In this document: piece after piece, positions 1 to 64,000 of the stretch | How the letters are laid out: the number at the start of each line of letters is the position of its first letter | Position numbering within the stretch: the stretch's first letter is position 1 | NCBI GenBank assembly: GCA_026195255.1 | Contig: JAPHSS010000004.1 | Coordinates: forward strand, 1-64,000 | Length of the DNA stretch: 64,000 bases | Direction of reading: 5' to 3' | From: Gammaproteobacteria bacterium | GTDB lineage: Bacteria > Pseudomonadota > Gammaproteobacteria > SZUA-229 | The notes under the pieces: model-generated | Told to the model about the DNA's origin: nothing | The model's database searches: none | What the model saw: only the letters and a program-made list of their open reading frames with translations | Made by a program: the position numbers and the translations under genes

Positions 1-1
1 A

Positions 2-949
2 CTCGCCACTCAGGTGGCTCGTGCAGAGCACGATGTGGTGTTATGGGATATCAATCCCGAACACGTGAAAAACATGCAATTAACCCATCGCAATCAGCAG
101 TATTTACCTGATATATCACTTCCCCGGTCACTAAAATTTAGCGATCAGCTTGAAAAAACAATACGCGAAGCCGATACCCTGCTCATTGCTATCCCAAGCC
201 ATGCAGTACGTGGTTTTCTGCAGAAAACCAAACAATGGATACGCCCTGAGCAACACATTGTCTGGGCGACTAAAGGCCTTGAAGAGGGTAGTGCGAAACC
301 AGTACATGAAGTGGTAGCAGAAGAAATACCTGGGTGTAAATCAACAGCGGTTATTTCCGGCCCCACATTTGCACTCGAAGTCGCTAAAAATTTACCAACC
401 GCAGTCACCGTTGCAGCTAGTAGCCATGCCATTGCTGATGAAGTCGCCAGCTTTTTACATTATGGTAACTTCAGGGTTTATACATCTGAGGATATGATAG
501 GTGTAGAACTCGGTGGCTCACTTAAAAACGTACTTGCGATTGCTGCCGGCATAGCTGACGGACTTGGCTTTGGCTCAAATACCCGAGCCGCTCTTATAAC
601 CCGGGGCCTGAACGAAATTACGCGTCTGGGTATTGCCATGGGAGCTAATGCAGAAACCTTTATGGGGCTCGCGGGCATGGGTGATCTTGTTCTCACCTGT
701 ACCGATAATCAGTCGCGTAATCGTCAAATGGGCTTAGCCCTTGCTGAAGGCCTGAGCATTGAAGCCGCTAGAGAAAGAATTGGCCAGGCTGTAGAAGGCG
801 TTAAAACCGCTAAAGAAGCCTGGTTACTGGCACAAAAATATAATGTTGATATGCCTATCATTGAGCAGGCTTATAAAGTTTTATACGAAGAAAAAGCACC
901 AAAAGAGGCTGTTCATGATTTATTAGGACGTGAGGCAAAATCAGAATAA
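2..949 (+). CDS. gpsA: NAD(P)-dependent glycerol-3-phosphate dehydrogenase, 5' end cut by window
   Basis: Cytoplasmic enzyme that reduces dihydroxyacetone phosphate to sn-glycerol-3-phosphate for phospholipid synthesis. The visible part begins just after the N-terminal nucleotide-binding glycine motif. The frame is open from base 2, reading L-A-T-Q before a GTG at 14, so that GTG is internal and the true start lies left of the window. Family signatures follow: IAIPSHAVR, WATKGLE, ISGPTFALEVA, the catalytic-region ELGGSLKNVLAIAAGIADG and NTRAALITRGLNE, then GLAGMGDLVLTCT. The end at 949 gives a normal C-terminus. It converges on pqiC with only 15 bases between the stops. Identification is secure; only the extreme N-terminus is missing. 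Confidence 0.95.
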   Translation, partial: LATQVARAEHDVVLWDINPEHVKNMQLTHRNQQYLPDISLPRSLKFSDQLEKTIREADTLLIAIPSHAVRGFLQKTKQWIRPEQHIVWATKGLEEGSAKPVHEVVAEEIPGCKSTAVISGPTFALEVAKNLPTAVTVAASSHAIADEVASFLHYGNFRVYTSEDMIGVELGGSLKNVLAIAAGIADGLGFGSNTRAALITRGLNEITRLGIAMGANAETFMGLAGMGDLVLTCTDNQSRNRQMGLALAEGLSIEAARERIGQAVEGVKTAKEAWLLAQKYNVDMPIIEQAYKVLYEEKAPKEAVHDLLGREAKSE

Positions 950-964
950 ATTTATAAACAAAAA

Positions 965-1555
965 CTATTCTGATTTAATATCGTGTTGTTTAGAAATACT
1001 AGTTGATACTTTTTCAGCTAATTGAATAACAAGATTGCTCATGACTTCTGCCATATCACTATACTTTTTACCTTTTAATTTTTCTGTAAATGAAAAAGAG
1101 TTTTCAAGTATTTTGTTATTACCCTTGCCATCTAAAATAAGATAAACACCTTGTAAAACACTTTCGCCACCAAGTTCTCCATCAAACCTTCTAATATGCA
1201 CTTTCACCTGATAGTCAAATTTTCGATATGACGACCATGGTGACACATCCACATGAGCCGTTTTTAGATTATGCGCCAGCTCATTTGCAATCAAAATACT
1301 AATGTTACTCTCTAAACCACCCGCCCATCGATGAAAGTCAGCAAGTTCTATTGTATAGTCGCCTGTACGAGTGACTATTTCAGGACGATCAATTACATCA
1401 GGCAAATCCACCTTCCATACACCTACGGAAACACTGTCTTGCTCATAAGTTTCAACACTACGTTCCGCACTTAATATATAAAAATTTGTTTTTGGTGATG
1501 TGCCACATGCAGACAAAAACAAAACACTTACTGCCACAAAAATTTTAAGCAACAT
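965..1555 (-). CDS. pqiC: PqiC-like outer-membrane lipoprotein of the Pqi intermembrane transport system
   Basis: Lipoprotein of the PqiC/YmbA family (DUF330), the outer-membrane partner of the PqiB MCE tube that links inner and outer membranes for lipid traffic. I start it at the ATG at 1555 (196 aa), which has a purine-rich GGTGGGG ribosome site just upstream. A TTG at 1573 would overlap the pqiB stop but has no such signal. The signal peptide ends in the lipobox LSAC (Cys17), followed by the family phrase TNFYIL. Later VDLPDVIDRPEIV and the C-terminal region match the family pattern. It is the last gene of the pqiA-pqiA-pqiB-pqiC operon. The broad annotation would be ABC-type transport auxiliary lipoprotein. 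Confidence 0.85.
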   Translation of the reverse strand: MLLKIFVAVSVLFLSACGTSPKTNFYILSAERSVETYEQDSVSVGVWKVDLPDVIDRPEIVTRTGDYTIELADFHRWAGGLESNISILIANELAHNLKTAHVDVSPWSSYRKFDYQVKVHIRRFDGELGGESVLQGVYLILDGKGNNKILENSFSFTEKLKGKKYSDMAEVMSNLVIQLAEKVSTSISKQHDIKSE

Positions 1556-1569
1556 ATTCCCCACCTGGT

Positions 1570-3108
1570 TCAATTTGTAGTTTTACCTTTTATGAGCGCC
1601 TCTGGGTGGCGCTCAAGATATTCAGATACAACCCGAATCGAACGCGCCGCTTTACTTAATTCGTTCATTGTTTCGTTAGCCTGTACTCCAGTCATTCCAC
1701 CTTCTTCCACATTTAACGAATTAATCAGGTTATTTATATTTTTAGTAGCCTCATCTAAATTCCCACCTATACTTTCAACCGGTAACGACTTCAATCTAGA
1801 CAAAAGTTCATTTACCTGTTTTATAATGCCTGTTACCGTTTCTGGCACGGTAGGCACAACAACAAAACCAGTCTTATACTCAAGACGTTTTTTATCAACC
1901 TCAGTAAATACGTCTAAAACTATTAACGATTGACCGGTTAATATGTTGCTTTTTAGTTGTGCCCGCATACCCTGCTCAACCATATGCTCAAAATATTGAT
2001 AAACATTTTTTATACGCTCTTTGCGACTCAAGTTTTCATCAACTGTTTTAACTGGTAAACGCTCTGGTTCAATATCGACCATTGCAAATGTAATAATATT
2101 ATTTCTATCATCATTTGCTTCAACACCTACGTCTACAACCGTGCCTAATCGTATACCTTTATATTCAACTGGAGCACCAACAGAAAGCCCACTTACACCT
2201 TCTTCAAAATAAAGTTTCATGGGGGCACCAAAGGTTAATATTTCTTCTATTTCAGGCCCTTCCTTATTATGCAGTGTATATAAGTTATTCTCTTTTGCCT
2301 GTCGGCTTTCGGCTGGAGCGTTATCATTTGTAAAAGCAATACCGCCTGCCAGCAATGAGCCTATTGACTCCATATTAAAATCAAACCCTTTCGCACCCAG
2401 TTCAATATTTAAACCTGAGGCATTCCAGAAACGAGAATAGTCAGTAACAAATTTATCATGCGGGGCCTCAATAAAAACTTCTATTTCTACATGGCTGTGA
2501 TCATCGACCAGCTCATACCGGGTTACACTACCTACGTTTATACCTCTATACTTTACTGGCGAGCCCCTGCTTAATGAACCAAGACTGTCTGAATTTAAAA
2601 GATATTTTGTTCCCGGGTTGCCTAGTTGATATATTTGTGGTGATTCCAAACCCGTAAATTTTTTAACCGGTTTACCACCTTCACCCGGATCAATCTCAAT
2701 AAAAGCGCCACTTAACAAAGTATCCAGTCCACTTACACCTTCCACTCCAACTCGTGGCTTAACCACCCAAAATTGTGTTGTATCTGTTAATCTTTCCCTG
2801 GATACTCCCGTTAACTCCATTACTACAATAACTTGCGATAAATCTTCTGAAAATTTAACTTCAGTCAGCTCTCCCACTTTTACATTGCGTAATTTAACGG
2901 GTGTTTTTCCAGCCTCAAGACCCGCTGCGCTTTTAAATGTAACCTCGACAAAGACATTCTCTTTAATTGCTCCTTTAAAAACTAACCAGCTCCCCATTAA
3001 GGCAGCGATTATTGGTATTACCCAGACAGGTGAAATAGATTTTTCTCGTGTTTTCAATTTTGCTTTTGGAATTTTGTCTAAAGTTATTATTGATTCTTTT
3101 TCTGTCAT
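1570..3108 (-). CDS. pqiB: PqiB-like MCE-domain intermembrane transport protein
   Basis: A 512-residue MCE protein. The family forms a periplasmic hexameric tube, anchored in the inner membrane, that carries hydrophobic molecules such as phospholipids between membranes. One transmembrane helix (about 27-45, VWVIPIIAALMGSWLVFKGA) is followed by three MCE domains. Each carries the typical pattern of a Gly-rich turn and K-(L/Y)-R/K-(N/G)-x-x-V-G, near residues 50-140 (AGKTPVKLRNVKVGEL), 165-270 (GSPVKYRGINVGSV) and 290-400 (GAPVEYKGIRLGTV). A C-terminal helical segment follows. Its ATG overlaps the TAA of the upstream pqiA frame by one base (TAATG), so translation is probably coupled to pqiA. 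That matters because the pqiA frame has an internal stop. Confidence 0.92.
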   Translation of the reverse strand: MTEKESIITLDKIPKAKLKTREKSISPVWVIPIIAALMGSWLVFKGAIKENVFVEVTFKSAAGLEAGKTPVKLRNVKVGELTEVKFSEDLSQVIVVMELTGVSRERLTDTTQFWVVKPRVGVEGVSGLDTLLSGAFIEIDPGEGGKPVKKFTGLESPQIYQLGNPGTKYLLNSDSLGSLSRGSPVKYRGINVGSVTRYELVDDHSHVEIEVFIEAPHDKFVTDYSRFWNASGLNIELGAKGFDFNMESIGSLLAGGIAFTNDNAPAESRQAKENNLYTLHNKEGPEIEEILTFGAPMKLYFEEGVSGLSVGAPVEYKGIRLGTVVDVGVEANDDRNNIITFAMVDIEPERLPVKTVDENLSRKERIKNVYQYFEHMVEQGMRAQLKSNILTGQSLIVLDVFTEVDKKRLEYKTGFVVVPTVPETVTGIIKQVNELLSRLKSLPVESIGGNLDEATKNINNLINSLNVEEGGMTGVQANETMNELSKAARSIRVVSEYLERHPEALIKGKTTN

Positions 3109-3731
3109 TATTCTGCTTCCGATTTATCCCACAATAACCTGGGGTCAAACGCCATGGCTGAAAACATTGTTAATATTACCATTGCAGAAAAAGCCAAAGC
3201 TGCGGGTCCAGGTATTATATAACTTAATTTTCCTAATTGAATTAACGACGTTAGTAATGCAACCACAAATACATCGACCATAGATCATTTTCCTATTACC
3301 TCGGCTATCACGTATAATCGTGTTTTTTCTCTTTTTCTTAAATCACTGCCTCGATGCACCATTATTAATAAATATCCGATCGAAATTATTTTTAATAATG
3401 GTAACAATACACTGGCAGAAAAAATAACAAGCGCCAGTGGCCAGTCTCCGTGAGCTAAAAAGTAGAATATGCCACTTATTATAGTATCTGTGCTTTCACG
3501 TCCAATAGCACCCGTAATCATAATAGCTTCTGTATTTGCCGGTATATACATAATGAAAGCACTGATTAAAAATGCCCATGCTCTATTGGTGCTATTGTAT
3601 TTTCTATAATGTATTTTTGAATTACAACGCGGGCAATTTGCAGTTATATTGTTATCTAGATTAATCACCTGGTCACATACATGACAACCCGCCAAACCTA
3701 AATCTTTTGCTCTGATAATTTGATTACTCAT
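3108..3731 (-). pseudogene. pqiA: Second PqiA-domain protein interrupted by an in-frame TGA
   Basis: Integral inner-membrane PqiA-domain protein, partner of PqiB. From ATG 3731 the frame reads a zinc ribbon (Cys16, Cys19, Cys33, Cys36) and membrane helices, then meets TGA at 3287-3285 (codon 149). The same frame continues at once as S-MVDVFVVALLTSLIQLGKL and runs to TAA at 3110-3108 (DPRLLWDKSEAE). That tail is the conserved end of PqiA proteins, where the broken codon is normally Trp (GxWSMVDVF), so the change is TGG to TGA. A fresh ATG lies six bases after the stop, so restart could make a 57-residue tail. Options are a nonsense mutation, a sequencing error, readthrough, or a split but working protein. 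The upstream 148-residue part alone lacks the last helices. Confidence 0.8.
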
Positions 3732-4356
3732 ACTGTTCACCGTTATTGCTTTTATCTAAACGCGCCCAAAGCATATGCATTTCAATAGATGACATGGCAA
3801 TCGCATAAAAAATAACGAAGCCAACTAGCGCACTAAAACCAATACCTAAAACCACATTTGCTAATGACACCAGCTTCACAATGGCAACAAGAATGGCTAG
3901 CAAATACACATCCATCATAACCCATGGCAACAACCGACTAACCCATATTAAAAGTGCTCGTGTTAAGTGCCATTTTTTATTGAAATATATTGAAAGAAAA
4001 ATATACAACAAAGAAAATACACAAAACCCTGGAAACACAACACTACTCAAACCCACAATCGTTGCCAGGATCGGGCTGCCTTCTATAAAAAGTATATGAG
4101 TTGTTTCAATTAGTGTTGTTTCTCGATCTATGCCAGCAATATTAAGTTGCATAACTGGATAAATATTCGCGATAACAAAAAATATTGCGCAGGCCAAAAG
4201 AATTGCCAACGGGAATTCAATTGGGGATTTTGAATGTTTAAATAAACGCACACCACAACAGATACAGGATGCAATATTTCCTTTTGTTATATGAGAAACA
4301 TCCTGTAAAGCGTCACATGCACGACATACTGTTAATAGCTGGTTTTTCTCTTCCAT
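3724..4356 (-). CDS. pqiA: PqiA-domain inner-membrane protein, first copy
   Basis: A 210-residue inner-membrane protein with one PqiA domain. Cysteines 11 and 14 (CRAC) and 31-34 (CICC) form the N-terminal metal-ribbon typical of the family. About four hydrophobic helices follow (residues 50-70, 95-125, 130-165, 170-195), with the family phrase LPWVMMDVYLLAILVAIVKL. In E. coli one 417-residue PqiA carries two such domains; here they are two genes whose ends overlap (TATGAGTAA), together equal to one PqiA. It is the first gene of the pqi operon and is intact, unlike the second copy. The mechanistic role of PqiA beside PqiB is not settled in the family; lipid loading is the usual proposal. Confidence 0.85.
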   Translation of the reverse strand: MEEKNQLLTVCRACDALQDVSHITKGNIASCICCGVRLFKHSKSPIEFPLAILLACAIFFVIANIYPVMQLNIAGIDRETTLIETTHILFIEGSPILATIVGLSSVVFPGFCVFSLLYIFLSIYFNKKWHLTRALLIWVSRLLPWVMMDVYLLAILVAIVKLVSLANVVLGIGFSALVGFVIFYAIAMSSIEMHMLWARLDKSNNGEQYE

Positions 4357-4490
4357 AAATACCTGGCTCGACTGTCCTCAATAGAACTGTAGCACATGCG
4401 TTGTTAGCTTTTAATTATATAGTTTGTTTTGACTATATCTTCGAATAATGAATTTTAAGTTTGCTTTCACTAAAGATGTTTCTCACTTTC

Positions 4491-4543
4491 GAGCTTGTCT
4501 CGTTCCCACCGAGGACAGTGGGAGCGAGACGAATGACAAGCTC
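4491..4543. repeat. Perfect-armed palindromic hairpin element
   Basis: Outer arms GAGCTTGTC (4491-4499) and GACAAGCTC (4535-4543) are exact complements. Inner arms GTCTCGTTCCCAC (4497-4509) and GTGGGAGCGAGAC (4518-4530) match at 12 of 13 positions. The loop is short. There is no T-run on either side, so it is not a classical terminator. GC-rich palindromes of the GTTCCCAC type are common dispersed repeats in gammaproteobacteria; a REP/MITE-like origin is inferred. Confidence 0.6.
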
Positions 4544-4570
4544 TTATAACTACACCAGGCAAAGCGGCAA

Positions 4571-4749
4571 TGCATCATCTCCCTCGGAGAAAGCTCTCGT
4601 TTTTTGAGCCCTGCCCCCTAAACCCATACCACTGTGAGCTGATAGTCTCGTGAACCGACTCCGTAAAACTCTTGATGGCATCAATCAGAGGACAGGGCGC
4701 CCCATATCTGTTGAAACTGGGCGGCGACCTTTCCCCGAGGAATATGCTC
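4571..4749. repeat. Imperfect inverted-repeat element, related to the one at 36268
   Basis: The left end at 4571-4593 (core CATCTCCCTCGGAGAAAG) is roughly complementary to the right end at 4728-4747 (CTTTCCCCGAGGAATATG). The left end also resembles the left arm of the hairpin at 36274-36296 (core CATCTCCTTCGGGGAAAG), followed in both by a T-rich stretch and CCC-rich bases. The two loci therefore appear to carry long and short versions of one dispersed element. Neither has a transposase. Confidence 0.45.
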
Positions 4750-4765
4750 TTAGACAGGGCATAAC

Positions 4766-5230
4766 TTACACTGCTCCGTCAAAACCTTGTTGTCGCCATG
4801 CTTCAAAAACAATGACGGCAACAGAATTCGATAAATTCATACTCCGACTTTCTGGCAACATGGGAATTCTGATAACTTGCTCAGTAGGCAGACCATTTAA
4901 ATAACTTTCTGGCAAACCCCGTGTTTCAGGGCCAAATACAAATGCATCTCCGGACTCAAAGCGTGCCTCACTATAGTTCTGTGAACCTTTAGTTGAACAG
5001 GCATATACACGCTTAAAATTATTTTCTAACAGGCATTCATCGAGACTTTTCCATACTTTCATTTTTGCAAATTCGGCGTAATCCAGACCCGCTCTGCGTA
5101 GCTTTTTATCATCTATCTCGAAACCTAAAGGCTCTATTAGATGCAACTGCCCACCCATATTCGCGCATAAGCGAATAATATTTCCTGTATTAGGCGGAAT
5201 CTCAGGTTCATATAGAATAATAGATATCAT
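4766..5230 (-). CDS. trmL: tRNA (cytidine/uridine(34)-2'-O)-methyltransferase TrmL
   Basis: SPOUT-class (SpoU/TrmH family) methyltransferase of 154 residues, the normal size for TrmL (YibK). It adds a 2'-O-methyl group to the wobble base of tRNA-Leu isoacceptors, using S-adenosylmethionine. The sequence begins [23 protein letters not shown] with the NTGN motif, then [21 protein letters not shown]. The C-terminal knot motifs FGPETRGLP and [20 protein letters not shown], followed by YEAWRQ-like FEAWRQQGF, are all present. It stands alone, with its start facing the pilus regulator across a 160-base gap. Confidence 0.95.
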
Positions 5231-5390
5231 TAATATTTCTTTAAAATCAAGGCTTTAATCGACTTTCTTTATGTAAAACAATAAATAGCTTGTATTAGCC
5301 ATTGACTAAGTTGTATTTTAGGTCTAAAAACTCTCTTATAAAACAATTATTTAGGGCTTTTTTACCCTGAGCATACTACCTACTGGTGAT

Positions 5391-6791
5391 ATGAAAGAAA
5401 ACATGCAAAAGCCTACCGTATTACTTATAGATGATGACCCATTAATTACAGAAAGTATCGGTTTTATTCTTAAAAAGCATTACCAGGTTATTTCGGCTGA
5501 ATCCCGTGCAGAAGCAAAGATAACACTAGCTAAATTAGACACTAAACCAGAGCTGGCACTGGTAGATCTTGGTTTGCCACCTCTACCCCATGAGCCGGAT
5601 GAGGGTTTCGCTTTAATTGAAGATTTACTGGCTCATAATTCACAAATGAAAATACTGGTTTTATCCGGCCAAAGCGATGAGGCAAATATGCATCATGCAT
5701 TAACACTCGGTGCGGTAGATTTTATTCCGAAACCTGCTGACCCAGCATTATTGCTTAGCAGGCTAGATCATCAACTGATGCTCAAGCAGGTTGAAACAAA
5801 ACGCCGGGATACAAATGAATCATCCCTTATTATTGGGGATAGCGCATGTATTTCTGCTCTTCGTGAACAAATTAGTCAATTTGCAGATACCATATTCCCG
5901 GTATTGATTGAAGGTGAATCCGGCACCGGAAAAGAGCTGGTTGCCAGTGCATTACATAAACAAAGTAAACGCGCCAATGAGCCTTATCTTGTTATAAATT
6001 GCGCAGCAATTGCTCCCGAATTACTCGAATCCCAGTTATTCGGCCATGCAAAAGGCGCTTTTACCGGCGCAGATAAATCACATAAAGGCTTTTTTGAAGA
6101 GGCTGGTAACGGCACCCTGTTTCTCGATGAAATAGGCGAAATGGCTTACGATCTTCAGGCTAAATTATTACGTGTATTAGAAAGCGGGGAATATCACCGC
6201 ATAGGTGAAACACGCAGTATAAAATCTCAGGCACGTATCGTTGCTGCGACTAATAAATTACTGCAAGCAGAAGTTTCTAATGGCAATTTTCGTTCTGACC
6301 TTTTCCACCGTTTAAGTATTTTGAAAGTGCACATGCCACCGGTGCGTGAAAGAGAAAATGATAGCCTGTTATTATTACAGCATTTTTTACAGTTCTATGC
6401 TGATTCTATAAAACCAGTTGAGCTTGATAAGGCGGCAACACTCGCCTGGAAAGCTTATGATTTTCCGGGTAATGTTCGCGAATTACGAAATATTGTTATT
6501 CGTTTATGCACAAAGTACCCGGCACAGGTCATAAATACAGATCAATTAAAACAGGAACTTGAACAACAACTCACTTCAGAAACAGATAATACAGAACAAA
6601 ACATGTTCAGTAGCCAGTTGATACAGCAACAAATAGCCAGTGGTGAGTTTAATTTAAACTTAAAACTAAAAGAACTTGAAGAATTTGTTATACAACAGGC
6701 AATGCAGTTATATAACGGCAATCTCAGTAAGGTAGCAAAAGCACTACAAATTAACCGAACAACTCTTTATAGTCGGATGCAAAAAAAATGA
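5391..6791 (+). CDS. Sigma-54-dependent response regulator heading the pilus locus
   Basis: A 466-residue NtrC-type activator. The receiver domain (about 8-125) has the acidic pocket at D14-D16 and the likely phosphorylated Asp59 in LALVDLGLPP. The AAA+ domain (about 145-380) has Walker A GESGTGKE at 175-182 and the sigma-54 contact loop GAFTGA at 222-227, so it should open sigma-54 promoters. The C-terminus is a Fis-type helix-turn-helix (LSKVAKALQINRTTLYSRMQ). No histidine kinase gene lies beside it. It ends 20 bases before the MshM-like gene, so it probably controls or is co-transcribed with the pilus genes. PrsR-like regulators of exosortase loci are close relatives, but no exosortase is present here. 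An in-frame ATG at 5403 is an alternative start. Confidence 0.85.
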   Translation: MKENMQKPTVLLIDDDPLITESIGFILKKHYQVISAESRAEAKITLAKLDTKPELALVDLGLPPLPHEPDEGFALIEDLLAHNSQMKILVLSGQSDEANMHHALTLGAVDFIPKPADPALLLSRLDHQLMLKQVETKRRDTNESSLIIGDSACISALREQISQFADTIFPVLIEGESGTGKELVASALHKQSKRANEPYLVINCAAIAPELLESQLFGHAKGAFTGADKSHKGFFEEAGNGTLFLDEIGEMAYDLQAKLLRVLESGEYHRIGETRSIKSQARIVAATNKLLQAEVSNGNFRSDLFHRLSILKVHMPPVRERENDSLLLLQHFLQFYADSIKPVELDKAATLAWKAYDFPGNVRELRNIVIRLCTKYPAQVINTDQLKQELEQQLTSETDNTEQNMFSSQLIQQQIASGEFNLNLKLKELEEFVIQQAMQLYNGNLSKVAKALQINRTTLYSRMQKK

Positions 6792-6811
6792 TAAACCAAA
6801 ACGGGTGATAT

Positions 6812-8245
6812 ATGTATCTTGAACATTTTGGCTTGCAAAGACCGCCATTTAAAATCACACCAGATACCAGCATGTTTTATAGCGGTAATAAACGTGGTGC
6901 GGCTTTAGAAGCATTGAAGTATGCCATCTCTTCAGGGGAAGGCATTATTAAAGTTGTTGGTGAAGTCGGCTCAGGTAAAACCATGTTATGCCGCATGCTT
7001 GAAGTCGAACTGGGTGAAAATATTGAAGTGGTATACATTGCCAACCCCAGCCTGTCACCTGAAAATATTCTGCATGTTATCGCATTTGAATTAAAACTTA
7101 ATATCACTTCTGAATCCAGCAAGCTGGAAGTGATGCAAGCACTGCAAAATTATCTATTAGAAAAACATGCCCATAATAAACAGGTTGTTGTGTTTGTTGA
7201 AGAAGCCCAGGGTATGCCAATTGAGACCCTGGAAGAAATTCGCCTGCTCAGTAATTTAGAAACTAACGACGACAAGCTTTTACAGATGGTTCTATTTGGA
7301 CAGCCAGAGCTGGATGATAAATTACGCAATAACACTATTCGTCAGTTAAAAGAACGCATTACGCATAATTTTTACCTCGACCCTTTTCCAGCACAGGATG
7401 TTTATAATTATTTAAATTTCAGGATGCGCGCGGTTGGTTATCATGGCCCCGATTTATTTTCGCCAAAAATGGCCAATAATATTGAACGTAAATCAAATGG
7501 ATTAACCCGCCGCATAAATATACTTGCCGATAAAGCATTACTCGCTGCTTATTCAGACGGTGGACATGACATAAAAACTAAACACATCAGCCTGGCCGCT
7601 AAAGACAGTGATTTTGGACAGGATATTATCTGGCAACCAGTAGCGAAAGCACTCGGTGTTTTGCTGATTATTATAACCTCGATATGGGTCGGCACACTAT
7701 TACCCGGCATTATGTCAGTAACTGATAGATCGCTAACGCCTGATCAAGAAGATGCAACTCAACTACCTGCACAAATAACTCCAACTGATAACCCGGCACC
7801 TGCTGTTGAAACCAGGCCGTTAAAGCAGATCGCAATATCTAAACAGGCGGAGATTCAGCTATCTCCTGTTATTTCTTCAGATATACAAATACAAAATATA
7901 CTCACTGAGCGTTTACAACAAACGGCTATCTGGCTGAATAATGCACTCGATGATAGTTATACAATCCAGCTAATACTGCTAGATAGCGAATTAGAAAATG
8001 ATGCTATTCGCTTTCTTAAAATGACCAGTGGTTACCTGAATACGCAAGACATCTATATCTATGAAGTCTCAATCCGCGGGAGAATGTTTTACAGTGTGCT
8101 ATACAATGAGTATACAGAACGTAATCAGGCTACAAACCAGTTACAACAGCTGCCGCCTCGTCTTAAGAAAAGTAACCCCTACTTAAGAACCATAAAAGGC
8201 ATAAAGGCAGATATTAAGAAAACCAGACAACCGGGAAATCTCTGA
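6812..8245 (+). CDS. mshM: MshM/ExeA-like AAA ATPase of the pilus system
   Basis: A 477-residue AAA protein of the GspA/ExeA/MshM group, thought to help assemble the secretin by acting on the cell wall or inner membrane. The N-terminus MYLEHFGLQRPPFKITPD is the family signature. Walker A is GEVGSGKT at 50-57, and Walker B lies in VVVFVEEAQ near 125-133. One membrane helix follows at about 280-300 (VLLIIITSIWVGTLLPGIM). The region after it (about 310-477) is a periplasmic segment with no recognised peptidoglycan-binding repeat. It is followed after 7 bases by the secretin gene, as MshM and MshL are neighbours in Vibrio, though in reverse order. Confidence 0.85.
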   Translation: MYLEHFGLQRPPFKITPDTSMFYSGNKRGAALEALKYAISSGEGIIKVVGEVGSGKTMLCRMLEVELGENIEVVYIANPSLSPENILHVIAFELKLNITSESSKLEVMQALQNYLLEKHAHNKQVVVFVEEAQGMPIETLEEIRLLSNLETNDDKLLQMVLFGQPELDDKLRNNTIRQLKERITHNFYLDPFPAQDVYNYLNFRMRAVGYHGPDLFSPKMANNIERKSNGLTRRINILADKALLAAYSDGGHDIKTKHISLAAKDSDFGQDIIWQPVAKALGVLLIIITSIWVGTLLPGIMSVTDRSLTPDQEDATQLPAQITPTDNPAPAVETRPLKQIAISKQAEIQLSPVISSDIQIQNILTERLQQTAIWLNNALDDSYTIQLILLDSELENDAIRFLKMTSGYLNTQDIYIYEVSIRGRMFYSVLYNEYTERNQATNQLQQLPPRLKKSNPYLRTIKGIKADIKKTRQPGNL

Positions 8246-8252
8246 CAAAGTG

Positions 8253-9986
8253 ATGAAACTTTACAGTATGAAACAACTTATTTCTAAAAAGCAGCCTTTA
8301 AATCAAGCTTCACTGGCTATATTGTGTCTTTCCCTTTGTCTGATTTCCTGTGGTCCGACTCGCCCACCAGAGCCGTCTGAAGGGCATCTTGATAAAACCC
8401 AGGAAATTCAGCAGAGTATCCCGGAGGCTGTGTCTCAAACGACTTTATTACCTGTTCCTGAAGCTCGACCTCAACTCGAGACCTATACCGTTGTTGTGAG
8501 TGGTGTCACGGTAAAAGACCTTTTGTTCTCAATGGCAAGGGACGCACAAATCAATCTTGATATACATGACGATATAGAAGGTACAGTCACTTTAAATGCG
8601 ATTGATCAAACGCTGCAACAAATATTAGAGCGCGTTTCGCAACAGGCTGACATTCGATACAATCTTGAAGACAATACTTTACGTGTTCGCGCTGACAAAC
8701 CCTATTTAGCAACTTATACAGTAGACTACGTTAATATCTCACGGGTTTCCAAAGGTATTATACGCGTTGCTACCAATATTGGTTCAACCGGACAAGGCAG
8801 CATCGGCGATTCAGAAAGCAGTAGCAGTAACGAGAATGAAAACAACAGCTCTCTTACAGAGGTTTTATTAACTTCAGATAATAAATTCTGGCAAACCCTT
8901 ACTCATAATATTATCGAGATACTTTACAAGAAAGGCGAGGGCACTGACACCGAAACTACGCCAACGGCTAACACAGCACAAACCAATATGCTTGATAACA
9001 ATAATGATGTCATTGTAAATCGTGAATCCGGTTTAATTATGGTTCGCGCGCCATATCGAAAGCATAAAGAAATACAACTTTTTATTGATAGAGTGCTTAA
9101 CACATCAAAACGTCAGGTTATGATTGAAGCAACTATTGCTGAAATAAAATTGAGTGACCGATACCAGGCTGGTGTTGACTGGTCTGTAGTTGCTGAAGAC
9201 CCCACATCAGGTGTTAATGTACTCACTAATTTAGCCGGCAATAATTTAGCTCAATCTCCTTTTTCGCAATTTACCCTGAATGACACTATTGATGGCAACC
9301 AGGTTAGTATGACTTTGAAAGCACTGGAAGAGTTTGGTGATGTACAGGTGTTATCCAGCCCCAAAGTGATGGCTATTAATAATCAACCGGCCATATTAAA
9401 AGTTGTAGACAATATTGTTTATTTTGAAATGAATGTTGACACCTCACTTTCAGAAACTCAGTCACTGACATCATTTGAAACTGAAATTAAAACTGTTCCT
9501 GTTGGTTTTGTTATGGCCGTTACACCCTTTATAAATGATCATGAAGCGGTTACTTTAAATATTCGGCCTACCATTTCGCGAGTTATTGATTCAGTTGAAG
9601 ATCCTAACCCTGCATTTAAAAATGCGGGGGTTATCTCTGAAGTTCCTGTAATACAAATTAGAGAAATTGAATCTATCTTAACCATTAACAGTGGTGACAC
9701 TGCGGTGATTGGTGGCCTTATGCAAGATACAGTAAACGACAATGAATCAGGCATACCCTTTCTTTCTTCAATTCCCTTAATTGGTTCCCTGTTTAGATAT
9801 GATGATGATTACCGCGAAAAATCCGAGCTGATTATATTTATACGTCCGGTTGTCATTCATCATGCAAGTTTAACCGGTGATTTGTCCGACTATCAAAAAT
9901 TTTTACCCAAGCCTATAAACGCTCCTGAATCAAAAAAATCTGAAACAGACATGCTGGATGTTTCAGCTAAAGAATCAACTGAGTAA
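8253..9986 (+). CDS. mshL: MshL-like secretin lipoprotein
   Basis: Outer-membrane secretin forming the exit channel of the pilus/secretion machine. The signal peptide ends at lipobox LISC, giving a lipoprotein. An STN-like N0 domain (about 75-150, VSGVTVKDLLFSMARDAQINL) is followed by an N1-like region, a Ser/Asn/Glu-rich linker near 185-205, and the secretin core. The core includes RQVMIEATIAEIKLSD, VQVLSSPKVMAINNQPA and the end motif VIGGLMQDTVNDNESGIPFLSSIPLIGSLFR. I chose ATG 8253 rather than the GTG one codon earlier; ATG 8268 is also possible. Length (577 aa) suits MshL. It is co-directional with and tightly spaced to its neighbours. Confidence 0.88.
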   Translation: MKLYSMKQLISKKQPLNQASLAILCLSLCLISCGPTRPPEPSEGHLDKTQEIQQSIPEAVSQTTLLPVPEARPQLETYTVVVSGVTVKDLLFSMARDAQINLDIHDDIEGTVTLNAIDQTLQQILERVSQQADIRYNLEDNTLRVRADKPYLATYTVDYVNISRVSKGIIRVATNIGSTGQGSIGDSESSSSNENENNSSLTEVLLTSDNKFWQTLTHNIIEILYKKGEGTDTETTPTANTAQTNMLDNNNDVIVNRESGLIMVRAPYRKHKEIQLFIDRVLNTSKRQVMIEATIAEIKLSDRYQAGVDWSVVAEDPTSGVNVLTNLAGNNLAQSPFSQFTLNDTIDGNQVSMTLKALEEFGDVQVLSSPKVMAINNQPAILKVVDNIVYFEMNVDTSLSETQSLTSFETEIKTVPVGFVMAVTPFINDHEAVTLNIRPTISRVIDSVEDPNPAFKNAGVISEVPVIQIREIESILTINSGDTAVIGGLMQDTVNDNESGIPFLSSIPLIGSLFRYDDDYREKSELIIFIRPVVIHHASLTGDLSDYQKFLPKPINAPESKKSETDMLDVSAKESTE

Positions 9987-9998
9987 CAGGGGAAAAAT

Positions 9999-11579
9999 AT
10001 GAGCCTGTTACTCGATGCATTAAAAAAAGCAGCTGATGATAAAATTAAAAACACAGCTACTTCTGATAACGCCCATAACAGCACAAATGATAATGTAAAG
10101 GGTGCTAAATCAGATATCGAACAGGAAAGTATCGACAACTTACCAATAGATGAGCCAGCTATCACTGATAACAATCAAACGGAAAGCCTTGAGTTAGAAC
10201 TTGATATTGAAGCTGAAACAACGGACGCCACAACTGAAACAGACAAAGCAATAAACGATGATTTTCCACAGGTCGATGAAACAGTAATCACCAAAGCAGA
10301 TAAGGAAACTGAACCTGAAAAGCCAGCTGATGTAATTGATGAAATTAACAGCAACGACTTAGATGACTCTCCGCTTGATCTAACAGAAGAAAAAAACACA
10401 CTTGAACCACCAATAGTTACACATAACGAAGAGACTTCTAACAGTGAAAACGTTATTGTATCTAATGACAAAAATGTTATTGATAATAATCCGCTTGAAG
10501 AGGATGTTTATGAAACTCCAGAAATAGCGGCAGATACAGCGCCGGAACCTCCTGCTAAACCAACGATTGACAGATCCAGCTCTAATCGTGCAGAGCAGAG
10601 AGCCAGTAAAAAAATTGAAAATGAACAGGCATTATCCGCGCTTATTAATAAAAGCAATCAATATAGTAGAAACGAAAAATTGAAAAAAAATATTACTATA
10701 GCCATATTAATCACACTTATACTTATAGGCTCTGCTTTATATTTTTATATTGAAATGCAAACCACAAGCCAGGACTTATATATAACTCAGAATAGTACAG
10801 CTGTGAATCGCGAAACAGCTATTCAAAATGTAATACCAACGCCTGCTCAGCCTTTAAACACACCCAAACAGAATATTGTAAAACCTGCAAATACTACTTC
10901 ACAAATCAAGCCCGTAACAAAGCCACCTGTTATTAACAAACCACCTGTTACTCAACAGCCCCGTACACAACCCATAAGTTTTGTACGTACAAATAAACCA
11001 GACCCTATTCATGTTTTATTAGGTGATGCTTATAAGGCTTTTCATAATGAGGATTATAGAAAATCAGAATCACTCTATAAAAAAGTAAAAATCCGTGAAC
11101 CTAAAAACAGAGATGCCCTATTAGGTTTGGCTGCGATAGGCATTAAAGAAAAACGATTTGAATATGCCCGACAAAAATATCAGTATTTATTAAAACTAAA
11201 TCCACGAGACAGTCTTGCTATTGCAGGTATAAGTAGCATAGAAAGCAGAGTTGACCCTCAGCTAAATGAGTCGCAACTTAAATTTATGTTGAAGCAGCAA
11301 CCTGATTCTGCACACCTTTATTTTGCTTTAGGCAGTCAGTATTCATCACAAAATAAATGGGCAGAAGCTCAGTCAGCCTTTTTTAGCGCCTGGTCAGCAG
11401 AAAATAAAAATGCCGACTATGCCTATAATCTAGCTGTTAGCCTTGATCACCTTGACAAGAAAAAACAGGCGCTGGATTTTTACCAGCTAAGCCTTAAGTT
11501 AAAGCAGGCTTCAAGCGGAAATTTTTCAAAAATCGATACTGAGAAACGCATTCATATTCTACAAGAGAAAAGTTTATGA
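9999..11579 (+). CDS. mshN: MshN-like TPR protein
   Basis: A 526-residue bitopic protein that begins MSLLLDALKKAADDK, the start shared by MshN and related pilus or exosortase-associated proteins. Residues 25-200 form a very acidic, low-complexity cytoplasmic region. One transmembrane helix (about 230-250, NITIAILITLILIGSALYFYI) leads to a Pro/Thr/Gln-rich periplasmic linker, and TPR-like repeats fill about 340-520. In MSHA systems MshN is needed for pilus biogenesis, possibly by supporting the secretin. Its TGA overlaps the ATG of the ATPase gene (ATGA), implying translational coupling. The acidic N-terminal stretch is longer than usual. Confidence 0.8.
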   Translation: MSLLLDALKKAADDKIKNTATSDNAHNSTNDNVKGAKSDIEQESIDNLPIDEPAITDNNQTESLELELDIEAETTDATTETDKAINDDFPQVDETVITKADKETEPEKPADVIDEINSNDLDDSPLDLTEEKNTLEPPIVTHNEETSNSENVIVSNDKNVIDNNPLEEDVYETPEIAADTAPEPPAKPTIDRSSSNRAEQRASKKIENEQALSALINKSNQYSRNEKLKKNITIAILITLILIGSALYFYIEMQTTSQDLYITQNSTAVNRETAIQNVIPTPAQPLNTPKQNIVKPANTTSQIKPVTKPPVINKPPVTQQPRTQPISFVRTNKPDPIHVLLGDAYKAFHNEDYRKSESLYKKVKIREPKNRDALLGLAAIGIKEKRFEYARQKYQYLLKLNPRDSLAIAGISSIESRVDPQLNESQLKFMLKQQPDSAHLYFALGSQYSSQNKWAEAQSAFFSAWSAENKNADYAYNLAVSLDHLDKKKQALDFYQLSLKLKQASSGNFSKIDTEKRIHILQEKSL

Positions 11580-13315
11580 GTCAGAATGCACCTGAAACAA
11601 TAGCGGATATAGGCTCAGCACTCAGAGCCCGGAAAAAGCGCCTCGGTGAAGAACTGATTCATCAGGGCCTGATCACTGAAGATCAGGTTAGTATCGCCCT
11701 TAAAGAACAAAAGAAAATTGGCAAACCATTAGGAGAAGCCCTTGTATCACTCGGTTTTGTAACCGAGGCGGTTTTACGAGACGCCTTAGGTGAGATGCTT
11801 GGTAAAGAAAGTATTGACCTTTCAAATGTCGTACCTGATACCGAAGCGCTTCAACTTATTCCTAAAGATCTATCTATTAGATTTAATATTATTCCCATCA
11901 GTTTTGATAGCGAACTTGAAACACTATCAGTCGCTATGACTGATATATATAACCTGGTTGTTCTAGACAGATTACGCGCAGTTGTAGGAAATAAAATTGA
12001 AATTATTCCTCTACTTTCTGGTGAGGGTGAAATTTCAGATGCAATCGATCAATTTTATGGTTATGAATTATCTGTAGACGGCATTCTGCATGAAATTGAA
12101 ACCGGTGAAGTTGATTACGATAGTTTAGATGTCGAAGGTGATGCTTATAGTCAGCCCCTGGTTAGACTAGTAGATGCCATTTTGGCAGACGCTGTTAAAC
12201 ATGGTTCATCAGATATTCACTTTGAACCCGAACAGGGATTTTTACGTTTACGTTATAGAATAGATGGCGTACTTCGCCAGGTTCGCAGCTTACATAAAGA
12301 CTATTGGTCGGCCATTGTTGTTCGTTTGAAAGTAATGTCCAATATGAATATTGCAGAAACACGTGCGCCTCAGGACGGCCGCATAAATTTAAATATTCGT
12401 GGTCATCAAATTGATTTTCGTGTTTCATCTCAACCCACAACTCACGGTGAGAATGTTGTATTACGTGTGCTCGATAGAGCAAAGGGTATAGTTGCAATAG
12501 ATGATCTGGGTTTACATGAAGATTCGCTCTCACAGTTAAAACTGATGATGGCACGCCCTGAAGGCATAATATTAGTAACAGGCCCTACGGGTAGTGGTAA
12601 AACAACCACACTTTATTCTATGTTGGGCTATGTTCGTTCAGTCGAAGTTAATATTATGACCCTTGAAGACCCTGTTGAATATCCCATGGACATGGTTCGA
12701 CAAACATCTATCAATGAAGTTTTACGTATGGACTTTGCTAATGGTATTCGCTCATTAATGCGTCAGGATCCAGACATCATTCTAGTAGGTGAGATACGTG
12801 ATTCTGACACAGCCGAAATGGCATTACGTGCTGCAATGACAGGCCATCAGGTATATTCAACTCTGCATACTAATTCAGCTATTGGTTCTATTCCTCGTCT
12901 CATTGACATTGGGGTAAAAGCAGAAATTATGTCTGGAAATATTATAGGCATTATGGGTCAACGTCTGGTTCGAAAACTATGCCCACATTGCAAAACATCT
13001 CACACTGCTGCTGATGTAGAAAAAACATTATTGGGAATCGACACATCTGAATCACTTGAAATTTTTGATGCTAATGGTTGTGACAAATGCGAACAAATTG
13101 GTTACAAAGGTCGACTGGCAATTTTAGAAGTTTTAAGAATTGATTCTGAACTGGATGAAATGATTGCCGAGCAGTTAACAATGGGAAGATTTAAAAAATA
13201 TTTAAAACAGAAAGGCTTTCAAACGTTAGCTGATGATGCAGCGCGACGTGTTATTGAAGGCATTACCACACTTGATGAAGTGAGCCGAGTTATCGATCTC
13301 ACTGACCGGTTGTAA
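11576..13315 (+). CDS. mshE: MshE-like pilus extension ATPase with c-di-GMP-binding N-domain
   Basis: Hexameric GspE/PilB-type ATPase powering pilin assembly at the inner membrane. Residues about 18-75 hold two tandem MshEN-type motifs: RLGEELIHQGLITEDQVSIA then LGEALVSLGFVTEAVLRDAL. The first keeps the Arg-Leu-Gly, Gly and terminal Gln pattern; the second ends in Met where Gln is common. Walker A is GPTGSGKT at 336-343. Asp box and Walker B (LMRQDPDIILVGEIRD) and His box (TGHQVYSTLHTNSA) follow, and a CxxC/CxxC zinc element (CPHC, CDKC) lies near 470-505. In Vibrio, c-di-GMP binding to MshE activates pilus extension; I infer the same here. Length 579 matches MshE. Confidence 0.92.
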   Translation: MSQNAPETIADIGSALRARKKRLGEELIHQGLITEDQVSIALKEQKKIGKPLGEALVSLGFVTEAVLRDALGEMLGKESIDLSNVVPDTEALQLIPKDLSIRFNIIPISFDSELETLSVAMTDIYNLVVLDRLRAVVGNKIEIIPLLSGEGEISDAIDQFYGYELSVDGILHEIETGEVDYDSLDVEGDAYSQPLVRLVDAILADAVKHGSSDIHFEPEQGFLRLRYRIDGVLRQVRSLHKDYWSAIVVRLKVMSNMNIAETRAPQDGRINLNIRGHQIDFRVSSQPTTHGENVVLRVLDRAKGIVAIDDLGLHEDSLSQLKLMMARPEGIILVTGPTGSGKTTTLYSMLGYVRSVEVNIMTLEDPVEYPMDMVRQTSINEVLRMDFANGIRSLMRQDPDIILVGEIRDSDTAEMALRAAMTGHQVYSTLHTNSAIGSIPRLIDIGVKAEIMSGNIIGIMGQRLVRKLCPHCKTSHTAADVEKTLLGIDTSESLEIFDANGCDKCEQIGYKGRLAILEVLRIDSELDEMIAEQLTMGRFKKYLKQKGFQTLADDAARRVIEGITTLDEVSRVIDLTDRL

Positions 13316-13322
13316 TTCAGTT

Positions 13323-14531
13323 ATGGCAACCATGTACAGATACAAAGCAATAGATGCCACAGGTAAAGTTCGAAATGACAGTATAGAAGCGGACAACTTA
13401 CTTGATCTTGAACAACGGCTCAGTGGCATGGGCATGGATCTTATCAATTATAAGGAAAAAAGCGCTAGCCTGTTTGATTTCAAAACCAAAAGCGTTCCAC
13501 GTAAGGAACTAATTAATTTTACGTTCCAAATGCAACAACTGACTAAATCAGGTGTTAGCATTCTCGATGGTCTGGGCGACCTGAGAGACTCCTTAACAAA
13601 TGGACGCATGAAAGAAGTACTCTCCGGGCTGGTTGATGAAATAAAAGGCGGCAAGACTTTTTCGGGTGCACTATCAGAATTTCCTGAAATATTTGATACG
13701 GTTTATATTACCCTGGTACAGGTGGGTGAAGAAACCGGGCGAATATCAGAAGTTTTGCATGATATGGCTGAAACACTAAAATGGCACGATGAGTTAATTG
13801 CACATACCAAGAAAATAATGATTTATCCTGCCATTGTCACCGTTGTTATTACGGCCGTGGTTTCTTATTTAATGATTTTTCTGGTGCCTGAACTTATACC
13901 ATTCATAGAAGAAATAGGTGGCACCATACCCATTCATACCAGGGCACTAATAGCGACTTCATGGTTTCTGGGTAATTACTGGTATGTGGTATTTGGTACA
14001 CCCATCATTTTATTTATCGGCATTCGCATACTTGCAAAACAAAAACCGCAGGTACGTTTTTTCATTGATAAAATTAAACTAAAGCTTTTTATCTTTGGAC
14101 CAATTATTCTTAAAACCAATCTTGCCCGGTTTTCGAATTACTTTGCCATGATGTACTCATCCGGATTAACTGTACTAGATAGCCTTAAAATATCGGAGTT
14201 ACTTATGGGCAATGCGGTTCTCACTGAATCCATTAGAGATATACGTGCAAAAATTGCTGACGGTGGACAGATATCAGAAAGTTTCAACTCAGTTGGTGTC
14301 TACCCACCCCTGGTTATACGCATGATAAAAGTAGGCGAAAACACAGGTGCGCTTGATGAGGCATTATTAAATATCAGCTACTTTTATAATAGAGAAGTAA
14401 AAGAGGCTGTAGATAAAATGGAGGCCTCCATGACTCCTGTTTTAACTATTATTATGGGCGGTATTATGCTGTGGATTATGTCCGCTGTACTCGGCCCCAT
14501 CTACGACTCATTAACAACATTAAAATTATGA
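13323..14531 (+). CDS. mshG: MshG/GspF-like inner-membrane platform protein
   Basis: A 402-residue polytopic platform protein that couples the ATPase to pilin extraction from the membrane. Two T2SSF domains are visible, about 65-190 (FTFQMQQLTKSGVSILDGL, VGEETGRISEVLHDMAE) and 265-395 (NYFAMMYSSGLTVLDSLKI, VGENTGALDEALLNIS). Hydrophobic segments near 165-190, 210-235 and 370-395 fit the usual three-helix topology. It starts 7 bases after the ATPase gene, and its TGA overlaps the next ATG. Identification as the GspF/PilC/MshG family is secure; MshG is preferred because of the neighbours. Confidence 0.9.
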   Translation: MATMYRYKAIDATGKVRNDSIEADNLLDLEQRLSGMGMDLINYKEKSASLFDFKTKSVPRKELINFTFQMQQLTKSGVSILDGLGDLRDSLTNGRMKEVLSGLVDEIKGGKTFSGALSEFPEIFDTVYITLVQVGEETGRISEVLHDMAETLKWHDELIAHTKKIMIYPAIVTVVITAVVSYLMIFLVPELIPFIEEIGGTIPIHTRALIATSWFLGNYWYVVFGTPIILFIGIRILAKQKPQVRFFIDKIKLKLFIFGPIILKTNLARFSNYFAMMYSSGLTVLDSLKISELLMGNAVLTESIRDIRAKIADGGQISESFNSVGVYPPLVIRMIKVGENTGALDEALLNISYFYNREVKEAVDKMEASMTPVLTIIMGGIMLWIMSAVLGPIYDSLTTLKL

Positions 14532-16129
14532 AACGTGTATTTTATTACTCAGGTTATCGTTTAACTGTTTTTCATTGGAAAAATGATAAATGTATTACGT
14601 CTTATGTTTTTAATCCTGGTGAAGAGGGTATTGAAAAGTTTAAAACCTACTTGACGGCTACTGAAAACACACCTGTACGTATACTTGTTGACCTCATAGA
14701 AGAAGATTTCAAAAAGGAAAATATTCCACACGTTGGCTCTGCTGATCGTAAAGCCATCGTTAGCCGTCTTATTGACAGGCACTATAGAAAGAGTAAAGAT
14801 TATGTAAATTATAAAGTTGTCGGACGGGAAAAATCAGGCCGTAAAGATGACATATTACTCTATAGCGTTTTGAGTAACCCTGAAATACTAGAGCCCTGGT
14901 TAAAACCCATCAGAGAATGTAATACATCCATATCAGGCATCTGGTCATTACCTTTACTGAGTGAAGATTTATTCCGTAAAATAAATAGTAAAAACAATAA
15001 TGTATTACTGGTATCTCAGCAGGTACCTAGCAACTTACGCCAGACATTCATTAAAAACGGGCATTTTGAGAGCAGCCGCTCTGCTGTTGTAAATCTTGAT
15101 GATGCAACCATAGGGGAATACATTTCAACTGAAGTAGAACAGACAATACGCTTTTTATCTAATCAAAGGCATATTGGCTTCGATGAAAAAATTGAAGTAC
15201 ATATTATCTGCAGAGAAGAAGACCTGGAAGAAATTCAGACTAAATGTATAGACTCTGCTTTACGAAGTTTTCATTATCATAAGTTGAATGAAGTTACTGA
15301 AACACTGGGTTGCACTATTGTTCCCTCGGACACACAGGAAACTGATACTAGCGACTATAGCAATGGCATATATTCCTTTATCTGTTCTTCCAGGTTATTA
15401 CCAATTGGCCATTACGGAGCCACTTCTTTATTTTCAAAATACTATGAACAGATTCTCTCTAAAGGCCTTTATCTAATCAGCATTGTTATTTTACTTACTG
15501 CTACAATCATGTCTTTTGCCTATTTTTCTGAATCGGTTGTTCTTGATGAAGAGACTATTACACTTAATATACAAACCAGAGGCGTCAATATAGATTATGA
15601 AAAATCACTAGCGTCGCTGGAAAGTAAGCTTTCAAAAACCGAGCAAATGAAATCGTCTGTTTTACTAAGTGAAAAAATAAAAAAGTCTAAGGTTTTATCA
15701 CCACAAAATTTTATGGTAGACATTAGCCGTGTTTTAACCCGATCTGGTATGCATGATACAGAGATAACTAAAATATACTGGCAACAGCATCAAGGCAATT
15801 TAATGCCCGATGTAAACAACATTCGCAATAAAAATCATACTGACTACGCAAAAGCAGATGAAATTTACCAACATGCCATTATCGGTGGTTATATACGCGT
15901 GTCACAAAGCAGCCTTAAACAATCAGTTAACAAAGTAAACTCTATTATTGATGCATTTAAAAACAACAAACTCGTTAAAGATGTATCCATCATACATATG
16001 CCCGTAGATGTAAGATCTAAATCGAGCATTGAGAATGAGAGTGGCTTAGAATTAGACCAGGATATTAAACGGGATAAGGAAAAAGGCCAGTTTGAAATTC
16101 AGGTTCTAATGAAGGCGCGAAGCTCATGA
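14528..16129 (+). CDS. MshI/PilM-GspL-like inner-membrane assembly protein
   Basis: A 533-residue protein from ATG 14528, which overlaps the preceding TGA (ATGA). An upstream in-frame ATG at 14471 would lie deep in mshG and is rejected. The cytoplasmic part (about 1-315) resembles the actin-like half of MshI/PilM/GspL in position and size, but similarity is weak by eye. A single helix at about 325-345 (YLISIVILLTATIMSFAYF) precedes a periplasmic, coiled-coil-rich part with charged Lys/Ser/Glu stretches. Position between the platform protein and the PilO/MshJ-like gene supports an alignment-complex role linking ATPase and periplasmic frame. Confidence is high for a pilus component and moderate for the exact name. 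Confidence 0.7.
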   Translation: MKRVFYYSGYRLTVFHWKNDKCITSYVFNPGEEGIEKFKTYLTATENTPVRILVDLIEEDFKKENIPHVGSADRKAIVSRLIDRHYRKSKDYVNYKVVGREKSGRKDDILLYSVLSNPEILEPWLKPIRECNTSISGIWSLPLLSEDLFRKINSKNNNVLLVSQQVPSNLRQTFIKNGHFESSRSAVVNLDDATIGEYISTEVEQTIRFLSNQRHIGFDEKIEVHIICREEDLEEIQTKCIDSALRSFHYHKLNEVTETLGCTIVPSDTQETDTSDYSNGIYSFICSSRLLPIGHYGATSLFSKYYEQILSKGLYLISIVILLTATIMSFAYFSESVVLDEETITLNIQTRGVNIDYEKSLASLESKLSKTEQMKSSVLLSEKIKKSKVLSPQNFMVDISRVLTRSGMHDTEITKIYWQQHQGNLMPDVNNIRNKNHTDYAKADEIYQHAIIGGYIRVSQSSLKQSVNKVNSIIDAFKNNKLVKDVSIIHMPVDVRSKSSIENESGLELDQDIKRDKEKGQFEIQVLMKARSS

Positions 16130-16761
16130 TCATGGGCTACCTTAAAAACCTGCAAAAAGAGCTCGCTATTTTTATGATAAGCATTGCTCTGGCGACCATT
16201 TTTTTTGTTATTTCACAATCCTGGTGGCAAACCTCATATAATAATAAAATTAATGCTGTAGCAGATTTAAACGAAGCTAAACAACGTTATTACACTGCCA
16301 TCAGTCAAAAACAGTTGTTGAAAAAATTTGAAGAGAAATACAAACAACTTAAAGCAGATGGAATTGTGGGAGATGAACAACGTTTGAACTGGGTTGATAC
16401 AATTGAAAATATTACTACACTTAATAAAATCCCTTATCTTAAATATAAAATTGATAAACGCGAAACTGTAAATTCAAATCAAATAAGTCAGTCATACCCT
16501 GGTATACAATTACTAAAATCAACCATGACCCTTGAAATGCAATTGCTGCATGAAGGTGACTTATATACCGTCATTAATAGTCTTCATGAAAAAGCTAAAG
16601 GTCTGTTTGATATTAAAAGTTGTGCCATTATTCGAAATATGACACAGATTGAATCTTTAGTTGATTCTGATACAGATAAAAACTTTTCAGCGAAATGCGA
16701 ATTAAACTGGTACACCATGCAGAAAAACATTGTCGCTGTTCCAATTGAAGGTGCTTATTAA
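16126..16761 (+). CDS. MshJ/PilO-like pilus alignment protein
   Basis: A 211-residue bitopic protein with a short cytoplasmic tail, one transmembrane helix (about 15-33, FMISIALATIFFVISQSWW), a coiled-coil (about 40-85) and a small periplasmic alpha/beta region. This is the architecture of PilO, MshJ and GspM. It starts in a four-base overlap with the MshI-like gene, and its stop overlaps the next start by one base. In such systems this protein pairs with the PilN/MshI-like partner below the secretin. Sequence similarity is low in this family, so the call leans on architecture and gene order. Confidence 0.65.
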   Translation: MIMGYLKNLQKELAIFMISIALATIFFVISQSWWQTSYNNKINAVADLNEAKQRYYTAISQKQLLKKFEEKYKQLKADGIVGDEQRLNWVDTIENITTLNKIPYLKYKIDKRETVNSNQISQSYPGIQLLKSTMTLEMQLLHEGDLYTVINSLHEKAKGLFDIKSCAIIRNMTQIESLVDSDTDKNFSAKCELNWYTMQKNIVAVPIEGAY

Positions 16762-17273
16762 TGAAATATATTTTATTTTTATCAACCCTTTTGTCTATTG
16801 TGAGTAATTTTTCTGTAGCAGACGAGCTGGACTCTCAAGCCAGTTTACGCACGCTTTTTACGACTAACCAGGAGCGAAGTCAGTTAGACCAGCTACGCCA
16901 GCAGGGTAAGTTTGATAAAATTAAAAACGAGTCATCGAGTGTTATTTTTCGCGAGCCTGCGGTTGTGAAAATGCAGGGTGTTGTGATTAGAAAAGATAAA
17001 GATCCTGTTGTTTTTGTAAATAATGAAAATACATTAAAATCACCCCAGGTGAATGACAAGGTATATGTTAATACCGCCAGGGTTAAAAAACAGGAATATC
17101 AGGTACCGGCTCGCATTTATGGACAGAACATAAAACTTAAACCCGGCCAGCAATGGAACGAGAAAAACCAGCTCGTTCAGGAAAACTATCAGATAAAACC
17201 ACCCAAAGCCAGGACCAGTGATAATGACAGCATCCTGGATAAAGTCGATAATTTAACTAATTCAATCCCTTAA
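16761..17273 (+). CDS. MshK/PilP-like periplasmic pilus protein
   Basis: A 170-residue protein with a Sec signal peptide (MKYILFLSTLLSIVSNFSVA). The following segment, LRTLFTTNQERSQLDQLRQQ, resembles the N-terminal helix of MshK-like proteins. A central beta-rich part (VVKMQGVVIRKDKDPVVFVN, about 75-100) recalls the PilP/GspC HR-type fold that touches the secretin N0 domain. Pro/Lys/Gln-rich and disordered-looking sequence follows. It sits between the PilO-like gene and the pilin-like genes. MshK assignment is by order and general character. Confidence 0.6.
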   Translation: MKYILFLSTLLSIVSNFSVADELDSQASLRTLFTTNQERSQLDQLRQQGKFDKIKNESSSVIFREPAVVKMQGVVIRKDKDPVVFVNNENTLKSPQVNDKVYVNTARVKKQEYQVPARIYGQNIKLKPGQQWNEKNQLVQENYQIKPPKARTSDNDSILDKVDNLTNSIP

Positions 17274-17281
17274 AAGCGACT

Positions 17282-19111
17282 ATGTCTAGATCAAATACAC
17301 CTATAAACATTCGTACACAAAAGGGTGCTGCTCTACTTGCCTTCTTTATGGCAATCATTCTTACAGGCGCTGTTTTTCTTGCATCAAGTCTAGGGCCAGA
17401 TGATGACCGTGTTGATAGTCAGAACTCAACTTCTGCTTCTTTAGCTAAAGCAAAAGAGGCTCTACTTTCTTATTCAACTTCTTATTATTTAAGACAGTCC
17501 TCATCTGGTGCGACTATCTATGCCGGAAAACATGGTTTATTACCCTGTCCTGAATCAACAACCGGTTTAAATGGTCGGGACAGTGGTTGGTGTAACGATG
17601 TTCATTCCAGTAGTCTTGGTCGTTTACCCTGGTTAACGCTGGATATTGAACCTCTGCTTGATAGTTCGGGCGAATGCCTCTGGTACGCCGTTTCGGGTGG
17701 TTTTTTTAATAGACCATGGTCAGAGATGACTAATGATGATACTCCCGGTAAATTTCAAATTTATAATGAATCTGGCGTTCTTATTAAAGGTGCTACACCT
17801 GAAGACAGGGTAGTTGCAGTGATTATTGCACCCGGCAAACCTTTACCGGGCCAGACTCGTGGAAACGCTGAACAAGGGGGTATTCCTTGCAAAGTGTTAA
17901 ATACCAATCTCGTTGCCAGTAACTACCTGGATAGTTTAAATACCATTAATAATGCAGTTGTTGATGGTACTAATAATGAATTACCAGAACAATTCATCAA
18001 TTCTAATGGTTTACATGAAAATACCGCTATAAATGATCGCCTTATCACCATAACAGCTAAAGAAATTTTCGATGCTATTAAGAAAAATAACTCTCTTTAC
18101 AGAGATAAAATTGGCTTACTCGGAGTAGAGCTTGGCAGGTGCTTAACTGATAATGCCGAAGCCGCCGCACTTACTGATGTTATAGCAAATGACCCAGGTT
18201 TCTGCCCAAGTCTTAATTCCTGTACTAATTCATGTGAAAATGATTTTAACATATGCACATCACCTCCTAACCTGTCTGATGAAGACACAAAAAATTGTTA
18301 TATAACCCGAAATTCCTGTAAAGGTGACTGTAGGAGTGATTGCTGTAGTGCGGGAGGGGGCGGGAATAATGGAAATGGAAACGGTAATGGTAATGGGAAT
18401 AATGGAAATGGTAACGGAAATAATGGGAATGGGAATAACGGGAATAACGGGAATGGGAATGGGAATAACGGTAATGGGAACGGAAATGGAAATAATGGCA
18501 ATAGCGGAAGCAGCTGCAGTAGCTTTGTTTACAGACTACCCTGGCCCGCAGCCGTTGATTTAGACGCAGATTATCGATTAGATAACAGTTATACTGATTT
18601 AAATTCTGCTGCACAGGGCTTATTAGGGCGTTTATCAAATAATACGCCCAGGTCGAGGGGTGATTCCAGTAACAATAGTTTAGCTACAAATATTTTTGCC
18701 ACCTGTGAATTAGCTAATACAAACCCTGAGTTATACCTTTTATGGCAAAACTGGAAAGATCACTGGTTTTATGTAGTCGGTGGAGATTTCTCACCAACAG
18801 CTTCAGTTTCTCAATCAACGCCGTGCGTAAATTGCCCCACACTAAATAGCAATGCTAATAATGCGGCAATCCTTATTTTCTCTGGTCAAAGAGTTAATAA
18901 CCAGTTAAGAAGGGCAAATGAAACTGAAGATCCAGATCCGGCTTTAGCTGATAGCAAAGCTATGATCGATAACTATCTTGAAGGTTCAAATGAAACAAAT
19001 TATAGCGATATCAATGGAAATAGTGATTATGGTGTAGGTGGTAATAATACCAATGATCGATATTTTTGTATTCCAGAAGATATGTCAACAACAACAGAGT
19101 GCAACCCATAA
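17282..19111 (+). CDS. Large pilin-like protein with Cys-rich segment and (Asn-Gly)n tract
   Basis: A 609-residue prepilin-like protein. An N-terminal basic stretch ending TQKG is followed by AALLAFFMAIILTGAVFLA, a type III prepilin signal of the PilX-like kind without Glu at +5. A helical stretch (SLAKAKEALLSYSTSYYL) precedes LLPCPES and GRLPWLTL, motifs shared with the next gene. Residues about 300-355 contain nine cysteines, then about 50 residues of almost pure Gly/Asn (nucleotides 18355-18510), and another Cys opens the C-terminal part. Such a size is far above ordinary pilins (about 150-200 aa), so it is probably a tip or minor pilin, or an exported substrate. Its TAA overlaps the next ATG. 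No homologue with this insert is known to me. Confidence 0.65.
   Translation: MSRSNTPINIRTQKGAALLAFFMAIILTGAVFLASSLGPDDDRVDSQNSTSASLAKAKEALLSYSTSYYLRQSSSGATIYAGKHGLLPCPESTTGLNGRDSGWCNDVHSSSLGRLPWLTLDIEPLLDSSGECLWYAVSGGFFNRPWSEMTNDDTPGKFQIYNESGVLIKGATPEDRVVAVIIAPGKPLPGQTRGNAEQGGIPCKVLNTNLVASNYLDSLNTINNAVVDGTNNELPEQFINSNGLHENTAINDRLITITAKEIFDAIKKNNSLYRDKIGLLGVELGRCLTDNAEAAALTDVIANDPGFCPSLNSCTNSCENDFNICTSPPNLSDEDTKNCYITRNSCKGDCRSDCCSAGGGGNNGNGNGNGNGNNGNGNGNNGNGNNGNNGNGNGNNGNGNGNGNNGNSGSSCSSFVYRLPWPAAVDLDADYRLDNSYTDLNSAAQGLLGRLSNNTPRSRGDSSNNSLATNIFATCELANTNPELYLLWQNWKDHWFYVVGGDFSPTASVSQSTPCVNCPTLNSNANNAAILIFSGQRVNNQLRRANETEDPDPALADSKAMIDNYLEGSNETNYSDINGNSDYGVGGNNTNDRYFCIPEDMSTTTECNP
18355..18510 (+). 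repeat. In-frame GGNAAY minisatellite encoding Gly/Asn tract
   Basis: Imperfect tandem repeats of three- and six-base units (GGN and AAY codons alternating, e.g. GGGAAT, AATGGA) run for about 150 bases inside the large pilin-like gene. The frame stays open, and different synonymous codons are mixed, which implies selection on the protein rather than a fresh slippage expansion. Length variation between strains would be expected. Confidence 0.8.
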
Positions 19112-19914
19112 TGAAAAATTTTAAACAGCATGGTTTTACCCTGATTGAAATAGCCATTGTTTTTGTAATCATTGCGGTATTACTTAGTTATACGTTTATG
19201 CCATTACGTGCGCAGCTTGAAACCAAAAATATAAAAGAAGCACGTTCTAAACTAGTCGAAATAGAAGAAGCTCTTTATGGTTTTGCAATTGCGAACAATC
19301 GTTTACCCTGCCCAACCATCCCGGGGAATAATGGAGTTGCTAATCCTCTAAATCCTGCTGCTGACTGTGGTAATGCTAATATTATTGGTGGATATATTGG
19401 ATTTGTACCTTCTAATACCCTCGGGATAAAAGGAGAAGTTAACTGTGATGGTTTACTCATTGACCCCTGGGGAAGGCCGTACCTATATAGTGTCGCGTTT
19501 ATAGATGTTGGTGCAAATGGTTTGGGTGACTTTGTTGTAGCTGGTGATATATTAACAGAAGGCGGCCCTGGAGCTATGGCAGCCAATATCATCAAAGTGT
19601 GTAATGATCTAACTGTTAACTGTGGCGCGGCGGTTGGAGCCGGTGTCGCTTCTACCACAAATGCATTAGCGGTTATATTTACTATGGGTACTAGAGACAG
19701 GGCAAATAGTACAGTTGAAAATGAAAATGCAGGCGAAGGTGGCACAAGACCAAGCACCTGTGGATTGCCTGCTTATCAGATAGGTAACGACCAACAATAT
19801 TACGCTGCAAAACGGATTGAATCAGGAGTCAATGTATTTGATGATATCGTTATATGGATATCACCTAATATTCTTTACTCAAAACTTTTACAAGCTGGAC
19901 ATAGGTTACAATAG
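19111..19914 (+). CDS. Type IV prepilin-like protein with LPCP motif
   Basis: A 267-residue prepilin. From ATG 19111 (TAATG overlap with the previous gene) it reads MKNFKQHG then FTLIEIAIVFVIIAVLLSY, a canonical prepilin cleavage site with Phe at +1 and Glu at +5. A helix (LETKNIKEARSKLVEIEEAL) continues into NNRLPCPTIPG, then a Gly/Asn-rich beta region containing DPWGRPYLYSV, typical of GspG/GspH-like folds. Five or more cysteines may form disulfides. An upstream ATG at 19066 lies inside the preceding gene and lacks the prepilin start. With the larger neighbour it is the only pilin-like product here; neither looks like an ordinary abundant major pilin. Confidence 0.78.
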   Translation: MKNFKQHGFTLIEIAIVFVIIAVLLSYTFMPLRAQLETKNIKEARSKLVEIEEALYGFAIANNRLPCPTIPGNNGVANPLNPAADCGNANIIGGYIGFVPSNTLGIKGEVNCDGLLIDPWGRPYLYSVAFIDVGANGLGDFVVAGDILTEGGPGAMAANIIKVCNDLTVNCGAAVGAGVASTTNALAVIFTMGTRDRANSTVENENAGEGGTRPSTCGLPAYQIGNDQQYYAAKRIESGVNVFDDIVIWISPNILYSKLLQAGHRLQ

Positions 19915-19934
19915 GCTTATTTTTAAATTTAATT

Positions 19935-20195
19935 ATGTTAACTGAAGAGCTATTTGGCTGGATTGCCTCCATCCTGACTACCCTTATTTTTATACCGCAA
20001 ATTTATAAAGCCTTTAAAACTCGATTAACGAATGATATTTCTATGTTAATGATGGTATTGGCCATATTAGGAAATATTGCATGGTTAATTCACGCCAGCC
20101 TGACAGATAATATGCCACTGATTGTATGCGCTTCGTTAATTATCATTATGAGTTTTGTATTAATTACATTTAAAGTTAAAAATGAAAGAACATGA
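19935..20195 (+). CDS. SemiSWEET-type small sugar transporter
   Basis: An 86-residue membrane protein with three predicted helices and the PQ-loop motif FIPQIYKAFKTR, plus NDISMLMMVLAILGNIAWLIHA. This matches the SemiSWEET/MtN3 family, which works as a homodimer carrying sugars across the inner membrane by facilitated diffusion. The substrate cannot be told from sequence. It follows the pilus genes by 20 bases on the same strand and may share their transcript, although a functional link is not evident. Confidence 0.85.
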   Translation: MLTEELFGWIASILTTLIFIPQIYKAFKTRLTNDISMLMMVLAILGNIAWLIHASLTDNMPLIVCASLIIIMSFVLITFKVKNERT

Positions 20196-20584
20196 GTCAC
20201 TTATATACTGATAAATTATTTATCATTTTATTTTTCGGAATTATTTAATTATGGTTTTTGTCTCCTAAGCCTCAAATACGACTCTGCACCGACTGGTATT
20301 TACTTAAACTGAATAAAACAAAATAAAAGAAAACGCAAATGAACGCTAATAAAAGAGTTTATAGAATTATATCTAATAAGTTATTGCAGTTAATCGATAC
20401 AGAATAAGCTGAATAGTCGACTGAACAGAGCGCCGCAGGCGCACAATAATTACATTTGCGTTCATTCGCGTGCATTTGCGTTTTATTTTTTATAAGAATA
20501 GAAAAATAATATGCGTTTTGTTATTATCCTATTTATTCATTTTCTGCTCAGTCTTAAGTCAGTGACATTCGACTCCGCTCCCAA
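20196..20584. other. Intergenic stretch containing a MITE-like inverted repeat
   Basis: Nearly 390 bases between two convergent genes (SemiSWEET plus, START-domain protein minus). Apart from the inverted-repeat element at 20315-20493 I see no gene. The flanks are plain AT-rich sequence without a strong terminator. Confidence 0.6.
20315..20493. repeat. MITE-like element with AACGCAAATG terminal inverted repeats
   Basis: The left end contains AAAACGCAAATGAACGC (20330-20346). The right end (20458-20485) read on the minus strand gives AAAACGCAAATG, then CACGCGAATGAACGC, so the two ends are inverted copies with an extra ten-base unit on the right. Both ends are flanked by A/T-rich runs. The centre has a small GC hairpin (GCGCC GCA GGCGC, near 20430). 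Repeats of this kind (AACGCAAATGCACGC) are familiar dispersed sequences in proteobacteria; mobility here is inferred. Confidence 0.55.
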
Positions 20585-21208
20585 TTAAATAACTTCTGAA
20601 TTTAGTCTGTTTCTTAAATTCCTTAATATCTTAAACGGTAATACTCTTTGAATAATATTGGTTATCCAGTTAGGCAACCAGCCTTTGGGATCAGCGTGAA
20701 AAATTAATTCTACTGCTGTTGTTTCACTATCGAGTGATTCTAATGTATATATACTTTCAAAAAGATCAGCTCTAATATAACTATTATCATTTTCTTTCAA
20801 CTCAGACTCGACTGAAAACATTTTATATACGAGTTTATTATCTGAACTGTTTATTAACTCGATTTGATAAACAAAATCTCTATCTGATGCGGGCCAGGGT
20901 GCAGAGAAATGGCTATACTCAATTCTTTTATTATTTTTATACTCAGACAGGGCTTTTGATACCTTTAAAAAAGGCACCCATTCATGGCGATGATCGATAT
21001 CATCTAATGTTGTTCTTACCCGTTCTAGAGAGGCTTTAATAACTGTTTGCGCTTTTGCTTTTACAATATCACTGTCTGTTGTTTCAAAAGTGAATACTTT
21101 AATTCCGTTTTCGTCTTTTATTAGTTGCCAGTCTGGCTCACTAGAGCTAGCTAATGCCGCATGTAAGAACAGGTGTAAAGATAAATAAGATAGTATTGTT
21201 TTTTTCAT
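20585..21208 (-). CDS. Periplasmic START-domain (SRPBCC) lipid-binding-like protein
   Basis: A 207-residue protein with a Sec signal peptide (residues 1-20, ending HAALAS). The rest fits a bacterial START domain: WQLIKDENGIKVFTFETTDSDIVKAKAQ at the front, then RVRTTLDDIDHRHEWVPFLK, APWPASDRDFVYQ and a C-terminal amphipathic helix with FKILRNLRNRL. START domains bind hydrophobic ligands such as lipids, and this family is usually annotated only by domain. It stands 40 bases downstream of modC on the same strand, so it may lie at the end of the mod transcript, but a functional link is doubtful. Confidence 0.8.
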   Translation of the reverse strand: MKKTILSYLSLHLFLHAALASSSEPDWQLIKDENGIKVFTFETTDSDIVKAKAQTVIKASLERVRTTLDDIDHRHEWVPFLKVSKALSEYKNNKRIEYSHFSAPWPASDRDFVYQIELINSSDNKLVYKMFSVESELKENDNSYIRADLFESIYTLESLDSETTAVELIFHADPKGWLPNWITNIIQRVLPFKILRNLRNRLNSEVI

Positions 21209-21250
21209 TTTTTATATTGATTCCTATGGAGTACCAAATCAATAAGCTGG

Positions 21251-22318
21251 TTATTTTATCATCGCAGTGGCTTTGAACTGTGCGTACATCTGTTTTCCTT
21301 TTTTAATATTCAACTGACGTGCTGAACGGTGACTTATTAGAGATACAATTGTCTGCTTACCTATTTTTGCAATCACACGTAATTTTCCATTTTCATCAGC
21401 TTGTATTTCATCAACACATATGGGAACACAGTTTAAGATGCTACTATCCTGTGGCGGGCTTAAACATAAACTCACATCTCTTGCATGAATTAACACGCGT
21501 ATTTTATCATTGAGTCGCATACTTTCTGCGGTTATTAAAATAGTTTCACCACAATCTAACTGTACTAGTTTGTCTTCTTCTATTATTTTAGTAACCCGCG
21601 CCTCAAGTATAAAACTGGCACCTTCCTGCTGTGTTAATAAAGGTTGCGAAATACATAAATCAGCTATGTCACCCTGATCAACTATTTTGCCCTTGTCCAT
21701 AATGAGAATATAATCTGCCAGCCTTAATACTTCTTTTATATCATGACTGACATAAATAATCGGAATATCTAATTCTTTATGTATACATTCTATATAAGGC
21801 AATAACTCCTGCCTTGATGTGTAGTCTAATGATGCCAGTGGCTCATCAAGTATTAATAATTCTGGCTGTGAGAGTAATGCACGCACCATTGACACTCTCT
21901 GCTTTTGGCCACCGGATAACTGCTCTGGGTAATGTTCCAGTAATTCTTTTATTTTAAATTTTTCAATTAAGACTTCGGGTCTTAATTCACTGTTACATCG
22001 ATTATAACCAAACAAAATATTTTGCTTTGTCGTCATGTGGGGAAATAAACGATGATCCTGAAATACATACGCTATATTTCTAAACCAGGGTTGTATTTTT
22101 ATTCTATTAATTGAATCATCTATTACTCGATCATTGATTATGAATCTTGAGTTAATCTTTTTGTTTTTATCATTGCCTAAACCAGACATTAAATTTAGTA
22201 CACTGGTTTTTCCTGAGCCTGACGGCCCAAACAAAACCGTTATGCCCTTATCTGGCATAGTGAATGATATGTCTAATAGGAAGTTATTTAATTTATGTTT
22301 GTAATTAACCTCTATCAT
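21251..22318 (-). CDS. modC: Molybdate ABC transporter ATP-binding protein ModC
   Basis: A 355-residue ATPase of the molybdate/tungstate importer. Walker A is GPSGSGKT at 31-38, the signature LSGGQKQR lies near 138, Walker B LLILDEPLASLD follows, and the switch His is in YVSHDIKE. The C-terminal third (about 285-355) carries a TOBE/Mop-like molybdate-sensing domain (NCVPICVDEIQADENGKLRV, SLISHRSARQLNIKKGKQMYAQFKA). Its ATG overlaps the modB stop (TAATG). The order modA-modB-modC is the classical one. Confidence 0.95.
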   Translation of the reverse strand: MIEVNYKHKLNNFLLDISFTMPDKGITVLFGPSGSGKTSVLNLMSGLGNDKNKKINSRFIINDRVIDDSINRIKIQPWFRNIAYVFQDHRLFPHMTTKQNILFGYNRCNSELRPEVLIEKFKIKELLEHYPEQLSGGQKQRVSMVRALLSQPELLILDEPLASLDYTSRQELLPYIECIHKELDIPIIYVSHDIKEVLRLADYILIMDKGKIVDQGDIADLCISQPLLTQQEGASFILEARVTKIIEEDKLVQLDCGETILITAESMRLNDKIRVLIHARDVSLCLSPPQDSSILNCVPICVDEIQADENGKLRVIAKIGKQTIVSLISHRSARQLNIKKGKQMYAQFKATAMIK

Positions 22319-22986
22319 TATAGTCTCACCATTAGTTTTCTATTAAATGAGTAAGTTACAAATAAAACGATAAAAGAAAATACCAATAAACCGATTGAGT
22401 AATAATGTGCCTGTGTATACTCCAGAACTTCTACATGATCATAAATAATAATCGATAATACCTGGGTCACCTCGGGAATATTGCCACCAATCATTAATAC
22501 CACGCCGAATTCACCAACGGTATGTGCAAAACCTAATGTAATAGCCACCAGGAAGCCACGTTTAGACAATGGTAAGACAATATTTTTAAACGTATCAAAT
22601 GAATTGGCGCCTAATGTATTTGCTGCCTGCTGCAGTGGTTTGCCGACCATCTCAAAACTCGCCTGTAAGGGTTGTACTACGAATGGCATTGAATAAAGAA
22701 CGGAGCCTATTACCAGACCTGAAAAACTAAAACTCAGTGGCGTATTACTAATATACAACCAGAAATGCCCAATAAAACCATCAGGACTTAACGCGAGCAG
22801 CAAATAAAAACCCAAAACGGTCGGTGGTAATACCAGCGGTAAAGCCACAATAGATTCTATAACCACTTTTGACTTACTCGATGTATTTGAAAGCCACCAC
22901 GCCAGAGGCGTGCCAATCAGTAATAATATAAGCGTGGTAATTGTAGCCAGTTTTAATGTAACAAGAATAGGTGAGAGTTCAATCAA
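22318..22986 (-). CDS. modB: Molybdate ABC transporter permease ModB
   Basis: A 222-residue inner-membrane permease with about five helices. The cytoplasmic EAA loop that contacts ModC reads ANTLGANSFDTFKNIVLPLSKRG. Other family phrases are LPPTVLGFYLLLALSPDGFIG and HTVGEFGVVLMIGGNIPEVTQ. Its start overlaps the modA stop by four bases, and its stop overlaps the modC start by one, indicating tight translational coupling. Confidence 0.95.
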   Translation of the reverse strand: MIELSPILVTLKLATITTLILLLIGTPLAWWLSNTSSKSKVVIESIVALPLVLPPTVLGFYLLLALSPDGFIGHFWLYISNTPLSFSFSGLVIGSVLYSMPFVVQPLQASFEMVGKPLQQAANTLGANSFDTFKNIVLPLSKRGFLVAITLGFAHTVGEFGVVLMIGGNIPEVTQVLSIIIYDHVEVLEYTQAHYYSIGLLVFSFIVLFVTYSFNRKLMVRL

Positions 22987-23729
22987 AGGTCATATCCATC
23001 GGCCATTATCAATTTTTTTATGGCAGGACTTTGTATATACTGCAAAAACTCTCTAGCGGTTTCTACCTGTTTAGACTGCTTCAGTAAAATAACTTTTTGA
23101 TTAATGGGTTTATGCAAATAACTATCAATCTCCCAATATATATCATTAACGACATAAGACCTTGCAACCAGGCCTATATCTGCTGCGCCAGATTGTACAA
23201 ACTGCATGGTTTGTGAAATATTCTCACCATAAACCAGTTTATGCTTAAGCTCTTCATAAAGTTCCATTGCCTGTAAAGCTTCAATACTCGCTTTACCATA
23301 AGGAGCTGTTTTGGGGTTAGCAATAGCCAGTTTATTAAAATCACCTGAATTAAGTATTTCTCTCAACTGCTGTGAACTGTCTGCATCTGCATGCCATAAC
23401 GCTAACTTACCTTTGGCATAAACAAATGATTTTTTACTACCATCTATTTCTATTGCTTTGGCCTTTTTCACAAGCTCATCTACACGTTTCGCGTCTGCTG
23501 AAAAAAATACATCGTATGGGGCACCGTGCATTATTTGAGCATATAGTTTACCTGTAGAACCCCGGATAATAACAATTTTATTATCTGTTATAGCTTCGTA
23601 ATTCTGTTTGATTTTATTTAATGTTGGATAAAAGTTAGCCGCAGTAGCAATACGTAACTCCACAGCATGCGTTACCGAACTCACCACGAGCATGATAATG
23701 CAAAAACCGCTGGCTAAACCCGCCGACAT
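22983..23729 (-). CDS. modA: Periplasmic molybdate-binding protein ModA
   Basis: A 248-residue substrate-binding protein with an N-terminal signal peptide (to about residue 23). It shows family motifs LRIATAANFYPTLNKI, VIIRGSTGKLYAQI, PYDVFFSADAKRVDEL and IANPKTAPYGKASIEAL, then YGENISQTMQFVQSGAADIGLVA. The GST and AAxF elements line the oxyanion pocket in the ModA/WtpA fold. A GGAG ribosome site lies at the very end of the upstream lipoprotein gene, only two bases separating the two genes. Tungstate binding cannot be excluded. Confidence 0.92.
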   Translation of the reverse strand: MSAGLASGFCIIMLVVSSVTHAVELRIATAANFYPTLNKIKQNYEAITDNKIVIIRGSTGKLYAQIMHGAPYDVFFSADAKRVDELVKKAKAIEIDGSKKSFVYAKGKLALWHADADSSQQLREILNSGDFNKLAIANPKTAPYGKASIEALQAMELYEELKHKLVYGENISQTMQFVQSGAADIGLVARSYVVNDIYWEIDSYLHKPINQKVILLKQSKQVETAREFLQYIQSPAIKKLIMADGYDL

Positions 23730-23731
23730 GA

Positions 23732-24019
23732 CTAGTCTCCAATTTCTTCTATATATGAACGCGCAATAGGGGTTTGCACATAACGTTTCTTGCCGTCGAC
23801 ATTTGTCCAGAAATAGTAATACCCATTAACTGCTTCTGTCGTCACTTTTCCATTTTTAACTGTCCATGTTTTAATATGATCGCCTTCTGCAAAGGTGACT
23901 TTATAATCACCTTCTAACCAGGTAACCCCCAATCTGGAAATTTTATTTTGTTGCTCTTCACTACATGCCGTTAAGGTCATTATTATAAACCCTAATACGA
24001 TTATCTTTTTCATTTTCAA
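23732..24019 (-). CDS. Small lipoprotein of unknown function upstream of modA
   Basis: A 95-residue protein with a lipoprotein signal peptide (LTAC, Cys19). The mature part is about 75 residues, beta-rich and polar, with repeated Lys/Thr/Trp strands (ISRLGVTWLEGDYKVTFAEG, IKTWTVKNGKVTTEAVNGYY, FWTNVDGKKRYVQTPIARSY). I do not recognise a named family. It is two bases ahead of modA, and the modA ribosome site lies within its last codons, so the pair must be co-transcribed. A role near the outer or inner membrane in oxyanion uptake is only an inference. Confidence 0.75.
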   Translation of the reverse strand: MKMKKIIVLGFIIMTLTACSEEQQNKISRLGVTWLEGDYKVTFAEGDHIKTWTVKNGKVTTEAVNGYYYFWTNVDGKKRYVQTPIARSYIEEIGD

Positions 24020-24050
24020 ACCTTTGTATTAATAATTTATAATGATATTT

Positions 24051-25340
24051 CTATCTATATATAACTAACTGATCAATTCTTTGCTTTATCATTAACTCAG
24101 TTGTTTTATATGAGGCTGTATTCAAATAGTCTTTATTAAACTGTTGCTGATTCAAACCTTCGGGTAAGTGGCTAATTGAAGGCATATAATCTGTTTCAAA
24201 TTTTATCACCGCTAATTTTTTCTGAATTAATCTGGCCTGCTCTTCATTCTTAATTGCATATTCTGCCAGCCTTATACCAGCAAGATCTGCCGCCAAATCG
24301 CTAAAACTGAATCCACTGCCACCATTTGAATCATCAACCTCTTTTTCAAGCCCTATGGATTCTGCCAAACTTGAATCAGCCAGACTTGTTATGGCAGCTG
24401 ATATTAATAAATGTTTACTCAAATCATGGCGTTTAATTAAATAGATCTTTTGTACTTTTATTGGTTTCTGATCTATCTCTTCAAACAATTCAGATATATT
24501 TTTATTTAAAACATAGGCACCGAGAGTTACAAATACAGCTTTGTTTTCTATAACAGGGTTATTTTCAGTGCTACGTATTTCTGCCAGTTCAAACATCGGT
24601 CTGATTAACTCATTCAAACTCGGACGCGAACTTAGCTGATAACTTATTTTTGATAAATTATCAGTTTGAGCTATTAATGCTTCTTTCAACTCAGCTGAAA
24701 TCACAAGTGAGCTTAGTTGCGTTTTTATACTATTTATTGCTTCCTCATCCAGCATATAATTAACTGTTAGTTGCTGTTTAGAAAAACTGACACTTTGTAA
24801 AGACTGGCTGAGCTTATTATATTCTGCAATATTGTCCTTTAAAATTTTATGAGTATATTCTGCTAATGGTTTGGCTATTATCGCAGGCAAGTCCAGGCTA
24901 CCCAGGCTTAGAGATTTTAATTTAATGGCACCACTATTTTGATTTGACTTTTCTGACTGCAGAGTTGCTGTAATATTTATATACTTTCCAAATGGATTTT
25001 TTGGTAAATGAAAGCTCATTTGTACGTATGCCTGCTTTTCATCAAGTATAACATTTGAGCTTAAGCGGCCTTTAAATGAGCCCGGTGCTTTTTCAGAAAT
25101 ATAATTTAAAGCGAGGTTCAGGTCTTGCTGGCTAATGCTCGTATTTGCTGTTTCGCCTGTTTTTAATTCTTGAGGTTTATTCTCCTGAATAAATCGCTTC
25201 ACCCGTTTTAACTCATTACTAGTCAATTCTTCCTGCTGCTCAACGATGGCAAAATCGTCAATACTACTTACTGTTAACACACCCAGAAGTATGCCCAACA
25301 AAAAACAAATTATGAACAGCCATTTAATTATTCGTATCAT
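24051..25340 (-). CDS. Membrane-anchored protein of unknown function
   Basis: A 429-residue protein with one N-terminal membrane helix (about 4-26, IIKWLFIICFLLGILLGVLTV) and a large periplasmic part that is Leu/Ser/Lys-rich and mixed alpha/beta. A distinctive stretch near 305-360 (KRHDLSKHLLISAAITSLAD, then GFSFSDLAADLAGIRLAEYA) looks conserved and possibly catalytic, with His and Asp residues, but I cannot name a family. It lies 31 bases upstream of the small lipoprotein and modABC on the same strand, so it may head the transcript. Its start faces uvrD across about 190 bases. Confidence 0.7.
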   Translation of the reverse strand: MIRIIKWLFIICFLLGILLGVLTVSSIDDFAIVEQQEELTSNELKRVKRFIQENKPQELKTGETANTSISQQDLNLALNYISEKAPGSFKGRLSSNVILDEKQAYVQMSFHLPKNPFGKYINITATLQSEKSNQNSGAIKLKSLSLGSLDLPAIIAKPLAEYTHKILKDNIAEYNKLSQSLQSVSFSKQQLTVNYMLDEEAINSIKTQLSSLVISAELKEALIAQTDNLSKISYQLSSRPSLNELIRPMFELAEIRSTENNPVIENKAVFVTLGAYVLNKNISELFEEIDQKPIKVQKIYLIKRHDLSKHLLISAAITSLADSSLAESIGLEKEVDDSNGGSGFSFSDLAADLAGIRLAEYAIKNEEQARLIQKKLAVIKFETDYMPSISHLPEGLNQQQFNKDYLNTASYKTTELMIKQRIDQLVIYR

Positions 25341-25528
25341 GGAGATTTCTATACCTTAAATTTATTTGAGATAATATATAACACCGCATTAATAACGTTA
25401 TATATCGTCTTTTTTGTCGTAATCATAACATGTTCATTTGATTTTCGAATCGACCTAAGTCTACTTTTATCTATGTAATATAGAGGCTTTTGTTCATCAA
25501 TCTCATGCTCTGGGTTACAATGCCTGCC

Positions 25529-27718
25529 ATGGATGTTTCACATATACTCGATGGTTTAAATGACGCACAACGCGAAGCGGTAACGGCCCCCCCGGGCCCA
25601 ATGCTTATACTTGCTGGTGCAGGTAGTGGTAAAACCCGTGTGCTGGTTCACCGCATGGCATGGCTAATAAAGGTAGAAAATGCTTCCCCCTTTAGCCTGA
25701 TGGCGGTTACTTTTACCAATAAAGCGGCAAGCGAAATGCGCGCTCGTGTAGAACAGCTTCAAGGCGTATCCCCCAATGGCATGTGGGTAGGCACTTTTCA
25801 CGGTATTGCCCATAGACTTTTACGTGCGCACTGGAAAGAAGCCAATTTGCCACAACAGTTCCAGATTCTGGACTCTGATGACCAGTACCGCATGATTCGC
25901 CGCGTCTTAAAATCACTTGAACTAGATGAGGCACGATGGGTACCCAGACAAATTCAGGGGTTCATTAATGGCCGTAAGGATGAGGGTCAGCGGCCTCAAC
26001 ATGTAGATGCGGGCGCTGACCCCATACGCCAGCAACTGGTGAGCATTTACTCTGCTTACGAAGCGGCCTGCAAACGTGCCGGGGTAATCGATTTTGCTGA
26101 ACTGCTCTTACGCAGCCTGGAACTCATTCGAGACAATCAGGAATTACATAAACATTATCGAAACCGCTTTCAACATATCCTCGTTGACGAGTTCCAGGAT
26201 ACCAATACTATTCAATATGCGTGGATTCGCTTACTTGCGGCCGATAAGAATAACCGCGGCGCACAGCTATTTGTAGTGGGTGATGATGACCAGTCTATCT
26301 ATGGCTGGCGCGGTGCAAAGGTTGAAAACATACTGTCCTTTCAGAATGAAAACCCGAATACACTGGTTATTCGACTTGAACAAAACTATCGCTCAACCGG
26401 TAATATTCTCAACGCGGCAAACGGCCTGATTTCACATAATCAGGAACGTATGGGTAAAAACCTGTGGACTGATGGTGAAGACGGTAATCTTATTCAGCTT
26501 TATTCAGCGTTTAATGAACAGGATGAAGCACGTTATATAATAGATCGCATTGTTGAACATGTTTCAAATGGCAATGCCAGGGCTGATATTGCTATTCTGT
26601 ATCGTTCTAATGCCCAGTCTCGAGTATTTGAAGAACAGCTAATGACCCAGGGCATACCTTATCGAGTTTATGGTGGCCTTCGCTTTTTCGAACGAGCCGA
26701 AATCAGAGATGCCCTAAGTTACCTTCGTCTGCTTAATAACCGTAATGACGACCCGGCTTTTGAACGTGTAGTAAACCAGCCAACCAGGGGTATTGGTAAT
26801 AAAACCGTAGATACCATTCGAGAAGCGGCGCGTTTAGCGGATGCTTCTATGTGGCAAGCCTCGATTGAGCTTATCAACAGTAACAGTCTGACAGCTAGAG
26901 CTCAAAATGCACTCGATGGTTTTATTCAGTTAATTAACAAGTTAAATATAGATACACAATCGGTCGAGTTACACGAACAATTTGAACATGTTATACATTC
27001 GTCCGGTTTAATAAACCATTACGGGAAAGAAAAAGGCGAAAAGGCTGAGGCACGGGTAGAAAACCTTGAAGAACTGGTTAGTGCTGCTAAAGGTTTCGAA
27101 TATATACAGGATGATGACGCACCTCTGGATAGCCTTACTGCATTCTTAACCCATGCTGCATTAGAAGCTGGTGAAGGCCAGGCCGAAGCCTGGGAAGACT
27201 GTGTACAATTAATGACGTTACACAGTGCTAAAGGGCTTGAGTTTCCACTGGTGTTTATGTGTGGAATGGAAGAGGGTCTGTTTCCACATCAACGCAGTGC
27301 AGAAGAAGAGGGCCGTTTACAGGAGGAGCGTCGACTTTGTTATGTTGGAATCACCCGTGCGCGAGATCAACTGGTTCTTAGTTATGCAGAGCAGCGCCGT
27401 TTATACGGCAAAGAAATGTACCCCATGCCCTCGAGTTTTATTGGAGAAATCCCGGCACAGTTCATTGAGGAAATACGACCAAAAACAAACTATAACTCAG
27501 GCGTAAACTCTTACTCTCAAAATTCCAGCTTTAGCTTTGCTGAAGAGGATAATGAGTCAGGCATTACTATAGGGCAACGCGTTTTACATCAAAAGTTTGG
27601 CGAAGGTTTTGTACTCAATTATGAAGGCCGCGGGAAAAGTGCTCGCGTCGAGGTTAATTTTGATGATGCGGGTAGTAAATGGCTGGTATTAAGTTACGCT
27701 AATCTACAACCCATATAA
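25529..27718 (+). CDS. uvrD: DNA helicase II (UvrD)
   Basis: Superfamily 1A 3'-5' helicase used in nucleotide excision repair, mismatch repair and fork rescue. The ATG at 25529 gives MDVSHILDGLNDAQREAV, which aligns with the E. coli start MDVSYLLDSLNDKQREAV. Upstream in-frame candidates (TTG 25490, ATG 25505 and 25520) would add unneeded residues. Length is 729, against 720 in E. coli. Walker A AGAGSGKT is at 29-36; VTFTNKAASEM, LVDEFQDTN, VGDDDQSIYGWRGA, LEQNYRST, LMTLHSAKGLEFP and VGITRARDQL follow. The C-terminus ends in a Tudor-like element (IGQRVLHQKFGEGFVLNYEG). No clear LexA box was seen upstream. Confidence 0.96.
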   Translation: MDVSHILDGLNDAQREAVTAPPGPMLILAGAGSGKTRVLVHRMAWLIKVENASPFSLMAVTFTNKAASEMRARVEQLQGVSPNGMWVGTFHGIAHRLLRAHWKEANLPQQFQILDSDDQYRMIRRVLKSLELDEARWVPRQIQGFINGRKDEGQRPQHVDAGADPIRQQLVSIYSAYEAACKRAGVIDFAELLLRSLELIRDNQELHKHYRNRFQHILVDEFQDTNTIQYAWIRLLAADKNNRGAQLFVVGDDDQSIYGWRGAKVENILSFQNENPNTLVIRLEQNYRSTGNILNAANGLISHNQERMGKNLWTDGEDGNLIQLYSAFNEQDEARYIIDRIVEHVSNGNARADIAILYRSNAQSRVFEEQLMTQGIPYRVYGGLRFFERAEIRDALSYLRLLNNRNDDPAFERVVNQPTRGIGNKTVDTIREAARLADASMWQASIELINSNSLTARAQNALDGFIQLINKLNIDTQSVELHEQFEHVIHSSGLINHYGKEKGEKAEARVENLEELVSAAKGFEYIQDDDAPLDSLTAFLTHAALEAGEGQAEAWEDCVQLMTLHSAKGLEFPLVFMCGMEEGLFPHQRSAEEEGRLQEERRLCYVGITRARDQLVLSYAEQRRLYGKEMYPMPSSFIGEIPAQFIEEIRPKTNYNSGVNSYSQNSSFSFAEEDNESGITIGQRVLHQKFGEGFVLNYEGRGKSARVEVNFDDAGSKWLVLSYANLQPI

Positions 27719-27742
27719 ACCTATAACGATGAATTAAACGAC

Positions 27743-30700
27743 ATGAAACCAGGTAAGGACCACGATCTCATAAATCTATTCATCTCCGGCACAGCATTGT
27801 TACTGGGTTTGATATGGATGTTTTTTGGCAGTCAGTTAACTGGTTTATTAATAGCTTTAGAAAACCAGGATACTTTTTATTATTTTTTTAGTGGCGTTAT
27901 TTTTTCTATTGCTATTGTGGGTTTTTACGGGTTCGTACGAACCGTACTTTGTTTTACTGAATTTCTGGTTAACCGGGAAAATCTACATGCACAACTCTAT
28001 GACAATTTATTAACGGATGAACATGAAGGTATATTTTTAAAGAACAAACAGGGGATTTATAAAATAATTAGCCCCGTTTCACAGCAGGTTTTAAAGCTTG
28101 AGAATAAGCAGGTGATAGGTTTCAATGACCATGATCTTCATAAAAGCGCCAGCGCCAATAAGATATGCCACGAAGACCAGCGCGTTCTTGATTTTGAGGA
28201 AACGATTCAATGGGAAACTACCTTACATACTTCACAAGGTGAAGAATATTATCTATGCAAAAAATTCCCCTGTCGTGACAGTAAAAAAAGAATTACCGGA
28301 ATAATTGGTGTTTGTAAAAACATTACTACACTTAAAAACATTCAAAATAATAATCGTCACATGGAAGACCGTTACCGTAATTTATTTAATAAGTTACCCT
28401 ATCCTGTTTTAGTTCTTGATTCCACTTCATTATTACCTTTCACATTCAACAGCGCCATGAATGATCTGTTAGGTTATGAAACCGAAGAGTTTTCTCGCAT
28501 GCGCATGAGCCTTCATGTTGATACTGAATGTTTAAATGATTTCAGAGAGTCTATAAGTGAACTTAATAGCTCACATGGTGGCGAGTTTGAAACCCACTTA
28601 ATTACAAAAAACAGAGATGCTATAAATGTAACGGGTTATGCACAGGAAATAATCATACAAGATAAAACATATCTTCATATGATGCTTTACGATAATACTG
28701 AAACTAAAAAATCAACCGAAATACTTATCGGCTCTGAATTAAAATATCGTTCACTTTTTGAGCATGCTAATGATGCTATTATTGTAGTATCAACAAATTC
28801 TCTTAATATTATTGATGCAAATGAGATTGCCATTAGTTTTCTGGGTTATATGCGAGATGATTTATTATTAATGTCGATTTTTGATCTCGACTCCTCTCCT
28901 AATCATTCTTTGACCCAGGAAAAAATAGCTGATCTTGAAATATATAACCACGCATTATATGAACAGAACATAAAAAATCGTAGAGGCGAGAACAAGTCTG
29001 TCGAAATTAATGCTCATAAACTTAATTATGGCACTGAAGATGTTTATCAATTCGTTATTCGTAATATTAGCAAACGTAAAAAAACTGAAGCTGCACTTAA
29101 ATCTTCAGAAAATCGATATCGCCAGATGTTTGAGTCAAATATGGCAATCAAACTGGTTATTGACCCGGAAAACTTTTGTATAGAAGATGCTAACCCGGCT
29201 GCAGCACAATTTTATGGTTATACCATTGACGAGCTCAAAGGTATGGACCTGGCACAAATCAATATCCTCTCACGAGATAAATTAAACACCTTAATCTTAC
29301 AAACTCGAGAACAGAGCCTCGGTTTTTATAGCTGTCCTCATCGATTATCTAATGGTGAAATTAGATTTGTAGAAGTTCGAGATGGGCCAATGGAAATTGA
29401 AGGCCGTCAACTATTTTATTCAATTATTCATGATGTAACTGCCAGCAAAGAAGCTGAAAACCAGGTATTAGTTGCTTCTAAGATGTTTGATTATTCTACC
29501 GATGCTGTTATGTTAATTAATGATAAAAACAAGGTGGTTTCTGTTAACTATGCCTTTACTCAGATAACAGGTTATCAACAATCAGAGATTCAAAATGAAT
29601 CTCCTGAAATTATTCTGGCTTCTCCAGAAACAACTCTTTTAAATAAGAATGTATTGTTATCAATAGACAATACCGGTCAGTGGAAAGGTGAAGTTTGGCA
29701 TCGTCTTAAAGATGGCCAAAGCCGTCCATTAAGTGCCAGCATTAATAGCATACGAAATGAAAATACAAGCGTTTCAAGTTACGTTGTTATGCTTGCACCG
29801 AGACATACTCAAGTTATAGAGCAGGAAGACACCATTCAATTTGTTGAACTTACTGAGCTACCCAACAAATCACTTTTTGTAAACCGCCTACAAAATGCCG
29901 TAGACCGTGCCCAGCGAAATAAAAATCGTTTAGGCATAATTCTTATCGACTTCAAAAACTTTTCAGATATAAATACTCATTATGGCTACGACCTTGGTGA
30001 CCAGTTATTAAAAGCCATCTCGAAACGCCTCAACTACAATACTCGCGACAGCGACACCATCAGTCATTTTTCATCTGATGACTTCGCTGTATTAATAGAA
30101 GACCTTGGCGATATACAACAAATTGGTATTGTTGCACAAAAATTACTCTCTACTTTATCTGAAACTTACCAGACATCTGAGCAAACAATTGAACTCGGTG
30201 TTTCAATGGGGATTAGCATATACCCGGATGATGGTGACTATGCCGACCAATTAATAGAAAGAGCTCAAACCGCTTTAATAACAGCTCAAAACTTTGAAGG
30301 TAATCACTTTGAATTAACCAGTGCCGGCATGAATTATAATGCAAAAATGTGGTTACAAACGGAAGCCAAATTACACAAAGCTTTGCGTAGTAATGAATTC
30401 TTTCTGTCTTATTTGCCACACATTAATATAACCACAAATACTCTTGAGTCTTTAGAAGCTCTTGTGCGTTGGCAAGATCCTGAACAGGGTTGTTTATTAC
30501 CTGCCCAGTTTCTACCCGGCGCTAAAAAGTCAGGTTTTATTGGTGCTATCGGTATTCATGTTATTGAAATGGCATTAAAACAATATCGTTCATGGTTAGA
30601 TAAAAAACTTTCTATTCCCAGATTAACTTTAAACATTTGCTACACTCAAATTGATTCCGACCTTTCTGACATTTTGATTGAGAAATGTGATAAATATAAA

Positions 30701-31120
30701 ATTGATTATGCACAAATTGGGCTAGAATTCTCTGAGAAAAATTTTACTTCTATTTCTGATAGTCAGCGTGCTGTATTAAAGCAATTACAGAACAGTAAAT
30801 TTCATATATGTATTGATGATTTTGGTTCTGCGAATACGTCATTAAGCTGTTTGTTACACTGTACTGTAACCGAAATAAAAATTGACCCAATATTCATAGC
30901 TAAAACTTATGAATCAAATGATGCAAAGAATCTACTAACAGGCATTGTTTCTCTTTGTAAATCACAAAACATACAAATTATTGCTGAGGGTATTGAAGAG
31001 GAAAAAGATCGTGATTACCTGAGCTCATTCGGTATTAATCATATGCAGGGACATTTATTTAGTGAACCTCTTACTGCCGATTATGTTACAAAATATATCA
31101 ACAGGATTTCTAAATGCTAA
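27743..31120 (+). CDS. Multi-PAS membrane protein with degenerate GGDEF and intact EAL
   Basis: An 1125-residue signalling protein. Two N-terminal helices (about 8-35 and 45-70) anchor it. About five PAS-like segments follow between 85 and 690, several ending in the DITxxKxxE-like linker. In the GGDEF domain the signature is SSDDF (777-781) instead of GGDEF, so cyclase activity is unlikely. The EAL domain (about 865-1120) keeps EAL at 905-907, Asn in LTLNICYTQ, Glu residues in GLEFSEKNF, DD in ICIDDFGSANTSL, Lys in IKIDPIFI, Glu in AEGIEEE and Gln in MQGHLFSEP. It is therefore a predicted active c-di-GMP phosphodiesterase with sensory input. It starts 25 bases after uvrD. Confidence 0.88.
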   Translation: MKPGKDHDLINLFISGTALLLGLIWMFFGSQLTGLLIALENQDTFYYFFSGVIFSIAIVGFYGFVRTVLCFTEFLVNRENLHAQLYDNLLTDEHEGIFLKNKQGIYKIISPVSQQVLKLENKQVIGFNDHDLHKSASANKICHEDQRVLDFEETIQWETTLHTSQGEEYYLCKKFPCRDSKKRITGIIGVCKNITTLKNIQNNNRHMEDRYRNLFNKLPYPVLVLDSTSLLPFTFNSAMNDLLGYETEEFSRMRMSLHVDTECLNDFRESISELNSSHGGEFETHLITKNRDAINVTGYAQEIIIQDKTYLHMMLYDNTETKKSTEILIGSELKYRSLFEHANDAIIVVSTNSLNIIDANEIAISFLGYMRDDLLLMSIFDLDSSPNHSLTQEKIADLEIYNHALYEQNIKNRRGENKSVEINAHKLNYGTEDVYQFVIRNISKRKKTEAALKSSENRYRQMFESNMAIKLVIDPENFCIEDANPAAAQFYGYTIDELKGMDLAQINILSRDKLNTLILQTREQSLGFYSCPHRLSNGEIRFVEVRDGPMEIEGRQLFYSIIHDVTASKEAENQVLVASKMFDYSTDAVMLINDKNKVVSVNYAFTQITGYQQSEIQNESPEIILASPETTLLNKNVLLSIDNTGQWKGEVWHRLKDGQSRPLSASINSIRNENTSVSSYVVMLAPRHTQVIEQEDTIQFVELTELPNKSLFVNRLQNAVDRAQRNKNRLGIILIDFKNFSDINTHYGYDLGDQLLKAISKRLNYNTRDSDTISHFSSDDFAVLIEDLGDIQQIGIVAQKLLSTLSETYQTSEQTIELGVSMGISIYPDDGDYADQLIERAQTALITAQNFEGNHFELTSAGMNYNAKMWLQTEAKLHKALRSNEFFLSYLPHINITTNTLESLEALVRWQDPEQGCLLPAQFLPGAKKSGFIGAIGIHVIEMALKQYRSWLDKKLSIPRLTLNICYTQIDSDLSDILIEKCDKYKIDYAQIGLEFSEKNFTSISDSQRAVLKQLQNSKFHICIDDFGSANTSLSCLLHCTVTEIKIDPIFIAKTYESNDAKNLLTGIVSLCKSQNIQIIAEGIEEEKDRDYLSSFGINHMQGHLFSEPLTADYVTKYINRISKC

Positions 31121-31214
31121 TGTAATTAATCGATACTGATATACACTGTAGTGAAATATTATTATGATCATTTCACTAAACTTTCTTAAATTTAATAAAC
31201 CTTATAAGACTATT

Positions 31215-32294
31215 ATGAAAAGACGACACTTTATTAAAGCCGCTGCCTCAACTGGCCTGATAACCTCTACATCTCTAACATCAACTACTGCCTTAGCCAA
31301 ATCTACTGCTACTATAAAATGGAAAATGGTAACTACCTGGCCTAAAAACTTTCCCGGGCTGGGTACTGGCGCGAATAATCTCGCTAAATTAATCACGCAA
31401 ATGTCAGGTGGCCGTTTAAAGGTTAAAGTTTACGGTGCAAAAGAACTGGTGCCTCCATTTGAGGTTTTTGATGCGGTTTCTCGTGGTACCGCACAAATGG
31501 GCCATGGGGCCGCATATTACTGGAAGGGAAAAACAGCTGCTGCTCAATTTTTTGCCGCTGTACCGTTTGGTTTAACCGCACAGGAAATGAATGGCTGGTT
31601 ATATCATGGTGGCGGCCTGAAACTCTGGCATGAAACCTATGAACCTTTTGGCATCATTCCCGCAGCAGCCGGAAATACTGGTGTGCAAATGGCCGGCTGG
31701 TTTAATAAGGAAATTAAATCTATCGAAGATTTAAAGGGTTTAAAAATGCGTATTCCCGGGCTTGGGGGTGAAGTTCTAAAACGAGCAGGTGGCACACCCG
31801 TTAATTTACCCGGTGGTGAAATATTTTCTTCATTGAAAACAGGCGCAATTGATGCAACTGAATGGGTTGGGCCTTATAACGACATGGCCTTTGGCCTGCA
31901 TAAAGCGGCAAAATTTTATTATTATCCTGGTTGGCATGAACCGGGTACAACACTTGAGGCTTTAATAAATAAACAAGCCCTGGAAAAATTACCGGCTGAT
32001 TTACAGAGTATCGTACTAAACGCATGCAAAGTTGTGAATCTGGATATGATTTCTGAATATACAACTCGTAATCAACAGGCTTTAGATACGCTGGTTAATA
32101 AACATAAAGTAAAAGTTTCTAAATTGCCCGACGAAGTATTAAAGAGACTTCAAACTCTGTCTGATGAAGTTATAAATGAAGTTGCGTCAACCGATAAAAT
32201 GACTAAAAAGGTTTTTGAATCTTTTAGATCTTATCGTGACAAAGTCAAAAAATGGAGTGATATATCTGAGTTGGCTTACTTGAAATCCCGTTAG
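31215..32294 (+). CDS. dctP: TRAP transporter substrate-binding protein with Tat-type signal
   Basis: A 359-residue DctP-type periplasmic receptor. From ATG 31215 the N-terminus reads MKRRHFIKAAASTG, a twin-arginine signal (RRxFIK), so it is probably exported folded. An upstream in-frame ATG at 31164 would bury that signal. The mature part, KWKMVTTWPKNFPGLGTGAN, then GLKMRIPGLGGEVLKRAGGTPV and IDATEWVGPYNDMAFGLHKA, is characteristic of the TakP-like group, which binds 2-oxo acids or similar carboxylates, often as dimers. The matching permease genes dctQ and dctM lie 1.4 kb away on the opposite strand, with an Ig-like lipoprotein gene between. Confidence 0.88.
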   Translation: MKRRHFIKAAASTGLITSTSLTSTTALAKSTATIKWKMVTTWPKNFPGLGTGANNLAKLITQMSGGRLKVKVYGAKELVPPFEVFDAVSRGTAQMGHGAAYYWKGKTAAAQFFAAVPFGLTAQEMNGWLYHGGGLKLWHETYEPFGIIPAAAGNTGVQMAGWFNKEIKSIEDLKGLKMRIPGLGGEVLKRAGGTPVNLPGGEIFSSLKTGAIDATEWVGPYNDMAFGLHKAAKFYYYPGWHEPGTTLEALINKQALEKLPADLQSIVLNACKVVNLDMISEYTTRNQQALDTLVNKHKVKVSKLPDEVLKRLQTLSDEVINEVASTDKMTKKVFESFRSYRDKVKKWSDISELAYLKSR

Positions 32295-32356
32295 CTTAAT
32301 TTTGTAAATAGCTGACTCGACTGTCGACTCTATTATCTTGTCACTTTATATGTTCG

Positions 32357-33619
32357 CTAATCATAAACCACACTCGTAAATGATGTGACTTGGTTATTCG
32401 GTGTTGTTATTACTACCTCTAGTACACCTGAATCAGGAGTATCATCACCTGTTATAGTAATTGGTATCGTTATTGGCGTCAGACGATTAGGGACAGTAAA
32501 CGATGATAACGAATCGATAGTTCCATTTGTTGTTTCAATAGTAATGCTTGTCCCACCAGGTAAAGAATTATTATTAATATCAGCTAAAACAATTGAAAAA
32601 GCTAACGGATTTGCACCAAGAGTAATTGTGGCAGGTAACCCTGTTATTACTGCCGAACTACCTGACATAACGATAATGATAGAATCACGAACGTGTATAT
32701 TTTTCTGTGCGGAGCATAAAGCATAACCTGGAAGGCATGAGCTTCCATTATATAAGCCGTCAGCGGCGGAATATATACCATTATTATTTAAATCAAGAAA
32801 TTCCTCTCCCACATCGCGTATGCCATTTTCATTATCATCACGAAATGCTTCCGGCATATCAGTAAAGGTATCTCCCTGATCAAAGATGCCATTTCCATTT
32901 TCATCAACAAAACTTTCCTGACCTAAAGCAGTAGCTACTATCGTTACTCGACCATCAACAGGGGTTGGATCCTGACTACGCCATATAACATTACAGTCAC
33001 TTAAAACTGAGCTGATGCAAGAGCCCTCTATTGAACCACCTTCAGTCTTAAAAGATACGGTCGTTCCTTCAGGCACAAAGTTATTAAATATATCGCCAAG
33101 ATGAACCACTATCGTTGACTCTTCTCCTGTAAAATTTAAACCCTCTGGATTAAGCACTGTAGCGGCTACTGTCATACTATCCTGATCGGGTATACCCGCA
33201 GTAATAGCTAATTGACCGGATAAGCTTGTAATATCAGTTCCAGGAATATTGGCAATAACTCTAACCGCCGTAGGTATCGCTCCCGATTGTACAATCGTAT
33301 TAACAAATCCGTTTTCATCAGAAATAGCTGTGGCTGGGTTTAATGTTATACCTCCGACACTTGTGCTGAGACTAAAATTAACTGTTTGCTCAGTTAACAC
33401 ATTACCTAGTGGATCCTTAACTCTGAATTGTATATTAGATGTTTCAGACAAACCTGATCCACCTGTGCCCTGTAATGTAATTGAGGATGGTACTGCTGAT
33501 ACGAATTCAATTGATACTGTATTTGATTCTGATTCTTCATCTCCACATCCAAACAGAGTTGTAAGCATTAGAAGCAGAAAAATAGTTTTTATAATTGATT
33601 TAATAAATTTCATAAGCAT
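32357..33619 (-). CDS. Ig-like (Big_1/invasin-type) lipoprotein with Ca-binding-like repeats
   Basis: A 420-residue surface or periplasmic lipoprotein. I start it at ATG 33619 (MLMKFIK) rather than at the longer frame that runs back into dctM. The lipobox is LFGC with Cys25. Beta-sandwich Ig-like segments fit Big_1: FRVKDPLGNVLTEQTVNFSL with AISDENGFVNTIVQSG, then VHLGDIFNNFVPEGTTVSFK and a third near the C-terminus. Between the second and third are three DxNxNG-type loops (DENGNGIFD, DDNENGIRD, DLNNNGIYS), recalling calcium-binding repeats. It lies between dctP and dctMQ but has no obvious transport role; adhesion or envelope function is inferred. Confidence 0.75.
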   Translation of the reverse strand: MLMKFIKSIIKTIFLLLMLTTLFGCGDEESESNTVSIEFVSAVPSSITLQGTGGSGLSETSNIQFRVKDPLGNVLTEQTVNFSLSTSVGGITLNPATAISDENGFVNTIVQSGAIPTAVRVIANIPGTDITSLSGQLAITAGIPDQDSMTVAATVLNPEGLNFTGEESTIVVHLGDIFNNFVPEGTTVSFKTEGGSIEGSCISSVLSDCNVIWRSQDPTPVDGRVTIVATALGQESFVDENGNGIFDQGDTFTDMPEAFRDDNENGIRDVGEEFLDLNNNGIYSAADGLYNGSSCLPGYALCSAQKNIHVRDSIIIVMSGSSAVITGLPATITLGANPLAFSIVLADINNNSLPGGTSITIETTNGTIDSLSSFTVPNRLTPITIPITITGDDTPDSGVLEVVITTPNNQVTSFTSVVYD

Positions 33620-33659
33620 TTGATTTTTTATATTGTCTTGTATCAGTAAAGGCCATCTA

Positions 33660-35039
33660 CTACGCACTGTCAAGACTAGAAGGCAACCACGTCGCAATTT
33701 CAGGCCACCAGGCGATTAAAGCCATTACAACTAACTGTATCAATATAAAGGGCGTAACCCCTTTGTAAATATCCGTCGTATGTATTTCTACAGGCGCTAC
33801 TCCTCTTAGATAAAACAATGCAAAACCAAATGGCGGTGTTAAAAATGAGGTTTGAAGATTTATCGCTATTAGTATTCCTAACCATATGGGATCTATGCCC
33901 ATAGCCAATAATATCGGCCCCACAATAGGAATAACCACAAAAGTAATTTCGATGAAGTCAAGCACAAACCCTAATAAAAACATCACCAACATTACAAGAA
34001 ATAAGGCGCCATATACACCGCCGGGTAAGTCACTTAAAAATGATTTAATTAGTTCATCACCTTCAAAACCTCTAAAAACCAGTGAGAAAATAGACGCTCC
34101 GATCAAGATCATAAATACCATGCTGCTAATACGCGTTGTTTCCTGCATGACTTCACGCAAAATATTCACTGAAAGTTGCTTTCTGTAAGCGGCTAGCACA
34201 ATTGCCCCCATCGCCCCGACTGCAGCGGCCTCAGTAGGCGTTGCTAAACCACCAATAATTGAACCTAAAACTATGAGGATTAAAAACAGGGGAGGCACTA
34301 ACTCTATCAGCACCTGTTTACCTAGCTGGCTTCGATTCTGTAATTCAGCGGCTGGTAAAGCAGGCATAGACTGTGGCTTTAACTTAGCCACAATCAATAA
34401 GTATGTAATATAAAGTGCTACCAATAACAGCCCTGGTATGAGTGCGCCTATAAATAAATCGCCTACTGAGAGAGTTTCCGGGCTAAATATGCCCATATCA
34501 AGCTGAGCTTGCTGATAGGCAGAGGAAAGAACATCACCTAATAAAACCAGCACTATAGAGGGCGGGATAATTTGCCCTAATGTACCAGAAGCACAGATAG
34601 TACCGCAGGCGATCCGTGGATCGTAACCCCTTTTTAACATAGTTGGCAAAGATAACAGGCCCATCGTCACCACGGTCGCGCCGACTATGCCGGTGCTGGC
34701 GGCAAGCAACATACCGACTAGCGTAACCGATATGCCTATACCCCCACGAACAGATCCAAACAGCTGCGCCATGGTCTCCAGCAAGTTTTCTGCTATTTTT
34801 GAGCGCTCTAACATGACCCCCATAAAGACAAATAAGGGTACAGCCAGTAATACCTGATTCATCATAATGCCGAATAAGCGATTCGGTAAGGCCTCTAGAA
34901 AAGCACTATCAAAAACCTCTAAATAATTGCCAATACCCGCAAATAACAAAGCTGTACCCGCCAGCGTAAACGCCACCGGGTAACCACTTAATAACAGAAC
35001 AAAAACACAGACAAATAACCAGATAGCCATATATTCCAT
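33660..35039 (-). CDS. dctM: TRAP transporter large permease subunit DctM
   Basis: A 459-residue, 12-helix membrane protein forming the sodium-coupled transport channel of a TRAP system. Family motifs include VPLFVFMGVMLERSKIAENLLE, GATVVTMGLLSLPTMLKRGYDP, CASGTLGQIIPPSIVLVLLGD, LATPTEAAAVGAMGAIVLA and the C-terminal NLQTSFLTPPFGFALFYLRGVAP. Its start and the dctQ stop share a base, giving tight coupling. It is the natural partner of the DctP at 31215, although the receptor gene is separated from it and on the other strand. Confidence 0.93.
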   Translation of the reverse strand: MEYMAIWLFVCVFVLLLSGYPVAFTLAGTALLFAGIGNYLEVFDSAFLEALPNRLFGIMMNQVLLAVPLFVFMGVMLERSKIAENLLETMAQLFGSVRGGIGISVTLVGMLLAASTGIVGATVVTMGLLSLPTMLKRGYDPRIACGTICASGTLGQIIPPSIVLVLLGDVLSSAYQQAQLDMGIFSPETLSVGDLFIGALIPGLLLVALYITYLLIVAKLKPQSMPALPAAELQNRSQLGKQVLIELVPPLFLILIVLGSIIGGLATPTEAAAVGAMGAIVLAAYRKQLSVNILREVMQETTRISSMVFMILIGASIFSLVFRGFEGDELIKSFLSDLPGGVYGALFLVMLVMFLLGFVLDFIEITFVVIPIVGPILLAMGIDPIWLGILIAINLQTSFLTPPFGFALFYLRGVAPVEIHTTDIYKGVTPFILIQLVVMALIAWWPEIATWLPSSLDSA

Positions 35040-35605
35040 TAGAGAGAGTCTACCTTTAGTGGCTTTTGGCCGGATTGAGGGTCAACATAACCGGAGATCG
35101 TGAGAACCGCTTTTAATATCATAGCCAGCCCCTGTAACATGAGTAATGCGGCCATAACGACTATCAGGCTTTTAAGTAGATATACACCCGGTAAACCACC
35201 TGCCTCACGGGAGCTTTCTGTGACCGTCCAGGAGTCTATAATATAGGGCATACTCACCCATATTATAAATATCATTACCGGCATTAATATTAAAAGATGG
35301 CCCGCTAAATCAACCCATGCCTTGGCTTTTATATCTAATTTAGTGTAAAAAATATCAACTCTTACATGTGCATTCTGCTTCAGTGTATAAGCCGCCCCCA
35401 GTAAAAAAACGATTGAATGGAAATAGGAAATAGACTCCTGTAGAGCTATCCAGCCTGTATCAAAGACATAACGCAAAAGCACAACCGCAAATGTTACTAA
35501 CACCATAATTAGTACTAACCAGGATACTGAGCGACCTGTCCAGTCGATAAACTGTTCAAGTTTATCTGCCGTAACTTTAAAATAATCTTGTAATTTAGAA
35601 TTCAT
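35039..35605 (-). CDS. dctQ: TRAP transporter small permease subunit DctQ
   Basis: A 188-residue four-helix membrane protein. Typical features are LRYVFDTGWIALQESISYFHS in the first half, LGAAYTLKQNAHVRVDIFY in the middle, and a long C-terminal helix pair. DctQ stabilises DctM and helps receptor docking. It is upstream of and coupled to dctM. The 120 bases ahead of it face the gene at 35726 and should contain its promoter, but no clear element was seen. Confidence 0.9.
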   Translation of the reverse strand: MNSKLQDYFKVTADKLEQFIDWTGRSVSWLVLIMVLVTFAVVLLRYVFDTGWIALQESISYFHSIVFLLGAAYTLKQNAHVRVDIFYTKLDIKAKAWVDLAGHLLILMPVMIFIIWVSMPYIIDSWTVTESSREAGGLPGVYLLKSLIVVMAALLMLQGLAMILKAVLTISGYVDPQSGQKPLKVDSL

Positions 35606-35725
35606 CGGCGCATTTTACACAGTTATCCCTTATAGGTAACAGTTTGTCGGTTATACATTGAATTTTAAGGTATTTCATATAATTGTTAAGATAATTGAAT
35701 AAAAACTATAATTAATGAAAAAATA

Positions 35726-36241
35726 ATGAATAAAACCTTTCTTACACTCAGCTACCTGTTCTCCACATCACTTCTGTATGCTAATAACTCAGTCAATATT
35801 GATAGTGGTGAGTTTATTACCAAACAACATGCCCTGAACTGTATCCAGCAAAATAAAGAAATGAGTCGCGCTAGTAAACAGATGATTAGCACAGAAACAA
35901 ATAAAGCGCATTTAAAAGCAAAGGTTAATTACCTGCAAAATGAAATTAAAAACCGCCGTCAGTTAATTCACAAATTAGACCAGAGGAGTGACCATAGTAA
36001 TAATGAGAACTATAATCAACTTATTGATCAATTTGAGTCATTAATTGAAGAACACAAAGACACCATCAAATTATATAATAAAGAAAACCAGCTACATATT
36101 AGTCAGCATAATAGTGTCAAACGTCTCGAAAAACGTTTTTCTTCGCAGTGTTTAAATAATATTCAAATACAGGAGAATCTGCACAAAGTAGTTTGTGCCG
36201 GTGAAAATATTCGCTGGTGTGGCCTGTTTCAATTTCAATAA
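35726..36241 (+). CDS. Secreted coiled-coil protein of unknown function
   Basis: A 171-residue protein with a Sec signal peptide (MNKTFLTLSYLFSTSLLYA, cleavage near 19-20). The mature part has a long, Lys/Glu/Gln-rich region (about 55-140) with heptad character, suggesting a coiled coil, and four cysteines, three near the C-terminus (SSQCL, VVCAGE, RWCGLF). No family is recognised. It stands alone between the TRAP genes and an inverted-repeat element that begins directly after its stop. Confidence 0.6.
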   Translation: MNKTFLTLSYLFSTSLLYANNSVNIDSGEFITKQHALNCIQQNKEMSRASKQMISTETNKAHLKAKVNYLQNEIKNRRQLIHKLDQRSDHSNNENYNQLIDQFESLIEEHKDTIKLYNKENQLHISQHNSVKRLEKRFSSQCLNNIQIQENLHKVVCAGENIRWCGLFQFQ

Positions 36242-36267
36242 TTTTAGTAGCCTTTCAGAGCACTTAC

Positions 36268-36341
36268 GCTCAGTGCACATCTCCTTCGGGGAAAGAACGC
36301 CTTCTTTTGTCGCCCAGTCCCCGAAGGAGATGTGCCTGAGC
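36268..36341. repeat. Long perfect inverted repeat (short form of dispersed element)
   Basis: Arms GCACATCTCCTTCGGGGA (36275-36292) and TCCCCGAAGGAGATGTGC (36318-36335) are exact complements. The outer hexamers GCTCAG (36268-36273) and CTGAGC (36336-36341) extend the stem with one bulged T. The 25-base loop is partly T-rich. The bases beyond are TCAATAAAAAAAA on the plus side and no T-run on the minus side, so it does not read as an intrinsic terminator. The left arm resembles the element end at 4571. Confidence 0.75.
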
Positions 36342-36451
36342 TCAATAAAAAAAATCCTCTTTAACAACTCTTTATAAAATCTTTCTATAAGGATCTTAGC
36401 ATCACTAATGATATAATTAACCCCTAAGTCATAAGTTACAGGAGTGTAATC

Positions 36452-36652
36452 ATGTTAAATGCTGCACTTAAACACTCACCTTTACCAGATGACGAACAAC
36501 TAATCAGTTGTAAAACCTGTCTGGAGTCTGTCCCTTTGTCTGAGTCACAAATATCTGAAGCTGAAGAATATATCGCTTATTTCTGCGGTCTTGAATGTTA
36601 TGACTTATGGAAACACCAGAAACAGATAGAAAAAGTTAACAAAGAAAAATAA
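36452..36652 (+). CDS. Small DUF3330-like zinc-ribbon protein
   Basis: A 66-residue cytoplasmic protein with two Cys pairs, SCKTCLESVPLSES (Cys24, Cys27 region) and YFCGLECYDLW, in the layout of the DUF3330 family. A good ribosome site (AGGAG) lies about eight bases before the ATG. Such proteins are short, may bind zinc and have no established function. It is not in an operon; a stem-loop follows it at 36690. Confidence 0.75.
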   Translation: MLNAALKHSPLPDDEQLISCKTCLESVPLSESQISEAEEYIAYFCGLECYDLWKHQKQIEKVNKEK

Positions 36653-36689
36653 CTTTTTGTTAAATGTTATTTTTATTCAAATACTAGAA

Positions 36690-36711
36690 GGGCATACTTT
36701 TTTATATGCCC
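36690..36711 (+). terminator. Hairpin downstream of the DUF3330 gene
   Basis: Stem GGGCATA (36690-36696) and TATGCCC (36705-36711) enclose a T-rich loop. The sequence after it is CTGGGAGTTTTG, a weak T-run. A second dyad, GGGAGTTTT (36714-36722) with AAAACTCCC (36754-36762), follows. It probably ends the small gene's transcript, but is not a textbook terminator. Confidence 0.4.
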
Positions 36712-36767
36712 CTGGGAGTTTTGAGCGACTATAACCTGTTTCTCTGTTTGTTTAAAACTCCCTTTGT

Positions 36768-37463
36768 TTATAAACCCCCTATAAAATTATTTATTTCTTT
36801 ATAATAACTCTCATGCATTTGTGTTGTATTCCCAACATGTGGATATTGAATAAACCTGTTTTGTTTACCTGGTATTTTTCTTAAATTTTCATCCCTAGTG
36901 TTTCATCTTCATAAGCTGCTAACATTAATTCCGGATATTTAACTCTACTTATCTAATCAACCATATAAAAAGGCCGTTTTAATAATAAGTTCGGCTACTT
37001 CTGTATTTTCCGCAAGATAAGTTACCACCGATGAACCAGGGCTTCTAGCCACTACAATAATATCATCAGCTGATAGTTGATATTTTTTACAACCAAATTA
37101 TAAATTACTAATGCATTGTTATATAAACCAAGCTGTGAAGGTTTACCGGCACTTTACCCATAACCTGGATGATTAAAAGCAACACTCCGTCGGATATTAA
37201 ATTCTTTTGCTTCATGATTTAAATAAACCACATCTTCTACGTTACCACCAAAGTAAAAATCGTCTTATTATTGTCCGCGTTTAAGTCAATATTCCAGCCA
37301 TTAAAACGTCATTATTAACCGAAAATTCAATTTCATTTTATTCACTGATTGATAAACCCCGTCAACAGCTTGTGGTGGAAAAAATATCAGTTTGTCCTGT
37401 AATACATTTAATGCAGTGCAACTAAACAAATAAATAATCGCTAAAAATAATTAAATTTGTCAT
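36768..37463 (-). pseudogene. Decayed alpha/beta hydrolase lipoprotein
   Basis: Reading the minus strand in shifting frames recovers a whole protein. It runs: a lipoprotein signal (YLFSC), LQDKLIFFPPQAVDGVYQSV, EIEFSVNNDVLMAGW, NIDLNADNNKTIF, FGGNVEDVVYLNHEAKEFNI, FNHPGYG, stop, SAGKPSQLGLYNNALVIYNL, KKYQLSADDIIVVARSPGSS, VVTYLAENTEVAELIIKTAF, a decayed stretch, then MLAAYEDETLG and a C-terminus ending NNFIGGL at TAA 36770-36768. This is the serine-hydrolase (S33/abhydrolase) layout. The nucleophile elbow, normally GRSLGS, now reads ARSPGS. At least four frameshifts and two internal stops (one TAA for Lys/Arg after HPGYG) are present, so it cannot be functional. Confidence 0.85.
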
Positions 37464-37474
37464 CAGCCTCATAT

Positions 37475-38200
37475 CTATAAATGTAAAAGTTTATCGAGTT
37501 CTTCTCTAGTTGAATGCACACCACGATCTTTATAGAACTCCAGTATTTCATCTACTGCCTGTTGCGGTTCATCAACCACACAAAACATTTCTAAATCCTC
37601 TTTAGTAATCATATTCTGATGACATAGAGTGTTTTCAAACCAGTCTAATAATGGTTGCCAGAACTGCCTGTTCATTAATATAACCGGAATTTCAGGTGTT
37701 TTACCCGTTTGTGTCAGGGTAAACATTTCTGCCATTTCATCTAATGTGCCAAAACCTCCAGGGCACACTACATATGCTGCTGCATATTTAACAAACATAA
37801 CTTTACGGGGAAAAAAATGACTAAAATTTAAGCTTAAGTCTTGATATGGGTTAGGCGTCTGCTCTTTTGGCAGCTCAATATTTAAACCCACACTCACCGA
37901 TTTTCCTTCAGAGCCACCTCTGTTTGCCGCTTCCATTATTCCCGGTCCACCACCAGAAATGATTGAAAAACCCGCATCAGATAATAAACGTGCAACTTCT
38001 CTGGCTTTTTTATAATCCTCTGAACTCTCATTCGCTCTGGCTGAGCCAAATATGCTTACTGCTGGTTTAATATGTGACAGCTGCTCAAAACCATCGACAA
38101 ACTCTGACATGATTTTAAATACCCGCCAGGATTCACGATTTAACTCTTTGTAAGGGTCACGCCTGTCTGTTGAATTTTTTTTTATCATCCGTTTTACCAT
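37475..38200 (-). CDS. LOG-family Rossmann-fold protein (TIGR00730-like)
   Basis: A 241-residue cytoplasmic protein with the motif CPGGFGTLDEMAEMFTLTQTGK (PGGxGTxxE), preceded by ISGGGPGIMEAANRGG and FFPRKVMFVKYA. These define the LOG/lysine-decarboxylase-like family, whose characterised members release cytokinin bases by cleaving the ribose-5-phosphate bond of nucleotides. Bacterial members act as nucleotide phosphoribohydrolases or are uncharacterised. The N-terminal extension of about 45 residues (DRRDPYKELNRESWRVFKIM) is usual for this subgroup. It is divergent from polA with a gap of only about 40-60 bases. Confidence 0.88.
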   Translation of the reverse strand: MVKRMIKKNSTDRRDPYKELNRESWRVFKIMSEFVDGFEQLSHIKPAVSIFGSARANESSEDYKKAREVARLLSDAGFSIISGGGPGIMEAANRGGSEGKSVSVGLNIELPKEQTPNPYQDLSLNFSHFFPRKVMFVKYAAAYVVCPGGFGTLDEMAEMFTLTQTGKTPEIPVILMNRQFWQPLLDWFENTLCHQNMITKEDLEMFCVVDEPQQAVDEILEFYKDRGVHSTREELDKLLHL

Positions 38201-38258
38201 CTGTTAATTATTAATGTCATAATACGCTCAATATTTTTACATGCACAATGATTCTATT

Positions 38259-40952
38259 ATGGCAAAAAAACCTCCTTTTATTTTAGTTGATGGCTCTTCT
38301 TATTTATTTAGAGCCTTTCATGCACTACCGCCCCTGGAAAACTCTAAAGGGCAACCTACCGGTGCTATATACGGCGTTATAAATATGCTTAAGAAACTGG
38401 TATCTGACTATAAACCAGAATACATGGCGGTTGTATTTGATGCTAAGGGTAAAACATTTCGTAGTGATCTTTATACGGAATATAAAGCACATCGCCCTCC
38501 CATGCCTGATGATCTGCGTACACAAATCGAGCCGATACATCAATTAGTTGATGCTCTGGGATATCCTAGAATTATCGTGCCTAAAGTTGAAGCTGATGAT
38601 GTAATAGGCACACTGGCACAACAGGCAGAAGCCGATGGTCATGATGTGCTTATTTCAACCGGTGATAAAGACCTTGCTCAATTAGTCACCGATAAAATTA
38701 CGCTTATTAATACTATGACTAACCACATCAGTACACCTGAATCGGTTATGCAAAAATTTGGCGTACCTACGCAACAAATAATCGATTACCTGGCATTAAT
38801 CGGTGATACCTCTGATAACATTCCCGGCATCAATAAAGTAGGCCCTAAAACTGCAGTAAAATGGCTCGCACAATATGATTCAGTTGAAAACATTATAAAA
38901 CACGCAGATGAGTTTAAAGGCAAAGTAGGCGAGTACCTGCGCGAAGGCCTTGAACAACTGCCTCTCTCGTACCAGTTAGCCACCATTGTATGTGATGTAA
39001 AACTGGACGTGAAACCTGAAGACCTACAACTTCAGCCTGCTGACACACAAAGTCTTAAAAAACTGTATACCGAATATGAGTTTAAAAGCTGGCTAACTGA
39101 GCTGGATGATGAATCAACAGGTGCAGACTGCCCTAAACCTGGTATACAAGTAGATTATCAGACAGTATTAAAACAGCAGGCATTTGAAAACTGGTTAAAA
39201 CAACTCAAAAAAGCTGACATGTTTGCATTTGATACGGAAACCACCAGCCTTAATTATATGCAGGCTAAAGTGGTTGGGGTGTCGTTCTGTATTGAGCCTG
39301 GAAAAGCGGCATATGTGCCCTTTGCACATGATTATGAAGGCGCACCCGAACAATTAACTGAAGACATTGTACTGGGTGCTTTAAAACCATTACTAGAAGA
39401 CCCGAATAAAGCAAAACTTGGGCAAAACCTTAAATATGATGCACACGTATTACAGAATCATGGCATTTATATGCAAGGTATCAGTAATGACACACTGCTT
39501 GAGTCTTTTGTGCTCGATTCAACAAAACGTCATGATATGGACAGTATGGCCAGTCGTTTTCTTAATCATAATACTATTCACTTTGAGGATATTGCCGGTA
39601 AAGGTGCAAAACAACTAACCTTTAACCAGGTTGAGCTGGATAAGGCAGGCCCTTATGCTGCTGAAGATGCCGATATAACACTTCGTTTACACCAGAGTAT
39701 TCATGCTCAGTTAGAAGAAATACCTGAATTACTCAAGGTTTATAAAGAAATCGAACTACCTTTGATGCCCATCATTCAACATATTGAACGTAATGGGGTA
39801 AAAATTGATGCTGACATGTTAGCCACCCAAAGCCAGCAACTCGCTGAACGTATGGCACAAATTGAACAGCAGTCTTATGAAGTTGCCGGCGAAGAGTTTA
39901 ATCTGGCTTCACCTAAACAGATTCAGGCTATCTTTTTTGAAAAACTTGAATTACCTGTTATACGAAAAACCCCGAAGGGGCAGCCATCTACTGCTGAAGA
40001 TGTTTTACAGGAACTGGCCGAGGAGTTTGAGCTACCCAGGCTCATTCTGGAACACCGTGGTTTGAGTAAACTCAAATCCACCTATACCGATAAACTACCT
40101 AAACTGATTAATGTTAATACCGGGCGGGTACACACCAGTTACCACCAGACGGGTGCCGCAACCGGTAGAATGTCCTCCAGTGACCCTAACCTACAGAATA
40201 TTCCGGTTCGTTCTGAAGAGGGACGACGTATTAGACAGGCATTTATAGCCGATGAGGGTAACTGTATTCTGGCCGCTGATTACTCGCAAATTGAGTTACG
40301 CATTATGGCTCACCTGTCCGCTGATAAAAGCCTGTTAAAAGCATTTAAAGAGGGACTGGACATTCACCGTGCTACAGCTGCTGAAGTTTTTGATGTTCCA
40401 CTGGATGCCGTTGAAACGGAACAGCGGCGCGCAGCTAAAGCGATAAACTTTGGTTTAATTTATGGAATGTCTGCTTTTGGCCTTGCCAAACAATTAAAAG
40501 TAAGCCGTTATCAGGCTCAGGATTACATTGATCTTTATTTCGAGCGCTACCCTGGAGTAAAAGAATATATGGACAATACCCGAGAGCAGGCGCATGAAAC
40601 AGGTTATGTAAAAACTTTATTTGGACGTCGTTTATATTTACCTGAAATCAATTCTCGTAATGCTACGCGTAGACAGTATGCGGAGCGTACAGCTATCAAT
40701 GCACCGATGCAGGGAAGCGCTGCAGATATCATTAAACACGCCATGATAAATGTGTATAACAGCCTTCAAAACTCAAAAATATCTGCTCTGATCATTATGC
40801 AGGTTCACGATGAACTGGTATTTGAAGTCGCAAAAGATCATGTGGATGAATTAAGTGTCTTACTTCATAAAGAAATGGAAGGTGCCGCTGATCTGAATGT
40901 ACCCTTACTGGTTGATATCGGTGTTGGCGCTAACTGGGATGAAGCCCATTAA
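38259..40952 (+). CDS. polA: DNA polymerase I
   Basis: An 897-residue repair and Okazaki-fragment polymerase. From ATG 38259 it reads MAKKPPFILVDGSSYLFRAF; the in-frame ATG at 38241 would add six residues, and neither has a clear ribosome site. The 5'-3' exonuclease domain (about 1-290) shows KVEADDVIGTLA and STGDKDLAQLV. The 3'-5' proofreading domain keeps FAFDTETTSL, and DxE chemistry looks intact. The polymerase domain has motif A DYSQIELRIMAHLS (Asp674), motif B RRAAKAINFGLIYGMSAFGL and motif C QVHDELVFE (Asp851). It is followed by a structured RNA region, then by engB on the other strand. Confidence 0.96.
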   Translation: MAKKPPFILVDGSSYLFRAFHALPPLENSKGQPTGAIYGVINMLKKLVSDYKPEYMAVVFDAKGKTFRSDLYTEYKAHRPPMPDDLRTQIEPIHQLVDALGYPRIIVPKVEADDVIGTLAQQAEADGHDVLISTGDKDLAQLVTDKITLINTMTNHISTPESVMQKFGVPTQQIIDYLALIGDTSDNIPGINKVGPKTAVKWLAQYDSVENIIKHADEFKGKVGEYLREGLEQLPLSYQLATIVCDVKLDVKPEDLQLQPADTQSLKKLYTEYEFKSWLTELDDESTGADCPKPGIQVDYQTVLKQQAFENWLKQLKKADMFAFDTETTSLNYMQAKVVGVSFCIEPGKAAYVPFAHDYEGAPEQLTEDIVLGALKPLLEDPNKAKLGQNLKYDAHVLQNHGIYMQGISNDTLLESFVLDSTKRHDMDSMASRFLNHNTIHFEDIAGKGAKQLTFNQVELDKAGPYAAEDADITLRLHQSIHAQLEEIPELLKVYKEIELPLMPIIQHIERNGVKIDADMLATQSQQLAERMAQIEQQSYEVAGEEFNLASPKQIQAIFFEKLELPVIRKTPKGQPSTAEDVLQELAEEFELPRLILEHRGLSKLKSTYTDKLPKLINVNTGRVHTSYHQTGAATGRMSSSDPNLQNIPVRSEEGRRIRQAFIADEGNCILAADYSQIELRIMAHLSADKSLLKAFKEGLDIHRATAAEVFDVPLDAVETEQRRAAKAINFGLIYGMSAFGLAKQLKVSRYQAQDYIDLYFERYPGVKEYMDNTREQAHETGYVKTLFGRRLYLPEINSRNATRRQYAERTAINAPMQGSAADIIKHAMINVYNSLQNSKISALIIMQVHDELVFEVAKDHVDELSVLLHKEMEGAADLNVPLLVDIGVGANWDEAH

Positions 40953-41088
40953 AAAGTTTTTTAAAACTATTAGTAATAACAAATATATAGAGAAACTTGT
41001 TTAATTATTTCTTAAGAGTTAATTAAAAATACTTCAAAATCAGGCTGTGTTTTTTCCTAAATAGCGCTCACCACTCGTCGCCTTCATT

Positions 41089-41120
41089 TTGACTTGTGAC
41101 TAATTTGAACTTTACTTAAT
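41089..41120 (+). promoter_or_regulatory. Candidate sigma-70 promoter for the structured RNA
   Basis: TTGACT (41089-41094) is separated by 18 bases from TACTTA (41113-41118), with AT following. This would start RNA near 41125, just ahead of the hairpin series. The -35 is good and the -10 is moderate. Confidence 0.4.
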
Positions 41121-41124
41121 AACA

Positions 41125-41267
41125 GGAAGCCAGGCAGTTTTTCGAATTACGCTAAAGCCCAGCGTGAGCTCGCTTGCCTCCCTTAAGCGGGCAAAATTGA
41201 GGCCAGCCTCCCCAAGCCGGCCTCTATGTTACCCCTGACCACTTCCCTGGTGGTCAGGGTTTTTTTA
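41125..41267 (+). ncRNA. Candidate sRNA between polA and engB with CCUCCC loops
   Basis: This is the locus that holds Spot 42 (spf) in enterics and ErsA in Pseudomonas. The sequence is unlike Spot 42 but highly structured. Hairpins are ACGCT/AGCGT (41149-41165), TTGCC/GGCAA (41174-41194) with loop TCCCTTAAGCG, GAGGCC/GGCCTC (41199-41224) with loop AGCCTCCCCAAGCC, and a strong terminator (41233-41267). Two loops expose CCTCCC, which would pair with Shine-Dalgarno sequences. The plus-strand terminator and the promoter-like element at 41089 argue for an independent RNA of about 140 bases; processing from the polA 3' UTR is the alternative. Confidence 0.6.
41233..41267 (+). terminator. Strong intrinsic terminator after polA / candidate sRNA
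   Basis: The perfect ten-pair stem CCCTGACCAC (41233-41242) and GTGGTCAGGG (41250-41259) has a seven-base loop and is followed by eight T (41260-41267). Read from the minus strand there is no T-run, so it serves the plus-strand transcript, not engB. Confidence 0.92.
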
Positions 41268-41282
41268 TTTATAAACGCTTCA

Positions 41283-41882
41283 TTACGTCAGCTCAAACCA
41301 GACATTTAAGATATTCTGTAACTCTTCTACTCCGCTTTTCTTCAATGATGAAAACATTTGTACCGTTGCCTCTATTCCTTCATCTTTTAAAGCTTTTCTG
41401 ACGCCTAATAACTGCTTACTCGCAGCCCCTTTCTTAAGTTTATCCGCTTTGGTTAAAACGATGTGTGCAGGTGTCTTCATCTCAGCACACCATTGCAGCA
41501 TCTGCAGGTCATAATCTTTTAAAGGATGACGTATATCCATAATAACGACCAGGCCCCGTAGCTGTTTTCTCTCGCCCAGATACGCCTCCATCAAGTTCTG
41601 CCACTCGCGGCGCATTGCCTCGGGTACTTTCGCATAACCGTAACCCGGCAGATCAACCAGGCAACATTGCTCATTAAAAGGAAAAAAGTTAATTAACTGA
41701 GTGCGCCCGGGGGTTTTACTAATACGTGCGAGTGATTTCTGGTCACATAGAGTATTAATAGCACTCGACTTGCCTGCATTTGATCGGCCTGCAAAACCGA
41801 CTTCTAACATATCGTGTTCAGGAAACTGGCTGGATTTGCTAGCACTGGTTAAAAAGGTGGCTGTACGATAGTAATTAACCAT
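41283..41882 (-). CDS. engB: Ribosome-biogenesis GTP-binding protein YihA/EngB
   Basis: A 199-residue TrmE-Era-EngA-EngB-Septin GTPase needed for large ribosomal subunit maturation and usually essential. G1 is GRSNAGKS at 32-39. G2 is around TPGRTQ, G3 DLPGYG, G4 LTKADKLKKG, and G5 near SSLKKSG. Length is typical. Its tail-to-tail arrangement with polA is conserved in gammaproteobacteria. The gene starts 230 bases from cytochrome c4, transcribed the other way. Confidence 0.96.
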   Translation of the reverse strand: MVNYYRTATFLTSASKSSQFPEHDMLEVGFAGRSNAGKSSAINTLCDQKSLARISKTPGRTQLINFFPFNEQCCLVDLPGYGYAKVPEAMRREWQNLMEAYLGERKQLRGLVVIMDIRHPLKDYDLQMLQWCAEMKTPAHIVLTKADKLKKGAASKQLLGVRKALKDEGIEATVQMFSSLKKSGVEELQNILNVWFELT

Positions 41883-41981
41883 GGATTACTCTTTTCATAT
41901 AATAATTCTGGCGGATATTACCAATGTTACCGGCATACAGCGAATTTTCTATCTAAATTCAGCTTAAACAGCCAGTCAAAA

Positions 41982-42010
41982 TTGCTGAAATAGCTGATCT
42001 GGTGTAATAT
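41982..42010 (+). promoter_or_regulatory. Candidate promoter for cytochrome c4
   Basis: TTGCTG (41982-41987) lies 17 bases before TAATAT (42005-42010), which is preceded by TG. The -10 is good and spacing ideal, while the -35 is only half-matching. About 100 bases of leader would precede the ATG at 42115. Confidence 0.4.
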
Positions 42011-42114
42011 TGCGCCACTTTTTGCCGTGGTTCAATTTACAGGCCATAATGGCAGCCCTTATTATTTCTAGCGTCAACATAACGAGACGTATAATCGTTT
42101 GGAGAAAACAAACA

Positions 42115-42738
42115 ATGAATTTTAAATCTCTGCTTGCAATCTTTGGCCTGACGGTTGGCCTAAATGTTACGGCACACGCTGCTGACCAGGCTGTTGACCT
42201 GGCTGCTGGTGAAGCAACCGCTGGAGCTATCTGTGCCGCTTGTCATATGCCAGATGGTAACAGCGTAGTTGATATTTTCCCTAAATTAGGCGGACAACAT
42301 GCTCAATATATCACTAAACAGCTAAATGATTATAAAAGCGGTGCTCGTCAGGATGAAACAATGACAGGTATGGTGGCAACACTGGCAACAGATGCAGATA
42401 TCGCAAATGTAGCTGCTTTTTTTGCTAGTAAAGACGTTACCGCTGCCACAGCAGATGACTCTAAAGTAGCTTTAGGTAAAGCCATATACCGTGGTGGCAA
42501 CACGACTACAAACTTACCAGCTTGCATGGGCTGCCATGGTGTAAATGGTTCTGGAAACCCAACGGCTAAATACCCATCATTAGCAGGCCAGCATGCAACA
42601 TACACTATCACCCAGTTAAATGCTTTCCGTGATGGCAAGCGGGCTAATGATAGTAATAAAATGATGCGTAATGTAGCTAATAAAATGACTGTGGCTGAGA
42701 TTGAAGCTGTAGCTAACTACCTTGCACAAATGAAATAA
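42115..42738 (+). CDS. Diheme cytochrome c4
   Basis: A 207-residue periplasmic diheme cytochrome that passes electrons to terminal oxidases. ATG 42115 has a clear GGAG ribosome site 12 bases upstream and opens a signal peptide (MNFKSLLAIFGLTVGLNVTAHA); the longer frame from 42010 is rejected. Two class I c-type heme domains follow, with CAACH near residue 41 and CMGCH in the second half, and Met ligands are plausible in MTGMVATL and KMMRNVANKM. The repeated GGQHAxYxxxQLxxxxxGxR pattern in both halves is the c4 signature. It precedes dsbA, and a terminator separates them. Confidence 0.93.
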   Translation: MNFKSLLAIFGLTVGLNVTAHAADQAVDLAAGEATAGAICAACHMPDGNSVVDIFPKLGGQHAQYITKQLNDYKSGARQDETMTGMVATLATDADIANVAAFFASKDVTAATADDSKVALGKAIYRGGNTTTNLPACMGCHGVNGSGNPTAKYPSLAGQHATYTITQLNAFRDGKRANDSNKMMRNVANKMTVAEIEAVANYLAQMK

Positions 42739-42761
42739 GAAACTTCTACTTATTTATTTAA

Positions 42762-42787
42762 AAAGGCTGCTCTTGCAGCCTTTTTTA
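42762..42787 (+). terminator. Intrinsic terminator after cytochrome c4
   Basis: Stem AAGGCTGC and GCAGCCTT with loop TCTT is followed by a T-run (TTTTTTAT). Stem and U-tract are both textbook quality. Confidence 0.92.
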
Positions 42788-42893
42788 TGTGTGAATTTTA
42801 TGAATAGTTGTAAGCTATGGCATAATAGTTGAAATTTTATGGCTTTCAGCCTGTCATACACTAAAATAATTAAAATATATCCGGGGATATAAA

Positions 42894-43517
42894 ATGCATT
42901 TCATCAAAAAAATCAGCTTATTAGCTTTAATATTTCTACTACCTGCATTATCGCAGGCAGAAAATTATACCGAGGGTAAATCTTATTCAAAACTTCCACA
43001 AACCGTTGCCACACAAACTGCTGATAAAATAGAAGTACTGGAGTTCTTCTGGTATGGCTGCCCCCACTGTTTTAGCTTTGAACCTACTTTAAAGAAATGG
43101 AAACAAAGCAAACCTGCAAATGTAACATTTATACGCGTTCCTGCCCCATTAAATCCAAGCTGGATGGTACATACAAAGACCTTTTATACATTAGAGATAA
43201 TGGGTGAGGGTGAAAAATACCATGAAGCTATATTTGCTCATATGCACGTCAAAAAACAGAAACTGAATAGCAAAAGCGCAATAGCTGATTTTCTTGCCGA
43301 ACAGGGTGTAAATAAAGAAACCTTTCTCGCGACTTTCGACTCATTTGCTGTAGAAATGCGCGCTAAACAAGCCATGCAATTAGGCCAAAAATATAATGTT
43401 AGTGGTGTACCCATGTTAGCTGTAAATGGAAAATATACAGTTTCTGGTTCACAGGCTGGCAGTTACGCTGGCATGGTAAAGGTAACTAACCATCTAATTA
43501 AACAGGAATCTAAATAA
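42894..43517 (+). CDS. dsbA: Thiol:disulfide interchange protein DsbA
   Basis: A 207-residue periplasmic oxidase that inserts disulfides into exported proteins. The signal peptide ends near residue 22 (PALSQA). The thioredoxin-fold active site is CPHC at 56-59 in FFWYGCPHCFSFEP, and the cis-proline loop is VSGVPMLAVNGKY. Likely clients in this window are the Cys-rich pilin-like proteins. A terminator on each side makes it monocistronic. DsbB is not in the window. Confidence 0.95.
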   Translation: MHFIKKISLLALIFLLPALSQAENYTEGKSYSKLPQTVATQTADKIEVLEFFWYGCPHCFSFEPTLKKWKQSKPANVTFIRVPAPLNPSWMVHTKTFYTLEIMGEGEKYHEAIFAHMHVKKQKLNSKSAIADFLAEQGVNKETFLATFDSFAVEMRAKQAMQLGQKYNVSGVPMLAVNGKYTVSGSQAGSYAGMVKVTNHLIKQESK

Positions 43518-43604
43518 TTTCTATCGCATATGTTATTTTCAAGCTGCCATTGGCGCTGTAATTAACACTTAAACTTGTTTAGTCACATATTGAAGACTAT
43601 ATTT

Positions 43605-43632
43605 AAAGGGAGCCTACGGCTCCTTTTTTTAT
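43605..43632 (+). terminator. Intrinsic terminator after dsbA
   Basis: Stem GGAGCC (43609-43614) and GGCTCC (43618-43623) with loop TAC is followed by TTTTTTT. Compact and strong. Confidence 0.92.
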
Positions 43633-43672
43633 ATCCAATAGTCAAAGAGTACCTGATCATGGAAACTGCAAT

Positions 43673-45523
43673 ATGGAACTAGAACAATGGAAACAGAAAT
43701 ACTATGATGAGCTTGATCGTCTGGAAAAAAAGGAACATGACTGGGAACAACTGGAATCAACATTAAAACGTACAATCGGCAGACTCAGCCTAGCTGCTGA
43801 AGGGCAACATGCAAGCCTTGATCGTCATATCGGCGAACTTCGCACAGCCATTAAAAACAATATTAATCGACAAAGGCTGGACTCGGTAGTTGATGATATA
43901 TCACGAGTACTTACTAAACTTGAAGAAACGTCTAGCGGCTCAAATCGTAATTCTATAAATACACTTGAGCTTTTGTTAAACAAAATATCATTACCAAAAG
44001 ATGCTGACAAAATACGTACTAAATTATTAAAAAAACTCTCTAAAGCAGATGACTCAAAACGTGATGATTTAATAAATGAAACGTTAAAATTATTAATTTC
44101 TGTGATTAAAACTGAAACGCTTGAAACTGAAAAACCTGGTTTAATAGGACGCTTATTTAGCTCAACCCCTTCAAACACAGAAAATCTTGCTTCTAAATCG
44201 CCACCGATAAAAGAAAATACTGACGAGCAACAACTTGATACCTATAAAAACTGCCTAATTGAGTTATTGAACAAACTAGATAATGCTAATTCACCAAGCG
44301 GTAAACTAGCAGCTTTAAAAATTAGTGCTCGTGGCGCACAACATAAAAATGAACTGGATAAATTATCTGATCAGCTCTCAATTATTTTACAGGCGCATTC
44401 TAAAACCGATAATCATCTGGATGATATTACAGAAACTATTCATAAAGTTGAAATCGACCCTGCTTTACAACCGTCAATTCAAGAACTTTTAATACGCCTT
44501 TTAGAACAACTTATTGTTCCTGCTGATCTTCAGGACGAAGCCGATAAAATGAAACATCGGTTAGAGCAGGAAACAGACCCAACTAACTGGAAACAACTAT
44601 TAAAAGATGTTGCGCAGCTTATTAATTCAATAAGAAGTCGCTTGCAAAAAGAAAAACATGAATTTGAAGACTTCTTACAACAGGTTACCGATCGACTTAA
44701 GGCAATGGATCATTTTCTGCAAAATGAAACATCAAATATTATAAAAGCAGAAAACCAGGGTCAGGAATTTGATAAAACAGTAGATATTAGTGTAGAAGAA
44801 ATAAGACAAGACATAAACACGGCCACAGAAATTTCTAGTCTCAAAGACAATGTAAATTCAAAATTAGATACTATTTCTGGACACATAAAACTATATCGCG
44901 AGTCAGAAAAAATACGTTTTGAAAATTCACAGAAAGAAGTAGAAGCTATGCATTCTAAAATGCAGGCTCTTGAATCTGAAGCCAGGAAACTAAAAAAAGT
45001 TGTAATTGAAAAAAATAAACAGGCAATGTTCGATACACTTACTGGAATACCCAATCGTTTATCTTATGAAAAGAAAGCAGCAGAAGAAATCGCTAGATGG
45101 AAACGCTTTTCAAACCCATTGAGCCTTGCAATTTGGGATATTGATTTATTTAAAAAGGTTAATGACACTTATGGCCATAAAGCAGGAGATAAAGTTTTAA
45201 AAACTGTTGCACAATTACTAATTAAAAGCATACGAGAAACAGATTTTTTAGCTCGTTATGGCGGTGAAGAGTTTGTCATGCTTCTACCTGGAACTAAACA
45301 GGAAGAAACACTACGACTCGTTAATAAATTACGTAAACAGGTTGAAGACTGCGGATTTCATTACCATGGGGAGTCAGTAAAAATAACCATCTCTTGTGGT
45401 GTTAGCAGCTTTAATGAAAATGATTCACTAAGCCAGGTCTTCGAGCGTGCAGACAAAGCCCTGTATAAAGCAAAAGAAAATGGCCGCAATCAATGTGTGG
45501 TCGCTTCCTGCCTGTCTGATTAA
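43673..45523 (+). CDS. Diguanylate cyclase with long coiled-coil N-terminal region
   Basis: A 616-residue soluble protein. Residues 1-450 are charged and helical with extensive coiled coil and no membrane segment, resembling DgcP-type N-terminal regions. The C-terminal GGDEF domain (about 450-612) has GGEEF at 530-534 and the inhibitory site RxxD (RETD, 521-524) exactly five residues upstream. It should therefore be an active, product-inhibited c-di-GMP synthase. SLAIWDIDLFKKVNDTYGHKAGDKVL is the usual substrate and metal region. The DUF1631 gene follows after 5 bases, so the two are one operon. Confidence 0.9.
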   Translation: MELEQWKQKYYDELDRLEKKEHDWEQLESTLKRTIGRLSLAAEGQHASLDRHIGELRTAIKNNINRQRLDSVVDDISRVLTKLEETSSGSNRNSINTLELLLNKISLPKDADKIRTKLLKKLSKADDSKRDDLINETLKLLISVIKTETLETEKPGLIGRLFSSTPSNTENLASKSPPIKENTDEQQLDTYKNCLIELLNKLDNANSPSGKLAALKISARGAQHKNELDKLSDQLSIILQAHSKTDNHLDDITETIHKVEIDPALQPSIQELLIRLLEQLIVPADLQDEADKMKHRLEQETDPTNWKQLLKDVAQLINSIRSRLQKEKHEFEDFLQQVTDRLKAMDHFLQNETSNIIKAENQGQEFDKTVDISVEEIRQDINTATEISSLKDNVNSKLDTISGHIKLYRESEKIRFENSQKEVEAMHSKMQALESEARKLKKVVIEKNKQAMFDTLTGIPNRLSYEKKAAEEIARWKRFSNPLSLAIWDIDLFKKVNDTYGHKAGDKVLKTVAQLLIKSIRETDFLARYGGEEFVMLLPGTKQEETLRLVNKLRKQVEDCGFHYHGESVKITISCGVSSFNENDSLSQVFERADKALYKAKENGRNQCVVASCLSD

Positions 45524-45528
45524 TTGAT

Positions 45529-47022
45529 ATGAATAAAAAAAACACAATCGCAGATCTTTCTAAATCCTTGCCAGACAATAAAACTGGGAATCTTTCTGAT
45601 CCTGAATACATTTCCAGGGTTATTAATCACTTCATACAAAATAAAGATAAAAATGAATTACGCATATCAGCAGATGCATCGGCTGCACGTAGTCAGCAGT
45701 ATAATAGACAAAACATTATTACTGCTCTTACCAATATACAACTTACTTTTAAACCAAATTACGTTGCAGGAAAAAATGTTAATATAAATACTGATGAATT
45801 CAAGCTAGCATTAATGGAAAGTATGGCCAGGCTTGAGAAAACAGCTATACCAAAAACCATGAACCAGATTGACAGTAGAACTATTGATTTTGTTGAAATG
45901 ATTTTTGGTGCCTTTATCAGGGATACAAATATATCTGACAATATTAAAAGTTTACTTCTATTATTACAGATACCCATTTTAAAGATATCGTTAACAGACT
46001 CAAAGTTTTTTAATAATAACAACCATCCTGCAAGGTATGTTTTAAATAGTATTGCTCACCTTGGTATCGGTATAGAAAATAAAGATAACACTTTATACCA
46101 GACTATCGACTATATAATTGATCAATTGCTTCATAGTTTTGATAAAAATATACTTCCCTTTATAACCGCCAAAACGTCTTTAGATAGACTGTCTGAGATT
46201 CAAAAAAATAAATTTACAAAAACTGAAAAACAAACTCAACATCTTATTGCTATTGAATATACTCAACAATTAGTATTAAAGGAGTTAAAACACTATACGA
46301 CAAACGTTGAAATACCAGATAATTTACATCCTTTAATATTAAGCCACTGGTCCACTCTAATGTTTCATCGGTTTATAAGTTATGGAAAAGATAGTGTGGA
46401 ATGGCGTGAGGCTGTAGGAATTTTGCGTTTGTTGGCAAAGTCATTTTCTCCGATAGATGACAAAGATGACTGGATTGCATTAAGAAGCATTTATAAAGGA
46501 ATTGTTAATAGCGTTAGATCCTGCCTTACTAATACAAGACAAAATAAAGAAAAAATATTTATCGCTACCAGCAATCTTAATAATTATTATTTCACAAAAA
46601 TCAATGAATCAGAATACTTTTCAACTCAACATAAAAATTCTAACGCCGAAGAAAACGAGTTTGTTTTATTTGATAATTTATATGAAAACTATACTTCAGA
46701 TCTAGAGCCCAGCCCACTGGATCAACAAACTGAAGATTCGAATTTAACTATGCATAGTGTGCCTGACTTAATTGAACCTGATAACTGGTTCGAAGTATTT
46801 ACTGATCATAAGCATCCTGTAAGACGTTTAAAACTATCAACCATCTTGCAGCATAACAAAAAATTAATTTTTGTTGATTATCTTGGTAATAAAGTGATCG
46901 AAAAAAACCTCGACACTTTTATTACTGAATTGAAAAATGATCAGTCTCGCCTGATAAATGATCATTCTATTTTTGAATATGCTTTAAGTATGGTAATTAT
47001 TTCACTTTCAGCTAAAAATTAA
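45529..47022 (+). CDS. DUF1631-like protein, shorter than usual
   Basis: A 497-residue cytoplasmic protein. The region IDFVEMIFGAFIRDTNISDN, then LLLLLQIPILKISLTDSKFF, followed by HPARYVLNSIAHLGIG, is the conserved core of DUF1631. Family members are usually around 700 residues or more, so this one is trimmed in its C-terminal or middle part. A C-terminal PilZ-like element (EVFTDHKHPVRRLKLSTILQ, FVDYLGNKVIEKNLDTFI, about 415-475) may be present, though the canonical RxxxR/DxSxxG motif is not clear. Co-transcription with the diguanylate cyclase fits a c-di-GMP effector or partner role, which is inference. Confidence 0.7.
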   Translation: MNKKNTIADLSKSLPDNKTGNLSDPEYISRVINHFIQNKDKNELRISADASAARSQQYNRQNIITALTNIQLTFKPNYVAGKNVNINTDEFKLALMESMARLEKTAIPKTMNQIDSRTIDFVEMIFGAFIRDTNISDNIKSLLLLLQIPILKISLTDSKFFNNNNHPARYVLNSIAHLGIGIENKDNTLYQTIDYIIDQLLHSFDKNILPFITAKTSLDRLSEIQKNKFTKTEKQTQHLIAIEYTQQLVLKELKHYTTNVEIPDNLHPLILSHWSTLMFHRFISYGKDSVEWREAVGILRLLAKSFSPIDDKDDWIALRSIYKGIVNSVRSCLTNTRQNKEKIFIATSNLNNYYFTKINESEYFSTQHKNSNAEENEFVLFDNLYENYTSDLEPSPLDQQTEDSNLTMHSVPDLIEPDNWFEVFTDHKHPVRRLKLSTILQHNKKLIFVDYLGNKVIEKNLDTFITELKNDQSRLINDHSIFEYALSMVIISLSAKN

Positions 47023-47322
47023 AACAAATGAATTAGACTTTTATTTTTATCGCTAAACGTACCTTAAATTATCATTATTTAATTTGTATATTCTATCCTG
47101 TTAGCAAAAATAATGTTGTTGATCACACGCAAGCATTACACCAGACTCCTGATTTTCACCTTACTATCATACTCCGTATGTTAATGATTTCTCAGGGAGG
47201 TCTCTTCACAGGTGATCATTTTGTTGTTATTAATTTTCATAGCTAGACTGAGCGATTACGCAATAACTCAACTTATTACTTAATTTCAACACAATTTATC
47301 GGACAACGATGATAATTTCTAA
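47023..47322. other. Intergenic stretch with no recognised feature
   Basis: Three hundred AT-rich bases between two convergent genes. I found no gene remnant, convincing terminator or repeat. Confidence 0.5.
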
Positions 47323-47712
47323 TCAATTCGAAACAGGATATACCCATACCCACACTTCATCATATTGTTTATCAATCCATGTTTCTCTAACATGCGCTTT
47401 GACTATGGTCTTATTAACTGTCTGTAGAATCTCTTTATCTGATCTAACATATGCCTTGTCATTAACTATTTTTTCTTTAATAGTCTGAACACTGCTAACT
47501 TCTACACCATATCTAGCAGCTAATCGCTCACGAGCCCTCGCCACAGCTAGTTCTTCCTGATAATGCCTGCCTTTTACATGTGTTTTACATGAACCGACTG
47601 CACCGTCACCTGGATCTGTTAACCATTCTGGTTTTGTCTGAATTTTTTGCTGATTACAGGCAAAAAGCAAAAATGTTATAAAAATTAAAGCCAGTAGTTG
47701 TTTAATTCGCAT
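47323..47712 (-). CDS. LPP20-like small lipoprotein
   Basis: A 129-residue lipoprotein (lipobox LFAC, Cys19). The mature region, PEWLTDPGDGAVGSCKTHVK, then YQEELAVARARERLAARYGV, and the end VRETWIDKQYDEVWVWVYP, has the layout of LPP20/FlgP-like lipoproteins. The family covers outer-membrane proteins of flagellar basal disks and other envelope proteins, but no flagellar genes are near. It is divergent from the next lipoprotein gene, which has a related second half. Confidence 0.7.
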   Translation of the reverse strand: MRIKQLLALIFITFLLFACNQQKIQTKPEWLTDPGDGAVGSCKTHVKGRHYQEELAVARARERLAARYGVEVSSVQTIKEKIVNDKAYVRSDKEILQTVNKTIVKAHVRETWIDKQYDEVWVWVYPVSN

Positions 47713-47997
47713 ATTTACCTCTTATGCAATGTTAATTGAGTAATTTTTTACGATTTTTAGTATTTAGGCTTACAATCCACTGCCAGATAAGATAAAGCAA
47801 GCTTATTAACATTAGTGCATGCTTTAGGTGAATGCTCGTTAAAACTACTATATTTCATTAAATCTACCCATTATTCCTACACGTAAATGGCTTATTTAAT
47901 ATTGCTAAATAAGCACATCTCGGCTATGTTTATAGGACTAAAGTATTCGCATATTAATATAACGAATCTAAATAACTATATTATGGAGAAGAACAAC

Positions 47998-48585
47998 ATG
48001 AATAAAGCCGGTTACCTAATAGCAGGTGTCGCAATGTCAGCAATACTGGCAGGATGTGGTGAAGAGAAAAAGCAGGACGTTGCTGACTGTGTGTTCCCTG
48101 ATGCACCAGGCACAGCAGCACCTGGCTGGGTATGTGATGAGCCTGTTGAAGGTGTTGAAGTCTCTGCAGTGGGTTCTGCGCAGAAATCGGGTGCCGGACA
48201 TGATTTCATGAAACAAATGGCGTCAACTTCTGCACGCGTACAATTAGCTCAAAATATGCAGGTTCAAGTTCGTAATATGGTTAAGCAATATATCGAGACC
48301 ACCGGTGCAGCTGATTCAGAAACTGTAGATAAAGTAATGACATCCGTTACCAAGCAGATCACTAATGAAACTTTAGTGGGTACTAAAATCTATAAAACAC
48401 GCACTAGTCCAACTGGTAATCTATATGTACTTGTAGGTATGGATGAAGCAAGTGTTGAAAAAGCGGCTAAAAATGCTGTTAAAACTAGCATGAAGAATGA
48501 AAGAGCACTGTGGCAACAGTTTAAAGCTCAGAAAAGCCAGGATGAATTAGCCGCTGAAATTTCTAAAATGGATGGCAGTAACTAA
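47998..48585 (+). CDS. LPP20-family lipoprotein
   Basis: A 195-residue lipoprotein from ATG 47998, which has GGAGAAG nine bases upstream; the longer frame from 47887 is rejected. The lipobox is LAGC with Cys20. A Pro/Cys-containing spacer (DCVFPDAPGTAAPGWVCDEP) precedes the LPP20 core: VSAVGSAQKSGAGHDFMKQM, STSARVQLAQNMQVQVRNMV, then GTKIYKTRTSPTGNLYVLVG. It is followed on the same strand by a transglutaminase-like protein gene after about 110 bases. Predicted outer-membrane location. Confidence 0.78.
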   Translation: MNKAGYLIAGVAMSAILAGCGEEKKQDVADCVFPDAPGTAAPGWVCDEPVEGVEVSAVGSAQKSGAGHDFMKQMASTSARVQLAQNMQVQVRNMVKQYIETTGAADSETVDKVMTSVTKQITNETLVGTKIYKTRTSPTGNLYVLVGMDEASVEKAAKNAVKTSMKNERALWQQFKAQKSQDELAAEISKMDGSN

Positions 48586-48696
48586 TACACCTTAAAATTC
48601 AAGGATGTTACGACAACTTATACATCAAGTAGTCAGGGCCTCACAGGGAAGTGAAGGCAATTTATACTATAATATCAATCATTTAAGGGACTAACC

Positions 48697-50217
48697 ATGC
48701 AAAAACGATCCTCTCTGATCGTCATCTTATTTACATTCTCCTTTGTCACATATTCTACTAATGCGAGCAATCGTGCAGAATTTGAGCAATGGATGAAGCA
48801 GGAAACAAGCAGCTTCCAGGACTACCGTGATAAGCGTGATAAAGAATTCACCGGATTCCTAAAAAACCAATGGAAAGAGATGCAAACTTTCCAGGGTTTA
48901 GTACGTGATAAAACACCTAAACCTTTAAATATACCGAAGGCTCCCAAAAAACCCGCTGTTCCCGTACAGCAACCTGATCCTGTTGCTGAACCTATTAGTA
49001 AGTTACCAGAAAAGACTCCTTCAATAGTACCAAAACCAGCCATAGTAAAAGTACCTGAAATAAAACCTGTACCGGCACCTGTCGTTGTATTACCTGCACC
49101 CGTTATTAAGAAGCCGACTGGCAGGCATATACATATAATATTTTATGGTCAGAAGCTTGATTTCTACTATGACCCAAAACTCAAAATAAGCTTACAGAAA
49201 CCCTATAACGAAAAATCTATGAGTAATATCTGGTCTGAAATGAGTAAAGCAGACTATGAAGGTTTATTGAAACAAATCAATGCACAACGTAAGCCGTTAA
49301 TACTTAATGACTGGGGTTACGCATTATTAACCAATGCAATTGCTCAAAAAATACACCCGGCAAGTAAAAATGATCAATCTATTTTTACCTGGTATCTCAT
49401 GACCAAAGCGGGGTATCAGGCACGTATCGCATATGATCGTAACTATATCTATTTACTCATGCCATCTCGCCAGCAACTATTTGGTGCTCCGTATTTTACA
49501 TTTGATAAAATTAGATATTACGCCTTAAGTTTTGATGGGATTAAACAGAAACCCGGCAAAATATATACTTATGATGGACATTACCCTGGTGCAAATCAAC
49601 GACTAGATATGAGCTTAAGCCGTGCTTTTAACACTGGCCGACAACAGAAAGATCGCTTTCTAAAATTCACTTATCAAGGTAAAACACATCGTATTAATGT
49701 CGCCTATGATAGTGAAACTGTACGTTACCTTAAGACATATCCACAGATGGATATCACCTTATACTTTAATTCTGAACTTAATCAGGCAACAGCAAATCCC
49801 TTACTTAAGCAATTAAAACCACTAGTAGAAGGTAAATCTGAGGAAGATGCTGTTAACTTAATTCTACGCTTTGTGCAAACGGCTTTTAAATATAAAACCG
49901 ATGAACAGCAGTTTGGTATTGAAAATTACTTATTTCCAGAAGAGACATTACATTATCCCTACTCAGACTGTGAAGATCGATCTGTTTTCTTTGCCTGGAT
50001 AGTTCATAATCTTCTTGGTTTACAAGTTGTCGGGCTAGATTTTCCGGGTCATATTGCTGCAGCCGTTCACTTTAATGAAAACGTTAGTGGTGACTCAATT
50101 ACTTTCAATGGTAAACGATTTGTTGTTACGGACCCTACCTATATAAATGCAGACGCAGGAATGACTATGCCCGCTTATAAGAATAAAAAACCTGATGTGA
50201 TTCGAGTGTTAAATTAA
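48697..50217 (+). CDS. Periplasmic transglutaminase-like cysteine-protein
   Basis: A 506-residue secreted protein. The signal peptide ends near residue 23 (YSTNAS). An acidic and basic helical stretch (about 25-70, FxxYRDKRDKEFTGFLKNQW) and a Pro/Lys-rich linker (75-145) precede a folded region. The C-terminal transglutaminase-like domain shows a full triad: Cys425 in YSDCEDRS, His452 or His458 in GHIAAAVHF, and Asp479 in VVTDPTY. Such bacterial domains act as peptidases or amide-forming enzymes on envelope proteins or peptidoglycan. It belongs to a cluster with the two LPP20-like lipoproteins. The exact role is unknown. Confidence 0.72.
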   Translation: MQKRSSLIVILFTFSFVTYSTNASNRAEFEQWMKQETSSFQDYRDKRDKEFTGFLKNQWKEMQTFQGLVRDKTPKPLNIPKAPKKPAVPVQQPDPVAEPISKLPEKTPSIVPKPAIVKVPEIKPVPAPVVVLPAPVIKKPTGRHIHIIFYGQKLDFYYDPKLKISLQKPYNEKSMSNIWSEMSKADYEGLLKQINAQRKPLILNDWGYALLTNAIAQKIHPASKNDQSIFTWYLMTKAGYQARIAYDRNYIYLLMPSRQQLFGAPYFTFDKIRYYALSFDGIKQKPGKIYTYDGHYPGANQRLDMSLSRAFNTGRQQKDRFLKFTYQGKTHRINVAYDSETVRYLKTYPQMDITLYFNSELNQATANPLLKQLKPLVEGKSEEDAVNLILRFVQTAFKYKTDEQQFGIENYLFPEETLHYPYSDCEDRSVFFAWIVHNLLGLQVVGLDFPGHIAAAVHFNENVSGDSITFNGKRFVVTDPTYINADAGMTMPAYKNKKPDVIRVLN

Positions 50218-50274
50218 CAATAAAGTTTATAACATAGTCATTTTATAGTTTTTGACTTCTTTCGTTATAGTCAA

Positions 50275-51555
50275 TTACATAAAAAATAGACTTAAAGATG
50301 GAACATATGTAATTACAATTAGAACAAAGAGTAATACCAGCACAAATGGGAGACTAGCCCTATACACATCTGCTATTGGTTTTTTGAATCTATAACTCGA
50401 TATAAACAAATTTATACCAACAGGTGGTGTCATATAACCAATCTGCATATTCGCCAGAAATATTATTCCAAGATGAACTGGATGAATACCAAAACTAGCT
50501 GCAACGGGCAAGATGAGAGGCACTATAATTACAAGTGCTGAAAATATATCTAATATTGCACCTACAAATAGTAAAAATATGTTTAATAGTATTAAAAAAC
50601 CAAGTTTGCTATCGACATTATTTTGAATAATTTTAAATAATTTCGATGGCACTTCAGCATCAATAAATACATTAGTTAAAGCCAGAGAAACGGCAAGTAT
50701 TAACAAAATACTGCCTACCATTGCCATGGAATCTCGAATTATATCAATTAACTTCCTAAGTGAAATCTCTTTATAAACCAATGTTTCGATAATTAATATA
50801 TAAATAGCTACTACCGCTGCTGCTTCTGAGATTGCAAAATAACCTGAATATATGCCTAATATTAATAATAGCGGCATAGGTAATTCCCAGCGCATATCCC
50901 AAATTGATTTTTTTAGCTGCGTTTTATCAAAAGCAACCGTGGCAATATTAAATTCGCGATTCTTTACTACAGCATAGATTGATAATGCAATTACCATTAA
51001 TGCTGTCGGTATCAAGCCTGCAATAAATAAATCATTAATTGTAAATCTTTCTTCTAGATCCATTTGTTGGGCAATTACACCATATAAAATTAAAGGCAAA
51101 GACGGTGCAAGTAATAATCCTAAACTTCCTGACGTTGTTACCATACCTAAACTAAATTTTTCAGTGTATCCAGATTTTATGAGGGCGGGGTAGAGTAATG
51201 CTCCTAATGCCACAATCGTAACACCAGATGCTCCAGTAAACGCAGTAAATAAAGCACTAGATAAAAATGCAAATATAACGAGTCCACCGGGCATCCAGCC
51301 AATTATTGCTTGAATAAGATTTAGTGTTCTCTGAGATGTTTTACTTTCACTTAATATATAACCAGTGAATGTAAATAAAGGTAAGGCAATTAAAAGTGGT
51401 GTTTCGGCAATACGATATAATTCAATGCCTATTACCATCAAATCAATATCCGCTATATAAAAACCATATATAGCGCCAGCTGCTATGATTGTAAAAAGAG
51501 GAGCACCTAATAGTGCCAGAATTATTAAAACCAGCACTACAGTTATAGTCATCAT
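50275..51555 (-). CDS. dctM: TRAP transporter large permease subunit (TPAT type)
   Basis: A 426-residue multi-helix DctM-family permease. Motifs include IALPLFTFTGYILSESKTSQ, TAFTGASGVTIVALGALLYP, TSGSLGLLLAPSLPLILYGV and the C-terminal LANMQIGYMTPPVGINLFIS. Its start overlaps the small permease stop by four bases. It differs clearly from the first DctM at 33660, so the two systems are not recent duplicates. With the TatT gene upstream it forms a TPAT transporter. Confidence 0.92.
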   Translation of the reverse strand: MMTITVVLVLIILALLGAPLFTIIAAGAIYGFYIADIDLMVIGIELYRIAETPLLIALPLFTFTGYILSESKTSQRTLNLIQAIIGWMPGGLVIFAFLSSALFTAFTGASGVTIVALGALLYPALIKSGYTEKFSLGMVTTSGSLGLLLAPSLPLILYGVIAQQMDLEERFTINDLFIAGLIPTALMVIALSIYAVVKNREFNIATVAFDKTQLKKSIWDMRWELPMPLLLILGIYSGYFAISEAAAVVAIYILIIETLVYKEISLRKLIDIIRDSMAMVGSILLILAVSLALTNVFIDAEVPSKLFKIIQNNVDSKLGFLILLNIFLLFVGAILDIFSALVIIVPLILPVAASFGIHPVHLGIIFLANMQIGYMTPPVGINLFISSYRFKKPIADVYRASLPFVLVLLFVLIVITYVPSLSLFFM

Positions 51556-52031
51556 TCTATCTTTTTATTCAGAATCTGAGCTATATACTTCAAACTCATA
51601 ATAAAAAAGCCAACAGGAATTATCGCTTGCGTTAACCATGCCGGGATAGATTCAAATGCTATCGTTGCATCCTTATATTCAAGATATACGAACTGGTAAC
51701 TATAGTAACTTATTAACAGGCATATAACGGCAGAAAAAAGTAAGTTAAACTTTTTTATATAACTTTTATATGGTGAAGGTATAAATTGAGATAATACATC
51801 AATGCTTATTTGTTTGCCTTTTCTACTAGCTAGTATAGCCCCTACAAGCCCTAACCATAAAACCAGTATTCTTAGAAAATGATCTCCCCAGATAAAACCA
51901 CTATCCATAAAATTACGCATAAATATCTGGTATAGCGAAAACAAGATCATCGTTATTAGTATTAAACTAACAATCACATCTTCTAATATGTGTAAAACAT
52001 TTATTATTTTATTTGTATTATTTAGAAACAC
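51552..52031 (-). CDS. dctQ: TRAP transporter small permease subunit (TPAT type)
   Basis: A 159-residue four-helix DctQ-like protein. The stretch LYQIFMRNFMDSGFIWGDHFLRILVLWL and LASRKGKQISIDVLSQF are family features. It overlaps both neighbours by a few bases, with its start inside the receptor gene end, so all three are one transcript. Confidence 0.88.
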   Translation of the reverse strand: MFLNNTNKIINVLHILEDVIVSLILITMILFSLYQIFMRNFMDSGFIWGDHFLRILVLWLGLVGAILASRKGKQISIDVLSQFIPSPYKSYIKKFNLLFSAVICLLISYYSYQFVYLEYKDATIAFESIPAWLTQAIIPVGFFIMSLKYIAQILNKKIE

Positions 52032-53034
52032 CTAGAGTCTCTTGTTTGTTTCTAAACTGAATTAATAAATTATTTATCTCATCATATGAAGCATTAGAAA
52101 GAATTCCATCTGACCGAATAGTCTCTCTGGCTAATTTTCCTTTCTTATTCCATAAATTAAATGTTTCACTATTTGGTGATATTACCTTTATTCCCTGTTT
52201 TGAGAGAGCTGAAAATGCAGCAACATTATCTTTTCTATTTTGTTCATCTATATTTATAAATATCTTAGACATTATAGTTTTAACCGTGATTTTATCTTGA
52301 CTGCTTATTTGATTAAACGATTTTTTATCAATTAATAATGTTGCATATAGGTACGTTAAAGGTACATCGGTTATAAACTTTATCTGTGTATGCCATTGAA
52401 GTGCAATCGCAACAATAGGTGATATCGCGACCGTATCTATTAAATTTGTCTGTAGACCAGTTAAAACATCGCCAATATTTAATGGTATAGGTGTCAATCC
52501 AAAAGATCTTAATGTAACTTCAGCCTGTTTATTATTTGTTGGTGTCCATATTTTACGTGTATTTAAATCTTCAATCTTATTTATTGGGCTTGTAGACATT
52601 GCATACGCAAAACCACCTTCTGATAAGCCAAAACTAATCATACCTCCTTCATCCAGGCCTTTAATAATTTTCTTATCTATTATTTGACGAACATAATCTA
52701 CTTCTTCAAATGATTTAAAAATCATAGGAAGTGAATAAATTTGACTATCCGCATAAAAGCTTGTTAGTACTCCATTTGATACTGCTGCTCCCTGCAATTG
52801 TCGAATACGAATTTTTTTTAATGTGATTTCTTCCGAGCCCATTACACCACCTGGATAATATTTAAATATAACCCGGCCTTCAGTTTTTTCTTTTATCTCC
52901 TGTGCACCCTTTCGCATTTGTTTCATCCAATAGGTACCGTCTGGAGCAGAAGTGGCAATTTTAAATGTTTTAGCTTGTAAAACATTCATGCAACTTAATG
53001 TGTATATTATTGATATCAAAATTATTTTATTCAT
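52018..53034 (-). CDS. dctP: TRAP transporter substrate-binding protein (TPAT type)
   Basis: A 338-residue periplasmic receptor with a Sec signal peptide (1-21, CMNVLQAK). The mature start FKIATSAPDGTYWMKQMRKG, then EEITLKKIRIRQLQGAAVSN, IWTPTNNKQAEVTLRSFGLT and the Arg-containing core, match the DctP family. In TPAT systems (Treponema Tp0957-like) this receptor pairs with the TatT lipoprotein encoded just upstream, and ligands are thought to be hydrophobic. It starts 15 bases after the TatT gene. Confidence 0.87.
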   Translation of the reverse strand: MNKIILISIIYTLSCMNVLQAKTFKIATSAPDGTYWMKQMRKGAQEIKEKTEGRVIFKYYPGGVMGSEEITLKKIRIRQLQGAAVSNGVLTSFYADSQIYSLPMIFKSFEEVDYVRQIIDKKIIKGLDEGGMISFGLSEGGFAYAMSTSPINKIEDLNTRKIWTPTNNKQAEVTLRSFGLTPIPLNIGDVLTGLQTNLIDTVAISPIVAIALQWHTQIKFITDVPLTYLYATLLIDKKSFNQISSQDKITVKTIMSKIFINIDEQNRKDNVAAFSALSKQGIKVISPNSETFNLWNKKGKLARETIRSDGILSNASYDEINNLLIQFRNKQETLGVSK

Positions 53035-53049
53035 TTATTTATAATCGCT

Positions 53050-53952
53050 TTAAAAATATTCTTTTGATGTTGCCAGTAAAGCATTAGCTTTCTGTAACGC
53101 AATTGTATTGATTAAAATATATTCAGGTGGTGAGTTTTGAAAACTTAACACCTCACTTATTAATTTTTCATGTAATTCTTCATCAAACGTCAATCTGGCA
53201 TAATATTCAGCATATAATACTTTGACCATTTGATTTTTATCGTTGGTTAATTTTATTGCTGTTTCAAAATAACTCTTACCTAATTCAGGTTTGCCCCCTA
53301 ATGTTGCAGGAATAAAACTATTTAATACGCCTAGATACATATGTGCACCACCATTGTCCCAGCTTTCATCATATGAAATTACCGTTTCCATAATTAAATT
53401 TATCTGTGGTAATTGAGCCATAGCATTCCAGTCATCAGTATTTGCCTGGAGCCAGGCTGCCCACGACGTACCAAGCATATATAAGATATTCATATCTTCT
53501 TCATCTATACTTTTAATTTTTTCATAAAAATCATCGTATTTAAGACTTGTTAAATCACATAGATTTTCATCATAAATACAAATTGCTTTCGAAACCCTTT
53601 GTAATGATTTATACGTCAGGTTTTTTTGTTGCCTTATAAGTTTTTTCTTATAATATAAATTTTTATCATTTTCATTTACAAGCATTTCAATATCTGCAGA
53701 TATCAGACTCGCGTAAGCATTCATTAAATTAGATGATGCTAATAATAAATCTTCATCTTTCGGGTCATCTTCTATTAATCCATCTAATAATATCAGATAA
53801 GCCGGTAATGCCTGCTTTACCGTTTCTATATCATTATTGGATTTTACTGCTTTAGTGATGTTTTCTGAGAAATTACTAATAGAGAGTGAGCAGCCAGTTA
53901 AAAACTGACTGCTAGATATTATAATTAGAAGTAAAATTAATTTTAGTTTCAT
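53050..53952 (-). CDS. TatT-like lipoprotein, TPR component of a TPAT TRAP transporter
   Basis: A 300-residue lipoprotein (lipobox LTGC, Cys21). It has helical TPR-like repeats and the family phrases ALPAYLILLDGLIEDDPKDE, then LLLASSNLMNAYASLI, MLGTSWAAWLQANTDDWNAM and GGAHMYLGVLNSFIPATLGG. These match the TRAP T-component (TatT, Treponema Tp0956-like). The characterised homologue is a trimer with pores and docks the receptor. This gene upstream of P, Q and M subunits defines the system as TPAT. Confidence 0.85.
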   Translation of the reverse strand: MKLKLILLLIIISSSQFLTGCSLSISNFSENITKAVKSNNDIETVKQALPAYLILLDGLIEDDPKDEDLLLASSNLMNAYASLISADIEMLVNENDKNLYYKKKLIRQQKNLTYKSLQRVSKAICIYDENLCDLTSLKYDDFYEKIKSIDEEDMNILYMLGTSWAAWLQANTDDWNAMAQLPQINLIMETVISYDESWDNGGAHMYLGVLNSFIPATLGGKPELGKSYFETAIKLTNDKNQMVKVLYAEYYARLTFDEELHEKLISEVLSFQNSPPEYILINTIALQKANALLATSKEYF

Positions 53953-54000
53953 TTTTTAAATATTTTATTCTTTTAACTATTAAAATTTAAATATAATTTT

Positions 54001-56037
54001 TTATTGCAATCCACTATGACTTAGTAGTGCATCAATTTTTGGTTCTCTTCCTCTGAAACGAATAAATAAATCTACTGCTCGTTCAGAGCCTCCTGTTTCG
54101 AGTATACATTCAAGAAACTCTTTTCCTGTTTCCTGGTTAAATATACCTTTTTCTTCAAACTTGGAAAATGCATCTGCGGATAAAACCTCAGCCCACTTAT
54201 AACTATAATATCCTGCTGCATATCCGCCTGCAAAAATATGTGAAAAACCATGTTGAAATTGATTTATAGCTGGCGGAATTATCACCGCTACTTTATTCCT
54301 CACTTCATCTAGTAAACTTTGTATACTTATAAATTCTTCAGAATCAAATTCCATATGTAGTCTAAAATCAAATATTGAAAACTCTAATTGTCTTAACATC
54401 TGCATTGCTGATTGAAAATTCTTTGCCTTAATAAGTTTCTTATATAAATTTTCAGGCAGTACTTCACCTGTATCTATATGTGATGTTATTAGTTCCAGAC
54501 CTTCTTTTTGCCAACACCAGTTTTCCATAAACTGGCTTGGCAGCTCAACAGCATCCCACTCAACACCATTTATACCTGATACAAATAATGGATTAACTTT
54601 TGTTAACATATGTTGTAAACCATGCCCAAACTCATGAAATAATGTTGTCACTTCATCATGATTTAATAATGCTGGTTTATTCCCGACAGGTGCTGTCAAG
54701 TTACATGTTAAATATGCAACTGGTAGTTGCACCTCTTCGTCGCACACCATTCTTCTGATACACTCATCCATCCAGGCTCCACCACGTTTATTACTCCTGG
54801 CGTATAAATCTAGATAAAATTGACCTCTAACATTCCCTGACTCATCTTCAATTTGATAAAATTTTACGTCTTTATGCCATATATTAATGTTTTTAATCTC
54901 TTTAATTTTTATAGCATAGAGTCTTTTAACAATTTCAAACAAACCACTGATTACTTTTGGAGCGGGAAAATATGGCTTTAACTCTTCCTGACTAATACCA
55001 TATTCTTTTTGTTTTAGTTTTTCAGAAACATACATCACATCCCATGCTTCAATACTAATTATATTACATTCTTTTCTGGCATATTTTTTTAACGTATCAA
55101 ACTCTTTTATTGCCTGTGGTTTTGACTTTTCAACTAAATTCTCTAAAAAAGTTAATACATCATCAGTTGTTTCTGCCATTTTATCGGCTATAGATAATTC
55201 AGAATAGTTTTTATAGTCCAGAATTTTAGCCAATTCCTGTCTTGCGCCTACTATTTCCTGCATTATTTTTGTATTATCGAACTTACCGTTATTTGGCCCT
55301 TTTGCTGATGCTCTAGTCGTAAATGCTGTATACATCTCTTCTCTGAACTTTCTAATATCTGAATAGGTCATTACAGCAATATATGATGGTGCATCAAGTG
55401 TGAATAACCAGCCCTTTAATTCCTCTTCTTCAGCTGCCTGCTTTGCCATATCTATTACAAAATCCGGTAGACCGGCAAGCTCAGACTTTTCTTCAATATG
55501 GATATTGAATGCCTGGGTTGCATCCATCACATTTTGTTCAAATTTTGATTTTAAACTTGATAAATCTGTTTTTAGTTTTTTAAATTGCTTTTTCTTTTCA
55601 TCTGATAACGCTACTCCATTTAATTTGAAGTTTAACAAAGCATTTTCAATAACTTTTTGATTAGCATTATCTAATGTCCCATATTCTTTGCTTTTCCTAA
55701 TGTCATTATATGCCTTATATAATTTACTATTCTGAGACATATCAGTGTAAAAGGCACTTAATTTAGGTACACACTTATCATGTTCTATCCTTAATTCATC
55801 TGTATTCATAACAGAATTAAGGTGACTAACAGGAGACCAGGCTCTAGATAAGCTGTTATCCATCTTTTCAAGTTCTTTAATTAATGAAAACCATGTATAT
55901 TGATCATTCGAATCTAGATAATTATTTAAGTTTTCTACATTCTCTTTAATTATTCCACTAATAGTTCTATCTATTTTACTAACTTCAATTTCTGTAAATT
56001 GTGGTAATGTCTTTATGTTCAATAATGCATTGTTCAT
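54001..56037 (-). CDS. prlC: Oligopeptidase A (M3 family zinc metallopeptidase)
   Basis: A 678-residue cytoplasmic endopeptidase that degrades signal-peptide fragments and other short peptides. The zinc motif HEFGH is at 468-472, with the third ligand Glu in GVEWDAVELPSQFMENW. The family phrases GQFYLDLYARSNKRGGAWMD and the C-terminal HIFAGGYAAGYYSYKWAEVL are present. Length matches E. coli PrlC (680). It ends 50 bases before the TPAT operon on the same strand, with no visible terminator. Confidence 0.93.
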   Translation of the reverse strand: MNNALLNIKTLPQFTEIEVSKIDRTISGIIKENVENLNNYLDSNDQYTWFSLIKELEKMDNSLSRAWSPVSHLNSVMNTDELRIEHDKCVPKLSAFYTDMSQNSKLYKAYNDIRKSKEYGTLDNANQKVIENALLNFKLNGVALSDEKKKQFKKLKTDLSSLKSKFEQNVMDATQAFNIHIEEKSELAGLPDFVIDMAKQAAEEEELKGWLFTLDAPSYIAVMTYSDIRKFREEMYTAFTTRASAKGPNNGKFDNTKIMQEIVGARQELAKILDYKNYSELSIADKMAETTDDVLTFLENLVEKSKPQAIKEFDTLKKYARKECNIISIEAWDVMYVSEKLKQKEYGISQEELKPYFPAPKVISGLFEIVKRLYAIKIKEIKNINIWHKDVKFYQIEDESGNVRGQFYLDLYARSNKRGGAWMDECIRRMVCDEEVQLPVAYLTCNLTAPVGNKPALLNHDEVTTLFHEFGHGLQHMLTKVNPLFVSGINGVEWDAVELPSQFMENWCWQKEGLELITSHIDTGEVLPENLYKKLIKAKNFQSAMQMLRQLEFSIFDFRLHMEFDSEEFISIQSLLDEVRNKVAVIIPPAINQFQHGFSHIFAGGYAAGYYSYKWAEVLSADAFSKFEEKGIFNQETGKEFLECILETGGSERAVDLFIRFRGREPKIDALLSHSGLQ

Positions 56038-56136
56038 ATTTTAAATATTCTTTAATAGTTATCAGTGTTTTATATCATATTTTGCTTATATAAAGGGTAC
56101 TAAATTCATTACGCTATAATCTTTAGTTATTTTTTG

Positions 56137-56721
56137 TTATTTCTCTAAATTAGCCAATAAATTATTAACAATTTGAAGCAGGGCGTCATGATCTGGTTTC
56201 ATTCGATTATACACCTGTAATCCAAATATCCCGCTCATAAGCATTTTAGCTAATGTTTCTGGCCTGCCACCGGTCGATAAAGTACCTTCCTGTTGAGCTA
56301 ATTTTAAAACACTACAAAATTCATTTTCTATCTTCGTAAACATATAACTAATACGAGAGTTAATTTCACTATCATCAGGCGGTATTTCTAGTAACGTATT
56401 TACTAATAAGCAGCTTTTTAATGCTTTATCTTCATCTTTTTGACTTAATAAATGATCAAAAAATAAACGAATTCGTTTTAACGGGGGTTCTGAAGATTGT
56501 AATATACAATTAACTGATGAATATAGATTTTCAAAATAGTAATCTAATGACATTAAAAATAGATTTCTCTTATTTTTGAATGCTCCATAAATACTGCCTG
56601 GCTGTAACTTTGTAACTTTAGTTAAATCTTTAACCGAAGTATTAGCAAAACCCTTTAGCCAAAATAATTGCATAGCACTATCTAGTACCATTTCTTTATT
56701 AAATGTCTGTGGCCTCGCCAT
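56137..56721 (-). CDS. TetR/AcrR-family transcriptional regulator
   Basis: A 194-residue repressor. ATG 56721 has an AGGAG ribosome site five bases upstream, better than the earlier in-frame codon at 56736. The N-terminal helix-turn-helix reads VLDSAMQLFWLKGFANTSVK, then LQPGSIYGAFKNKRNLFL, typical of the NemR/AcuR-like branch. The C-terminal ligand domain (about 80-194) is generic. It is divergent from a decayed AhpD-like gene, with two operator-like palindromes between, so its classical target was probably that gene. Ligand unknown. Confidence 0.9.
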   Translation of the reverse strand: MARPQTFNKEMVLDSAMQLFWLKGFANTSVKDLTKVTKLQPGSIYGAFKNKRNLFLMSLDYYFENLYSSVNCILQSSEPPLKRIRLFFDHLLSQKDEDKALKSCLLVNTLLEIPPDDSEINSRISYMFTKIENEFCSVLKLAQQEGTLSTGGRPETLAKMLMSGIFGLQVYNRMKPDHDALLQIVNNLLANLEK

Positions 56722-56759
56722 ATTAACTCCTATCATCTTTATTTATCATGGTAACAATT

Positions 56760-56777
56760 ATTGAATAGTCGCTCAAT
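56760..56777. promoter_or_regulatory. TetR-family operator-like palindrome, site A
   Basis: ATTGAATAGTCGCTCAAT. Its reverse complement is a close copy of site B (pattern ATTGARCGWYTATTCAAT). It lies just upstream of the TetR gene. Confidence 0.65.
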
Positions 56778-56790
56778 AATTATTACTATT

Positions 56791-56808
56791 ATTGAACGTT
56801 TATTCAAT
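56791..56808. promoter_or_regulatory. TetR-family operator-like palindrome, site B
   Basis: ATTGAACGTTTATTCAAT, a dyad centred 31 bases from site A, close to three helical turns, so both could be bound on one DNA face. Confidence 0.65.
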
Positions 56809-56821
56809 AATTGAAAATATA

Positions 56822-57374
56822 ATGATTAATTCCCTGTGTTAACCCTTGATAACACGCCTTCTGGATCTATTAATTTACTTAAACAGACTGCTTAAAATTT
56901 TGGTTTCATTCCAAATTTAATTGATATCATGGCTAGCTCACCTTCATTGACAGAAGCCTGTTTAACGATTGCAGGTATTTTTGCTAAATCAACCTTCACT
57001 CCAACTTAACAACAAATCGTCTTATTAACAGTGAGTTACTATCATGAGTGCTGTTATTGTATGCCAGCACATACCGCTATTACAGACATGAAACAGGTAG
57101 ATTCATCTATTGTTCATTCGATTCGTGATAATCAGGCAATTCAGGTCTAAAACTCGAGGTTTTACGGGTTTTTACTAAACTATTAATTGAAAAACGCGGC
57201 TGGGATAATGAGAAGGATACTCAGGTATTTCTGCATCCAGGTTATAACGAAATAAAGATGCTTGATATTCTTGCAGTTGTTGCTAAGCAAACGCTAAGTA
57301 ATTTTACTAATCATATTGCTAAAACACCTCTCGATGAGGCTTTTGCTAAGGTGGCATGCTCAGCAGAAGTTTAA
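56822..57374 (+). pseudogene. Decayed AhpD/carboxymuconolactone-decarboxylase-family gene
   Basis: The plus strand reads LDNTPSGSINLLKQTA, stop, NFGFIPNLIDIMASSPSLTE, ACLTIAGIFAKSTFTPT, stop, QQIVLLTVSYYHECCYCMPA, HTAITDMKQVDSSIVHSIRD, then a frameshift, then LEVLRVFTKLLIEKRGWDN and VVAKQTLSNFTNHIAKTPLD to TAA 57372-57374. The CxxC-plus-His active-site layout of AhpD-like peroxidase-related proteins is visible (CCYCMPAH). Two internal TAA codons (where Lys and Glu are expected), a frameshift in the middle and one near the start make it nonfunctional. It is divergent from an intact TetR gene. Confidence 0.85.
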
Positions 57375-57377
57375 TTT

Positions 57378-57416
57378 AATACAGGTAAGTACATATATGT
57401 TCTTACCTGTATTATT
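57378..57416. terminator. Hairpin between the AhpD pseudogene and gyrB
   Basis: Arms AATACAGGTAAG (57378-57389) and CTTACCTGTATT (57402-57413) are perfect complements with a 12-base loop. Flanks are A/T-rich on both sides (TTAATTT before, ATTTAT after), so it could act in both directions. Without a real T-run the call is tentative. Confidence 0.5.
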
Positions 57417-57507
57417 TATAGACTGTTTTGATTTATCGATCTGAGCAGCTTACAGGTAAAATGCTTCTGTTAGCATGTTTAATATTAATTACCTGATCAG
57501 CCAGGTA

Positions 57508-59955
<2,448 letters not shown>

Positions 59956-60072
59956 TTATAACTTAAAAGCCTTCTACAATGGGTATTTATACTCATAATT
60001 TTATATCTATTTTGATTTCTATTTCGACAGGTAAATTAGTCTCAAAAGGCTATTCATATGACATATAAACTT

Positions 60073-61152
60073 TTAACTCTTATTAACCTGTTCAGTGACA
60101 TTACCATGTTCCACGTGGAACACTTTGTAACTTTTCCATGTTTTATAATCGACTAAATCATCACTAATCGCAGTAATAAATAATTGTATATTTAAACCGG
60201 AAATTATATTCATTATTTTATTCTGGTTTAGTTTATCTAATTCGGCAGGCAGGTCGTCATATAAAAGAATACATTTTTGCTCAGACAACTCTGAGAATAA
60301 CGTTAATTGAGCGATTTTCAACAGGGATACGAGTTTTTTCTGTTGACCACGTGAAATCGAGGTTTGTGCTGACTTACCGTCTACGGTTATTTTAATATCA
60401 GCTCGATGTGGGCCAGACTGAGTAAATCCTTTCTCACGATCTTTAATTAAATTACGTGAAAGGTTATCAGAAAAAGTTAATTCTTCTGGCCAGCCTCTTT
60501 TATGCTCTAAATTTATTATATGGCCTGGGAAAAGTTCAACTGATAAATTATTAACAATAACTCTAATTTGTTTCAAATATTCATTTCTCAGATTTTCTAT
60601 TATCAAAGCATGTTGAACTAATTCTTTATTCCACATTTCGCATAGTTTATCTGACTGCCTTAAACGTAAAGATGCATTACGTTGGTTTAGTGCCTTTTTA
60701 TACATTTTCCAACTGTTTATGAAATTATGTTCCACGTGGAACACTCCCCAATCCATATATTGACGTCTATTGTCGGGACCGGCAGTTATTAATTGATGAC
60801 TATCTGGATGTAAAACAAGAACGGGAAGCAGTGTAGCTAAAGCAGAGGTACGTGTAACAGCTTGCCTGTTAATACGAATAGTCTGATCTTTTAGGCTTCT
60901 CTCAATACCTATGCGTGACCCCTGGGTATCAAGATCTGTAATAAGCCGGAAAAAATCATGATCATAGGATATTAAATCTTTTATCTGTGAATTTCGAAAG
61001 GAACGACCATAACTAAGATAAAAAATGGACTCAAGTAAACTGGTTTTACCAGCTGCATTGGATCCGATAATTAAATTCAAATCTTCATTGGCTACAAGTT
61101 TAACCTGTTGAAGATTTCTGAATCCTGATATTTCAAGGCTTTTAAGGCCCAT
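60073..61152 (-). CDS. recF: DNA replication and repair protein RecF, with two embedded parS sites
   Basis: A 359-residue SMC-like ATPase that loads RecA at gaps with RecO and RecR. Walker A is GSNAAGKTS at 30-38; the signature SRGQQKKLVSLLKIAQ and Walker B CILLYDDLPAELD follow. Two identical 16-base parS palindromes lie in the coding sequence, and each forces the peptide FHVEH: once near residue 139 (GVFHVEHNFINSW) and once near the C-terminus (KVFHVEHGNVTEQ). The second is in a variable tail where added residues should be harmless. It sits between dnaN and gyrB. Confidence 0.95.
   Translation of the reverse strand: MGLKSLEISGFRNLQQVKLVANEDLNLIIGSNAAGKTSLLESIFYLSYGRSFRNSQIKDLISYDHDFFRLITDLDTQGSRIGIERSLKDQTIRINRQAVTRTSALATLLPVLVLHPDSHQLITAGPDNRRQYMDWGVFHVEHNFINSWKMYKKALNQRNASLRLRQSDKLCEMWNKELVQHALIIENLRNEYLKQIRVIVNNLSVELFPGHIINLEHKRGWPEELTFSDNLSRNLIKDREKGFTQSGPHRADIKITVDGKSAQTSISRGQQKKLVSLLKIAQLTLFSELSEQKCILLYDDLPAELDKLNQNKIMNIISGLNIQLFITAISDDLVDYKTWKSYKVFHVEHGNVTEQVNKS
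60107..60122. promoter_or_regulatory. parS centromere-like site 1 (ParB-binding)
   Basis: TGTTCCACGTGGAACA, a perfect 16-base palindrome that matches the Pseudomonas-type parS and fits the general pattern TGTTNCACGTGNAACA. ParB-CTP loads here to organise and segregate the origin region. Confidence 0.9.
60728..60743. promoter_or_regulatory. parS centromere-like site 2 (ParB-binding)
   Basis: A second identical copy of TGTTCCACGTGGAACA, 621 bases from the first and about 1.6 kb from the proposed oriC. A random exact repeat of this palindrome within one gene is very unlikely. Confidence 0.9.
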
Positions 61153-61172
61153 TTTTTATATCTACTTAGAGC

Positions 61173-62273
61173 TTATAGACGCATTGGCATAATAACGTAT
61201 TTAGCTTCATCTTCATCTGGAAACATTAAAAGACAACTACTATTGGCATCTTTAATAAACCCCTGAACGGTTTCCTGGTTAGAAGTGTTTAGCACATCAA
61301 TCATATAATTAACGTTTATACCCATCTCAATTGGATTACCTTCGTAGCTAATTTCTAATTCAACATCAGCTTCTTCCTGATCAGGATTCTGTGCCTGGAG
61401 TTTTAGCAAATTATTTTCAAGTATCATCCTGATACCACGATATTTTTCATTGGAAAGAATTGAAGCACGAACTAATGCCTGCTTAAGGCCATCTCTATTT
61501 AATACCATATTATTGCCTGACGCTTCAGGCATAACGCGTTTATAGTCAGGGAAGCGACCATCAATTAATTTAGAAGTAAATCTCTGGTTGGCTAAATTAC
61601 ATTGAATGTGATTATTACCTAACACAATTTTAACATCTTCATCTGAATCTGATAATAAACGTTGTAATTCACTTACGCCTTTGCGAGGTATTATTACCTG
61701 TTTATTATCCGTTAAATCTGCATCTATATTTTTTTCACAAAATGATAATCTATGACCATCTGTCGCTACACACCTGATAATTCCAGAAGCAACTTCTAAC
61801 ATCAGCCCGTTAAGATAATAACGTACATCCTGCTGTGCCATAGCAAATGATGTTTTATCAATAAGTGTTTTAAGTAAAGTTTGTGGAACATTAAATTCAT
61901 AGACACTACTAATTTCCTCCAGGGAAGGAAAATCAGAAGCGGGTAGTGTTGTTAAACTAAAACGACTTCGTCCTGATTTTATTAAAGCTTTATCTCCATT
62001 GACTTCAATAGTTAATTCAGAATCATTAGGCAATGCTTTACAAATATCTAAAAGCTTTTTAGCGGGTAAAGTGATTTCACCTGCTTCATCCATTAATTGA
62101 TTAACCTTTGAGACTAATTCAATTTCTAAATCAGTCGTTGTTAAAGTGAAATGATTATCATTTGACTTGATTAATACATTTGCTAAAGCTGGTAGAGTTT
62201 GTCTTTTTTCAACTGCACCTATGACTTGTTGCAATGGAATTAATAAATCATCTCGCTGGATTTTGATCTTCAT
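61173..62273 (-). CDS. dnaN: DNA polymerase III beta subunit (sliding clamp)
   Basis: A 366-residue ring-forming clamp that tethers DNA polymerases to template. The three-fold repeated beta-clamp domains are visible: MKIKIQRDDLLIPLQQVIGA at the start, IPRKGVSELQRLL in the middle, and the C-terminal YVIMPMRL that ends almost every bacterial beta clamp. It starts 245 bases from dnaA across the probable origin and is followed by recF after 20 bases. Confidence 0.97.
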   Translation of the reverse strand: MKIKIQRDDLLIPLQQVIGAVEKRQTLPALANVLIKSNDNHFTLTTTDLEIELVSKVNQLMDEAGEITLPAKKLLDICKALPNDSELTIEVNGDKALIKSGRSRFSLTTLPASDFPSLEEISSVYEFNVPQTLLKTLIDKTSFAMAQQDVRYYLNGLMLEVASGIIRCVATDGHRLSFCEKNIDADLTDNKQVIIPRKGVSELQRLLSDSDEDVKIVLGNNHIQCNLANQRFTSKLIDGRFPDYKRVMPEASGNNMVLNRDGLKQALVRASILSNEKYRGIRMILENNLLKLQAQNPDQEEADVELEISYEGNPIEMGINVNYMIDVLNTSNQETVQGFIKDANSSCLLMFPDEDEAKYVIMPMRL

Positions 62274-62336
62274 TGGTATTCCTAATTATTATATATATTT
62301 ATATATTTAGTTATTATAATTAAGTCCCCATGGTTC

Positions 62337-62345
62337 TGTGGATAA
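62337..62345 (-). promoter_or_regulatory. DnaA box 1
   Basis: TGTGGATAA on the plus strand, the exact complement of TTATCCACA. Confidence 0.85.
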
Positions 62346-62434
62346 CTTAAAAATATGTAGCTATATCAATAGCTTATATCGTTATTATAGGTCTAACAAA
62401 CGCTGTGTATGGTTGTTGTAAACTGTAGACAGAT

Positions 62435-62443
62435 TGTGGATAA
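62435..62443 (-). promoter_or_regulatory. DnaA box 2
   Basis: TGTGGATAA, an exact consensus box in the same orientation as box 1, 98 bases away. Confidence 0.85.
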
Positions 62444-62481
62444 CTCACTTCTGTAAACTTGTTCACATAACTATACAATAC

Positions 62482-62490
62482 TTATCCACA
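62482..62490 (+). promoter_or_regulatory. DnaA box 3
   Basis: TTATCCACA, an exact consensus box, opposite in orientation to boxes 1 and 2 and nearest to the dnaA end. Confidence 0.85.
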
Positions 62491-62517
62491 ACTTGTTGTG
62501 AGCCTTAAATGTCATTT

Positions 62518-63885
62518 TTAATTGCTAAGAATACGTAATAAATTTGTGTAATCCTCATCAATTTTGCTATCAGAATCTCGTAATTCTATGATTTTTCGAC
62601 AACCATGTAAGATGGTTGTATGGTCACGACCACCAAATGCATTACCTATTTCTGGTAAACTATGATTTGTTAATTCCTTAGATAAAGCCATAGCTACCTG
62701 TCGAGGTCTTGTTATTGATCGACTACGGCTATTTGAATGCAAATCAGAAATACGGATTTTATAGTATTCTGCCACTGTTTTTTGTATGTTTTCAATGGTA
62801 ATTAAACGATCATGTAGAGCGATTAAGTCACGTAGTGTATCTTTAGCAAACTCTAATGTTACAGGTTTTCCAGTAAAATTAGCAGTCGCCATCACTCGTC
62901 TTAAAGAACCTTCTAGCTCCCTTATATTAGATCGAATTCGTTTGGCGATAAAAAAGGCGACTTCATTAGGTAACTCTATACCAAATTCTTCAGCTTTCTT
63001 TTGCAGGATTGCGACTCTTGTTTCAAGTTCGGGTGGTTCGATACAGACAGGCAAACCCCATCCAAAACGTGATTTTAAACGTTCTTCAAGTCCATCAATT
63101 TCTTTTGGATATCGATCACAAGTTAGAATAATTTGCCTTCCACCTTCTAATAGAGCATTGAAAGTATGAAAAAATTCTTCCTGTGAGCGTTCTTTACCAG
63201 CAAAAAATTGAATATCATCAACCAGCAATACATCAAGAGAACGATAAAAATTCTTAAAATCATCCATTGTATTGTGCTGTAGTGCTTTAATCATGTTTGT
63301 TACAAAACGTTCTGAATGCAGATAAACGATTCTAGCCTGAGGGTTATTTTGTAATATCTGGTTACCAACAGCATGCATTAAGTGCGTTTTACCTAAACCA
63401 ACACCACCATAAAGAAATAAAGGGTTGTATGAACCACCGGGATTTTCAACGACCTGTATGGAAGCTGCTTTGGCTAACTGGTTACTCTTACCTTCAACAA
63501 AATTATCAAAAGTAAAGCCTATATTAAGATGGTTTTCGAGCTTTTCATTTGAGGGTTTAGCGATGATAGATGGCTGAACAGGAACATTATCAGGTGTATT
63601 TCGGGTTTGATTTGGTTGTGCTTTAAATTGCGGTGCAGGGTTTTTACTGCCGATATCGAGAGATACAGAAATATCACGATTTGTATCGATATCTTTACAA
63701 ATTGTGGTTATTTGTTGTAAAAAATGTTGTTTAACCCAATCCATAACGAAACTATTTGGGGCGAACAGAGATAACTGATTATTCGATTCCTCAGACTGTA
63801 GAGGTCGGATCCAGGTATTTAATTGTTGATCTGATAATTCTTGTTCCAGTCGTTGTAGACACTGAACCCACAAAGTGCTCGACAC
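62518..63885 (-). CDS. dnaA: Chromosomal replication initiator DnaA
   Basis: A 455-residue AAA+ initiator. It starts with GTG at 63885 ([20 protein letters not shown]), as E. coli dnaA does. Domain I (1-80) is followed by a Gln/Pro/Asn-rich linker (domain II, about 80-115). AAA+ domain III has Walker A GGVGLGKT at 160-167 and Walker [12 protein letters not shown]. The domain IV DNA-binding signature [20 protein letters not shown], then [15 protein letters not shown], ends the protein. Only 115 bases remain upstream in the window, so its promoter region is partly visible. Confidence 0.97.
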
Positions 63886-64000
63886 GAAATATAATCCCCA
63901 GAGTATTCATTTTTGCCCAGATATATGAATACCTAAAATAAGATGATGGGCAGATAAAAGCTGAACGTTTGATTTTAACCCGCAAAGTATCATCGTGGAA
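63886..64000. other. Partial upstream region of dnaA, cut by window end
   Basis: One hundred fifteen bases leading away from dnaA. No perfect DnaA box or clear promoter is visible. In many relatives rpmH and the rnpA/yidC genes would follow beyond the window. Confidence 0.4.

Follow-up and report, generated by a model that had tools for sequence, protein, structure and literature searches.

The gap between polA and engB is the genomic position of the Spot 42 gene (spf) in Enterobacterales, and in the gammaproteobacterial genome analyzed here it holds a series of hairpins with C-rich loops. This locus raises the question of whether these hairpins belong to a small RNA (sRNA) gene in its own right and, if so, to which known RNAs it is related. 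An earlier note on the 64-kb stretch of DNA under analysis (hereafter, the window) had suggested an anti-Shine-Dalgarno sRNA that either took over the spf position or diverged from its occupant.

Gene layout and transcription unit at the polA-engB locus

In the window, polA (DNA polymerase I) was identified through an NCBIfam equivalog match (1245.9 bits) at 38241-40952 on the + strand, and engB/YihA through a family match (251 bits) at 41283-41882 on the - strand, opposite to polA, delimiting a gap of 330 bases. The following features were assigned to this region.

41071-41080, + strand: box CCACTCGTCG, just 5' of the -35 hexamer, a possible regulator site; kept in several nearer genera (identical in same-genus, g3, g5 and g6 relatives) and looser elsewhere
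41089-41094, + strand: -35 hexamer TTGACT; TTGAC at equal distance in most members of the bacterial family
41111-41116, + strand: -10 hexamer TTTACT (TTTAAT in most relatives) after a spacer of 16, also in relatives with the gene inverted with respect to polA
41123-41267, + strand: putative sRNA gene of about 145 nt, delimited by promoter and terminator; start placed from the promoter position, +/- 3 nt
41147-41167, + strand: hairpin 1, loop AAAGCCC (fold, covariation); AGCCC invariant in 21 relatives
41168-41192, + strand: hairpin 2, loop CCUCCCU (fold, covariation); the loop contains CUCCC in 83 of 101 members across the class, a count that partly reflects selection by the search model
41199-41224, + strand: hairpin 3, loop CUCCCCAA (fold, covariation); the loop contains CCCC in 92 of the 101 members, again partly a product of model selection
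41233-41266, + strand: rho-independent terminator, loop CUUCCCU and U7 tail (fold and independent terminator scan)

The predicted fold of 41089-41267 comprises three adjoining hairpins, the first of which reads UUACGCU AAAGCCC AGCGUGA, followed by a terminator stem (41233-41259) and a U7 tract. Its minimum free energy is -60.4 kcal/mol, compared to -45.8 +/- 4.2 kcal/mol for shuffled sequences (z = -3.5), with one of 200 shuffles folding as well as the native sequence, and the terminator was recovered by a separate scan that is independent of the fold. The hairpin series and strong terminator described by the earlier note between polA and engB were hence confirmed, as was the presence of CCUCCC or CCUCCCC in two loops, which are those of hairpins 2 and 3. 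These two loops account for two of the six CCTCCC instances in the window, where 9.4 are expected. The AAAGCCC loop of hairpin 1 constitutes a third C-rich loop, and the terminator loop CUUCCCU is likewise C-rich.

A generic promoter scan, which requires an A at the second position of the -10 element, did not report a promoter in this region. In relatives from the same bacterial family, however, TTGAC(A/T) and TTTAAT or TTTACT, separated by 16 nt, are found at a fixed distance 5' of the sRNA. Since position 41089 corresponds to the -35 box of this conserved promoter, the RNA probably starts near 41123 and is about 145 nt long. The span originally proposed for the sRNA, 41089-41267, is therefore correct with regard to the hairpins and terminator, but its first bases are promoter. 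Comparison with relatives further indicates that the sRNA gene is its own transcription unit, because in genus g13 (L066, L073 and L076) it is inverted relative to both polA and engB while the -10 region is kept, and because a terminator-like sequence lies between polA and the sRNA promoter in the sister species G004 (L057). An RNA that follows polA on its strand could also be just the polA terminator region or processed 3' end, devoid of any function of its own. This explanation is extremely unlikely in view of the conserved promoter, of the inversion of the gene with respect to polA in one genus and in several families, of loci where engB lies within 3 kb and polA was not found, and of the evolution of the three stems by compensation around fixed loops. 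An SpfP-like small protein was also considered for this locus and rejected: the sole short frame noticed needs a GTG start (GUGAGCUCG) that is absent from the closest relative (CAAGCUCG), and one-base indels in the alignment break the frame.

Conservation within the bacterial family and across the class

Regions adjacent to polA were sought in 48 genomes of the bacterial family, and roughly half of the genomes with polA yielded a recognizable copy of the RNA. In the resulting alignment of 21 sequences, AGCCC in hairpin 1 and CCCCAA in hairpin 3 are invariant, and CUCCC is present in hairpin 2 of all 21, even though the alignment program shifts this motif by one column in some of them. Compensatory changes in relatives, which the earlier note had named as a test, were observed as double-sided changes in 13 of the 23 base pairs. 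The alignment indicates that the hairpin structure is more than chance, since 93.1% of pair cells hold standard pairs (84.5% in shuffles) and 63 cells are double-changed (23 in shuffles), a support that collapses when pairing partners are slid. In genus g9 (L060 and L075), the C-rich loops of hairpins 1 and 2 are lost, and hairpin 3 retains UUUCCCCAA. The promoter, the terminator and the conservation of the loops jointly argue for the separate sRNA gene with anti-Shine-Dalgarno-like C-rich loops that had been proposed at this locus.

To delimit the distribution of this RNA, a covariance model (R1) was trained on the 21 family RNAs alone, without flanking genes. R1 scores its own locus, which belongs to the training set, at 104 bits (41145-41266), and matches 90 of 276 Gammaproteobacteria genomes (E at most 0.001), nearly always at one place per genome. 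Among 88 loci fetched outside the bacterial family, polA was found within about 3 kb in 53, engB in 64, both in 42 and at least one of them in 75; considering a 6-kb stretch, a 3-Mb genome and two genes, we estimate that fewer than one locus would show such linkage by chance. Across 101 R1 matches, 94.3% of pair cells are kept (69% in shuffled controls) and 536 cells are double-changed (139 in shuffled controls), although both comparisons lean towards structure, given that the alignment was fitted to it by the model. A phylum-wide R1 search yielded 3 of 249 genomes, all of them Gammaproteobacteria, under strict filters that also dropped true sX13 genomes; this search provided no support for the alphaproteobacterial alpha-r7 RNAs. 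About a third of the sampled Gammaproteobacteria hence carry a recognizable relative of this RNA, usually in the same place and under unconnected names or none.

Several R1 loci depart from the single-copy arrangement. The C-rich sRNA occurs in tandem, in two to five copies, at L177:3051-3803, L145:3060-3801, L182:2759-3693, L134, L140, L149 and L196, in a disposition that recalls sibling sRNAs. Relatives without polA or engB nearby in the fetched stretch were found at L222, L150, L151, L171, L172, L184, L193, L200 and L210, with neighbors judged by eye to be CopD-like and VanZ-like membrane proteins at L222. In the window, a cytochrome c4-like gene (42010-42738) lies 3' of engB, and many distant relatives retain this engB-cytochrome pair next to the sRNA.

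Relationship to sX13, anti-hemB, ErsA and Spot 42

At gathering thresholds, Rfam models returned no match anywhere in the 64-kb window. The best three right-strand matches by E-value were sX13, anti-hemB and Pseudomon-1/ErsA, all of them below their gathering cut-offs: sX13 (RF02232) matched over its full model (1-115) at 41161-41267 with 40.4 bits (E = 1.9e-6; cut-off 50), anti-hemB (RF02837) with 26 bits (E = 3.8e-4; cut-off 49.5) and ErsA (RF01719) with 21.1 bits (E = 0.056; cut-off 50). The sole match of the sX13 model in the 3.56 Mb genome is the polA-engB locus (E = 4.6e-6), and in the same-genus genome G004 the anti-hemB model reaches an E-value of 6.7e-4 genome-wide. Among the 276 class genomes, the anti-hemB model matched 132, only 15 of them over the cut-off, and its matches fall on 80 of the 96 R1 places; three sub-threshold sX13 places also coincide with R1 places, and six of the 12 class matches of the ErsA model overlap them. 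Neither the name nor the threshold of the anti-hemB family conveys how much wider it is. In the opposite direction, true sX13 and anti-hemB genes are the best R1 matches in their loci, and a second model (R2) scores sX13 at 35-40 bits and anti-hemB at 38-40 bits, recovering L213, L222 and L225 (sX13, 35 bits; anti-hemB, 40 and 38 bits) even though they lie outside its training set. For ErsA, R2 yields 14.1 bits (E = 0.004).

The RNA described here resembles sX13 of the Xanthomonadaceae in its location 3' of polA, approximate length, three stems with C-rich loops and terminator, with full-length covariance matches in both directions, but its CCUCCCU and CUCCCCAA loops differ from the 4C/4C/5C loops of Xanthomonas. 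It shares a CCUCCCU-loop hairpin and terminator with anti-hemB (Bc7/ncS04) of Burkholderia, which differs in being named for a predicted hemB target and in lacking a C-rich loop on the third hairpin in L225. ErsA of Pseudomonas is also encoded in the polA-engB gap (PMC8575079) and presents C-rich loops, but it is sigma-22- and Hfq-dependent and contains a long unstructured part. Both the sX13 and ErsA loci carry an adjoining polA, and sX13 is reported to be always located downstream of this gene (PMC3771888). By description, the NgncR_162/163 sibling sRNAs of Neisseria are similar as well, with three stem-loops and loop pairing over ribosome-binding sites; they form an adjacent pair (PMC9973317), and tandem pairs beside engB are also present among R1 matches (L196).

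We infer with high confidence from these sequence and structure matches that the polA-engB RNA, sX13 and anti-hemB are homologous, and ErsA probably belongs to the same family. The RNA in the window combines the features of the proposed polA/engB-linked C-rich sRNA superfamily, namely a match to R1/R2, C-rich loops, covarying stems and linkage to polA/engB. On this comparative evidence, it belongs to a very widespread and apparently unrecognized family, together with sX13 of Xanthomonas and anti-hemB of Burkholderia. Most of this sX13/anti-hemB-type family escapes the Rfam cut-offs, and curated names alone would overlook the RNA described here. The unification of sX13, ErsA and anti-hemB was not found in print in the open-access literature searched, in which no paper was found to treat sX13 and ErsA together and just two name anti-hemB as an sRNA. 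The 2013 report on sX13 pointed out that the polA locus of this RNA resembles the Spot 42 locus, and it asked about polA-locus sRNAs elsewhere (PMC3771888), a question that is answered in part by the class sample.

With respect to Spot 42, the RF00021 model is positive in E. coli but matches none of the 276 class genomes, this genome included, and Spot 42 is absent from Rfam matches in the window at E-values up to 10. Conversely, the matches of R1 (8.4 bits) and R2 (8.6 bits) to E. coli spf are confined to its terminator. The earlier note was hence right in describing the sequence as unlike Spot 42, with no similarity in sequence or structure beyond the terminator, and on these searches Spot 42 is not demonstrably related to the sX13/anti-hemB-type family. 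The shared polA-engB position and the similar size would fit a diverged Spot 42 with common ancestry with enterobacterial spf, but these model results make that explanation very unlikely. The notion of a distinct RNA taking over the spf position, or diverging from it, is not supported either, in view of the homology to sX13 and anti-hemB and of the status of this RNA as a common occupant of the locus, given the 90 genomes with R1 matches and the absence of Spot 42 matches in the same sample. The origin of Spot 42 at the polA-engB locus thereby becomes a testable question. We lean slightly towards a broader scenario for the Gammaproteobacteria, the former Betaproteobacteria among them. In it, the ancestral occupant of the polA-engB gap would be one anti-Shine-Dalgarno sRNA with C-rich loops borne on covarying stems, with sX13, anti-hemB and ErsA as local names and Spot 42 as a lineage-specific replacement or extreme derivative; this RNA, at times encoded two to five times in tandem, would regulate translation globally throughout the class and date back to the origin of the class.

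Proposed mechanism and candidate targets

The locus most probably encodes a stand-alone, trans-acting sRNA of about 145 nt, belonging to the polA/engB-linked family and predicted to block G-rich Shine-Dalgarno sites through its C-rich loops; its transcription, repressive effect, targets and any Hfq involvement are deduced from sequence and from its relatives. In the proposed mechanism, a dedicated promoter and terminator would yield the RNA, whose stems would expose two or three loops rich in C (AGCCC, CCUCCCU and CUCCCCAA) for pairing with the G-rich Shine-Dalgarno regions (GGGAGG or GGGGAGG) of selected mRNAs, blocking ribosome binding as experimentally found for sX13; in a large part of the Gammaproteobacteria, the polA-engB gap would be the fixed location of this family. 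Through its C-rich loops, sX13 represses mRNAs that carry G-rich motifs close to the start, without need for Hfq (PMC3771888), and ErsA base-pairs, with Hfq, to the ribosome-binding site of algC (PMC6321483). Given the homology and the loop sequence, the RNA described here should pair with GGGAGG/GGGGAGG ribosome-binding sites, and knowledge on the targets of sX13, and possibly of ErsA, may be transferred as hypotheses. Repeated similar loops on rigid stems, present in tandem copies in some genomes, resemble titration devices, and the RNA could instead mainly sequester a protein favoring C-rich or hairpin-loop sequences. We regard this alternative as distinctly unlikely, since the loop motif complements Shine-Dalgarno sequences and the loops are C-rich, in contrast to CsrA sponges, which carry GGA. 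Mutants in sX13 loops and in target G-rich motifs also reveal a dependence on both partners (PMC3771888).

Unlike in sX13, for which hfq is a target, no G-rich motif was found before the hfq start in this genome. Binding of the RNA to Hfq is possible, as the genome encodes Hfq and the RNA has a U7 tail. Genome-wide, GGGGAGG occurs 4-10 nt before ATG 10 times, compared to 7 for the reversed control, and the corresponding counts in four relatives are 18/9, 11/22, 14/7 and 15/6. There is thus no clear, consistent enrichment in these five genomes, and the seed alone defines no regulon. Only conserved cases were hence retained as candidate targets. Three of the GGGGAGG leaders with a long reading frame behind them also occur in the sister species, namely those of rpoS, infB (an identification drawn from its sequence) and a dihydroorotate-dehydrogenase-like gene. 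For rpoS, the ribosome-binding site UGGGGAGGGCU is complementary to loop 3 over 8 nt and kept in three species of the genus. We predict rpoS as the best candidate target, followed by infB and the dihydroorotate-dehydrogenase-like gene. The motif is also shared with another genus in the EF-Tu leader, and with a third species upstream of an HNH-like gene.
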